From an uncultured Lachnospiraceae bacterium (GTDB taxonomy: Bacteria; Bacillota; Clostridia; Lachnospirales; Lachnospiraceae): DNA of 43,139 nt. Of the stretch, positions 1-43,139 are shown piece after piece (the stretch's first letter is position 1; every line of letters starts with the position of its first letter). The notes under the pieces were generated by a model. That model saw nothing but the letters and a program-made list of their open reading frames with translations. It did no database searches and was not told the DNA's origin. Where the stretch lies: assembly GCA_947165275.1 (NCBI GenBank), contig CAMUZQ010000016.1:1-43139 (forward strand). The letters run 5' to 3'. The position numbers and the translations under genes were made by a program.

Positions 1-30
1 AAAGAAACACATGACCACCTCCAAGCCAAA
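1..30 (-). other. Possible start of a gene leaving the window
   Basis: On the minus strand an ATG at 12-10 opens a frame (Met-Cys-Phe-Phe) that runs off the left edge. It is preceded by GGAGGTGG four to five bases upstream, a strong ribosome-binding-like sequence. Nothing more of the gene is present, so this is only a hint that a coding region begins here. The rest of 31-180 holds no gene or structure I can recognise. Confidence 0.2.
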
Positions 31-180
31 AACACAATCGCAATAAAGTATACTTAATTGTTTTCGGCTTGCGCGGACGGCCGCACCGCTTAGGCTCCTT
101 ACGTCTCGACTGTTGTTCGCTTGAGCAACCGGATCCCCATTACAATATCAGCTGCTGATCATTCAAAATATATTACCTGC

Positions 181-501
181 TCATAATCGTTCTCTGATAA
201 ACACAGTATCGATTTCAGATGTGGTCATCATCACCGATTCCTGGTGAAAGAAGACACACAGATCCTTTGCGACCTCTCTGGCTACGTGTTCGTCCACATC
301 GATCAATGAAAGTATCAGTGTCTGTTCCTGCGTATAATCCCCGTTTTCGAAAAAAAATCCGCCTTCTGACACGGTAAATGAAAAAGGAACATGATATCTG
401 AAACACACATTCTTCAGGATCGAAAAATAAATAGAGATATCATATTTCTGGCTTAGCGTATCCATATCGTTGAGCCCGACATAGAGCTTGATTTCTTTCA
501 A
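181..501 (-). CDS. Small conserved-looking protein of unknown function (106 aa)
   Basis: A 106-residue soluble protein with no signal peptide or membrane segment. It opens with KLYVGLND and contains a run of beta-strand-like hydrophobic residues followed by a QESVMMT motif. This layout (a GLND opening and a QES segment near the C-terminus) resembles small Clostridia proteins usually left as hypothetical and is loosely reminiscent of DUF3574; that link is from memory and weak. The start is TTG at 501, chosen because AAAGGA lies about nine bases upstream; the ATG inside that upstream sequence is out of frame. The gene stands alone, separated from gpmI by 288 bp holding two repeats and a terminator. 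No function can be assigned. Confidence 0.6.
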   Translation of the reverse strand: MKEIKLYVGLNDMDTLSQKYDISIYFSILKNVCFRYHVPFSFTVSEGGFFFENGDYTQEQTLILSLIDVDEHVAREVAKDLCVFFHQESVMMTTSEIDTVFIRERL

Positions 502-549
502 AACAGATCATCCTTTCTTTTTCTTTACGACAAAAACGTAAACGGTTGG

Positions 550-578
550 CTTAGGAACTGTTACAGAATAACTTTACA
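550..578. repeat. Interspersed repeat, copy 1 (TTAGGAACTGTT type)
   Basis: The plus strand reads CTTAGGAACTGTTACAG followed by AATAACTTTACA. Apart from single-base shifts this matches 41530-41557 near the other end of the window, in the same orientation and likewise intergenic. In this copy GTTAC and GTAAC can pair across the element. It lies upstream of the small gene at 181-501, so it could sit in that gene's promoter region. Confidence 0.6.
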
Positions 579-671
579 CTTGTAACGTACACTTCATCTT
601 GTCGTTTACAGGCAAATGGAGCCACTACGCATAAAACAATCATAAAGGCCGGATCAACAAAATATCAAAAG

Positions 672-718
672 TATGACTTTTTGCGGATGATTTCCGATTT
701 TGTCCGCAAAAAGTCATA
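672..718. repeat. Perfect 16-bp inverted repeat with TTTCCGATTTT loop
   Basis: Arms at 672-687 and 703-718 are perfectly complementary over 16 bp (TATGACTTTTTGCGGA and its complement). They flank a 15-base loop containing TTTCCGATTTT. The same loop sequence occurs in a different-stem hairpin at 6586-6619. Neither arm ends in a clean T-run beyond the palindrome, so it is not an ordinary terminator. It lies downstream of the gpmI terminator on the minus strand. Confidence 0.75.
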
Positions 719-727
719 GATTCTAAT

Positions 728-754
728 AAAGGCACAGAGTTCCTCTGTGCCTTT
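728..754 (-). terminator. Rho-independent-type terminator of gpmI
   Basis: Perfect 12-bp inverted repeat, AAAGGCACAGAG and CTCTGTGCCTTT, around a 3-base loop, 35 bp beyond the gpmI stop codon. The T-run after the stem is short (TTTATT), so termination strength is uncertain. The stem itself is unmistakable. Confidence 0.75.
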
Positions 755-789
755 AACCCCTCGTACGCTCTCCGCCTGAATACGGCCCT

Positions 790-2382
790 TTATTTCTTAA
801 CCAGCAATGACTGTCCCGTCATCTCGGCAGGCTGCGGGAGCCCCATGACCTCCAGGAGGGTCGGAGCGATATCGCAGAGCTTGCCTCCCTCTCTGAGAGT
901 ATATGAATCATCATAATTAAAGAGAATGAAGGGAACAGGATTTGTCGTATGCGCCGTATGAGGCTCTCCGGTCTCATAATTCACCATCTGCTCCGCATTA
1001 CCATGATCAGCGCAGATGAAAAGCACTCCGTCCATCTTCTTTACCGCATCGACAGCAGCGCCGACGCACTGATCAACCCTTTCAACTGCCTTTATGGCGG
1101 CATCGAGCACACCGGTATGGCCCACCATATCAGGATTGGCAAAATTGATTATTATCACATCATATTCCCCTGAGGTAATGGCAGCATCCAGCTTCTCCGA
1201 TACCTCGGGAGCACTCATCTCAGGCTGAAGATCATAGGTCGCGACAGCAGGTGAATTCACAAGCGTCCTGTCCTCTCCCTTATTGGGCTCCTCTATACCG
1301 CCGTTAAAGAAGAATGTAACATGCGCATACTTTTCGGTCTCCGCGATACGCAGCTGCTTAAGACCGTTATCTGCTAGATATTCACCAAGGGTATTTACGA
1401 TCTCCTCCTTCTTGAAGGCCACATATTTATTCGGTATCGTCTCGTCATAATCCTTGAAGCAGACATATGTCAGAGGCATGAAGCCATTTGCGCGCTTAAG
1501 GCTGGCTATAGTCTTCGTATCGGAAGGATCGCCCCCCTGAGCCTTGATATCCTCATCCGAGAAGCAGAAGGCCTTGGTGATCTCCCTGGCCCTGTCAGGA
1601 CGGAAATTAAAGAATATGACCGAATCCTTTGGCTTGACTACAGAAACCGGTGAACCGTCCTCATTCGTTATGACTGTAGGAAGAACAAATTCGTCCGTAA
1701 CATCCTTATCATAAGAATCCTGCATCGCCTGTATGGGATCAACAGCCTTCACTCCCTCGCCGAGAACAAGGCTGTCATATGCCTTCTGGATGCGGTCCCA
1801 GTTATTGTCCCTGTCCATGGCATAATAACGGCCCGAAAGAGAAGCCACCCTGCCTACGCCGATCTCCACGGTCTTGTCTATAAGCTGCTGGAGATAATCC
1901 TTTCCCGATGCAGGCGGTGTATCCCTGCCGTCAAAGAAAGGATGCAGATAAACCCTCTCGAAATTCTCCTTCCTGCACAGCTCGAGCAGACCGTACAGAT
2001 GCGTATTATGGCTGTGAACTCCTCCATCCGAGAGCAGTCCCCAGATATGAAGATCGGAATCATTCTCCTTGCAGTTATTTATAGCTCTTAAAAGCTCCTC
2101 ATTCTTAAAGAATGTCCCCTCCTCGATATACTTCGTGATCAGGGTAAGATCCTGATAGATGATACGGCCGGAGCCTATGTTCATATGGCCGACCTCGGAA
2201 TTTCCCATCTGGCCGTCGGGAAGACCTACTGCAAGGCCCGAAGCATAGCCCTTCTGAAAGGGGCACTCCGCCATAAGCTTATCCATGACAGGCGTATCTG
2301 CCATGTATACCGCATTTGAATCATGGTTGTCTGACAGGCCATAGCCGTCAAGTACCATTAAAACTACTGGTTTTTGTCTCAT
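790..2382 (-). CDS. gpmI: 2,3-bisphosphoglycerate-independent phosphoglycerate mutase
   Basis: Interconverts 3- and 2-phosphoglycerate in glycolysis and gluconeogenesis using two metal ions (normally Mn2+) and a phosphoserine intermediate. The N-terminal metal site LDGYG (Asp12) and catalytic Ser62 in GNSEVGH are present, followed by DGRDTPP, NFRPDRARE, the GHTG segment and the C-terminal metal ligands in ADHGNAEQ. At 530 residues it is slightly longer than the usual 510 or so; the extra length lies around residues 280-310, between the phosphatase-like and transferase parts. Its start overlaps the preceding DUF4250 gene by 35 bp, so the two are probably cotranscribed and translationally coupled. 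The terminator at 728-754 closes the unit. Identification is secure. Confidence 0.97.
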   Translation of the reverse strand: MRQKPVVLMVLDGYGLSDNHDSNAVYMADTPVMDKLMAECPFQKGYASGLAVGLPDGQMGNSEVGHMNIGSGRIIYQDLTLITKYIEEGTFFKNEELLRAINNCKENDSDLHIWGLLSDGGVHSHNTHLYGLLELCRKENFERVYLHPFFDGRDTPPASGKDYLQQLIDKTVEIGVGRVASLSGRYYAMDRDNNWDRIQKAYDSLVLGEGVKAVDPIQAMQDSYDKDVTDEFVLPTVITNEDGSPVSVVKPKDSVIFFNFRPDRAREITKAFCFSDEDIKAQGGDPSDTKTIASLKRANGFMPLTYVCFKDYDETIPNKYVAFKKEEIVNTLGEYLADNGLKQLRIAETEKYAHVTFFFNGGIEEPNKGEDRTLVNSPAVATYDLQPEMSAPEVSEKLDAAITSGEYDVIIINFANPDMVGHTGVLDAAIKAVERVDQCVGAAVDAVKKMDGVLFICADHGNAEQMVNYETGEPHTAHTTNPVPFILFNYDDSYTLREGGKLCDIAPTLLEVMGLPQPAEMTGQSLLVKK

Positions 2383-2578
2383 GTCTACCTCCGTTTACTT
2401 TATGACTGATAAATCTTTTTGCTCCTTCATCATATATGAAGCCTGCCAGATCAAGGCGCTCCCTGATCTCAGCCTCATCAAAGCCCTCGCTTGATGCCAT
2501 ATCCCCAAGGTCCTCGTATCTGTCCCTGAGTCCCGTATTTATATAACTCAAAAGCATGTTTGGATCCTTTGGTATCAT
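2348..2578 (-). CDS. DUF4250 family small protein
   Basis: A 76-residue protein opening MIPKDPNMLLSYINTGLRD, the hallmark of the DUF4250 family of small Firmicute proteins of unknown function. The family usually ends near residue 57-60 after a segment like GFIYDEGAKRFI. Here about 15 further residues run into the start of gpmI, giving a 35-bp overlap. AAGGAG lies eight bases before the ATG at 2578; a second ATG five bases upstream is out of frame. A weak extended -10 (TGATATTAT) occurs in the 69-bp gap upstream. No biochemical role is known to me. Confidence 0.85.
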   Translation of the reverse strand: MIPKDPNMLLSYINTGLRDRYEDLGDMASSEGFDEAEIRERLDLAGFIYDEGAKRFISHKVNGGRHETKTSSFNGT

Positions 2579-2647
2579 TTCATCCGCTCCTTAAACCGTA
2601 TCGCTTATAATATCACAACCGCCGCGGGTTTTCCATGATCTCCGCAT

Positions 2648-4546
2648 TCATTTTCTGTTCATTTTCCTGACGGCATTTATGAAGTCCGACTCAGGCATGG
2701 GTCTGGCAAAATAGTATCCCTGGATGAAATCCACACCGAGACGCTCCATCTCCTTGAGCTGCTCTGCAGTCTCCACTCCTTCTGCCACAGTCTCGGCTCC
2801 GATCTGCTGGATCATATCTGCTGAGCTCTCAAGCAGGGTCATGGCATTTCTCCGCCCCTGCTCTGTATCCATGACAAAGGGGGACTGTACTATCGTCTTG
2901 TCCAGCTTGATGATGTCAAAGGGCATCATTATGATACGGGAGAGTGATGAATATCCCGTACCGAAATCATCCAGCGAGAAATTAAAGCCAAGCTGCGACA
3001 GCTTCATCACATTTGCTTCCACAACACCGGTAAAGGTATCATCCGAGGTCTCTGTTATCTCCAGATTGATCTGTGAAGGATGAACATGATACATTTCCGC
3101 AAATCCCGTAAGCTTGCCGGAAATATCATCCTGAAGCATGTCTGAAACCGACAGGTTAAGCTCTATATATTTAAGGCCCAGCTCACTGATATTTCTTCCG
3201 GAGATCATCCTGCAGACCTGCTGGATCACATAATCGTCTATTTCCACTATCGAGCCGTTATTCTCCGCCACTGTGATGAAAACATCAGGCGGTATGAACT
3301 TATCTCCGTCATGAAGCCTGAGCAGCGCCTCTGCCGAAACAAACCGCTTTTCCTTCAGCGAATATATAGGCTGATAATACACCTCCAGATTGCCGTCCTC
3401 GACTGCATGTCTGACCTTCTCGTCAACCTGGCGCATATACTCCTCCGTGCTCAGGTCCAGACTCTCCAGATCCACCACACTCTTGCCGTACAGTCTTCCC
3501 TCCCTGACCGCCACATGGATCAGATCCATGAGCGCATTACCGTCCGGCGCCATTTCCGGCAGATCTATAAGGCAGGTGGAATAAGGAAGCTCCATCTCAT
3601 AGGCATCATTTCCGAAGGTGGACTCAAACCTGCTTATCAGAGCCTCCTGGATAACCTCCATCTCCTCCCTGCTGCCCTTTTCGGTAAGGATCGCATATAT
3701 TCCCTGCTTCAGCTTGAATACAGAAGCACCGTTTGCCACCCTTTTTATCTCACTTATCACGGACTGTCTCAATTTAAGCTCATTCACCTCTCCCAGAAGT
3801 CTCAGGAAGGCCTCGCTTCCATGTATCATAAGGAGAACCATGCTGACCTTTCCGCCATGCCGTCTCATATAATAATACCGCCTGCGCATCTCATCCTTAA
3901 AGGTCTCCAGGCCGAGAAGACCTGTGTCCGCGTCAAACTGCTCCTCCGGATCCTTCAGACTGAAAAATACCTCTGCAAGCAAAAGCGAAATGGCAAACCT
4001 CTGGACTATGAGCTCGGGTATGATCAGCTCCGTTATGGTCGCCGCCATCGTAAGCGTCAGCATTATGCAAAGCATAAAAGTACGTTCAGTGGGGCCGTTT
4101 TTCTTATAGAAAATGAGAATGTTTATTCCCGTGATAAAAAGCAGCATATCACAGCTGTAGGCCAGAGTCCTGAATACAGGCGAGACCCCGAAGGCGGCAA
4201 GCAGTATGAAAACTATATCAAGGGCAAGCGGAAGCCCGACAGAGACCACCAGCTTAAACGCGCCTATGTTATAGGCTCTGTTGAAATACATAAAAAGTAT
4301 GAGAAGCGCGATACTGATGGCTGTAAGCATCCAGGAGGCGATATAATATGCAATGGTAAGCTCGAACCTGTTCAGTGGATGCAGATAATAAATTATGCTC
4401 ATGCCTGAAGACAGTATCCCGCAGAAAAGGGAGGCGAATACGATGGTATTGTCCTCAACCTTATTGAGTCTCTGGATAAAAAAGGCATATGTAAGGCAGC
4501 TGAGGATAACAAAAGCCGAGATATCAAAGTAATAACCCGACACCAT
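2648..4546 (-). CDS. Membrane-bound c-di-GMP phosphodiesterase (EAL), probably active
   Basis: A 632-residue protein. Residues 1 to about 200 hold six or seven hydrophobic helices resembling a 7TM sensor. Next comes a degenerate GGDEF-like domain (about 205-345) opening with DADTGLLGLETF but lacking a GGDEF signature, then an EAL domain (about 370-630). The EAL domain keeps the motifs needed for hydrolysis of c-di-GMP to pGpG: EALLR, NLS, EITE, DDFGTGYSS, the lysine in IIKLDK and EGVE. It should therefore lower c-di-GMP from the inner face of the membrane. Its start overlaps the stop of the upstream EAL-like gene by 23 bp, so the two are made together. What the membrane domain senses cannot be told. 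Confidence 0.9.
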   Translation of the reverse strand: MVSGYYFDISAFVILSCLTYAFFIQRLNKVEDNTIVFASLFCGILSSGMSIIYYLHPLNRFELTIAYYIASWMLTAISIALLILFMYFNRAYNIGAFKLVVSVGLPLALDIVFILLAAFGVSPVFRTLAYSCDMLLFITGINILIFYKKNGPTERTFMLCIMLTLTMAATITELIIPELIVQRFAISLLLAEVFFSLKDPEEQFDADTGLLGLETFKDEMRRRYYYMRRHGGKVSMVLLMIHGSEAFLRLLGEVNELKLRQSVISEIKRVANGASVFKLKQGIYAILTEKGSREEMEVIQEALISRFESTFGNDAYEMELPYSTCLIDLPEMAPDGNALMDLIHVAVREGRLYGKSVVDLESLDLSTEEYMRQVDEKVRHAVEDGNLEVYYQPIYSLKEKRFVSAEALLRLHDGDKFIPPDVFITVAENNGSIVEIDDYVIQQVCRMISGRNISELGLKYIELNLSVSDMLQDDISGKLTGFAEMYHVHPSQINLEITETSDDTFTGVVEANVMKLSQLGFNFSLDDFGTGYSSLSRIIMMPFDIIKLDKTIVQSPFVMDTEQGRRNAMTLLESSADMIQQIGAETVAEGVETAEQLKEMERLGVDFIQGYYFARPMPESDFINAVRKMNRK

Positions 4547-6485
4547 GCTCTTCCCTCCTTTCCTTCATAAACCTGATAAGATCCGCCCCGGAAAGAAACC
4601 TTGAGAGCTCGAAGCCCTGAAGCTTATCCACGCCCACACTTATCGCATAGCTCTCAAGCTCCTCGCTGTCTATACCGGACGCCTTTATCCCTATGGAAAG
4701 ATTCTTCATCATGTCCACAGCGCATCTGATAAGTGTATCCGCCTTCTTTGAGACCGGAGCCGATGAAAGCAGATCCCTGTTAAGCGCCACCTCTCTCAGA
4801 TGCATCTTAAGCATCATCTCTGCATCGGTGTACCCGTTTCCGTAGTCCAGGAGCATAAAGGAAAAACCGGCTTCATGGAGGGCCCTTATATTCTCCTCAA
4901 GGGCGTAATTATAATTGATCATCGTATTTTCCGATATCTCAAGGGTCACAAACCCGGGATCGACACCGATATCCAGCGCCGTATCCAGCACCCAGGCCGC
5001 TGCGCTCCTCATCAGCAGGAAGGCATTTGGAACAGGTATCGCATATTCATTGATATCAGTCCCGGTAAGCCCCGAATCATGAATGAACTGGAAGCAGACT
5101 CTGAAAATATGCTTGATTATCGGCACCGCGGTACCATTATCCTCAGCTATCGGATAATACTCGCCGGGAGCTATCATCCCGAACTCGGGACTTTCGATCA
5201 TAGGCTTGAGCTCAACCGAATCAAACCTTCCTGTTCCCGCTGATCTGATGGGCTGATACTTGAAATTAAAGCTCTCCTCCGTTATCGCATTGTGAAGGAG
5301 CCCGTCTATGCTGCTCCTGCGTTTGTCCTGATCCAGGTCTATGCTTTCCACATTGATGACATGCTTCATACGGTGCCGGCTTTTATCACCGAAAAGGGTT
5401 ATCATCCTTTTAAGCTCCTCCGTATCCTTCACATCATCGGGACAGCATACATACATAGAGCATTCAAAAAGGGTGATCGCATACCTGCTGGTATTGAACG
5501 GAGCCGCAAATCTCTCCCTGATCGTTTTCATTAACTCCGGATGGGTAAGGGAAGCCCCTTCCTTTATCAGGACGGCGAATATGTCCCTGTCCAGCCTGTA
5601 GGCCACGGCATTCTTCGAAATTCTCTCAAAAAACTCCGCCGATCTTAAAAGAAGCTCCGAGGCCGCCTCATATCCTATACTGTTGTCCAGGAAATCGATA
5701 TTATCAAGCGACACGATGACCATTCTGGCCCCTCTTTTGCGCCTTATCCTTATGGCCGTATTCACATAGAAGGCATAATCATTCTGAAGTCCCGTATCCG
5801 AATCAATATAATCCCCGGGTCTCTCTATGGTGATATAAAGTATCAGGAGCTCCACAGCATTAAAAAAGCACTCCACCTTGAGATTTCCGTCATAGAGCTG
5901 AAGAAAAATCCCGACGGCAGCGAAAAAAGCAAATGCCAGGAATGAGATGAAAACCGATGTGCGTATATTCTCCCGGTACATCAGGACATAATTCACTGCA
6001 ACAACCGTATACCATACCGCCACAAGGTAAAATACCCACATATAGTCCCCGCGGTAGTATCTCCCGGCTCTGAAATAAAAAAGTCCGTTATTGAGAGGTG
6101 TGACCGCAAGCACCGTATACGCCGCTACCACAGGCCCGTATGAAAGCAGGGTATCTGATATGCTGGATGAATCAATATTTAATACAACCTTTACATACTG
6201 GTAAAAGACAGCCGAAGAGGAAATATGAAAAAGCATGTAGAGAAATGTCGATACATACATGATCTCTCTTTGCGAAAAAAAACCGTACGTGCCGTAAAGC
6301 ACACCGTTTTGTCCGATGCTCGAGCACAGAGATGTCAGGGCCGAAACCAGGACTGTACACAAAAGATAAAGGAATATTCTGTTTTGCTGAAGCCGCATAC
6401 TCCTGTGTGCTATCATGGTCAGAAGGATCAGAAAGCTCAGGATGCAGGCATTTATGTCAAAATATATAATACTCAAATCAGCCAT
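4524..6485 (-). CDS. Membrane EAL-like protein with degenerate active site
   Basis: A 653-residue paralogue of the next gene with the same plan: about seven N-terminal membrane helices (1-215), a degenerate GGDEF-like domain (about 225-360, with LDRDIF where GGDEF would be) and a C-terminal EAL fold. Key EAL motifs are changed: VELKP replaces EALxR, LDYGNGY replaces DDFGTGY and SGIDSEE replaces the EGVE region, though EISE remains. Loss of the paired aspartate and the EAL glutamate context argues against phosphodiesterase activity. It may bind c-di-GMP or regulate its active partner. It overlaps that partner by 23 bp. Its 161-bp upstream gap is packed with hairpins. The start at 6485 has AAAGGA just upstream. 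Confidence 0.85.
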   Translation of the reverse strand: MADLSIIYFDINACILSFLILLTMIAHRSMRLQQNRIFLYLLCTVLVSALTSLCSSIGQNGVLYGTYGFFSQREIMYVSTFLYMLFHISSSAVFYQYVKVVLNIDSSSISDTLLSYGPVVAAYTVLAVTPLNNGLFYFRAGRYYRGDYMWVFYLVAVWYTVVAVNYVLMYRENIRTSVFISFLAFAFFAAVGIFLQLYDGNLKVECFFNAVELLILYITIERPGDYIDSDTGLQNDYAFYVNTAIRIRRKRGARMVIVSLDNIDFLDNSIGYEAASELLLRSAEFFERISKNAVAYRLDRDIFAVLIKEGASLTHPELMKTIRERFAAPFNTSRYAITLFECSMYVCCPDDVKDTEELKRMITLFGDKSRHRMKHVINVESIDLDQDKRRSSIDGLLHNAITEESFNFKYQPIRSAGTGRFDSVELKPMIESPEFGMIAPGEYYPIAEDNGTAVPIIKHIFRVCFQFIHDSGLTGTDINEYAIPVPNAFLLMRSAAAWVLDTALDIGVDPGFVTLEISENTMINYNYALEENIRALHEAGFSFMLLDYGNGYTDAEMMLKMHLREVALNRDLLSSAPVSKKADTLIRCAVDMMKNLSIGIKASGIDSEELESYAISVGVDKLQGFELSRFLSGADLIRFMKERREEHGVGLLL

Positions 6486-6504
6486 GATCCTTTAATAAAC
6501 AGAG

Positions 6505-6619
6505 TCTTGATTTTTATCGAAAAATCAAGAATCGTATTTGACCAGGTCCTTGCGAAGCAAGGGGCGTGTTTGGGCGAAGCCCAAATTCTTGTGTGCATTT
6601 CCGATTTTGCACACAAGAA
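6505..6619. repeat. Block of four consecutive hairpins
   Basis: Four inverted repeats lie within 115 bp. An 11-bp stem pairs 6505-6515 with 6520-6530. CCTTGC-GAA-GCAAGG spans 6548-6562. TTTGGGC-GAA-GCCCAAA spans 6569-6585. A 12-bp stem pairs 6586-6597 with 6608-6619 and has a loop containing TTTCCGATTT. The second and third contain GCGAAGC, a DNA mini-hairpin known to be very stable. The fourth shares its loop with the palindrome at 672-718. The block lies between the GT4 stop and the EAL-like start, so it would be 5' leader RNA for the EAL pair or 3' trailer RNA for the glycan operon. Confidence 0.8.
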
Positions 6620-6632
6620 GTCACATTTATTT

Positions 6633-6641
6633 ATTTTATCA
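6633..6641 (-). promoter_or_regulatory. Possible extended -10 promoter for the EAL gene pair
   Basis: TGATAAAAT on the minus strand, six bases after the GT4 stop codon, fits an extended -10 element (TGn plus TAAAAT). No good -35 is visible. If real, the EAL mRNA would begin near 6626 with a leader of about 140 bases containing all four hairpins. Confidence 0.3.
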
Positions 6642-6646
6642 TAAAA

Positions 6647-7828
6647 CTACTGTTCAAAGATAGCCTTTATTGCTTTGATCGAGCTTTCTTTTGAAAACCT
6701 TTCCGAAAAGCCGCTGATACCGTCAGCCTCATATGAAAATCCGTCCTCCCACCCGGTTACGGCATCGACTATATCACTGATCATATCATCATATGAGAGC
6801 AGCCTTCCCGTAAGCCCGTCAGATATCATCTCCGAAACACCTCCGATATCAGTGCCGATGACCGGTGTTTTGCAGCTGTAGGCCTCTGTTATTGCCACAG
6901 GCTCACCCTCATACCACCTGGTCGGGTAAATGAGCGCTTTTGAATCCCCCATAAGCTCCAGGATCTCCCTTCCCGGCAGCTCCCCGGCATATCTCACCTT
7001 ATCAAGCCCGTTGTCCCTTATATATCCTTCTGTATACTCCGACAGCTCCCCGGCCCCGCATATCAAAAGCTCCGGGGCCGTCTCTCCCATTTTGCCGCAG
7101 ATTTCCTTCCATGCCTCAAGAAGCTCCCTTATCCCCTTGCTTTCGGTAAGCCTTCCGGCATATATGAATCTGTTTTTCCTCTCCCCATAGGGGCTGGAGG
7201 GGCCTTCCTTCCCATATCCGTTTCGCTTTATGTAAACCATCCGGGGGTTCAGGCCTCTGATATGCTCCAGAAGCATCCTCCTCTGATGCTCTGAAACACA
7301 TACCAGCTTAACGTTTTGTGTCAATTCCCTCCGCAGCTTTTTAATATTTAAGGCAATGACTGCAGACAGCAGCCTGCTGTGCCTGTAGCAGCCATGCAGC
7401 ACAGAATTATGTAAACCACAAGGAAAGCTTCCCATACAATCCCTGCAGATCCTGCCCTTCCTGTAGCATATGCCATTCGGGCAGAGGAAACGGAAATTAT
7501 GGACAGTCTGTATCACAGGGATATTACAGAGCCTTCCCGCCTCATACGGGGCAGTCCCTCCTATCCACAGAGTATTATGAACCCAGATCACATCTGCTGA
7601 ATTCTGCTCAGCTATCCGCATAAGCTCCCGTCTTTGCCTTGAAGGATAAAGATAACCGGCCACGCTTTTGATCCTTGCTGCAGTCCCCATTCCGTCCAGT
7701 ATGCTGTTGGACATCATATAGGGGATGACCCTGTGCCCCATCTCCCTGAGCAGCCGGATATCACCGGCCACTACCCTGTCTTCACCTCCGGAGATCCTGT
7801 ATCTGCAGTGTACCACAAGGATATTCAA
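6647..7828 (-). CDS. GT4-family glycosyltransferase
   Basis: A 393-residue cytoplasmic or membrane-associated GT-B fold enzyme that probably adds a sugar to a lipid-linked glycan. The N-terminus has the glycine-rich loop HCRYRISGGED. The middle carries a cysteine cluster (CPNGICYRKGRICRDC, then PCGLHN and GCYRHSR) seen in a subgroup of these enzymes. The C-terminal nucleotide-sugar half shows FIYAGRLTESKGI, YPTRWYEGEP and the ITEAYSCKTPVIG segment with the expected acidic residue. Its ATG overlaps the stop of the ABC flippase gene by four bases (ATGA), so the two are translationally coupled. Acceptor and donor cannot be predicted. It is the last gene of the LCP-glmS operon. Confidence 0.9.
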   Translation of the reverse strand: MNILVVHCRYRISGGEDRVVAGDIRLLREMGHRVIPYMMSNSILDGMGTAARIKSVAGYLYPSRQRRELMRIAEQNSADVIWVHNTLWIGGTAPYEAGRLCNIPVIQTVHNFRFLCPNGICYRKGRICRDCMGSFPCGLHNSVLHGCYRHSRLLSAVIALNIKKLRRELTQNVKLVCVSEHQRRMLLEHIRGLNPRMVYIKRNGYGKEGPSSPYGERKNRFIYAGRLTESKGIRELLEAWKEICGKMGETAPELLICGAGELSEYTEGYIRDNGLDKVRYAGELPGREILELMGDSKALIYPTRWYEGEPVAITEAYSCKTPVIGTDIGGVSEMISDGLTGRLLSYDDMISDIVDAVTGWEDGFSYEADGISGFSERFSKESSIKAIKAIFEQ

Positions 7829-9597
7829 AGGATCTCCTCCTTGTCTCTCTCCACGACTCTGCCTCCCGCCGTCTCGTAAACCTTATCGCAGCATTTTATT
7901 GTGGAGAGCCTGTGAGCTATGATTATAAGAGTCGCAGAGCCGCTCAGTGTCTCTATGGCATCCATCACGGCCCTTTCGGTATCATTATCAAGAGCCGACG
8001 TAGCCTCGTCCAGGACCAGCACCTCCGGCTTTCTGAGCAGGGCTCTTGCAATTCCCAGCCTCTGCTTCTGACCGCCGGACAGCTGCACTCCTCCGGGCCC
8101 CACCTCGCTCATAAGCCCCTTCGGAAGCCTCCTTACAAAATCCTCCGCCTGAGCCGCCCTCAGAGCTTCCCATACCTCCTCATCACTCACGCTGCCTGCC
8201 TCTGCTCCGAAGATGATATTTTCCTTTATCGTCCCATCAAGGATATATATGTCCTGGGGAATATAACCTATGATCCTGTGCCATTTTTCCGGTGAGCCGT
8301 GTATATCCGTATCATCAGCATAAATATGCCCCTCCACAGGCTCCAGCAGACCCATTATAAGATCAGCGAGAGTGGTCTTTCCCGCTCCCGTAGCCCCTAT
8401 GAATCCTACGGTGCTGTTCCTCGCGATATCAAGAGAGACCCTGTCAAGTATCACAGCCCCGGGACGGGACGGATAATAAAAGCTCACATCCCGCAGATGT
8501 ATGCCCTCTCTTAAGTGACATGCCTCCTCACTCTCCGCCGCACCTCCTCCTGAAGGCATATCCTTATGCTCCTTCATATCCTGCAGATCCCGGTACAGTG
8601 CCTCCACAGAGGCTTTATTATAGAGGATAACGCCCAGCTCCGCAGATATACGGTTAAAGGAGGGGAGCATCCTTACCGCCGCCACCGCAAATACAGATAT
8701 AGTCGGGATAAAGCCCGCGATATCTCCTCCTGAATATATCCTTAATGAAATAAAGCCCAGCAGCCCGCATATCATTACAGTCTCCATCAGCGGTCTGGGA
8801 GCGATCTGCATCAGCATCTGGCTTCTCTGCGCATATACCCTCTCCCTGTAGGCCCTGTCGTATACATCGAGGAAATACCTCTCACTGTCCCTTGCCTTTA
8901 TCTCCTTGATCCCTTCGAAGGCCTGCAGTATCCCCCGGTTCATTTTCGCTGTAGCCGTCCGGTTTTTCTGCCCCAGTGCCACCAGCTTTTTTCGGAATAC
9001 ACAAAATACCAGAAAAAGGAATACACCCATGAGACCAAGTATGAGGAGTGTCGTATATATATCCTGCACCATCAGAAAGCCGGTCAGAAATATACAGGTA
9101 AAGGCCTCTGTTATGAACTGGATGATGTTTATCATCACAATGAAAAAATTGTCCACATCATCCCTCACATTCCTGTGCAGCTCCGCGACGCCATGCCTTG
9201 TATGGAAGAGATACTCACGGCTCATATAATGATCCATCAGCCTGTATGAGATAATACGCTGATTATTGTAGACATATCTGTATTGAAGGGAATACATGAA
9301 AAGAATATAGGAATTTTTGATGATATATACCAGTATCATCATCCCGGCCAGCACCAGAATAAGCTCCCTCACCTCTGCGATCCCCAGGAGAGATGCCAGA
9401 CGGGCATATCCCCCCCTTTCCATATTTGACGGATCGCTCACAAGAGTGACTAAAGGAAGGATGGCGGATACCCCCGCCATCTCCATGAAAGAACCGATCA
9501 TTATCACAAACAGGAGTGCAAGCAGACCGGCCTTTTGTTTTCTGTCCAGAATATTAAGGATATAATGCAGATTTTTTATTATCCGGCTTTCATTCAT
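7825..9597 (-). CDS. ABC transporter, PglK-like lipid-linked glycan flippase
   Basis: A 590-residue half-transporter: six membrane helices (about 20-320) fused to an ATPase with Walker A GATGAGKTT, signature LSGGQKQR, Walker B VLVLDEATSALD and a switch histidine in IIAHRLS. The membrane half, with its GVSAILPLV opening and long cytoplasmic loops, resembles PglK/WlaB, which flip undecaprenyl-diphosphate oligosaccharides, more than a peptide or drug exporter. It has no C39 peptidase. It lies between glmS (28 bp upstream) and a GT4 glycosyltransferase (4-bp overlap), which supports export of the glycan made by this cluster. No Wzx or Wzy is visible in the window, so this protein is the best flippase candidate. 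Substrate is inferred. Confidence 0.8.
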   Translation of the reverse strand: MNESRIIKNLHYILNILDRKQKAGLLALLFVIMIGSFMEMAGVSAILPLVTLVSDPSNMERGGYARLASLLGIAEVRELILVLAGMMILVYIIKNSYILFMYSLQYRYVYNNQRIISYRLMDHYMSREYLFHTRHGVAELHRNVRDDVDNFFIVMINIIQFITEAFTCIFLTGFLMVQDIYTTLLILGLMGVFLFLVFCVFRKKLVALGQKNRTATAKMNRGILQAFEGIKEIKARDSERYFLDVYDRAYRERVYAQRSQMLMQIAPRPLMETVMICGLLGFISLRIYSGGDIAGFIPTISVFAVAAVRMLPSFNRISAELGVILYNKASVEALYRDLQDMKEHKDMPSGGGAAESEEACHLREGIHLRDVSFYYPSRPGAVILDRVSLDIARNSTVGFIGATGAGKTTLADLIMGLLEPVEGHIYADDTDIHGSPEKWHRIIGYIPQDIYILDGTIKENIIFGAEAGSVSDEEVWEALRAAQAEDFVRRLPKGLMSEVGPGGVQLSGGQKQRLGIARALLRKPEVLVLDEATSALDNDTERAVMDAIETLSGSATLIIIAHRLSTIKCCDKVYETAGGRVVERDKEEIL

Positions 9598-9625
9598 GAA
9601 GCAGTGCGTATAAGCGCAGGAAGGA

Positions 9626-11494
9626 TCACTCTACCGTAACGGATTTTGCGAGATTCCGAGGCTTATCTACATCAAGTCCCTTTGCAACGCTGATATAATA
9701 CCCAAGGAGCTGAAGAGGGATGACGGCAAGAGATGCCGCGAAATGCTCCTCTATCCTGGGTACATATACCGCAAAATCAACCGTATCCTCTATTTCATAA
9801 TGGCCATAGGTAGTAAGACCCATGAGATAGGCTCCCCTGGCCTTGCATTCCACCATATTGCTCACGGTCTTCTCATAAAGATCATTCTGCGTAAGCACTC
9901 CGATCACAAGGATACCGTCCTCGATAAGGCTTATGGTTCCATGCTTCAGCTCTCCGGCCGCATAGGCCTCTGAGTGGATATAGGAAATCTCCTTCATCTT
10001 GAGGCTTCCCTCGAGCGAAGCAGCATAATCCAGGCCTCTTCCCACAAAGAACACATCCCTGGCATTCGCATATTTGGCCGCAAACCACTGAAGCCTTTCC
10101 TTGTCATTGAGTATCTTCTGTATCTTTTCCGGGAGTGTCTTCATCTCGGAAATATACATTGCATATTTCTCATCATCTATGAGCCCCCTGACATGGCCGA
10201 AGTGGACCGCAAGCGCATAACTGACCACAAGCTGAGTGCTGTAGGCCTTGGTAGTGGCGACGGCTATCTCGGGACCTGCAAGGGTATATATCACATTATC
10301 CGCCTCCCTCGCTATGGAAGACCCGACCACATTCACTACGCCCAGAGTCTTCGCTCCAAGCGCCTTCGCCTCCCTGAGCGCAGCAAGTGAGTCCGCCGTT
10401 TCCCCGGATTGGGATATTATCATCACCAGATCATTGCTCTCAAGATGCGGCTTCCTGTATCTGAACTCGGAGGCTAGCTCAACCCTTACCGGTATGCCGG
10501 TAAGATCCTCGAATACATACTGGGCCGCCATCCCCACATGCCAGGCAGAACCGCAGGCTACTATGAATATATTCCGTATATCCTTGATATCCTCATCGGT
10601 TATGCCCGTCTCGCCAAGATCGATCATGCCGTTCTTTATCACAGAAGCCAGGGTGTCCTCCACAGCTCTCGGCTGCTCATGGATCTCCTTCATCATGAAA
10701 TGCTCAAAGCCGCCCTTTTCCGCAGCCTCGGCATCCCACTCTATGGTAACCCTTTCCTTATTTATCTCATCCCCGTCAAGATTGTAAAAATGAACCTCTC
10801 CGGCTCTGAGGCAGGCCATTTCCTGATTGCCTATATAATATACATTTCTGGTATATTTAAGGATGGCGGGTACATCAGACGCCACATAGGCCGCATCCTC
10901 AGTCACTCCTATGACCATGGGTGAATCCTTCCTGGCAACCCATACCTCGTCCGGATGCTCCCTGAACATAAGAGCCAGAGCATATGATCCCCTTACACGC
11001 ACCATGGTCTTTGCAATGGCATCTATCGGCCCTATCCCGTATTTATTGTAATAATAATCCACCAGCTTGACTGCCACCTCTGTATCCGTCTGGGAATAAA
11101 AGGCATAATCATGTCTCAGAAGCTTTTCCTTAAGCTCCTGATAATTCTCTATTATGCCGTTATGGACCCCTACTACATTGGTTTCCTCAGCCGGAGTGCC
11201 ATGCTCTATCCTGTTTGCGGAAATATGAGGATGGGCATTTATCTCCGAGGGCTCGCCATGAGTAGCCCATCTTGTATGTCCGATACCCAGAGTCCCGTGC
11301 AGTGAAGCGCCGTCATTTGTCTTTTCGGCAAGGACCTTCAGCCTTCCCTTGGCCTTTACCACCCTTACTCTTCCATCGCTGTCCCGGACCGCCATCCCGG
11401 CAGAGTCATATCCCCTGTACTCCAGCTTTGCAAGTCCGTCAAGTATTATCGGTGCCGCCTGATCATGTCCTACATATCCTACTATCCCGCACAT
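9626..11494 (-). CDS. glmS: Glutamine-fructose-6-phosphate aminotransferase (isomerizing)
   Basis: Makes glucosamine-6-phosphate, the first committed step to UDP-GlcNAc for wall and glycan synthesis. The 622 residues have the glutaminase domain with nucleophile Cys2 (MCGIVGYVG), the GHTRWATHG and HNGIIENY motifs, then two SIS domains containing CGSAWH, SQSGETADS and TTKAYS, and the usual C-terminal LAKSVTVE. The start ATG lies about seven bases after AAAGGA and overlaps the end of the upstream glycosyltransferase gene by 32 bp. There is therefore no room for a glmS ribozyme, which many Firmicutes place just upstream of this gene. Expression must follow the operon promoter. Confidence 0.97.
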   Translation of the reverse strand: MCGIVGYVGHDQAAPIILDGLAKLEYRGYDSAGMAVRDSDGRVRVVKAKGRLKVLAEKTNDGASLHGTLGIGHTRWATHGEPSEINAHPHISANRIEHGTPAEETNVVGVHNGIIENYQELKEKLLRHDYAFYSQTDTEVAVKLVDYYYNKYGIGPIDAIAKTMVRVRGSYALALMFREHPDEVWVARKDSPMVIGVTEDAAYVASDVPAILKYTRNVYYIGNQEMACLRAGEVHFYNLDGDEINKERVTIEWDAEAAEKGGFEHFMMKEIHEQPRAVEDTLASVIKNGMIDLGETGITDEDIKDIRNIFIVACGSAWHVGMAAQYVFEDLTGIPVRVELASEFRYRKPHLESNDLVMIISQSGETADSLAALREAKALGAKTLGVVNVVGSSIAREADNVIYTLAGPEIAVATTKAYSTQLVVSYALAVHFGHVRGLIDDEKYAMYISEMKTLPEKIQKILNDKERLQWFAAKYANARDVFFVGRGLDYAASLEGSLKMKEISYIHSEAYAAGELKHGTISLIEDGILVIGVLTQNDLYEKTVSNMVECKARGAYLMGLTTYGHYEIEDTVDFAVYVPRIEEHFAASLAVIPLQLLGYYISVAKGLDVDKPRNLAKSVTVE

Positions 11495-12365
11495 ATCTTT
11501 TTCCTTTCCTGTAACCCAGATACCTTCCCGCGCACTGCGCGATAAATTCCGGTATCATATACCAATAACCGTTTTTCAAAAGATAGGAAATACATCCTCT
11601 GACCAGCTTTTTCCCCTCACCTACAGAAGATACGCCTCCGAAAACCTCCGGATGCTCCGCCTGTGACCGGCCCAGATCCACATTTCTACGGTACTGCTCG
11701 CAGGGTGTGTAATCATGGCTGTGATATACCCTGGCCCGGGAAGCATAATAGACTGCATATCCCGCTTCTATGGCATCATGGGCATAGATCATGTCCTCAT
11801 TGAACACCGTATGCTCTATATGCCCTCCCAGCTTATCATATATATCCCTCCTGTAGCAGGCGCATACATCAGAACAGAAATAAGTCTTTATCCCGAGCCT
11901 TCCGGTATCTTCCTTTGTCTTTTTCATATCCCCTTCGGGGTAATTAAAGCTCCGGTTGTATCTCTCGATGGGGGAAGCCCCCTTTACCGGAAGCTGTCTG
12001 GCATAAGTGACCGCTATCTGCTCATCCGACTCAAAGGGTTCCAGAAGCCTTTCCATGAGCCTCCTGTCCGCAGGCAGGGCATCCATGGTCATATATATGA
12101 GAAAAGCGGCATCTGAATACACTGCCGCAGCCTTTCTCGTCCCACCATGGTCGAAATCATTCTTTGAGAGATGATGGATCTCTATATTGTCATACGAAGC
12201 AAGCCTTGCATCCCTGTCCATAAGCTCATCCAGATATTCCCTCTCGGTATTCATCAGGATTATCTTGTTCGGACGCACCGTCTGTTTCTCGAGCCTTTCT
12301 ATTATATCACACAAAACCCTTTCAGGCTTATATGTGAGGATCACAACATCCGCCTGCTTCGTCAC
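11463..12365 (-). CDS. GT2-family glycosyltransferase (rhamnosyltransferase-like)
   Basis: A 300-residue GT-A fold enzyme. The opening DVVILTYKPERVL, the following EKQTVRPNKIILMN strand, a YMTMDALPAD region in place of a classical DXD, and the late YHSHDYT and RYRRNVDLGRS-like segments resemble rhamnosyltransferases of exopolysaccharide clusters. It shares ATGA with the preceding LCP gene (4-bp overlap) and overlaps glmS by 32 bp, so it sits in a tightly coupled trio. The donor sugar is inferred only from general resemblance. No rhamnose synthesis genes lie in this window. Confidence 0.85.
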   Translation of the reverse strand: MTKQADVVILTYKPERVLCDIIERLEKQTVRPNKIILMNTEREYLDELMDRDARLASYDNIEIHHLSKNDFDHGGTRKAAAVYSDAAFLIYMTMDALPADRRLMERLLEPFESDEQIAVTYARQLPVKGASPIERYNRSFNYPEGDMKKTKEDTGRLGIKTYFCSDVCACYRRDIYDKLGGHIEHTVFNEDMIYAHDAIEAGYAVYYASRARVYHSHDYTPCEQYRRNVDLGRSQAEHPEVFGGVSSVGEGKKLVRGCISYLLKNGYWYMIPEFIAQCAGRYLGYRKGKRYVRDSRICRT

Positions 12366-14065
12366 AGTCCGCTGGCTGTCCTGTCAGCCTGTATCTTTTC
12401 AGATATCGTCTGTACATTCGGAGTAGGAGTATAGGATGACTCCCCGAAGAGGAAGGTATGCATCTCCTCTACATTGGTCATGAGCGTATCCGGCACTACC
12501 ATCGACTGCTTTCCGATCTTCCCTGTCACATTCTCGAAGGGGAAGCCTCTCGTCTCCGCTATGGTATAGCTGCCCACCTTCGAAGCATAGCCTGCAAACT
12601 CGGCAGCCGTGAAGCTGGTGGTTATCTGAGGGAGGACATCATCCATTATCTTATTCAGCTGCGCAAGCGATGCTCCCTTTGCCTTCTGGACGATCTGGGA
12701 GATCACCTCTCTCTGTCTCTCAGTACGCCTGAAATCAGATCCGGATGTGTATCTTATACGGCAGTATGCCGTTGCCTGAAGTCCGTTAAGCGTCTGGGGT
12801 CCCGGCTGAGTCACGGCAATGAAGTTTCTCGGATTCTTGATCTTGCCTTCATTGGGTCCTCCCAGATCCATTACAATACTGAACTGATAATCATTGATAT
12901 AATCCACCTCTTCCGGAAGCACATTGATCTCCACTCCGCCGAGGTCATCTATTATATCCTCAAGCGCATCAAAATCCACTGTGATAAAATCATCCACATT
13001 CATATCAGTGTTCATGTTTATCATCCTGATAGCCTGCTCGGGACCACCCTTGGCATATGCTGCATTGGCCTTGGTGTAATTCGGATTTTCCATGCTGTCT
13101 ATATTCAGATATGTATCTCTGTATATAGAACACATCTTTACCTCATTTGTTTTGGTATTTATGGAAGCGATTATGATGGTATCAGACCTCGTACCGCCTG
13201 CATCCACACCGAAAAGAGCCACATTCTTATAGCCCTTCATTCCCCATTCGTCGCTTCCGCCGCTGTCCTCATCCTCCACCTCGGCAAGAGCCTCTTTCAG
13301 CTCCTGATTGATAAAGATCTGGCTCTCTGTAAGAGTTGTCTTGTTTACCTTGCTCCATTTAAGGATGATAAATAAAGCAATGATAAGCACGATGAATATG
13401 ACCAGCTCCACAGCAAAGAGAATGAAGCGTTTTTTCTTTTTGGGCTCACCGGCATGATCATTTCTTGCTGTATTCTTCCTGCTGTCTGGCTTCTTTCCTC
13501 CCGAAGCAGCTGCAGACTTTGCCGGTCTTTTCTTTTTTGCGCCGGCCTTCCCTGCAGGAGCAGTTTTCTTTACAGGCTTCCTGGCAGACTGTCTTGCAGG
13601 CTGTCTGACAGGCTTCGGGGGAGTTTTTTTCGAAGGCTTCATTCCGGATGAAGGCCTTTTCTGCCTTACGCTGCGCTCCTCCTCGTAGTATTCATCCTCG
13701 TCCTCGTATTCATCATCTTCGTAATACTCATCATCTTCGTCGTAGTATTCTTCATCCTCATCAAAATACTCTTCTTCATCTCCATACTCTTCTTCGTCTT
13801 CAAATTCTTCTTCATCTTCGTACTCTTCTTCGTCTTCGTATTCCTCTTCATCCTCATAGTACTCTTCCTCGTAGTACTCTTTTTCATCGAAGCCGCGTCT
13901 GCGGGCACTGTTTCCCTGGACCTTTCCCCTGCGGTCATTCTCCTCATCATCCTCAAATGCCACATAATTATCACGGTCATATTTTCCGAAGCCGTTATAG
14001 CCGTCATATTTTCTTTTATTTGTTTTATTTGAATGATCTCTGCCCGATCCGTCCCTGGTTGCCAT
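12362..14065 (-). CDS. LytR-CpsA-Psr (LCP) family protein with acidic/basic N-terminal tail
   Basis: LCP enzymes transfer lipid-linked glycans onto peptidoglycan outside the membrane. This 567-residue protein has a cytoplasmic N-terminus of about 213 residues, one membrane helix (about 214-236), and an external LCP domain from about 278, with NVALFGVDAG, RSDTIIIASIN, the RDTYL motif and the arginines of IRYTSGSDFRRTERQRE. The tail is extraordinary: residues 60-130 are nearly all Glu, Asp and Tyr, and 131-213 are rich in Lys, Arg, Pro and Ala. It heads an operon with a good promoter (14177-14205). The nearest Shine-Dalgarno-like GAAGGAG lies 16 bases from the ATG, unusually far. It probably anchors the surface glycan made by its neighbours. 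Confidence 0.92.
   Translation of the reverse strand: MATRDGSGRDHSNKTNKRKYDGYNGFGKYDRDNYVAFEDDEENDRRGKVQGNSARRRGFDEKEYYEEEYYEDEEEYEDEEEYEDEEEFEDEEEYGDEEEYFDEDEEYYDEDDEYYEDDEYEDEDEYYEEERSVRQKRPSSGMKPSKKTPPKPVRQPARQSARKPVKKTAPAGKAGAKKKRPAKSAAASGGKKPDSRKNTARNDHAGEPKKKKRFILFAVELVIFIVLIIALFIILKWSKVNKTTLTESQIFINQELKEALAEVEDEDSGGSDEWGMKGYKNVALFGVDAGGTRSDTIIIASINTKTNEVKMCSIYRDTYLNIDSMENPNYTKANAAYAKGGPEQAIRMINMNTDMNVDDFITVDFDALEDIIDDLGGVEINVLPEEVDYINDYQFSIVMDLGGPNEGKIKNPRNFIAVTQPGPQTLNGLQATAYCRIRYTSGSDFRRTERQREVISQIVQKAKGASLAQLNKIMDDVLPQITTSFTAAEFAGYASKVGSYTIAETRGFPFENVTGKIGKQSMVVPDTLMTNVEEMHTFLFGESSYTPTPNVQTISEKIQADRTASGL
13676..13888 (-). repeat. Imperfect tandem repeat encoding the Glu/Asp/Tyr tract of the LCP protein
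   Basis: About 210 bp of near-repeating units of roughly 18 bp, reading as mixtures of TCTTCG, TCATCC and ATACTC on the plus strand. They encode EYEDEE-type units (residues 60-130). The repeat is coding and in frame. Such tracts can change length by slippage. Confidence 0.8.
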
Positions 14066-14176
14066 TGCAGTGGTCTGTCTGCTCCTTCTGTATTTCTTTT
14101 GTATCCGACAAACAAACCGGATCGCTATATTCTCCGCAGCCCGGCTTTTTTGTTACAGAATTATTAAATCAACTCA

Positions 14177-14205
14177 GTATAGCTTAAATACTAGATATAG
14201 TCAAA
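14177..14205 (-). promoter_or_regulatory. Sigma-A-type promoter of the LCP-glmS-flippase operon
   Basis: On the minus strand TTGACT (14205-14200) and TATACT (14182-14177) are separated by exactly 17 bp, a near-consensus vegetative promoter. The predicted start near 14170 leaves a leader of roughly 105 bases before the LCP ATG at 14065. It lies directly after the terminator of the precursor-peptide gene, so it starts a separate transcription unit. Confidence 0.8.
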
Positions 14206-14226
14206 CTTTTTTATTTAAGCACAACA

Positions 14227-14257
14227 ATTGGGAGCGGCCTGTTATGCCGTTCCCAAT
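14227..14257 (-). terminator. Hairpin after the precursor-peptide gene
   Basis: ATTGGGAACGG and CCGCTCCCAAT on the minus strand form an 11-bp stem with one wobble and a short loop, about 60 bp beyond the peptide stop. The following bases (TGTTGTGCTT) are only moderately T-rich, so termination may be partial. It separates the exporter operon from the LCP promoter. Confidence 0.6.
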
Positions 14258-14317
14258 ATACTCCCGAACCTTCAGCGGATGTACCGCTTATTCATCCATT
14301 TACTGCCTGCCCACTGC

Positions 14318-14578
14318 TCACACCTGCCCTCTGAGCTCCTGTACCTGCTTCCAGCCCACGATCAGATGGTTCTTTCCCTTCGCTCCTGATGCCGCTATCG
14401 CATCATCCCTGCTGGGATATCTTCCCAGCGTAGTTCCGTCTGTATCATCAATAACCTCCCATGGATTATCTTTATCCGATCCCTCTATATCACCGGCAAA
14501 AAAGACCAGTCCCCCGCTCACTCCGTCAAGCTGATCCTCATCAAGCCTGCTCATTTCTCTGGCATCTTCCTTTTTCAT
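14318..14578 (-). CDS. Double-glycine leader precursor, likely cargo of the adjacent exporter
   Basis: An 86-residue protein with a leader of 23 residues ending LDEDQLDGVSGG, the classic recognition and cleavage site for C39-peptidase ABC exporters. The 63 residues after Gly23 begin LVFFAGD and include WEVIDDTDG, LGRYPSRDDAIAASG and HLIVGWKQVQELR. They have no cysteine and few serines or threonines, so the body cannot form lanthionine, sactionine or cysteine-derived azole rings. It reads like a small folded alpha/beta domain. A perfect AAGGAGGT lies six bases before the ATG, implying high output. It follows the second exporter ABC gene by 92 bp. Cargo status is inferred from leader and position. 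Bacteriocin, signal or surface factor are all possible. Confidence 0.75.
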   Translation of the reverse strand: MKKEDAREMSRLDEDQLDGVSGGLVFFAGDIEGSDKDNPWEVIDDTDGTTLGRYPSRDDAIAASGAKGKNHLIVGWKQVQELRGQV

Positions 14579-14584
14579 ACCTCT

Positions 14585-14641
14585 ACCTCCTTGAATTATG
14601 CTTATTTGTTTCCTTCATCTGTCCTTGTCTATATATTTATA
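14585..14641 (-). promoter_or_regulatory. Strong ribosome binding site and possible -10 of the precursor gene
   Basis: AAGGAGGT occupies 14592-14585, a perfect match to the anti-Shine-Dalgarno sequence with a six-base spacer. TATAAA at 14641-14636 could be a -10 element, but no convincing -35 is present. A separate promoter for the precursor is therefore possible but weakly supported. Confidence 0.45.
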
Positions 14642-14670
14642 CGAGCAGATGACGCTCATGGCAGATCTTT

Positions 14671-16863
14671 TTACAGTCTCTGTCTTTCAACCAGCTCTGC
14701 GAAGAATCCATTCTTTTCTGTAAGCTCTTCATAGGTTCCGTCCTCGATTATCTTTCCTCCATCCAATACGAGTATCCTGTCACACTGACGGATGGTGGAA
14801 AGCCTGTGGGCTATTATGATCCTTGTACACTTCAGCGCATCCAAAGCCTCTGTGACCTGCTTCTGTGTCCTGTTGTCAAGAGCGGAGGTAGCCTCGTCAA
14901 ACATGAGTATCCTGGGCTTTCCTGCTATGGCCCGCGCTATCATGAGTCTCTGCCTCTGTCCCCCCGAAATACCGCCGCTGCCCTCCGAGACCATGGTATG
15001 CATTCCCATGGGCATTTTCCTTATATCATCCGCTATCCCGGCATTCTCACAGGCCTCCCATGCCTCCTCCATGGTAAGACCCGGACATGAGATCGAAACA
15101 TTCTCATATATGCTTCCTGCTATCAGACGTCCGTTCTGCATGACCACGCCGATACGGCGCCTCAGGGATTTCATATCAAGCTTCTTTATATCCCTTCCGT
15201 CATAATATATCGCGCCCTTTTCCGGCTTTTCAAAGCCCAGCAGGAGACGCAGGAGAGTGGATTTTCCGCAGCCCGTCCGTCCCACTATCGCCACATACTG
15301 TCCCGGACGGATCTTCAGGTTCATGTCATTCACGACAAGAGGCGAGCTCTCATTATATCTGAAGGAAACATGTGTCAGCTCTATGGATCCGCTCACATGA
15401 TCCACCACGGCCTTATCCTCGGCTATTTCCGGCTCAGCCTCCATTATGGGCCGCGCCATCTCAAGTATCGCCTTGATCTGGGACACTGTGAGTGCTATGC
15501 CCGCAAGAGACTGGAAGGCTCCCATCACCATGCCGTAGGCCGTGTTGAAAGAGAAATAGTCCGCTGCAGTTATCCCGGAACCTATAGAAAGTCCGTAAAG
15601 GATGACAGTCCCTACAAGCCCTATAGCCGTTGGGATCGTAGCGGTCAGTCTGAGATACCAGGGCAGGTCATATTCCAGAGCCGCTGCCTCGGAATAAAGG
15701 TCAGCCCACTTGGAAAAAGCTCTTTTTTCGGATCCTGACAGCTTGATCTTCTGAAGTCCGGAGATGATCGCATATGACAGGCTGCTGACCTTGGCCTCCT
15801 TCTCCATCCTCTGTCTGGCTATACCAAGGGCCAGAAAGGACAGTATGACCGTAGTGCCGATGGTCACGAAAATGATGCCTATGGCAGGCCACATGAGCAC
15901 GGGCGCAAAATGTCTGATCTGGGCCACATAGATAAGGGACATTATCGCCGTAAGTCCCGTCGAAAAGATGACATTCATGATATTCTGGCACAGGGAGCTC
16001 ATATACTGGACCCTCTGCGCCAGCTCTCCTGTTCCGTAATCGCCGAAAAAGCTCGCAGGCATGGAAAGCACCCTCATCATTACCGCCGCCTCAACAGAAA
16101 ACTGCGTCTTGGTCAGGATCCGGTTTAATATCATGGTCTTTACTATAGTAAACAACGTGACTGATATGGAAAAAGCCACAAAAAAGGAGCCCGCTGCAGC
16201 AAGAACTCTTAAATTGCCTCTGGTGAGCACCTTCGACAGCAGCAGATTCTGAAATCTGGGCAGGACTGTTCCCGTGATCGTGACCACGGCAGTAGCTATG
16301 ACAAGCATTATCTGATCCCGCGCGGAGATAGTTCTGAAGATATACTGCATCATATCCTTCATGCTCATTGATTTCAGAGGCAGAGGCCTGTAGAAGCAGA
16401 GCGCCTCCTCTCTGAAGATATCCTGGCTGGAAGCATCCACTATCCTCTCTCTGTTTTCATGAGTATCAAAGAATATGTACTCCGAGCCGTATTTCTGAAG
16501 CAGAGCGACAAAGCTTCCGTCATCCTTCCTTACCCCTATCATGGGTCCGAAGGCATCCTTATACCATCCCTTTGTAAGCGAAACCCTCCTGTACATTATA
16601 CCGTGGGGACGCAGCATATATTCGAGCTGATCCTCAGGATCGACGACCCTGTCAGGCACCTTGCCTGGCTTCAGATGATAAAACTTCAGCACGGATTCTA
16701 TCGCATTTTTTGCAAGCATACTGTTATCAGTGTATGCCGTATATACTCCCTTGCCCATAACAGCCGAAGCCATATGCGCAAAAGACCCCTCGAACCAGGT
16801 CTTGTCATTCAGTTTTCTCTGCTGTATCTGCTCGTCAAACCAACCGCTCATCCCTGCAGCCAT
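14671..16863 (-). CDS. NHLP-type exporter, second ABC transporter subunit
   Basis: A 730-residue half-transporter. Residues 1 to about 185 are a soluble domain lacking Cys-His-Asp peptidase residues. Six membrane helices (about 190-480) and an ATPase follow, with Walker A GRTGCGKSTLL, signature ISGGQRQR, Walker B ILMFDEATSALD and an HRLSTI switch. The long non-proteolytic N-terminal domain fits the second ABC protein of NHLM/NHLP bacteriocin export systems, which pairs with a C39-containing ABC protein. That partner lies 29 bp upstream and the likely cargo 92 bp downstream. Family placement comes from domain order, not a search. Confidence 0.88.
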   Translation of the reverse strand: MAAGMSGWFDEQIQQRKLNDKTWFEGSFAHMASAVMGKGVYTAYTDNSMLAKNAIESVLKFYHLKPGKVPDRVVDPEDQLEYMLRPHGIMYRRVSLTKGWYKDAFGPMIGVRKDDGSFVALLQKYGSEYIFFDTHENRERIVDASSQDIFREEALCFYRPLPLKSMSMKDMMQYIFRTISARDQIMLVIATAVVTITGTVLPRFQNLLLSKVLTRGNLRVLAAAGSFFVAFSISVTLFTIVKTMILNRILTKTQFSVEAAVMMRVLSMPASFFGDYGTGELAQRVQYMSSLCQNIMNVIFSTGLTAIMSLIYVAQIRHFAPVLMWPAIGIIFVTIGTTVILSFLALGIARQRMEKEAKVSSLSYAIISGLQKIKLSGSEKRAFSKWADLYSEAAALEYDLPWYLRLTATIPTAIGLVGTVILYGLSIGSGITAADYFSFNTAYGMVMGAFQSLAGIALTVSQIKAILEMARPIMEAEPEIAEDKAVVDHVSGSIELTHVSFRYNESSPLVVNDMNLKIRPGQYVAIVGRTGCGKSTLLRLLLGFEKPEKGAIYYDGRDIKKLDMKSLRRRIGVVMQNGRLIAGSIYENVSISCPGLTMEEAWEACENAGIADDIRKMPMGMHTMVSEGSGGISGGQRQRLMIARAIAGKPRILMFDEATSALDNRTQKQVTEALDALKCTRIIIAHRLSTIRQCDRILVLDGGKIIEDGTYEELTEKNGFFAELVERQRL

Positions 16864-16892
16864 CTCCTCTGTAAAGCGCAGTTTTTCTGGAT

Positions 16893-19049
16893 CTATTCAC
16901 TCGTGATAAGCTGTGTATACAGCCCGCCCCTGGCAAAAAGCTCATCATGAGTGCCTCTCTCGACAACATCTCCGTGATCCATCACTATTATTTCATCACT
17001 ATCCCGTATAGTGGACAGTCTGTGCGCGATAACTATACAGGTTATGCCTCTGTTCTTAATGGCGCTGACAACCTCATACTCTGTCTTGGCATCAAGCGCG
17101 GAGGTTGCCTCATCCAGGATGATCACTGTAGGATCCTGTGCCAGAACCCTGGCTATCTCAAGTCTCTGCCTCTGGCCTCCGGAGAAATCCTTTCCGCCCT
17201 CGCTTATCACATAATCATAACCGCCGTCCCTCTGGATGATATCGTCATGGATCTGGGCATCCCTGGCTGCCATTATCATCTCAAAGTCTTCGATGGACTT
17301 ATCCCACATCTTTATATTATTGGAAATGGAATCCTCGTATAGGATTATATCCTGATCGACTACGGCAAGAGAGCCTGTAAATACACTCCGCTCGATATCC
17401 TGCATCCTTTTCCCGTCGAATAATATCTCTCCTTCCCAGGGCTGGTACAGGCCCGATATAAGCTTGGAAAGTGTGGACTTTCCGCAGCCGGACATGCCTA
17501 CAAAGGCGACACAGCCCCCGGGCTTTATGGACATATTGAAATCCTTTATAAGAGGCGGCTCCAGCTTTGAATATCCGAAGGTCACGTGCTTCATCTCCAC
17601 GCTGCCCTTTATTTTTGCATAATCCGCATCCTCCCTCAGCGGCTCGTCCTTGAAGGCGGGGTCCACCGGATACTTCATCACATCATCTATCCTCTCCATC
17701 TGGGTCCTCATTTCCTGGATGGACTGGCTGGAAGCGATGAGCTCGGTTGCAGGCGCCGTAAATCCCTGCAGATATCCCATGAAGGCCATTATCATACCTA
17801 TGGTAAATCTTCCCTTCATCGCAAGATACACCCCTGCAATGAGTATAAGATCCGATGTGAGCATATTGATAAAGGAAGGAAGCATACCCAGAAACTGACT
17901 CAGCTCATAGAATTTCATCTGCTGGGTATTAACGCTGGCCTGATAGCCGGCCCATTTTTCAAAAAAGCCGTTCTCTGCTCCGGCAGCCTTCAGCGTCTCT
18001 ATAAGCTCTATGCCGTTGGTTGTGGTTCCGGCCAGCTTGCCCTGATCCCTCATCTGCACCCTGGTTATATTCACCCTTTTCGAGGACACAAAAGAGGAAA
18101 TGGCAAGATTGAGCGCTATCGATATGATCCCCGCCACGGTGAGCTTGACACTGTAGCTCATCATGACCACGAGATAAAAGATCATCATGACAGCCTTCAG
18201 CAAAAGAGGCGCAAAGGTATCCACCAGTGTGGATGCTATCACTTCATTGGTAGACTGTCTCTGCTGGATATCTCCGGCCATCCTCTGACTGAAAAACTCC
18301 ATGGGCATGCGGAGCACCTTCCACATGTATGTGGAGTTTCCTATTATGGCCAGTTTTCCGTTTATCTTTAAGGAATATATCTCCTGAAGCGCAAGAACAA
18401 CTATTTCAATGAATGAAAAAACGCTCAGGAAAATGAGAAAGCCTCTGGTCCATCCCGTATTGGTCCCTGACAGCAGTCTGTCGATAAAAACCCTCGAAAA
18501 CCCGGGTGAGATGACCTCCATCAGAGAGGTCGTTACAGCAGTCAGTATGGCAAATGCCACCGCGGAAGCGGTTCCGCTCATCCTTTCCCTGACGAAAGAG
18601 AGCACACTCCGCTTTTTTCCGTCCCTGACAAAGTTCTCTGAGGGTTCAAACATAAGACAGATCCCTGTAAATGATCTGTCAAACTCCTCCATCGATACCT
18701 TGACTCTGCCGCGCGCAGGGTCATTTAATATGGCGCAGTCCCTGCCAAAGCCGTCAAGCACAACAAAATGGTTGAAATTCCAGTGGATGATACAGGGGAA
18801 TTCCCCCTCTTCCCGGAGAAAATCAGGCTCCACCCTGTATCCGTCAGCATTCATCCCATAGCTTCTCGCAGCAGCAACTATATTTTTTGCCTTTGATCCG
18901 TCCCTTGATACACCGCAGTCCGACCTCATCTTCTCCAGCGGGATCCACTTTCTGTGATAGGCCATTATCATGCACAGGCAGGCAGCACCACACTCAAGTG
19001 CCTCCAGCTGCATGACAACAGGAACCTTTACCGTCTTATTTTTTGCCAT
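16893..19049 (-). CDS. Peptidase C39-containing ABC exporter (NHLP-type)
   Basis: A 718-residue transporter-protease that should cut the leader after Gly-Gly and export the cargo. The N-terminal C39 domain (numbered from the ATG at 19049) has Gln14, catalytic Cys20 in LECGAACL, His94 in HFVVLDG and Asp110 in LNDPARG. Six membrane helices follow, then an ATPase with GMSGCGKSTL, FSGGQRQR and VIILDEATSALD. I chose ATG 19049 because GGGGGAAG precedes it and C39 domains begin just before the catalytic cysteine. A TTG 16 codons upstream lacks a binding site. The gene overlaps the HlyD-like gene by 14 bp. All catalytic residues look intact. Confidence 0.93.
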   Translation of the reverse strand: MAKNKTVKVPVVMQLEALECGAACLCMIMAYHRKWIPLEKMRSDCGVSRDGSKAKNIVAAARSYGMNADGYRVEPDFLREEGEFPCIIHWNFNHFVVLDGFGRDCAILNDPARGRVKVSMEEFDRSFTGICLMFEPSENFVRDGKKRSVLSFVRERMSGTASAVAFAILTAVTTSLMEVISPGFSRVFIDRLLSGTNTGWTRGFLIFLSVFSFIEIVVLALQEIYSLKINGKLAIIGNSTYMWKVLRMPMEFFSQRMAGDIQQRQSTNEVIASTLVDTFAPLLLKAVMMIFYLVVMMSYSVKLTVAGIISIALNLAISSFVSSKRVNITRVQMRDQGKLAGTTTNGIELIETLKAAGAENGFFEKWAGYQASVNTQQMKFYELSQFLGMLPSFINMLTSDLILIAGVYLAMKGRFTIGMIMAFMGYLQGFTAPATELIASSQSIQEMRTQMERIDDVMKYPVDPAFKDEPLREDADYAKIKGSVEMKHVTFGYSKLEPPLIKDFNMSIKPGGCVAFVGMSGCGKSTLSKLISGLYQPWEGEILFDGKRMQDIERSVFTGSLAVVDQDIILYEDSISNNIKMWDKSIEDFEMIMAARDAQIHDDIIQRDGGYDYVISEGGKDFSGGQRQRLEIARVLAQDPTVIILDEATSALDAKTEYEVVSAIKNRGITCIVIAHRLSTIRDSDEIIVMDHGDVVERGTHDELFARGGLYTQLITSE

Positions 19050-19545
19050 TCTGATTATCTTCCCCCGTAATGAATGACATAGGGCGTATCTGTTCAACTA
19101 TAATCTCTGAGGAATATGATCCGTTTGGTACATTCGCCTTTGCCGTTACGGCATACAGCATCTCATATCCGCTCAGGCCAAGATCCTCAAGAGTCCTGGC
19201 ATCATAAACACCGGAAGCCTGCACAGGTACGGTGGATACAGATTCGATCTTTGCATTCTGACCGCCCACATACATCACATCCGATTTATCAACCTCTTTT
19301 GCCACGTCATGGTTTACATAACAAATCGCAAGACTGTCATCCACAAAAGCAACCGTTTCCGCCGCAGTATTAAGCCTGCCGAATACACCCCAGACAATGA
19401 TCCCCAAAAGCATTACTATTATCGCGATAAGCACGACCCAGACGCTGGGACCGATGACCCTTATATAATCATTCAGCTGCTCCGGTGCGGATATGCTGTC
19501 CAGACTGCTTTTTCGGAAAAGTCCGCTGTTATTGCTTTCTTCCAT
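19036..19545 (-). CDS. Short HlyD-like NHLP secretion accessory protein
   Basis: A 169-residue protein opening with FRKSSLDSISAPEQLNDYIRV, a signature of NHLM bacteriocin secretion (HlyD-type) proteins. One membrane helix follows (about 34-55) and then an external beta-rich segment. HlyD adaptors of this class usually exceed 350 residues and carry a long coiled coil. Here coiled coil and lipoyl halves are essentially missing, leaving the anchor and a short barrel-like tail. There is no frameshift or partner fragment nearby, so the short form looks native, which is plausible for a cell without an outer membrane. Its ATG is fused to the stop of the DHH gene (TAATG) and its end overlaps the C39-ABC gene. 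Confidence 0.8.
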   Translation of the reverse strand: MEESNNSGLFRKSSLDSISAPEQLNDYIRVIGPSVWVVLIAIIVMLLGIIVWGVFGRLNTAAETVAFVDDSLAICYVNHDVAKEVDKSDVMYVGGQNAKIESVSTVPVQASGVYDARTLEDLGLSGYEMLYAVTAKANVPNGSYSSEIIVEQIRPMSFITGEDNQNGKK

Positions 19546-20465
19546 TATCCCTGCAATTTTCCGATTATATTCGGAAGCTCCTTATCAACAACCTCATTAT
19601 CCAGCTGGCATGTCCCTGCATTCCTGTGTCCGCCGCCGCCATAGGACAGGCATACCTTTCCTATATCGACATTTGAGTCCTTGTTTATTATGCTCTTGCC
19701 GATCATTACGGCAGTATTCTGCTTCTTGAAGCCCCAGGCCACATGAACCGATATCTGTATTTCCGGATACATTGCATATACCATAAACCGGTTGCCTGCG
19801 TATATCGTCTCCTCATTTCTAAGATCTATCACACCCACATTGCCATGTATCTTTGTGAGTCTTCCAAGCTGCTCCTTGAAGCTCTCATTCTGGCTGAAAT
19901 AAAGATCTGTTCTCTCCTTCACATCGGGAAGCTCGAGTATCTCGTCAATGGGCTTTATCATGCATGCATCTATGAGCTCCATCATGAGATCGTAGTTTGA
20001 TATCCTGAAATCATGGAAGCGTCCCAGTCCCGTGCGCGCGTCCATTATGAAATTCATCAGATTCCAGCCCTTGGGGTCCAGTATCTCCTCTCTTGTAAAA
20101 TCAGCGCTGTCACCCTTATCGACTGCCATCATTATCTCATCCGACACTCTCTTGAAGGTATCCTTGCCTCCGTAGTAGTTATATACCACTCTTGCAGCTG
20201 ATTTTGCCTCACCCTCTATGATCCACCTGTCCTTGACATCAAGACCGGCATTACGGGCAAGCTCGCTTTCGTGATGGTCAAATGCAAGCCCCACCCTGGG
20301 ATCGAAGGGCAGATTTGTCGTGATATCATTTTCGCTAAGCTCGATCTTTCCATCCTGCACATCCTTCGGATGCACAAATTTGATATCATCGATCAGATCC
20401 AGTTCCTTCAACAGCATAGCGCAGACAAGTCCGTCAAAATCACTTCTGGTAACCAATCTTTTCAT
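19545..20465 (-). CDS. DHH-family phosphoesterase (exopolyphosphatase-like)
   Basis: A 306-residue cytoplasmic hydrolase of the DHH/DHHA1 superfamily, which cleaves polyphosphate, short oligonucleotides or cyclic dinucleotide products with Mn2+. Visible motifs are SDFDGL near the N-terminus, FDHHES (the DHH signature) around residue 65 and the C-terminal GGGGHRNAGTC of DHHA1. I place the start at ATG 20465 because AAAGGA lies seven bases upstream; an upstream GTG or ATG would overlap the previous gene and lacks a binding site. It begins 40 bp after the sugar transferase and its stop overlaps the HlyD-like start (TAATG). The substrate cannot be told from sequence. Confidence 0.85.
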   Translation of the reverse strand: MKRLVTRSDFDGLVCAMLLKELDLIDDIKFVHPKDVQDGKIELSENDITTNLPFDPRVGLAFDHHESELARNAGLDVKDRWIIEGEAKSAARVVYNYYGGKDTFKRVSDEIMMAVDKGDSADFTREEILDPKGWNLMNFIMDARTGLGRFHDFRISNYDLMMELIDACMIKPIDEILELPDVKERTDLYFSQNESFKEQLGRLTKIHGNVGVIDLRNEETIYAGNRFMVYAMYPEIQISVHVAWGFKKQNTAVMIGKSIINKDSNVDIGKVCLSYGGGGHRNAGTCQLDNEVVDKELPNIIGKLQG

Positions 20466-20505
20466 AATCATATCCTTTCCTTTTTTAATGTTTTCACATA
20501 TATGC

Positions 20506-21939
20506 TCAGTATGCATTCTTGTTTATCAGTCCCCTGAATACAGTCATGAACATTATCCTTATATCAAAAAGAAGACTCCAGTTTTCTATATAATATATAT
20601 CATATTTTATACGGTCTTTGATAGAGGTATCTCCTCTCAGGCCGTTCACCTGGGCCCAGCCCGTAAGCCCTGGTCTGACCTGGTGCTTTATCATGTATCT
20701 GGGTATCTCTTCTTTAAATTTCTCAACAAACTGGGGACGCTCCGGTCTCGGTCCCACTATGGACATATCTCCCTTTAATATATTAAAAAGCTGGGGAAGC
20801 TCGTCCATGCTCGTGCCTCTTAAGACCCTGCCGACACTTGTCACTCTGGGATCGTTCCGTACCGTCCAGTAATTCTTCTCCTCGCTTTCCTTCTGCATTT
20901 CCATCGTTCTGAATTTATACATCATGAAGGTCCTGTTATGGAGTCCGACCCTCTCCTGCTTATATATCACAGGCCCCTCCGATGACAGCCTCACGGCGAT
21001 CACCGAAACCAGCATGATAGGGGAGAATAATATCATGAGTATCACTGATCCCACAATGTCTATGAGTCTCTTTATTATCCTGTTTTCCGTGAAGGCAAGC
21101 GGCACATTCCTGATATTGATCACAGGAAGCCCCTCCATGTCCTCCATGATCGGTCTTGAAGGGATGACCCTGTTATAGTCGGGAATAAACTGGGTATGCA
21201 CTCCGCTCTTCTCACACTTCGCCACTATGCGCTCAAGCTTGCTGTATTCATCCAGAGGCAGGGTTATGGCGATCTCCACGATCTTATTCTCGGGAAGGAT
21301 CACATCCAGATTTGCTATCCTGCCCAGAACCTTTACCCCTCTGAGCATGGTCCCTGCGGGAACCCTGTCATCCAGTATGCCGCAAACCTCATAGCCCCAT
21401 TGTGGATTAAGCCTTATCCGCCGTATATATTCCTCTGCGGACTTGGAATATCCCACGAGCAGAAGGTATTTCTTATTATATCCCTTTTTTCTTATAAAGT
21501 GCAGTATGTATCTGATGATATTTCGCATCAGTGTCTCGAGCACTATATTTACGACCATGAATATCGCCAGCATGGACCTTGCGAAGTCATTCTGGTTTAT
21601 GATATACAGCACGGATACAAAGATGATAAAGCCCGCCAGATTGGAATAGATGATATTGACAAGCTCTTTCCGCCTGCCCCCCAGTCTCTTTGATCTGTAC
21701 AGTCCGAACTGATTATACAGGAAAATATAGGCAACGATCAGGAAGGGAAGCGCCTGCATATACATGGACATGGGCAGATGGGGTATGTTCGGATCATTGA
21801 GCACCGTATTGAACCTGATCTCATACGCAATAAAGTAAGACAGCCCCGTTACCGCGCCATCCAGCACTACATGCACTCTGTTGAGAAAGCTCTGGTTGTT
21901 TCTGATCATCCCGGTAATCTCCTGAAGAGATTCAGCCAT
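20506..21939 (-). CDS. Polyprenyl-phosphate sugar-1-phosphate transferase (WcaJ/CpsE type)
   Basis: Starts a lipid-linked glycan by moving a hexose-1-phosphate from a nucleotide sugar to undecaprenyl phosphate. The 477 residues include four N-terminal membrane helices (about 20-130), a CoA-binding-like Rossmann region (about 150-260), a fifth helix (about 285-310) and the bacterial sugar transferase domain, with YKQERVG, MYKFRTM, DELPQL, DMSIVGPRPE and RPGLTGWAQVNG. All expected catalytic motifs are present. It overlaps the upstream GT2 gene by 34 bp. This is the priming enzyme for the glycan whose extension genes lie upstream, although the sugar (glucose or galactose is usual) is not determined. 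Confidence 0.93.
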   Translation of the reverse strand: MAESLQEITGMIRNNQSFLNRVHVVLDGAVTGLSYFIAYEIRFNTVLNDPNIPHLPMSMYMQALPFLIVAYIFLYNQFGLYRSKRLGGRRKELVNIIYSNLAGFIIFVSVLYIINQNDFARSMLAIFMVVNIVLETLMRNIIRYILHFIRKKGYNKKYLLLVGYSKSAEEYIRRIRLNPQWGYEVCGILDDRVPAGTMLRGVKVLGRIANLDVILPENKIVEIAITLPLDEYSKLERIVAKCEKSGVHTQFIPDYNRVIPSRPIMEDMEGLPVINIRNVPLAFTENRIIKRLIDIVGSVILMILFSPIMLVSVIAVRLSSEGPVIYKQERVGLHNRTFMMYKFRTMEMQKESEEKNYWTVRNDPRVTSVGRVLRGTSMDELPQLFNILKGDMSIVGPRPERPQFVEKFKEEIPRYMIKHQVRPGLTGWAQVNGLRGDTSIKDRIKYDIYYIENWSLLFDIRIMFMTVFRGLINKNAY

Positions 21940-22862
21940 AATTCAAGCTGGATCACAAAATAATTCTTCAGGTTCTTTGACGAATATGGGAACTTTCTTG
22001 CCTGCCTGCAGAGGATATATCCTCTTTTCAGTCCGGACAGATAAGCCCTGCCATGTCCTATCATAATAAAAAACAATGCCTTTATCATGAATCCCGCCAA
22101 AAGGAAGGGGAGGTTTATGATCACCTGGAGCGCCGGCATATTCTTCATTATCAAATACATATTGTTTCTGGCGGAGATCCTGATCTTGAAGTCATTATAT
22201 CTGCTCCCGGTCACGCCGCTTCCCACATGGTAGACTCTTGCTTCCGGACAGTATATATTACTGTAACCCATGATCCGCGCCCTGTAGCCTATGTCCGTAT
22301 CCTCCAGATAGGCAAAATGAAACTCATCGAACCATCCTATCTCATCCAGGATGCTCCGCCTGTATATGGCTGCTCCGCCGCAGGCAGCAAAAACCTTCGC
22401 CTCCCTGGTATATCCCGCGGAGCTCCTGCCCTTGCCCCTGGCATAGGCCCAGCCGAAGGCCGAATACAGATCCCCGGCCCCGTCAAGCTTATCCGGATCC
22501 TTCATCTGGATCATCTTCGAAGCCACGGAAAATATCCGGTCATCCCTTTTTATCGTTTCGACCAGCGCCTCCACAAACCCCTCCTCGGCTCTGGTATCGG
22601 AATTCAGAAGCAGCACAAAAGGGGATCCCGACATTCTGAGCCCTTCATTTACAGCCCTGGAAAAGCCGTAATTCTGGTCCAGTCTTTTGATCCTCACATC
22701 CTTGTATTCATTCTCCACTATATCAGCCGAGCCGTCCTTTGAGTCATTATCCACGACTATGATCTCAAAATCCCTGTAGCTCTGGATCTTCAGAGAATCT
22801 ATACAATCCCTTATGAAGCTGCCCCCGTTATAATTGGGGATTATAATGCTTACTTCGCTCAT
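21906..22862 (-). CDS. GT2-family glycosyltransferase (WbbL-like)
   Basis: A 318-residue GT-A enzyme. The N-terminal VSIIIPNYNGG, VDNDSKDGS and LLLNSDTR (the metal-binding Asp) are followed by ACGGAAIYRR, the FAYLEDTDIGYR acid motif and a YHVGSGVTGS segment near 215. This set is typical of dTDP-Rha:GlcNAc rhamnosyltransferases and related enzymes. The C-terminal 90 residues are basic and partly hydrophobic, suggesting membrane association. Its stop lies inside the next gene (34-bp overlap) and its ATG directly follows the previous stop codon. Donor specificity is not known. Confidence 0.9.
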   Translation of the reverse strand: MSEVSIIIPNYNGGSFIRDCIDSLKIQSYRDFEIIVVDNDSKDGSADIVENEYKDVRIKRLDQNYGFSRAVNEGLRMSGSPFVLLLNSDTRAEEGFVEALVETIKRDDRIFSVASKMIQMKDPDKLDGAGDLYSAFGWAYARGKGRSSAGYTREAKVFAACGGAAIYRRSILDEIGWFDEFHFAYLEDTDIGYRARIMGYSNIYCPEARVYHVGSGVTGSRYNDFKIRISARNNMYLIMKNMPALQVIINLPFLLAGFMIKALFFIMIGHGRAYLSGLKRGYILCRQARKFPYSSKNLKNYFVIQLELWLNLFRRLPG

Positions 22863-24125
22863 TTATTTCTTTATGTAAACCATCTTGGGATCCATCACTA
22901 TCCTGTAGCCCTTACCCCAGATCCGCCTGCTCATCTTGACCGAATCCGTACTCATGCAGCCTTTGAGCTTCGATCTTATCATCACACACTGGTTTGAGAT
23001 TATGTCAACCTCCTGTCTGAGAGAGGCCATATGGAACTCCCCTGACATACGGTAATCCCGTCCAAGATAGAGCGGTGCGATATTCCCCTCCACATCTCTC
23101 CTGTAACCATTGGACAGGATACGGCCTCTGCGGTCTATCACCCTGCCGCCTATGGCTCCCACATCAGGATTGGCCTCCAGGAATTTTGCCATTTCCCTTT
23201 CATTATCCTTTCCCAGCGGCCTGATGCCGTTGCCGAGATGCATCTCATATAAAGAAGGATCCTTTACCTCACATCCGTACTCTACCCTGTAAAACCCCCT
23301 GTGCTCGGTCTCACAGACCTCAAATCCGCCGCCCTTCTTTTTCAGCAGATCCTCAATGGCCCTTTTCCCCGCGGTATGAGCATAGGACTTCTCTGCAGGA
23401 TCTCCCGCCGTCGAACCGTCATGGATCCTCCAGTGATACAGAATCCGCCCTATATGAGCTATCTGCGATCTCTCAAGCCTGTCCACGCATCTTAAGATGA
23501 GATCATGATCCTGCGCCCCGTCATACTCACTCCTCAAGCCGCCGACCTCCTGCACAAGCTCTCTGTCCACTACCAGAAAATGGCATATGTAGTTATTGGA
23601 GAGCAGCAGCTCCCTGTCAAAATCCGGCTTTCTAAAGGGTCTCAGATACCTGTCTTTCCTGCTGTCATATTTATCCTCGTCAGTATATATAAGCCTTGCG
23701 CCCGTATTGATCTCCTCCACTATATGGAAAAGGGCATCCGGTTCTATGATATCATCCTGATCAAGAAAAGCTACATAATCTCCCCTGGCCTCCGACAGGG
23801 CAGCGTTTGTATTCTCGGATATTCCTCCGCCATTTCCCAAAAGCAGCTCATATCTCCCGTAGGTCTGCGCCTTGACGGATCTCAGCATCTCTCTGAAATA
23901 CCTGTTCTCAGGCTTATAGGTGGGTACGATAACAGATATGAGCGGTTCATAAGGAAACCTCGTCCTTCTCTGCCTCTCCAGACGTCTCTCATCCAAAGTG
24001 CGGCTTTTCATCTGTCTGTCATATTCCCTGTCCGTCTTTCCGTCAGCCAGATGCTGCCTGACTGCATACCAGGCTCTTACAAGGCCGTTACGGCCTATAT
24101 AATCAGTCAACCTCTTCGTATTCAT
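22863..24125 (-). CDS. GT2-family glycosyltransferase with C-terminal extension
   Basis: A 420-residue protein. After a basic 60-residue N-terminus, a GT2 domain (about 60-265) has ISVIVPTYKPE, YVAFLDQDD (the DXD-like metal site), LIYTDEDKY and the GAQDHDLILR acid motif. The remaining 150 residues carry IGGRVIDRRGRILSNGY, like the second half of larger two-domain GT2 proteins, but without a full second catalytic domain. The end (RIWGKGYRIVMDPKMVYIKK) is like the final segment of such a domain, so the protein may be a bifunctional enzyme that lost its second active site. It overlaps the previous gene by 23 bp. Confidence 0.87.
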   Translation of the reverse strand: MNTKRLTDYIGRNGLVRAWYAVRQHLADGKTDREYDRQMKSRTLDERRLERQRRTRFPYEPLISVIVPTYKPENRYFREMLRSVKAQTYGRYELLLGNGGGISENTNAALSEARGDYVAFLDQDDIIEPDALFHIVEEINTGARLIYTDEDKYDSRKDRYLRPFRKPDFDRELLLSNNYICHFLVVDRELVQEVGGLRSEYDGAQDHDLILRCVDRLERSQIAHIGRILYHWRIHDGSTAGDPAEKSYAHTAGKRAIEDLLKKKGGGFEVCETEHRGFYRVEYGCEVKDPSLYEMHLGNGIRPLGKDNEREMAKFLEANPDVGAIGGRVIDRRGRILSNGYRRDVEGNIAPLYLGRDYRMSGEFHMASLRQEVDIISNQCVMIRSKLKGCMSTDSVKMSRRIWGKGYRIVMDPKMVYIKK

Positions 24126-24888
24126 ATTTCGTGCGCGGTATATCCCTGTACTCTCCCCTTATGCTGGTGGGCATATCCATATAATCAAAAAGCAGCTTGA
24201 GTGTCTTTACCGACTGGGAGGCCATCTTCACATTGGAAACCTGGTCTGTCTCCTTCCATGAAACCGGATAAAACCTCATATTCAGATGATAATATGACAC
24301 CGCAAGGAGCATCGTGCAGTTAAACATGAGATTATCCGGAAACTTAAGATAGAAACGGTCTCTCAGCATATTGACATCATACATGTTCAATCCGGATCCG
24401 AGGTCAAAGACCCTGGTCTTCATACCGGCCGCATACAAAAAATTATAGACAAGATTCCCCGCTGTTCTGAAAAGCGAATATCCCTCAAGCCGGGACTGCA
24501 GCATGAACCTCGCTCCGAGTACACAGTCATAGCCTTTGTAGATCTCCTTTTTCAGCACCGGCAGAAAATCATGGATATCCCCCTGATCGTCGCCGTGCAG
24601 GACAATGATATGATCGAAGCCTTCACGTACGGCATAATCAAATGCCACCTTATGAGAGCCTCCCAGACCGTAATTATCCTTATTTCTGAAGAGTCTTACC
24701 GGCACATAGGTATGGCTTCTCATGAATTCCCTGACCGCTTCCTCCGTGTCATCCGTGCTGCGGTTATTAACGACTATGACCTCGTCGATGTACTTCATCA
24801 CGCCGCTGTCAAGGGAATCCAGAACACGTACTATCTGCTTTTCGCAGTTATAAGCCGGTATAAACAATAAGATTCGGGATTTATTCAT
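24103..24888 (-). CDS. GT2-family glycosyltransferase (DPM1-like)
   Basis: A 261-residue enzyme of the dolichol/polyprenyl-phosphate sugar synthase type. Motifs are LFIPAYNCE, VVNNRSTDDTEE, YGLGGSHKVAF and IIVLHGDDQGD as the metal-binding site. There is no C-terminal GtrA-like membrane domain. I use ATG 24888 because AGGAGG lies eight bases upstream; a GTG nine codons earlier has no binding site. It starts 31 bp after the preceding GT2 gene and overlaps the next by 23 bp. It could charge a polyprenyl-phosphate sugar used by the GT-C enzyme encoded nearby, or add a sugar directly. Confidence 0.88.
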   Translation of the reverse strand: MNKSRILLFIPAYNCEKQIVRVLDSLDSGVMKYIDEVIVVNNRSTDDTEEAVREFMRSHTYVPVRLFRNKDNYGLGGSHKVAFDYAVREGFDHIIVLHGDDQGDIHDFLPVLKKEIYKGYDCVLGARFMLQSRLEGYSLFRTAGNLVYNFLYAAGMKTRVFDLGSGLNMYDVNMLRDRFYLKFPDNLMFNCTMLLAVSYYHLNMRFYPVSWKETDQVSNVKMASQSVKTLKLLFDYMDMPTSIRGEYRDIPRTKYEYEEVD

Positions 24889-24919
24889 TTCCTGCTTCCT
24901 CCTCTGTCCTTCCACAGTT

Positions 24920-25636
24920 TTATCTCGGGTTTGATATGATCCTGTTAAGCTTCACAAAATCTCCGACGGATCTGAGCCCTATGCCGGTGATCTTCCTCAG
25001 ATCGATCGAATTAGTACCTCCCTGTCTCGGCCTGAAGGTTATCGGCAGATACTTCACCCTGTAGTGTCTCTTCGTAAATATTACCGAGATCAGTACATTC
25101 GTCAGGAAATAATCCTTCGGCACATATTTTATCTCCTTCTCAAGCACTGATCCCTTCATCAGCCTGAAGGGAGTATTTGCATCCTGGACATAGACATGAA
25201 ACGTCAGCAGGATGAGCAGTCTGAGGATCCTGGAGGTCAGTATCCTGCCAAGGCCGTCCTCCCGCTCCTTCCTGTAGCCAACTATCATCTCGTATTTTTT
25301 TCTTTTATCCCAGAATCCCGGAAACTCACCCGGCTCGGTCTGTCCGTCGGAATCAGTCTGGAAAATATAATCCGCGCCCTCGCTGATCGCATATTTATAA
25401 CCCGCGAGTACCGAGGGTCCGTGTCCCGAATTCTGCTTATGCCTTACATCCAGCAGGGGATATTCACTCTTAAGGCTTTCGAGCTTTGCCCCGGTCTCAT
25501 CCTTTGAGCCGTCATCAATAATGACAAGCCTCGACCCTTCCTCTCCCAGCATTACATTCGGATACCATTTTCTGACGATATCCTCTATGTTTTCCTGCTC
25601 GTTATATGCAGGGATCACGATAAAAAGCTTATCCAT
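24920..25636 (-). CDS. GT2-family glycosyltransferase (polyprenyl-phosphate sugar synthase-like)
   Basis: A 238-residue GT-A enzyme with FIVIPAYNEQENI, VIIDDGSKDET, NSGHGPSVLAGY, the QTDSDGQTEP metal site and a conserved YLPITFRPRQGGTNS end. It closely follows the DPM1/GtrB pattern but has no visible paired C-terminal membrane helices beyond a short hydrophobic stretch (about 135-150). Its ATG shares one base with the stop of the GT-C gene (TAATG). That coupling suggests that it makes the polyprenyl-phosphate sugar donor the GT-C enzyme needs. This is an inference from gene order. Confidence 0.88.
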   Translation of the reverse strand: MDKLFIVIPAYNEQENIEDIVRKWYPNVMLGEEGSRLVIIDDGSKDETGAKLESLKSEYPLLDVRHKQNSGHGPSVLAGYKYAISEGADYIFQTDSDGQTEPGEFPGFWDKRKKYEMIVGYRKEREDGLGRILTSRILRLLILLTFHVYVQDANTPFRLMKGSVLEKEIKYVPKDYFLTNVLISVIFTKRHYRVKYLPITFRPRQGGTNSIDLRKITGIGLRSVGDFVKLNRIISNPR

Positions 25637-26829
25637 TATCTCCTCCTCTTAATCTTATCTATACTTATGACAACAAAAGATATGACACAGGCGTAATAAA
25701 GCGCTCCGCTCACCGTAAGGCTTATCACATTCTCGTGAAATACCCTCAGCACAAAAAAGAATGCCAGCGTGGTGATCAGATAGATTATCTCCGCTGTCTT
25801 CATCCTTCCTGTGGCGAAGTATCCGAAGACTATGATCATGATAAAAAAATCATAGCTTCTGTGATACGTCATAACAAGAGACAACAACGCCGCAAGAGAA
25901 ACAAAAAGCTCGTCATTGCCCTCCGGCATGATCAAAGCTGCAGTAAATATGAATATCATCACAGCGGCAGTGACCACAAGTCCAACAGGAGAGCCGTGCG
26001 TAAGGGCTCCTATATCTATACTGCCCTCTCCGGCAAGCGCTGACGCCACCTTCAGAGGCTTTATCAGCATATCGGCATAAGGCTCATGCAGCATATATGC
26101 TGCCGCCCCCGTAAGCAGGATATGCGGTATAAGGCTTATGATAAAAGCCTTCCATTTCCTTTTGTATATAAAATACAGCGCAAGCGGTGCGGTCACCGTG
26201 TATTTAAGGTAGCTCAGCGACAAAAGCAGTCCTGCAGGCAGAGCCCTGCAAAAGCTCTCTTCCCCGCTGTCATCCAGTGATACATACACCGCCAGCAGAT
26301 AAAACGCAAAAGCAAAAAGAGTATGCTGTCCGACTCCGATCTGATTTCTCCACGGGGTCCCCGCAAGCATCAGCATCATGAAGACAGGATACAGCCTCTC
26401 ATCAGTCCGGGCCATGAAGGTCTTTTTTAAGAGCCATATTATAACGGCAGTACAGATTATATTTGTCATCACCCAAAGCACACGGGCCGCTCCGTAGGGC
26501 AGGAGCGTATAAGGTGTGAGGATGTACAGCAGGGACGGAAACTGATTTGCTTCCATTCTCTGCGGAGTCCCGAGGCTGTCATAATAATCGTAAAAGCCCT
26601 TAAGATGCTCTATATCAGGCAGCCTCCCCGCATCAAAATCCATACTGAGGTCATAAGGATCATATCCGTTCACAAGAGCCGTGGCAGCATCATACTGAAA
26701 ATCCTGGCTCCAGACCAGACCGTTTTTGATCCCCTCATATATTGATACGATACTGAGCAGTACCATAAGCAAGTACAGCACCGCCCAGAATCTCCTGTCT
26801 GATGTAGCCTTTTTTACAAATCCCTTCAT
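25636..26829 (-). CDS. Polytopic GT-C glycosyltransferase (GT87/DUF2029-like)
   Basis: A 397-residue membrane protein with about ten hydrophobic helices. After the first helix an external loop holds SQDFQYDAATALVNGYDPYD, with the acidic residue typical of GT-C enzymes. NQFPSLLYILTPYTLLP, WRNQIGVGQHT and YLKYT follow, a pattern matching the DUF2029/GT87 family, which uses polyprenyl-phosphate sugars to glycosylate outside the membrane. It is flanked by phosphoglucomutase (18 bp upstream) and two polyprenyl-phosphate sugar synthase-like genes. Family assignment is from these motifs. Confidence 0.8.
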   Translation of the reverse strand: MKGFVKKATSDRRFWAVLYLLMVLLSIVSIYEGIKNGLVWSQDFQYDAATALVNGYDPYDLSMDFDAGRLPDIEHLKGFYDYYDSLGTPQRMEANQFPSLLYILTPYTLLPYGAARVLWVMTNIICTAVIIWLLKKTFMARTDERLYPVFMMLMLAGTPWRNQIGVGQHTLFAFAFYLLAVYVSLDDSGEESFCRALPAGLLLSLSYLKYTVTAPLALYFIYKRKWKAFIISLIPHILLTGAAAYMLHEPYADMLIKPLKVASALAGEGSIDIGALTHGSPVGLVVTAAVMIFIFTAALIMPEGNDELFVSLAALLSLVMTYHRSYDFFIMIIVFGYFATGRMKTAEIIYLITTLAFFFVLRVFHENVISLTVSGALYYACVISFVVISIDKIKRRR

Positions 26830-26847
26830 CTGAGGAAGCAGGCCGGC

Positions 26848-28539
<1,692 letters not shown>

Positions 28540-28577
28540 AGATCAATACCTCCATAAAATAGATTACAATCTTTTAT

Positions 28578-28586
28578 ATTTTACCA
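28578..28586 (-). promoter_or_regulatory. Extended -10 promoter of the phosphoglucomutase-led run
   Basis: TGGTAAAAT on the minus strand fits an extended -10 (TGn plus TAAAAT), about 40 bp before the ATG at 28539. No good -35 is seen, as is common with extended -10 promoters. The sequence ATTTTCACAA occurs twice just upstream (28588-28597 and 28611-28620) and could be a regulator site. Confidence 0.5.
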
Positions 28587-28634
28587 CATTTTCACAAAGA
28601 GTAGGTATTCATTTTCACAACAGGGTTTCGTCTG

Positions 28635-28661
28635 TTAGCACTCACTCGAGACGAGTGCTAT
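28635..28661. promoter_or_regulatory. CIRCE operator (HrcA binding site)
   Basis: TTAGCACTC, nine bases, GAGTGCTAT: eight of nine positions of the right arm pair with the left, matching the CIRCE consensus TTAGCACTC-N9-GAGTGCTAA except the last base. It abuts the -35 element of the htpG promoter, where a bound HrcA repressor would block RNA polymerase. Confidence 0.95.
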
Positions 28662-28689
28662 TGACAACCTTCTTCATTCGTATTAAACT
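28661..28689 (+). promoter_or_regulatory. Promoter of htpG
   Basis: A perfect -35 TTGACA at 28661-28666 is followed after 17 bp by TAAACT at 28684-28689, a weaker -10. It overlaps the last base of the CIRCE operator and precedes htpG by about 70 bp. Confidence 0.7.
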
Positions 28690-28757
28690 TTGTAAGGCAA
28701 ACGGCAAAAGCGCCGGATCACGGCTGCTGAACATAAATTTTCAAAGGAGATGATACA

Positions 28758-30839
28758 ATGGCAGAAAAAAAGGGTACGCTTTCTATATCAAGCGAAAATA
28801 TTTTTCCCATCATAAAAAAATGGATGTACTCGGATCAGGACATCTTTATCCGTGAGCTTATATCAAACGGATGCGACGCCATCACCAAGCTGAAAAAGCT
28901 TGAGATGATGGGCGAATACTCCGCGCCGGCCTCAGAGACCGGAGGAAACGACAGCGACATGCTCAAGGGCCGCATCGATGTGGAATGCGACAACAAAGGC
29001 AAGACCCTCACCTTCATCGATAACGGTATAGGAATGACAGAGGAGGAGGTTGATAAGTACATCAACCAGATCGCTTTTTCCGGAGCAACTGATTTCATAG
29101 AAAAATACAAGGACAAATCCGACTCCGATCAGATCATAGGTCATTTCGGACTCGGCTTTTATTCCGCTTTCATGGTAGCGGACAAGGTGGAGATCGATTC
29201 CCTTTCTTATGCAAAGGATGCCTCCCCTGTCCACTGGGAATGCGAAGGCGCAGGAACCGATTATACGATGACCGCAGGCTCCTATGACAGGGTCGGGACC
29301 AGGATCACCCTGCATATCTCCGATGACTGCCTGAAATACTGCAATGAATATTCAGTACGCGAGGTTCTGGACAAATACTGCTCCTTCATGCCCCAGGAGA
29401 TCTACCTTACCACAGTTGACAAGCCTGCTCCCGAGCCGAAAAAAGACAAGGACGGCAACGAGATCCCGCCTGAGCCGCCGAAGCCAATAAATGACACCAT
29501 GCCTCTTTGGGCAAAGACTCCCAGCGACTGCACCGATGAGGAATACAAGGAATTCTACAGGAAGGTCTTCCATGACTACAGGGAGCCCCTATTCTGGATC
29601 CATCTCAATATGGACTATCCCTTCAACCTCAAGGGGATACTTTATTTCCCCAAGATCAATATCGAATACGAATCCGCTGAGGGTGTGATAAAGCTTTACA
29701 ACAACCAGGTCTTCGTCGCTGACAATATAAAGGAGGTCATCCCGGAATTCCTGATGCTCCTGAAGGGAGTCATCGACTGTCCCGACCTGCCGCTCAATGT
29801 TTCCAGGAGCGCGCTCCAGAATGACGGCTTTGTGACAAAGATATCCGACTATATCACAAAGAAGGTTGCCGAGAAGCTTTCCGGGCTTTGCAAGACAGAC
29901 AGGGAAAATTATGAGAAATACTGGGACGACATCTCTCCCTTCGTCAAATACGGCGTGCTGAAGAATGACAGATTCGCGGACAAGATAAACGACTATATCC
30001 TCTTCAAGGATATCTACGACAAGTACACAACCCTTCCCGAAGCTCTCGATGTTAAGCCCACCGACACGGGAGACGATGAAGACGGCTCAGATAAGGACGA
30101 GACCGAAAAGAAGGAAGAATCCGGAGAAGATAAGCCCGAGATCGTAGACGCTGACGGAAACGTCATATCCGGAGAGAATCCGGAAAAGCCCGGGGCTTCC
30201 TCTGAGGACGGGGCCGAAGAAGAAAAGAAGGAGAAGAAGGTATACTATGTGACGGACGAGACGCAGCAGAGCCAGTATATAAATATGTTCAAGTCGTCAA
30301 AGATGACTGCCCTCGTGCTTACCTACGCCATAGACCAGCCCTTCATCCAAAGGCTTGAGATGAAAAATCAGGGAATTAAATTCCTCCGTATCGATGCCGA
30401 TGTTGAGGACGTTATGAGAGGCCGCATCTCAAAGAAGGAACGCGAGGAGTTCGAGGAAAAGTCAAAGGAGCTTGAAAAATCCCTCAGAAAGACTCTTAAA
30501 CGTTCAAAGCTTTCCGTAAAGCTCGATAAGCTCAAAAACAAAAAGGTAGCCTCCATGCTCACTCTCTCCGAGGAGAAGCGCCGTATGGACGATATGATGA
30601 AGATGTATTCAATGGGAGAACCGCTTCCCGAAGCACATGATGCCGATGGGGAGACGCTTATCCTGAACGTTAACCATCCACTGGTCGAGCATATGATGTC
30701 CGATCCCGACAGTGATGCATCAAAGCTCATAGAACAGCAGCTTTACGATCTGGCACTGCTTTCAAACAAGCAGCTGTCGCCGGACGAGATGACAAAATTC
30801 ATCCAGAGGTCCAATGATATCCTGTTAAAGACCCTGTAA
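28758..30839 (+). CDS. htpG: Molecular chaperone HtpG (bacterial Hsp90)
   Basis: An ATP-dependent dimeric chaperone of the cytoplasm. The 693 residues show the GHKL ATPase motifs: SNGCDAITKL with the ATP-site Asn/Asp, DNGIGM, the glycine-rich GHFGLGFYSAF and GTRITLH. The middle domain has PLNVSRSALQ, and a dimerisation domain ends the protein. HtpG is usually 600-640 residues. The extra length is a strongly charged Asp/Glu/Lys insert at about 430-500 between the middle and C-terminal domains, plus a smaller Pro/Lys-rich insert near 220-240. AAAGGAG lies eight bases before the ATG. Control by HrcA is indicated by the upstream CIRCE element. Ends at a strong terminator shared with the convergent DUF2225 gene. 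Confidence 0.97.
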   Translation: MAEKKGTLSISSENIFPIIKKWMYSDQDIFIRELISNGCDAITKLKKLEMMGEYSAPASETGGNDSDMLKGRIDVECDNKGKTLTFIDNGIGMTEEEVDKYINQIAFSGATDFIEKYKDKSDSDQIIGHFGLGFYSAFMVADKVEIDSLSYAKDASPVHWECEGAGTDYTMTAGSYDRVGTRITLHISDDCLKYCNEYSVREVLDKYCSFMPQEIYLTTVDKPAPEPKKDKDGNEIPPEPPKPINDTMPLWAKTPSDCTDEEYKEFYRKVFHDYREPLFWIHLNMDYPFNLKGILYFPKINIEYESAEGVIKLYNNQVFVADNIKEVIPEFLMLLKGVIDCPDLPLNVSRSALQNDGFVTKISDYITKKVAEKLSGLCKTDRENYEKYWDDISPFVKYGVLKNDRFADKINDYILFKDIYDKYTTLPEALDVKPTDTGDDEDGSDKDETEKKEESGEDKPEIVDADGNVISGENPEKPGASSEDGAEEEKKEKKVYYVTDETQQSQYINMFKSSKMTALVLTYAIDQPFIQRLEMKNQGIKFLRIDADVEDVMRGRISKKEREEFEEKSKELEKSLRKTLKRSKLSVKLDKLKNKKVASMLTLSEEKRRMDDMMKMYSMGEPLPEAHDADGETLILNVNHPLVEHMMSDPDSDASKLIEQQLYDLALLSNKQLSPDEMTKFIQRSNDILLKTL

Positions 30840-30871
30840 ACGCAAAGCCCCTTAATGTGGAGCAGAGCAGT

Positions 30872-30916
30872 AAAAAGCCCCGCCCGGAAGCGTCCGGCGC
30901 GGGGTTTTTCTTTTTT
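30872..30916. terminator. Bidirectional terminator between htpG and the DUF2225 gene
   Basis: A GC-rich stem (CCCCGC and CCGGA paired with TCCGG and GCGGGG, one bulged base) is flanked by AAAAA on the left and TTTTTCTTTTTT on the right. It therefore works as an intrinsic terminator for htpG on the plus strand. The A-run on the left gives a T-run for the minus strand transcript. Confidence 0.9.
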
Positions 30917-30922
30917 ATATCC

Positions 30923-31855
30923 TCAATCCTCCATCTCATCCTCTTCCGGGATCACATTGGAAGCCTTGATCTTAAGTATCTTTTCCTTGATCTCTCTGGC
31001 GTTTTCCCTTATGTTCTTCCTTGCTCCCGGAGCCACGAGTATATTGGAGAGAAGCTTCAGTGACTTATCAAATTCCCTTGTCTTATAGTACATGGCTGCG
31101 ATGATATAATTCACCGTGTACTGGTCCAGGCTGCCGCACATGGGAAATGTTTCATTCTGGGCGGCATATATAAATCCCTCCAGAGCCTTTTTCTGCAGCT
31201 CTCTTTCGGTATTCCTGTATTCCACATACTTGTCCACAGAGTCAAACCGGGTGTCGTCCAGGGCCTTCCTCTGCCCCCTGACAAGCCAGGACATCTGAAG
31301 GCATAGATAGGCCTTTTCCGAGGTCTTGGCCGTGATAGCCATTGCAGTCGCAAAAGCAAGCTCAAATCTCTCAAGCGCATCCTCGTAGGTATATATTGTT
31401 CTTTTGCCGTCCTCCGGATTCGCCAGAAAATTGCAGCTTATCTTTTCCCTGACTATCTTCTTCTGAGTCGCCGTGATATTCGAAAAATTCCTTACAAGAG
31501 CGGAATAGCCGCAGCACGGGCAGGAGACGACGGTATATTTTAAGGTGTCGACAGGCTCGTATCTGGGTCTGAGATCCAGATCATGCCCGACAACCCTCGA
31601 CCTGTTGGCTTTTACGGCGAGAGACTTGAAGGCTGTGCTGCATACAGGGCACTCATACGATTTTGCAAGCAGATAGGTGGTCTCCTCGCTGAGCTTTTTC
31701 TTTTTTTCCTCCTCCGCCGCGAGCCTTGCGGCCTCGGCTTCTTCCTTAGCCGTCAGCCTGGCCTTCTCCTCGGCATTGTCCCTTGCCTTATTATCCTCAT
31801 ATATATCACCGTCGAGATCGATCCCGAAGTTTTTAAGACCTGAAAGTATTCCCAT
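30923..31855 (-). CDS. DUF2225 family protein with zinc-ribbon-like cysteines
   Basis: A 310-residue soluble protein. The first 60 residues are an Ala/Glu/Lys-rich helix likely to form a coiled coil. Then come CPVC (about 70) and CPCCG (about 117), the cysteine pairs of a zinc site, followed by a helical TPR-like region containing YEDALERFELAFA and KSLKLLSNIL. This order fits the DUF2225 family of Firmicute proteins of unknown function. AGGAGG precedes the ATG. It lies 36 bp after glnS on the same strand, so it is probably cotranscribed, and ends at the terminator shared with htpG. The C-terminus is acidic. Confidence 0.85.
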   Translation of the reverse strand: MGILSGLKNFGIDLDGDIYEDNKARDNAEEKARLTAKEEAEAARLAAEEEKKKKLSEETTYLLAKSYECPVCSTAFKSLAVKANRSRVVGHDLDLRPRYEPVDTLKYTVVSCPCCGYSALVRNFSNITATQKKIVREKISCNFLANPEDGKRTIYTYEDALERFELAFATAMAITAKTSEKAYLCLQMSWLVRGQRKALDDTRFDSVDKYVEYRNTERELQKKALEGFIYAAQNETFPMCGSLDQYTVNYIIAAMYYKTREFDKSLKLLSNILVAPGARKNIRENAREIKEKILKIKASNVIPEEDEMED

Positions 31856-31891
31856 ATCATCCTCCTCTGTTTGTCATTAATACATAATACA

Positions 31892-33565
31892 CTATTTTCC
31901 GGATGCCGGTAACCTGAAGGAGGATTTCAATGAAACCACCCTGTTCATCACAAGCTCTCCATCCTTTGAATCCCTGGCATCTACGCAAAAGAATCCGTTT
32001 CTGACAAACTGGAAGGAATCATAAGCCTTTGCTCCCTTAAGCGCCGGCTCGGCGTAGCATTCCTTCAGGGTTACGAGCGAATCCGGATTGACATTCACAT
32101 TTCCGTCCGCGTCGTATACCCCCTTCTCCTCATCGACTATATTCTCATACAGCCTGGCTGTAAATCTCACGGCACCCTCCGCCATTACCCAATGGATGGT
32201 TCCCTTTACCTTGCGGGGCATCTCCTTATCCGTCCCCTGCTTTGTCTCGGGATCATAGGTGCAGTGGACCACCGTGACCCGTCCCTCATCATCCTTCTCA
32301 AACCCGACGCACTTTACAAAATATGCATTCATCAGACGGACCTCGTTTCCCGGGAAAAGCCTGAAATACTTTTTCGGCGGCTCCTCCATGAAGTCCTCCC
32401 TCTCTATATACAGCTCCCTGCCAAAGGGGATCTCTCTCTCGCCAAGCTCCGGGTTGTCGGGATTATATATTCCCTTCACCAGCTCCGTCTCTCCCTCGGG
32501 ATAATTGTCTATGATAAGCTTCACCGGATCCAGGACAGCCATTATCCGCCTGTCCTTCTTTTTAAGATCCTCCCTGATGCAGTACTCGAGCATCGGCATC
32601 TCGGCCGTGGAATTAGCCTTTGAAATACCGGAAAGCTCCACAAACATCTTAAGTGAATCAGGAGTATAGCCTCTCCTTCTTAAGCCCGCTATGGATACAA
32701 GCCTCGGATCGTCCCAGCCGTCCACTGTCCCGTCCTCCACAAGCTTTTTGATATATCTCTTGCCTGTCACCACATCCTTCAGATACAGCTTTGCGAATTC
32801 TATCTGTCTGGGAGGCTTTTCAAAGCCCACATTCTGCACCACCCAGTTGTAAAGAGGTCTGTGATCCTCAAATTCAAGAGTACATATGGAATGAGTGATC
32901 CCCTCAAAGGCATCCTCCAGAGGATGAGCGAAATCATACATCGGATAAATGCACCACTTATCGCCCGTATTCTGATGCGTAAGATGAGCAACCCTGTATA
33001 TTATGGGATCCCTCATATTGATATTTCCCGAGGCCATATCTATCTTCGCTCTCAGGGTTTTTTCGCCGTCGGCAAACTCTCCGGCCTTCATTTTTTCAAA
33101 AAGCTCCAGATTTTCCTCCACGCTCCTGTCACGGTTCGGATCATTGCGTCCCGGCTCCTTAAGCGTCCCCCTGTACTCCTTCATCTCCTCCGCGCTGAGA
33201 TCCGAAACATAGGCAAGCCCTTTCTTTATCAGAGTGACTGCAGAGTCGTACATCCTGTCAAAATAGTCTGAAGCAAAGAAAAGCCTGTCCTCATAGTCAG
33301 CTCCAAGCCAGCTCACATCCTCCTTTATCGATTCCACGAACTCACTTTTTTCCTTTGTGGGATTTGTATCATCGAATCTGAGATTGAACTTTCCCCCGTA
33401 CTCCTGTGCAAGCCCGTAGTTCAGAAGAATGGACTTCGCATGGCCTATATGCAGATAACCATTGGGCTCCGGCGGAAATCTTGTATGTACAGTATCATAG
33501 ACTCCCTCCTGCAGATCCTTTTCGATCTCGTTTTCAATAAAATTTTTTGACCTATCCTCAGACAT
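31892..33565 (-). CDS. glnS: Glutaminyl-tRNA synthetase
   Basis: Class I synthetase that charges tRNA-Gln directly. The 557 residues carry [17 protein letters not shown] (HIGH motif), the glutamine-specific [36 protein letters not shown] and LDPVKLII, then the two anticodon-binding beta barrels ending near [12 protein letters not shown]. The usual VMSKR motif reads VTGKR here, a substitution I recall in other Clostridia-type GlnRS. A direct GlnRS in a Firmicute is notable because many members use the GatCAB route; some Lachnospiraceae and Clostridia have acquired glnS. It lies convergent to nothing on its 3' side except the cotranscribed DUF2225 gene. Confidence 0.96.
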
Positions 33566-33674
33566 TTGACATTACCAGCCTTTTTCATAGTTTTTTTCTT
33601 ATCAGAAACCCCTGTCCTCACAGCATATCCGGGATATTCTCTCAGATTTTTTTAAGTTTCTGAACAGTTGCATA

Positions 33675-33703
33675 TTGAATAATATCACGAAAGGTGATAG
33701 AAT
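33675..33703 (+). promoter_or_regulatory. Promoter of the tRNA-Thr gene
   Basis: TTGAAT at 33675-33680 and TAGAAT at 33698-33703 are separated by 17 bp, a good sigma-A match ending 11 bases before the tRNA. A 13-base piece (TTTCTGAACAGTT, 33657-33669) just upstream matches part of the interspersed repeat at 41531. Confidence 0.65.
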
Positions 33704-33714
33704 GCTAGAAGTTT

Positions 33715-33787
33715 GCTGTTGTAGCACAGTCGGTAGTGCGCCGCATTGGTAGTGCGGAGGTCTCCAGTTCGATTCTGGACAGCAGCA
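33715..33787 (+). tRNA. tRNA-Thr (anticodon GGT)
   Basis: A complete 73-base cloverleaf: acceptor GCTGTTG pairs with CAGCAGC (one G-T), D stem GCAC/GTGC, anticodon stem CCGCA/TGCGG around loop TTGGTAG giving anticodon GGT (reads ACC and ACT). Then a five-base variable loop, T stem TCCAG/CTGGA with TTCGATT, and discriminator A. The CCA end is not encoded. It has its own promoter and terminator and stands alone. Confidence 0.97.
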
Positions 33788-33788
33788 G

Positions 33789-33820
33789 AAAAGCCGGGTT
33801 TTCATCCCCGGCTTTTTATT
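33789..33820. terminator. Bidirectional terminator between tRNA-Thr and sigH
   Basis: AAAAGCCGGG and CCCGGCTTTTT form a ten-base-pair stem with A-run and T-run on the two sides, two bases after the tRNA and seven bases before the sigH stop. It can end both the tRNA transcript and the opposing sigH operon. Confidence 0.9.
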
Positions 33821-33826
33821 TTCCCT

Positions 33827-34429
33827 CTAAATGTACTTCTTCAGCTTGCCCCTTATCCTCTGTATCGCATTATCCATAGCCTTTTCGTTTTTTCCGAGGA
33901 CGTCTGCGATATCCGAATAGCTCATGCCCGTCACGTAAAGCTCAAGCACATTCCTTTCAAAGGGTGAGAGCTCCTGCTCTATAGCCCTTTCAAGCTCCTC
34001 GCTTTTTTCATTTGAAAGCACGATCTGCTCCGGCTCAGTAGTATCACTGGCTCTAAGCATATCCTGAACCTCCACGGTCCGTCCGCCCTCGTCATCATCC
34101 CTCTTTTCTTCATACAATGATACATAGGTATTCAGCGGGATGTGCTTCTTTCGTCCGGAGGCCTTGACAGCCGAATAAATATGGCGGGTGATGCAAAGCC
34201 TTGCAAAGGTGCCGAAGGAGGCGTCTCTACCCGGATCATACTCCTGTACGGCCTTGAAAAGTCCTATCATGCCCTCCTGGATCAGATCCTCATTCTCTCC
34301 TCCGATGAGATACATCGTGGAGGCTATGGATCTTACGACATTCTTGTAGCGCTCGAAGAGCTCATCTATCCCTGATGCCTCTCCCTCGCGTACTGTCTCT
34401 ATTATCTCCTCGTCGCTGTAGCTGCTCAA
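33827..34429 (-). CDS. sigH: RNA polymerase sigma-H-like factor
   Basis: A 200-residue sigma-70-family factor. Region 2 includes LIQEGMIGLFKAVQEYDPGRDASFGTFA (core binding and -10 recognition). Region 4 includes LSPFERNVLELYVTGMSYSDIADVLGKNEKAMDNAIQRIRGKL with a helix-turn-helix. Length and region 4 sequence fit SigH, the transition-phase and early sporulation factor of Bacillus and Clostridia. Gene order supports this: cysE-cysS-mrnC-rlmB-(yacP)-sigH is also the Bacillus order, although yacP is missing here. It overlaps rlmB by four bases. Whether the organism sporulates cannot be judged from one gene. Confidence 0.88.
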   Translation of the reverse strand: MSSYSDEEIIETVREGEASGIDELFERYKNVVRSIASTMYLIGGENEDLIQEGMIGLFKAVQEYDPGRDASFGTFARLCITRHIYSAVKASGRKKHIPLNTYVSLYEEKRDDDEGGRTVEVQDMLRASDTTEPEQIVLSNEKSEELERAIEQELSPFERNVLELYVTGMSYSDIADVLGKNEKAMDNAIQRIRGKLKKYI

Positions 34430-35181
34430 TTATTCCTCTGCCTTACGATCTCAAACGCCAGGACCCCGCATGCAACAGAGGCATTCAGCGAATCTATATT
34501 TCCCTTTGTGGGGATACGGACGATATGGTCACATTTGTCCTTTACAAGCCTGGACAGACCCTTTCCCTCTGCCCCTACCACTATACCCACGGGACCCTTC
34601 AGATCACATTCATACATCACCTTCCCGTCCATGTCGGCTCCGGCAAACCATATCCCCTTCTGCTTCAGCTCATCTATGGTACGGGACAGGTTTGTAACCT
34701 TTGCCACCGGAACATAGTTCAGCGCTCCCGCTGAAGTCTTCGCTACCGCAGCCGTGAGCCCCACTGCTCTGTCCTTGGGGATGATCACTCCGTGTGCCCC
34801 GGCAAGATCCGCTGTTCTGATCATGGCTCCCAGATTATGAGGATCCTCTATACCGTCCAGAACAAAAATAAAAGGCTCCTCTCCTGCCTTTTCCGCCTTC
34901 ATCAATATGTCCTCCACAGAAGCGTAGGCATAGGCTGCCGCCCTTGCGATCACTCCCTGATGATGCCCGGAAGGACTCATCTCATCAAGTCTCCTGCGAT
35001 CTGTAAAATCGACCCTCACTCCGGCCTTTTTTGCCTCACGCCTCACAGTATCCAGCTTTCCGTCATGAGCCCCGTCAAGTATATAAACCCTGTCTATGGT
35101 CCTTCCCGACCTGAAAGCCTCTATCACCTCATTCCTGCCCTCTATGAGCATAGGATCATATCCGCTGTCTCTATTCTCCAT
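34426..35181 (-). CDS. rlmB: 23S rRNA (guanosine-2251-2'-O)-methyltransferase
   Basis: A SPOUT-fold methyltransferase using S-adenosylmethionine to modify the ribosomal P-loop. The 251 residues comprise an N-terminal substrate-binding domain (IEGRNEVIEAFRSGR) and the knotted catalytic domain, with LDGIEDPHNLGAMIRTADLAGA, VAKTSAGAL and the C-terminal knot VVGAEGKGLSRLV and IPTKGNIDSLNASVA. These are the three classic TrmH/RlmB motifs. It overlaps both neighbours: 11 bp with mrnC and 4 bp with sigH. YacP, which separates RlmB from SigH in Bacillus, is absent. Confidence 0.93.
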   Translation of the reverse strand: MENRDSGYDPMLIEGRNEVIEAFRSGRTIDRVYILDGAHDGKLDTVRREAKKAGVRVDFTDRRRLDEMSPSGHHQGVIARAAAYAYASVEDILMKAEKAGEEPFIFVLDGIEDPHNLGAMIRTADLAGAHGVIIPKDRAVGLTAAVAKTSAGALNYVPVAKVTNLSRTIDELKQKGIWFAGADMDGKVMYECDLKGPVGIVVGAEGKGLSRLVKDKCDHIVRIPTKGNIDSLNASVACGVLAFEIVRQRNN

Positions 35182-35563
35182 AATAAATATCCAGTCCTGC
35201 CTTTATCAGCTCGTCTATGCGATCAAATCTCTCCGTCAGATACAGATAGCCGAAAAGAGCCTCCAGCCCCGTGGCCTTATGATAATCGATCCCGGTGGCG
35301 TTTTTTGCCTGATGCGATACATGTGCATTACATCCCCTGCGCATGATATCATGCTCATCCTCATGAAGCACATCACCCTTGTCAAACCTGTCATAGACCC
35401 TTGCCTGACAGGTCGCGCTCACTATCCTCGATGCCTCTCTGTGAAGCTTTCTGGCCTGCGTATTGCCCCTTTTAACCAGTATGGCCCTCATATACAGACC
35501 ATAAACCCCGTCCCCCAGGAACGCAAAGGTGAGAGGCGAATAAGTCCTTATATCCTGCTCCAC
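35171..35563 (-). CDS. mrnC: Mini-ribonuclease III
   Basis: A 130-residue RNase III-like enzyme without a double-stranded RNA binding domain, which trims 23S rRNA ends in Bacillus. The catalytic aspartate lies in FLGDGVYGLYMR (Asp18) and the C-terminal acidic site in TGLEALFGYLYL. RKLHREASRIVSATCQARV is the conserved helix between them. Length and domain content match MrnC. It overlaps the end of cysS by 16 bp and rlmB by 11 bp, in the same order as in Bacillus. Confidence 0.92.
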   Translation of the reverse strand: MEQDIRTYSPLTFAFLGDGVYGLYMRAILVKRGNTQARKLHREASRIVSATCQARVYDRFDKGDVLHEDEHDIMRRGCNAHVSHQAKNATGIDYHKATGLEALFGYLYLTERFDRIDELIKAGLDIYYGE

Positions 35564-36969
35564 TTGACACCCTCTCTGGTATCCTTCAGCCTGATCCCCC
35601 TTGAAAGCAGCTCATCCCTGATCTCATCGGCCCTGGCAAAATTTTTCTCCTTCCGGGCTGTCTGCCGCTCAGCGATCAGTCTCTCGATCTCCTCATCAAG
35701 GACCTCCTCCTTCGTCTCAAGCTTAAGCCCCATTACATTCCCGAGCTGCTCTATCACGGACCTGACAGCAGCTGCATATGCTCTGGTGGCTCCCTTCGAG
35801 GTGGTCGTATTTGCAAATTTCACAAGATCGAAAATGACAGAGATCCCGTCCGCGGTATTGAGATCATTATCCATAACCTCATTAAACCTGTCCCGCTCGC
35901 TGAGGACCTTCTCATATTCTGCAAGCTCCTTCTCTGTCATATCGCCTTCTATACCGTTCTTTTCAAGATCCGAAAGGTTCAAAACCCCGTTCTTTATACG
36001 GTCGAGTCCGGCCTTTGCTGATTCCATGAGCTGATCCGAGAAATTAAGCGGCGATCTGTACTGGGCCGAGAGCATGAAAAATCTCAGCACCTGCAGATCA
36101 TATTTTGCGGCAATATCCCTTACCGTAAAGAAATTGCCGAGGGATTTGCTCATCTTCTGGTTATCTATATTCAGGAAACCGTTATGCATCCAGTAGTGCG
36201 CAAAAGGAACCCCGTTTGCGGCTTCGGACTGCGCTATCTCGTTTTCGTGATGGGGAAAGATCAGATCCTCCCCTCCCGCATGTATGTCTATGGTATCTCC
36301 CAGATATCTCTTTGACATGCACGAGCACTCAATATGCCAGCCCGGCCTTCCCTCGCACCAGGGAGACTCCCAGAAGGGCTCGCCCTCCTTCTTCGGCTTC
36401 CAGAGAACAAAATCAAAATCATCCTCCTTCCCCTCAGCGCCCGACACCTTAAGCGCATGTCCCTCTGAGCGGTGTCCCGATTCAAGATCGTCGATATTTT
36501 TTCCGGAAAGCTTCCCGTATCCCGCAAATTTCCTCGTCCGGTAATAAACTGTACCGTCCTCAACCCTGTAAGCATACCCCTTCTTCTCCAGAGTGCTTAT
36601 CATATCTATCATTGCCGGTATTTCTCTGGTAGCCTGCGGATGCACAGTGGCAGGGAGCACATTTAACCCTTCCATATCCTTCCTGCATTCCGCGATGTAT
36701 CTCTCCGATATTTCGGACGCTTCAACCCCCTCTTCCCTGGCAGCATTGATTATCTTATCGTCCACGTCCGTGAAGTTGGAAACATAGTTCACCTCATAGC
36801 CCCTGTACGTCATATACCTTCTGAAGGTATCAAAAACTATCATGGGCCTCGCGTTTCCTATATGTATGAGGTTATACACAGTGGGGCCGCATACATACAT
36901 TGTGATCTTCCCCTCATTTATCGGAACAAATTCTTCAAGCCTTTTTGAAAGCGTATTGTAGATTTTCAT
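35548..36969 (-). CDS. cysS: Cysteinyl-tRNA synthetase
   Basis: Class I synthetase that charges tRNA-Cys. The 473 residues have the N-terminal CGPTVYNLIHIGNARP (Cys27 is a zinc ligand and HIGN the ATP site), WHIECSCMS and GGEDLIFPHHENEIAQSE (the other zinc ligands), and NQKMSKSLGNF (KMSKS), then the helical anticodon domain. Length is normal. It starts seven bases after the cysE stop and overlaps mrnC. This pairing of cysE and cysS puts cysteine synthesis and use in one unit. Confidence 0.97.
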   Translation of the reverse strand: MKIYNTLSKRLEEFVPINEGKITMYVCGPTVYNLIHIGNARPMIVFDTFRRYMTYRGYEVNYVSNFTDVDDKIINAAREEGVEASEISERYIAECRKDMEGLNVLPATVHPQATREIPAMIDMISTLEKKGYAYRVEDGTVYYRTRKFAGYGKLSGKNIDDLESGHRSEGHALKVSGAEGKEDDFDFVLWKPKKEGEPFWESPWCEGRPGWHIECSCMSKRYLGDTIDIHAGGEDLIFPHHENEIAQSEAANGVPFAHYWMHNGFLNIDNQKMSKSLGNFFTVRDIAAKYDLQVLRFFMLSAQYRSPLNFSDQLMESAKAGLDRIKNGVLNLSDLEKNGIEGDMTEKELAEYEKVLSERDRFNEVMDNDLNTADGISVIFDLVKFANTTTSKGATRAYAAAVRSVIEQLGNVMGLKLETKEEVLDEEIERLIAERQTARKEKNFARADEIRDELLSRGIRLKDTREGVKWSRI

Positions 36970-36976
36970 TCTCCTC

Positions 36977-37723
36977 TTAAATCCCTTCCCCGTTCATTCC
37001 TTCAGTCTGTTTTCTGTCCATCTCTATCCTGCTGCGCTCGGTCCTGCCTGAAGCGTCGTTTTTCAGGAATCTGAGCTCCTCCTCAAGCCTTAATATATGG
37101 TTCGTAAGCTCTGAATTTGCCTCTTTGAGATTATCCAGATCCTCTCTTACGGGATCCGGAAGATCAGTCTGATCTATATTCTCGGACGGTATCTCCTTAT
37201 CATACCGCTTGACGACACGCCCCGGAACTCCCACGACCGTACAATTGTCCGGAACAGATTCCAGCACCACCGAGCCTGCCCCTATCTTGACATTATTTCC
37301 TATCGTAAACGACCCCAGGACCTTTGCTCCGGCGCTTATCATCACGTTATTGCCTATAGTCGGATGCCTCTTGCCCTTTTCCTTTCCGGTGCCACCCAAC
37401 GTAACGCCCTGATACAGCAGTACATTGTCTCCTATCTCCGCAGTCTCTCCGATTATAACGCCGGTACCGTGGTCTATGAAGAAATTTTTGCCTATCTTCG
37501 CCCCGGGATGAATCTCAATCCCTGTCTTTCTTACAGCCTTCTGGGAAATATATCTTGCCCTGAAATAATGTCCCTTAAGATAATGCTCATGGGCTTTTCT
37601 GTAGTAATAGACAGCCCAGAAGCTCGGATAAAGAAATACCTCCCAGTCACTGTGTATGGCAGGATCGTGCTCTCTTGTGACCTTTATCTGTTCTTTTATA
37701 TACTTCCACGTAATCATACCCAT
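36977..37723 (-). CDS. cysE: Serine O-acetyltransferase
   Basis: Acetylates serine with acetyl-CoA, the first step of cysteine synthesis. A left-handed beta-helix of hexapeptide repeats is visible (IEIHPGAKIGKNFFIDHGTG onward), including GETAEIGDN, QGVTLGGTG, HPTIGNNV and PGRVVKRY. About 248 residues, longer than the usual 180-230 because of an Asn/Glu/Leu-rich C-terminal tail (about 185-245) that could form a coiled coil. The start is uncertain: ATG 37723 or ATG 37717 are plausible, neither with a clear binding site, and a GTG further upstream is possible. A -10-like TGGTAATCT lies just before the ATGs, so the mRNA could be nearly leaderless. It heads the cysS-mrnC-rlmB-sigH unit. Confidence 0.93.
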   Translation of the reverse strand: MGMITWKYIKEQIKVTREHDPAIHSDWEVFLYPSFWAVYYYRKAHEHYLKGHYFRARYISQKAVRKTGIEIHPGAKIGKNFFIDHGTGVIIGETAEIGDNVLLYQGVTLGGTGKEKGKRHPTIGNNVMISAGAKVLGSFTIGNNVKIGAGSVVLESVPDNCTVVGVPGRVVKRYDKEIPSENIDQTDLPDPVREDLDNLKEANSELTNHILRLEEELRFLKNDASGRTERSRIEMDRKQTEGMNGEGI

Positions 37724-37818
37724 TAGATTACCACAATGTAGAGCTTCTTGCACGTAAAACCGTATCCGCCCGTATCACAGGGGGTTTTAAAAGCTTCCGT
37801 CTCCTGCTGTAAAACCTT

Positions 37819-37847
37819 TTGACCCTGACCTGACTATAGTGTAAAGT
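37819..37847 (+). promoter_or_regulatory. Promoter of the carbonic anhydrase gene
   Basis: TTGACC at 37819-37824 and TAAAGT at 37842-37847 are 17 bp apart, a reasonable sigma-A match about 70 bp before the ATG at 37916. The 37724-37915 gap also has to hold the divergent cysE promoter. Confidence 0.6.
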
Positions 37848-37915
37848 AGGATTTACAGACTGCGGAACAGCTCTCTGGTTTCGTTCACGTATGCAGCAAG
37901 AGAAGGGGGTATGAA

Positions 37916-38458
37916 ATGACAAAAGATGAGATCATCGCAAGACTTAAGGACGGCAACAGGAAATACCTTACAGCAAAAGCCAACGACGGAGATGTTTCAG
38001 AGGCGATACGTGTTGATACCGCCGACAACGGACAGCATCCCTACGCTGTCGTGGTAGCCTGCTCCGATTCCAGGGTTGTACCCGAGGATATATTCATGAC
38101 CGGCATCGGTGAGCTTTTTGTTATCCGTGTAGCCGGAAATGTTATCACGGATACCCAGCTCGGCTCCGTAGAATACGCGTGCGGACATCTCGGCTGCCCT
38201 GTTGTGATCGTGCTCGGTCATACCAACTGCGGCGCAGTCGGAGCCGCTTTGGAGGGTGATGGTGAGGATCATGTAAAGTCCCTTACGGATTACATTCATA
38301 TTGCCATCGGCGACGAAAAGGATTATGAGAAAGCCTGCTGTCTCAATGCGGAGGCCGGGGCAAAGATAATAAAGGAGGCCCTGGGAACCGGCGACGACGC
38401 TCCCCTTGCAGTGGCCGCCATGTACGATATCAAAACCGGCGAGGTAAAGTGGCTCTGA
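37916..38458 (+). CDS. Beta-class carbonic anhydrase
   Basis: Interconverts CO2 and bicarbonate with a zinc ion. The 180 residues hold the zinc ligands Cys49 (VACSDSR), His102 and Cys105 (GHTNCGAVG), the Asp51-Arg53 gate, and RVAGNVITD. The size and compact form match short beta-class enzymes of Clostridia, near CcmM-independent type II forms. AAGGGGG lies about six bases before the ATG. It is transcribed alone from a sigma-A-like promoter and ends at a strong bidirectional terminator. Bicarbonate supply for carboxylases is the likely role. Confidence 0.93.
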   Translation: MTKDEIIARLKDGNRKYLTAKANDGDVSEAIRVDTADNGQHPYAVVVACSDSRVVPEDIFMTGIGELFVIRVAGNVITDTQLGSVEYACGHLGCPVVIVLGHTNCGAVGAALEGDGEDHVKSLTDYIHIAIGDEKDYEKACCLNAEAGAKIIKEALGTGDDAPLAVAAMYDIKTGEVKWL

Positions 38459-38512
38459 GGGTTTCCGTTCAATGAACCCGTAACAGCTGAGACTGATCTC
38501 CCGATCAACGTA

Positions 38513-38547
38513 AAAAAGTGCAGGATCGCAATGACCCTGCACTTTTT
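38513..38547. terminator. Bidirectional terminator (carbonic anhydrase / DUF1858)
   Basis: AAAAAGTGCAGG and CCTGCACTTTTT are perfectly complementary over 12 bp around an 11-base loop, with an A-run on one side and a T-run on the other. It lies 55 bp after the carbonic anhydrase stop and 42 bp after the opposing DUF1858 stop. Confidence 0.93.
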
Positions 38548-38588
38548 ATTGTAATACCGTGTAATACCGCGTTGTCCTGCCAGATCTT

Positions 38589-38840
38589 TTACTCCGCTTT
38601 CGCCGCGGCCTCCTTCTGTGTAGCCTCGATATATTCATTCAAATACCTGACTATATCATCACCGTCAAGACCATGCACCATAGCCGCATCAGCGACCGAC
38701 TCCGCCTGCGATGCAGGACAGCCTATACATCCCATGCCGCACTCCATCAGCGCGTACATGGACTGGGGATAAGCCCTTAAAATATCCCCGACAAGCATAT
38801 CCTTTGTTATCTCTACCTTTGTATTTTCCGTATCTGACAT
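38589..38840 (-). CDS. DUF1858 domain protein
   Basis: An 83-residue soluble protein with the DUF1858 pattern: an opening helix-strand EITKDMLVGDILRAYP, then a cysteine motif MECGMGCIGCPAS (Cys34, 38, 41) and an Ala-rich helical end. The family is a small fold often linked with hybrid-cluster, redox or transporter genes; the cysteines may bind metal or act in redox. It follows cstA by 17 bp on the same strand and shares its transcript. In Enterobacteria CstA/BtsT is accompanied by a different small protein (YbdD/YjiX), so this may be a stand-in partner. That last point is only inference. Confidence 0.88.
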   Translation of the reverse strand: MSDTENTKVEITKDMLVGDILRAYPQSMYALMECGMGCIGCPASQAESVADAAMVHGLDGDDIVRYLNEYIEATQKEAAAKAE

Positions 38841-38857
38841 GATCTTACCTCTTTCAC

Positions 38858-40612
38858 TCAGGCCTTCTTTTGCCCAGCCTGCTTCTTAAACGCATTTGCC
38901 GCCTCTATGACAAGGATCACAGCCAGAACTATCATCGCAACCGCGAAGATAAGCTGGAACCATACGCCGAATACAGCACGTCCGACCGAAGTCCCGTCCG
39001 CAACTGCCTTTCCGACGGAAACACCGCCTGTGATATCCTTAAGCTGAGCTATAACCTTCTGGCAAAGGCTGGTAAGAGTAGCCACCAGCATGAATGCCAT
39101 CGGGAAATAGAACATCTTATTATTCTTTCCGACCTCCCCGAGCCAGCAGCATACAGCAAGAAGAGCCACACCTGCAAGGAGCTGGTTAGCAGCTCCAAAC
39201 AGAGCCCAGATCTCATTAAGACTGTATCCGCCGAATACGCAGCCTATCACGACCATGAGCAGGGTTCCTGTAAGGGGATGAGCAAGAAAACTGCGGATAC
39301 CGCTGGCATCCTTATATGAAGCCTCGCCCTCCTTCAGGAAAAGCTCTGAGAACATGAACCTTGAAAGCCTTGTAGCAGAATCAAGCGATGTCAGGGCAAA
39401 GACAGAAACCGCCAGCGTAAGCAGAGCTGCTATGATATTGTACTGTGTTGATCCCTCAGGACCGAACATTGTAGCAATACCTGCTCCGAATGCCGCCGAT
39501 GGAGATCCGAAATCACCATTTACATATTTGCTGAATACCATACCTACCGCGATCATGGAAATGACACCGAGAGCCGACTCTATAAGCATGGAACCATATC
39601 CGATAGGCTTTGCATGAGCCTCGCTCGATATCTGCTTTGATGAGGTTCCAGTAGATATAAGTGAATGGAATCCCGAGCAGGCGCCGCAGGCAACTGTAAT
39701 GAAAAGAGCCGGGAATAAATATCCAAGCTTCTCATTCTTGAAACCTGTGAATGCCTGGAGCTGGAAGGTAGCCGTCCCTGCAAAAGCAGAAAACAGTATT
39801 CCGAAAACCGCTATCGCCATCATGGCATAAAGCAGGAATGATGACAGATAGTCACGGGGCTGCAGCATTATCCATACCGGGATCAGCGATGCTATCGCAA
39901 TATAAGCTCCGATAAATACGATCCATGCAGTCCTTCCCATTGCAAAACCGAAATTAAGTCCGAATACGGTAATAAGTATTATACCTATGATACCGATACA
40001 GGTAGCGGGTCCCGTCTTCATACCGCCCCTGTTTGTAAGCATGCCGTAGACAATTGCAAGAAGAATAAAGAGAACCGAGATCATAGCCGTCGTCTGATTG
40101 TTTGTAGGATTGCCAACCAGACCAAACTGCCCCGCATCAGGCGCAGTAAAGAATGTACCCGCAACTACATTAACGAATGAAGCAACGACCAGCACGAGCA
40201 CAAGAAGCGCGAATACCGTAAAAAGCTTCTTTGCCCTTTCTCCCATAGAATCTCTTATGATCTCACCAACAGACTTACCGTCATGTCTGATGGAGGCAAA
40301 GAGTGATCCGAAATCCTGAAGTCCGCCGAAGAAGATGCCTCCTATTACGCACCACAGAAATACGGGAACCCAGCCGAAGACCGCCGCCTGGATAGGACCG
40401 TTGATAGGACCTGCGCCTGCGATCGATGAGAAGTGATGTCCCATAAGAACAGCGGGATGAGCAGGGACATAATCCACTCCGTCACCCCTTGTTTTGGCAG
40501 GGGTTGGTCTTGAAGGATCGATCCCCCATTGCTTTGCAAGCCAGCTGCCATAAGCCACATAGCCTATGACAAGGCATACGATAGCAGCAAGAATAATGAG
40601 TAACGCTGTCAT
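38858..40612 (-). CDS. cstA: CstA-family transporter (carbon starvation protein)
   Basis: A 584-residue inner-membrane transporter with about 15 hydrophobic helices, of the family that imports pyruvate or peptides under carbon limitation. Family motifs include VPAHPAVLMGHHFSSIAGAGPINGP near residue 50, GGLQDFGSLFASIRHDGKSVGEII and GACSGFHSLISTGTSSKQ. I use ATG 40612 because AAGGAGA lies six bases upstream. A TTG six codons earlier falls inside the binding site itself. A terminator-like hairpin with a T-run ends about ten bases before that site. The DUF1858 gene follows 17 bp downstream. The substrate is not shown by sequence. Confidence 0.95.
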   Translation of the reverse strand: MTALLIILAAIVCLVIGYVAYGSWLAKQWGIDPSRPTPAKTRGDGVDYVPAHPAVLMGHHFSSIAGAGPINGPIQAAVFGWVPVFLWCVIGGIFFGGLQDFGSLFASIRHDGKSVGEIIRDSMGERAKKLFTVFALLVLVLVVASFVNVVAGTFFTAPDAGQFGLVGNPTNNQTTAMISVLFILLAIVYGMLTNRGGMKTGPATCIGIIGIILITVFGLNFGFAMGRTAWIVFIGAYIAIASLIPVWIMLQPRDYLSSFLLYAMMAIAVFGILFSAFAGTATFQLQAFTGFKNEKLGYLFPALFITVACGACSGFHSLISTGTSSKQISSEAHAKPIGYGSMLIESALGVISMIAVGMVFSKYVNGDFGSPSAAFGAGIATMFGPEGSTQYNIIAALLTLAVSVFALTSLDSATRLSRFMFSELFLKEGEASYKDASGIRSFLAHPLTGTLLMVVIGCVFGGYSLNEIWALFGAANQLLAGVALLAVCCWLGEVGKNNKMFYFPMAFMLVATLTSLCQKVIAQLKDITGGVSVGKAVADGTSVGRAVFGVWFQLIFAVAMIVLAVILVIEAANAFKKQAGQKKA

Positions 40613-40628
40613 GATAACTCTCCTTTTC

Positions 40629-40676
40629 AAAAAAAAATATTATTACGTAGACTCTGTAATGAACCGCAGAATCTAC
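40629..40676 (-). terminator. Terminator or attenuator just upstream of cstA
   Basis: On the minus strand GTAGATTCTG and CAGAGTCTAC (40676-40667 with 40656-40647) form a 10-bp stem with one wobble, then GTAATAATA and a run of nine T. It begins within the last codons of the upstream gene and ends about ten bases before the cstA ribosome binding site. Transcripts entering cstA from upstream must pass it, and no clear separate cstA promoter is visible. Confidence 0.7.
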
Positions 40677-41161
40677 ATTTTTGCAAAGAGTGCCTTCAGC
40701 ATGTCGCCTTGACGGTTAGAGACTACATTACCCAAAGAACACTCATAAGCAATCACCCTGAGCTCGCTCCATCCCCACAGCATAAAACGGTAGCTCTTAT
40801 AACGGCGTGTCTTTCTGATCCTTTTCTTTGTACCGGCATCAATGATGTCAGCTATTATTATCAGGATCCCGTCTGAATTCCTGTGGTCAGGCTTTGGATC
40901 CGCCCTTTTGAGCGTCTCCTCCCACACCTTGTCCACCAGGCCTTCATAGGCTGCCGCATCCAGCGAGCAGGCTTCGGCAAAAAAAACATATTCACAAGAG
41001 TCCATCTCTGTTATCTTTGCCGATTTTATCAGAAAATACTCCTCACTGTGCGATCTGAATGCCGCTTCGGCCGCAAATGGTTCCAGCGGCGTACTGCGGT
41101 TTATATCATAATAATCCTCATATGAAGCAATGATCTTTTGAAGTACTTCCTGTCTGTCTAT
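40673..41161 (-). CDS. Unknown protein (about 162 aa) with apparent ATA or ATT start
   Basis: The frame contains an ATG at 41005, but it is open and codes sensibly for 52 more codons upstream ([19 protein letters not shown]... to SAKITEMDS). It ends at an ATA at 41161, with an ATT one codon earlier. AAAGGTG lies seven bases before that ATA. No ATG, GTG or TTG occurs in the extension. The full protein includes [45 protein letters not shown] and [14 protein letters not shown], a pattern like a small family of Lachnospiraceae hypothetical proteins whose opening I recall as MDRQEV; that recall is unverified. No function is known. Its start overlaps the preceding gene's stop, and its end forms the hairpin before cstA. 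A sequencing error at the start is an alternative. Confidence 0.6.
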
Positions 41162-41472
41162 AATCTTACACCTTTCAAAGTAAAACGGTGGAATATCCCG
41201 AAAACCCTCTCTCTCCCGAGAAATATCTCATCATCCATTTCCAGGATATAATTCGGGTATAAAACCCTCCCAACCCCGGTAGTTATCGCATGGTAGCCCT
41301 TAGACTCCGTCAGATAATCAGCTGTTTTATCATCGACTATCCTCTGATAGAGCTCAGTCACTTCAAGATCGGAATGCCCGCTGGCTCCGACCTCTATCAC
41401 CATATTCATCCTGCCTCTGCTCTTCATATATTCCAGCAGCTCAGGCTCGTATACTACCTTAAAATCCTTCAT
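41158..41472 (-). CDS. Small unknown protein (104 aa)
   Basis: A 104-residue soluble protein, [21 protein letters not shown] opening, rich in predicted beta strands, ending [14 protein letters not shown]. It has no cysteine. The length, the single N-terminal helix ([10 protein letters not shown]) and the closing strand are loosely like HesB-type or CC/Se-motif small proteins, but without their cysteines; this is weak. It starts 18 bp downstream of a good promoter and its last four bases overlap the following unknown gene. The two probably form an operon that leads into the cstA region. Confidence 0.65.
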
Positions 41473-41489
41473 TTCGTTCCAATCAGAGA

Positions 41490-41519
41490 ATTATACACCC
41501 TGTACCTGAAATAGTACAA
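41490..41519 (-). promoter_or_regulatory. Promoter of the two small unknown genes
   Basis: On the minus strand TTGTAC (41519-41514) and a perfect TATAAT (41495-41490) are separated by 18 bp, a little over the optimum. The ATG at 41472 follows 18 bp after the -10, giving a short leader. Confidence 0.65.
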
Positions 41520-41530
41520 ATCCGGGAGCT

Positions 41531-41564
41531 TAGGAACTGTTCAGAAATAACTTTACAGTTCCTT
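41531..41564. repeat. Interspersed repeat, copy 2 (AGGAACTGT type)
   Basis: AGGAACTGT (41532-41540) and ACAGTTCCT (41555-41563) are perfect 9-bp inverted arms around 14 bases (TCAGAAATAACTTT). The element reaches the last base of the nitroreductase stop codon. The 28 bases from CTTAGGAACTGTT match copy 1 at 550-578 in the same orientation with one or two single-base shifts. It could serve as the nitroreductase terminator. Confidence 0.7.
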
Positions 41565-42105
41565 ACTTTACGGTGAGGAGATCCGCAACCTCTTTTCTCT
41601 TGGGCGCCTGAGGCTCCTCTGCCGGATATCCCACAGGAATAAGCGCCGATACCTTCTGCCCCTCGGGTACACCTGCAGCCTCGATGACCTTCGCCTCATC
41701 ATATATTCCGAGGATCACAGAACCAAGTCCCTTTGCATAGGCCGCCAGACTGAAAGCCTCAGAAGCTATGCCGGCATCAAACGACTGCCAGTGCTCACCC
41801 TTCGAGGTTGATTCGGAACCGTCCCTCTCATATCCCGCTCTCTTGTCCACAGTAAGGAGCAGTACAAGCGCCGGAGCGTTGTTTATGGATTTGGTATTCC
41901 ACTCAAAATCCATGACGCATTCATTTGCTATCTTATCCTTTATCTCCTTATCCAGGATAAGCATATACCTTACCGACTGGCTGTTTTTCCATGAAGGTGC
42001 AAAACGCGCTGTCTCCACGATCTCCTCTATCAGCTCCCTGGTCACCTCCTGATCCGTAAACTTTCTTATGCTTCTTCTTCCTTTTATGCCCTCAATAAGT
42101 TCCAT
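41563..42105 (-). CDS. Nitroreductase-family flavoprotein
   Basis: A 180-residue NAD(P)H-dependent FMN enzyme. RRSIRKFTDQEV and FAPSWKNSQSVRYMLI form the FMN-binding N-terminus; AAYAKGLGSVILGIY and the ALIPVGYPAEEPQAPKRKEV C-terminus complete the fold. It reduces nitro compounds, quinones or similar acceptors; the substrate is not shown. AAAGGGGTG lies about four bases before the ATG. A hairpin in the 90-bp upstream gap probably ends the previous gene, so it is likely transcribed alone. Confidence 0.9.
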   Translation of the reverse strand: MELIEGIKGRRSIRKFTDQEVTRELIEEIVETARFAPSWKNSQSVRYMLILDKEIKDKIANECVMDFEWNTKSINNAPALVLLLTVDKRAGYERDGSESTSKGEHWQSFDAGIASEAFSLAAYAKGLGSVILGIYDEAKVIEAAGVPEGQKVSALIPVGYPAEEPQAPKRKEVADLLTVK

Positions 42106-42141
42106 ATGACACCCCTTTCATGTATAAAAAATAATTTCTGC

Positions 42142-42168
42142 CATACTGCCTGTTTACGAAGCAGTATG
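42142..42168 (-). terminator. Hairpin after the membrane-protein gene
   Basis: CATACTGC and GCAGTATG form a perfect 8-bp stem with an 11-base loop. On the minus strand it is followed, after about ten bases, by ATTATTTTTT, a T-rich run. The gap makes this a weaker intrinsic terminator than those elsewhere in the window. Confidence 0.5.
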
Positions 42169-42195
42169 ACAGTATTTTACCACCTGACGTCCGAT

Positions 42196-43005
42196 TTAGG
42201 AATTTCCATATTTTCTTTTATGCACACATAACCCCGAGCTGCAGTTTTGGCATTGAAGATATGCATTTGTATTCTCGGAGAATCTCTCCGGATGCCTCCA
42301 CACCGTGATCTCCCATCTTGCAAGCAGGATCACGGACATTATGAGCAGCGACCAGGTATATATCCCCGGTGTAAAAAACAGGGGAGTAAACATCATCGCA
42401 AAGTCCCAGTTAAAGATCCTGCAGGTTCCGCAGCACTTATTCTTCAGGAACCAGGACTGGAAGGGACAGAAAAAAAGGATGCAGATCACGTCGCAGACCG
42501 AATATGCAAGGCTGAGCAGGAGCATGATCCCCTGATCCGGAAGCACTGTCATGTACAGGGCGCCTATGACTGCATTCATCACCACCCACAGCAGTGCCAC
42601 TATCACAGTCGCATTATTGTCCTGTATCTTTACCTCATCCCTTCCGGTCGGGACGTAATTTCTCTTAAACTCCTTCTGACAGCCATGGCTTTCAAGCTTC
42701 GACGGAAAGAATCTCAATATCATCTCGATCATGAAAACAACCCAGATGAAAACAAGGATCAGGTTTTCGCTCCCGCCTTCAAAATCGGTGATCGAGATGA
42801 CATGTCCCCTGCTCCGCTCACGGATATACCAGACCAGCCCTGCCGCAAATAACAGACTTCTGTAGGCCAGCTTATAATAATGAAAGACCAGTACCGATGT
42901 AAATGAATGCTTCTTCAAAATCATATCCATACCATTATCGGACTTTTTTCTCTGCAAAGCAATCATGTCCTTCATCTTTACAACCGTCACATCCATCTCT
43001 TCCAT
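42196..43005 (-). CDS. Polytopic membrane protein with cysteine motifs, unknown function
   Basis: A protein of up to 300 residues with about six hydrophobic helices in the C-terminal two thirds. A loop (FFCPFQSWFLKNKCCGTC, then RIFNWDFAMMFTPLFF) and a C-terminal CQNCSSGLC give about seven cysteines, which could bind metal or take part in redox. I remember similar hypothetical membrane proteins in Lachnospiraceae, with no known role. The start is uncertain: ATG 43005, 42930 or 42924 are candidates, none with a clear binding site, and a TTG at 43098 opens the frame. The upstream 30 codons use CGA and CGT arginines, unlike the neighbours, which favours a later start. The window's right end (43006-43139) shows nothing else recognisable. 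Confidence 0.65.
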   Translation of the reverse strand: MEEMDVTVVKMKDMIALQRKKSDNGMDMILKKHSFTSVLVFHYYKLAYRSLLFAAGLVWYIRERSRGHVISITDFEGGSENLILVFIWVVFMIEMILRFFPSKLESHGCQKEFKRNYVPTGRDEVKIQDNNATVIVALLWVVMNAVIGALYMTVLPDQGIMLLLSLAYSVCDVICILFFCPFQSWFLKNKCCGTCRIFNWDFAMMFTPLFFTPGIYTWSLLIMSVILLARWEITVWRHPERFSENTNAYLQCQNCSSGLCVHKRKYGNS

Positions 43006-43139
43006 ATCGAGCTTCACAGTGATATGATTCTTCGCCCGGAGAGTTTGGACAAAAGACACACCGACTCGACGTCGTTTTCTTTGGGCAACAAAAATCAACG
43101 GATATGTTTTGCATTTACATATTTAGTTGCCCGGGCCGA

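Follow-up and report, generated by a model that had tools for sequence, protein, structure and literature searches.

A small gene behind an exporter cluster of an uncultured Lachnospiraceae bacterium probably encodes an unmodified secretion cargo, a precursor that would be cut past Gly23, exported and folded outside the cell. The gene lies in the window, the whole stretch of 43,139 nucleotides that was analysed, and the sequence-only reading had already proposed a secretion route of this kind for an unmodified small protein. The proposal is supported by the leader rule, the adjacency and co-occurrence of an exporter, the absence of LanM, SPASM or YcaO matches nearby and the lack of a cysteine column, as well as by the predicted fold of the core, purifying selection, the kept C39 residues and the acidic, hydrophilic cores. 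Cleavage, export, folding outside the cell and the place of action are steps that we infer from sequence and structure prediction. The precursor family looks new, as do its link with a type of exporter that was defined on modified precursors and the presence of its leader on many cores; the export route itself is a known one, to judge by its likeness to the precedents PCAT1/CtA, EbfG, MAM and class II bacteriocins.

As listed in Table 1, the precursor ORF (86 codons) lies on the minus strand as the last gene behind the exporter genes; the corresponding plus-strand frame is interrupted by a stop. Its leader, MKKEDAREMSRLDEDQLDGVSGG, ends with GG at residue 23 and is followed by a 63-residue core, so that the double-glycine precursor described earlier is borne out. 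Family conservation together with dN/dS values confirmed that the ORF is a real gene, beyond chance. The z value of the stem-loop past the gene was computed for 14225-14275, a stretch chosen by eye, and a scan for consensus terminators listed none at the precursor locus.

Table 1. Features of the precursor locus in the window
Feature	Position	Strand	Evidence
LytR-CpsA-Psr (cell-wall glycopolymer) gene, downstream; a neighbour, not part of the system	12362..14065	-	domain match
Stem-loop past the precursor gene, terminator-like, without a clear T run	14227..14257	-	z -3.1
Double-glycine precursor, 86 aa	14318..14578	-	family profile, dN/dS
Core, residues 24-86, predicted alpha/beta mini-domain	14321..14509	-	structure prediction of core alone
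Leader, residues 1-23: L(-12), L(-7), V(-4), GG	14510..14578	-	leader rule
Shine-Dalgarno GGAGGT, 6 nt before ATG	14585..14590	-	sequence scan
ABC permease/ATPase without peptidase, NHLP ABC2-like	14671..16863	-	TIGR03797, 703.6 bits vs cut-off 709.4
C39 peptidase / ABC exporter, NHLP ABC1	16893..19097	-	TIGR03796, 917 vs 853.3 bits
Short HlyD-like membrane protein, 169 aa	19036..19545	-	TIGR03794, 2.1e-7 over 46 residues, 30.2 vs 156.2 bits
Conserved upstream gene, sharing one base with the HlyD-like gene	19545..20516	-	same order in L048, L052

The relatives of the precursor were collected with an iterative profile of 50 ORFs, from which one short divergent row (L045:15421) was dropped to leave 49 members, the window protein included. 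The core statistics cover 47 cores, without the truncated rows L067 and L080; the starts of 21 rows were shifted by hand to an inner ATG, and alignment A1 holds 43/49 members. Hydrophobic residues at -12, -7 and -4 followed by GG were found in 49/49 members; here the first GG was used in the three sequences that contain two such pairs (L062, L064, L065), and the last one in L046 (GGG). According to the available part of the PCAT1 report, leader recognition by that exporter depends on conserved hydrophobic positions -12 and -7, together with a residue at -4 that confers specificity, ahead of the GG (PMC6959990). The C39-exporter cleavage signal first noticed in the window protein holds in all 49 members at the level of this rule.

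A search with the single sequence found relatives in 31/48 genomes of the genus, and the family profile gave 58 matches (E <=1e-4) in 35/48. Eight of these 58 were weaker than 1e-10 and are perhaps carried by the leader; the weakest best match of any family-bearing genus genome was 1.3e-14. Outside the genus the relatives were scarce: across the family Lachnospiraceae they occurred in 3/299 sampled genomes, that is, in 2/298 genera, and across the order only the own genome was positive among 295 genomes drawn. A pattern scan of named genome contigs returned 17 stretches, of which 15 were confirmed, all titled Lachnospiraceae and all metagenome-derived by title. Ruminant or rumen was named in 7/15, seven more carry RUG or RUI codes, which we take to denote rumen collections, and the remaining one is UBA3762. 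No confirmed relative was found in plasmids, phages or viral contigs. Results of the dN/dS analysis gave ratios of 0.06-0.23 in 8/11 precursor pairs, those with finite dS, while 3/11 yielded no ratio. Three pairs with dS <0.4 had values of 0.06, 0.23 and 0.22, and the other five had dS of 1.5-2.5, near saturation. On these sequence comparisons the family is judged to be under purifying selection.

The precursor relatives are an undescribed family in uncultured bacteria, many of them from rumens. Among the matches listed in the open-licence literature there was no report of the family, nor, for Lachnospiraceae, of one leader on many cores; in its available part, a survey of rumen isolates counted double-glycine core peptides as bacteriocins (PMC13289728). 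Two shorter double-glycine ORFs (L045, 15421-15618; L162, 1498-1683) have a body that by eye resembles the middle of the core, and are possibly a minimal version of the core domain.

The three genes ahead of the precursor belong to an exporter of NHLP type. ABC1, with a Peptidase_C39 domain at residues 25-154 and a true start that may lie at a downstream ATG, passed the TIGR03796 cut-off. ABC2 fell 5.8 bits short of TIGR03797, yet this was its best family by far, and the HlyD-like protein failed the TIGR03794 cut-off. The exporter is therefore of NHLP type but not textbook-complete, and the earlier description of it as complete stands for the C39-ABC gene, narrowly misses for ABC2 and fails for the HlyD-like protein. 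The residues Q, C, H and D, which we presume to be the catalytic residues of the C39 domain in these exporters, were kept in 48/48 aligned sequences. The catalytic C and H are given for PCAT1 in the accessible part of PMC6959990. In naive ORF calls at the window and the exporter loci L107-L146, the HlyD-like ORFs measured 73-186 aa beside window-type exporters and 207-607 aa beside exporters of a distant clade (about 40% identity).

Among the neighbours in the window, the gene at 19545-20516 is presumably DHH-type phosphoesterase-like, and those at 11463-12365 and 21906-22862 we take to be glycosyltransferase-like; we likewise assume GlmS, glycosyltransferases and a sugar-phosphate transferase in the surroundings. 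The LytR-CpsA-Psr gene adjoins the precursor also in L053, L043 and L063, and its protein has a long Glu/Asp/Tyr-rich repeat region ahead of a hydrophobic segment.

Cargo and exporter were found to be associated in the genus. With at most 18 candidates scored per genome, TIGR03796 matches at E 1e-100 or better were present in 43/48 genomes and matches over the cut-off in 38/48. At the E 1e-100 level, which also takes in ABC2-like and partial matches, 35 genomes had both, 8 the exporter only, 5 neither and none the cargo only (p 7.5e-4); at the curated cut-off the numbers were 32, 6, 7 and 3 (p 0.0018), both p values ignoring kinship and genome incompleteness. The three cargo-only genomes (G303, G306 and G312; completeness 61, 66 and 95%) had partial or ABC2-like exporter matches only. 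Across the family Lachnospiraceae, with at most 3 candidates scored per genome, over-cut-off exporters occurred in 31/299 genomes and the cargo in 3, each of them with an exporter. Exporters of the genus also accompany other cargos, and eight exporter-bearing genomes lack this one.

Physical proximity was more restricted. An over-cut-off NHLP-type C39 exporter is found no farther than 3.3 kb from seven of the 58 copies, vs. 0.4 expected by random placement, the limit having been picked after the distances were seen; at 10 kb the expectation is 1.06 copies (P 1.2e-4 for seven). One orthologous locus (window, L046, L048, L052, L053), in which the precursor stands directly behind ABC2 on the same strand, accounts for five of these copies; when three independent loci are counted, P becomes 0.009 for 3.3 kb and 0.09 for 10 kb. 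In L078 the precursor is directly behind a distant exporter (42% identity), in L084 it is two genes away on the opposite strand, and in L038, from another genus, it is convergent with the exporter. The outcome that would have spoken against the pairing, an exporter kept with other cargos and never with this one, was thus not what we found. In a tree of 48 exporters (those >690 aa in fetched regions, out of 77; the same set as for the C39 check), the window exporter fell, with good support, into a group of 7 exporters. Five of them have the cargo; as to the remaining two, the L143 contig ends soon past ABC2 and L110 is arranged differently there. The reading of the precursor as an exported cargo is weakened by the 51/58 copies with no over-cut-off exporter within 10 kb, many contigs being short, by the opposite strands in L038 and L084, by the cargo-only and the exporter-only genomes and by the short HlyD-like protein.

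Structure prediction suggested that the 63-residue core folds alone as a compact mini-domain. The core alone (15 sequences) was modelled with a mean pLDDT of 90.5 and a pTM of 0.75, with strands at 2-4, 17-20 and 27-31 and helices at 34-43 and 53-59 (core numbering). In the full-length model (17 sequences) the leader was of low confidence (block means 45 and 51) and the body ordered. The folded micro-domain imagined from the sequence is thereby upheld, as a prediction. Foldseek against the PDB gave no confident structural match for the core, VIA Z values stayed under 6, and the window protein had no NCBIfam match up to E 1. Among the 43 aligned members, DUF2188 was matched faintly by 11 at E <=0.1 (best 0.0078), though not by the window protein, and NDUS4, an NDUFS4-like domain, by 5 (best 0.0013); we regard both sequence relations as faint leads. 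The core pI was <7 in 46/47 and GRAVY negative in 47/47, and the conserved positions were mostly W, E, V, D, G, A and R, with Ala60 in 47/47. The window protein has no cysteine at all and 6 Ser+Thr in its core. The absence of cysteine noted earlier applies to this protein and to 22/47 untruncated cores, hence not to the family as a whole; still, no core column had Cys in >30% of the 47 rows. A single Ser/Thr-rich column was seen (position 56, 32/47), right ahead of a predicted helix.

The same export step would serve a class II-like bacteriocin, an exported unmodified product that kills or inhibits close relatives. Such bacteriocins (TIGR01847, Bacteriocin_IIc) share the double-glycine leader type and the lack of modification, and the paralogues here are diverging and lineage-restricted. 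Weak matches were recorded for TIGR01847 (11/43 members at E <=0.1, best 0.0021), NF038167 (10/43, best 0.00058), TIGR03949 (8/43, best 0.00077) and Bacteriocin_IIc (PF10439; 6/43 at E <=0.1, best 0.024), with the window protein matching neither TIGR01847 nor PF10439; they presumably fall in the leader. Acidic, hydrophilic cores with a fold predicted to be globular do not suit this explanation, nor does the surrounding gene content, with no constant small neighbour gene in the tabulated loci and housekeeping genes beside copies in five annotated loci. We consider it rather unlikely, although it is the strongest of the alternatives.

To assess modification of the peptide, three enzyme families were searched, namely LanM (PF13575), SPASM (TIGR04085) and YcaO (PF02624). 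No match to the three was found on the window contig, and none of the 58 cargo copies had one within 20 kb, although few contigs are that long: among 46 genus copies of known contig extent, 17 had 5 kb on both sides, 14 had 10 kb and 5 had 20 kb. The earlier statement that the window holds no modifying enzyme therefore stands for these three families, and enzymes of the three near homologues, the finding that would have contradicted it, did not turn up. Across the genus, LanM was present in 2/48, YcaO in 1/48 and SPASM in 43/48 genomes; two cargo copies share a contig with a SPASM match, the nearest at 30 kb and 277 kb. As a control, 11/77 over-cut-off genus exporters had LanM or SPASM within 10 kb, and 0/11 of these had the precursor cargo within 10 kb. 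The own genome offers the same contrast, with exporter and SPASM on contig C89 and exporter and precursor protein on C16.

These data bear on the possibility that the precursor is a RiPP, modified by enzymes encoded elsewhere or glycosylated by the product of one of the nearby glycosyltransferase-like genes. Modified precursors were the basis on which the NHLP exporter family was defined, as stated in the available part of PMC2887384 (Haft and others 2010), and most contigs do not extend far enough for a complete survey of enzymes. The own genome has 5 SPASM matches, all on other contigs, and the 11463-12365 gene occupies the same position in L043, L053, L063 and L039. Yet neither LanM nor YcaO was matched in the own genome, the distances above place none of the three families near a copy, and the cores have no conserved Cys column and only one Ser/Thr-rich column, while the neighbouring LytR-CpsA-Psr gene suggests that the glycosyltransferases serve polysaccharide. 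We judge modification of this precursor improbable. Elsewhere in the genus, a separate exporter clade (L113, L125, L137) is accompanied by Nif11-like leader peptides whose short terminal tails carry Cys and by a SPASM match about 1 kb from the exporters, in L113 a neighbouring radical SAM protein; these are likely true RiPP loci.

The leader was also found on other small proteins. A profile built from the family leaders matched 18 ORFs at E <=0.05 among 4332 ORFs (sizes up to 200 aa) of 40 exporter regions, vs. 0 of 4274 in reversed DNA. A CxxC motif was present in the core of 9/18, a few had longer, Nif11-like leaders, and within the window the precursor ORF was the sole match. That the precursor is a cytoplasmic protein and no export substrate, its GG segment and exporter neighbourhood being incidental, would fit the many copies not beside an exporter but is very improbable in the face of the full pattern in 49/49 members, the 18 matches on other cores, the co-occurrence of cargo and exporter, and a predicted core that folds without its low-confidence leader.

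In the own genome, a leader profile that includes two own leaders (C16, C54) gave 17 places at E <=0.91; we read these as about 18 distinct ORFs of 62-142 aa, the weaker of them unproven. The own-genome double-glycine ORFs (G000, L147-L163) are scattered over the genome, many with unrelated cores. The precursor family itself is on C16 and on C56 (a paralogue of 36% identity), with a short relative-like ORF on C3. CxxC-bearing ORFs are on C54 (two), C6, C29 and C37, and ORFs with other cores on C20, C28, C30, C37, C65, C88 and C119. A Pfam scan of 10 of these ORFs gave none over the cut-off, the nearest approach being C37:13177 (L163) to zinc ribbons. The ORF on C88 is about 6 kb from a SPASM match, so some cargo may put a similar leader to RiPP use.

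For the unmodified cargo, we propose the following course. Most likely, the leader would be bound via its hydrophobic -12, -7 and -4 residues by the C39 domain of the neighbouring NHLP-type exporter and cut past Gly23. The 63-residue body would then cross the membrane through the exporter, loosely folded, and outside the cell would fold into a stable, acidic, soluble alpha/beta mini-domain. The least certain step is the last, in which the mini-domain would most likely act at the cell surface or between cells and would not be membrane-active, because the core is acidic, hydrophilic and predicted to be globular and lies beside cell-surface polysaccharide genes; this points, weakly, to a surface or extracellular role, away from pore-forming bacteriocins.

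PCAT1 and its cargo CtA come from Clostridium thermocellum. This pair has similar proportions, a 24-residue leader and 66-residue cargo (PMC6959990, in its available part) vs. 23 and 63 here, with a C39-ABC exporter, a small-protein substrate and the same -12/-7/-4/GG rule. It differs in that the window has two ABC genes and a short HlyD-like gene, of NHLP type, and in that CtA is described as unstructured inside the transporter, the two cargos being compared by description. The NHLP/Nif11 systems resemble the window in the ABC1 match to TIGR03796 and in the HlyD-like, ABC1 and ABC2 genes side by side, but their average GG position is given as 83 (NHLP) and 70 (Nif11) in the accessible part of PMC2887384, whereas here the GG is at 23 with no long leader, and no match to LanM, SPASM or YcaO was found near the precursor. 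TIGR03798, the Nif11 leader model, matched 1/43 members (0.067) and not the window protein. Likened by description, EbfG1-4 of Synechococcus elongatus are several GG small proteins, secreted with the aid of the C39 transporter PteB, that act outside the cell in biofilm, in the available parts of PMC4997328 and PMC9981879; they belong to another phylum, and EbfG1-3 are amyloid-prone, unlike the predicted globular core. MAM of Faecalibacterium prausnitzii, named for its anti-inflammatory effect, is by description a gut bacterial GG protein (conserved GG at 20-21) with a C39 exporter adjoining in certain strains (PMC8836110, available part). For microcin V, length sets a limit on export and composition for the most part does not, according to the accessible part of PMC10231218.

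A wider proposal, which we advance tentatively and regard as possible, is that small, unmodified, folded proteins of many unrelated kinds leave the cells of this genus by one general route that is independent of signal peptides. A single, interchangeable double-glycine leader would mark these proteins for several NHLP-type C39 exporters, and the majority of them would not be antimicrobial. The proposed repertoire, about 18 proteins in one genome, would comprise the acidic alpha/beta domain and, among others, CxxC proteins resembling zinc ribbons. NCBI names NHLP-type exporters for bacteriocins, and here the exporter family travels with seemingly folded, unmodified small proteins. If this is true, mining of gut and rumen genomes overlooks a small-protein secretome, and the genus would allow a clean test of a general role for C39 exporters in the secretion of small proteins by anaerobic gut bacteria.

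Two further loci were observed. At L044 (G314:C23, 9725-10586), with no exporter among the listed neighbours, three consecutive double-glycine small-protein genes have three different cores. At L107 (G000:C54), the second window-type exporter of the own genome has double-glycine ORFs on either side (1996-2361 and 8682-9083), encoding proteins of 122 and 134 aa with four cysteines each, arranged as two CxxC pairs.
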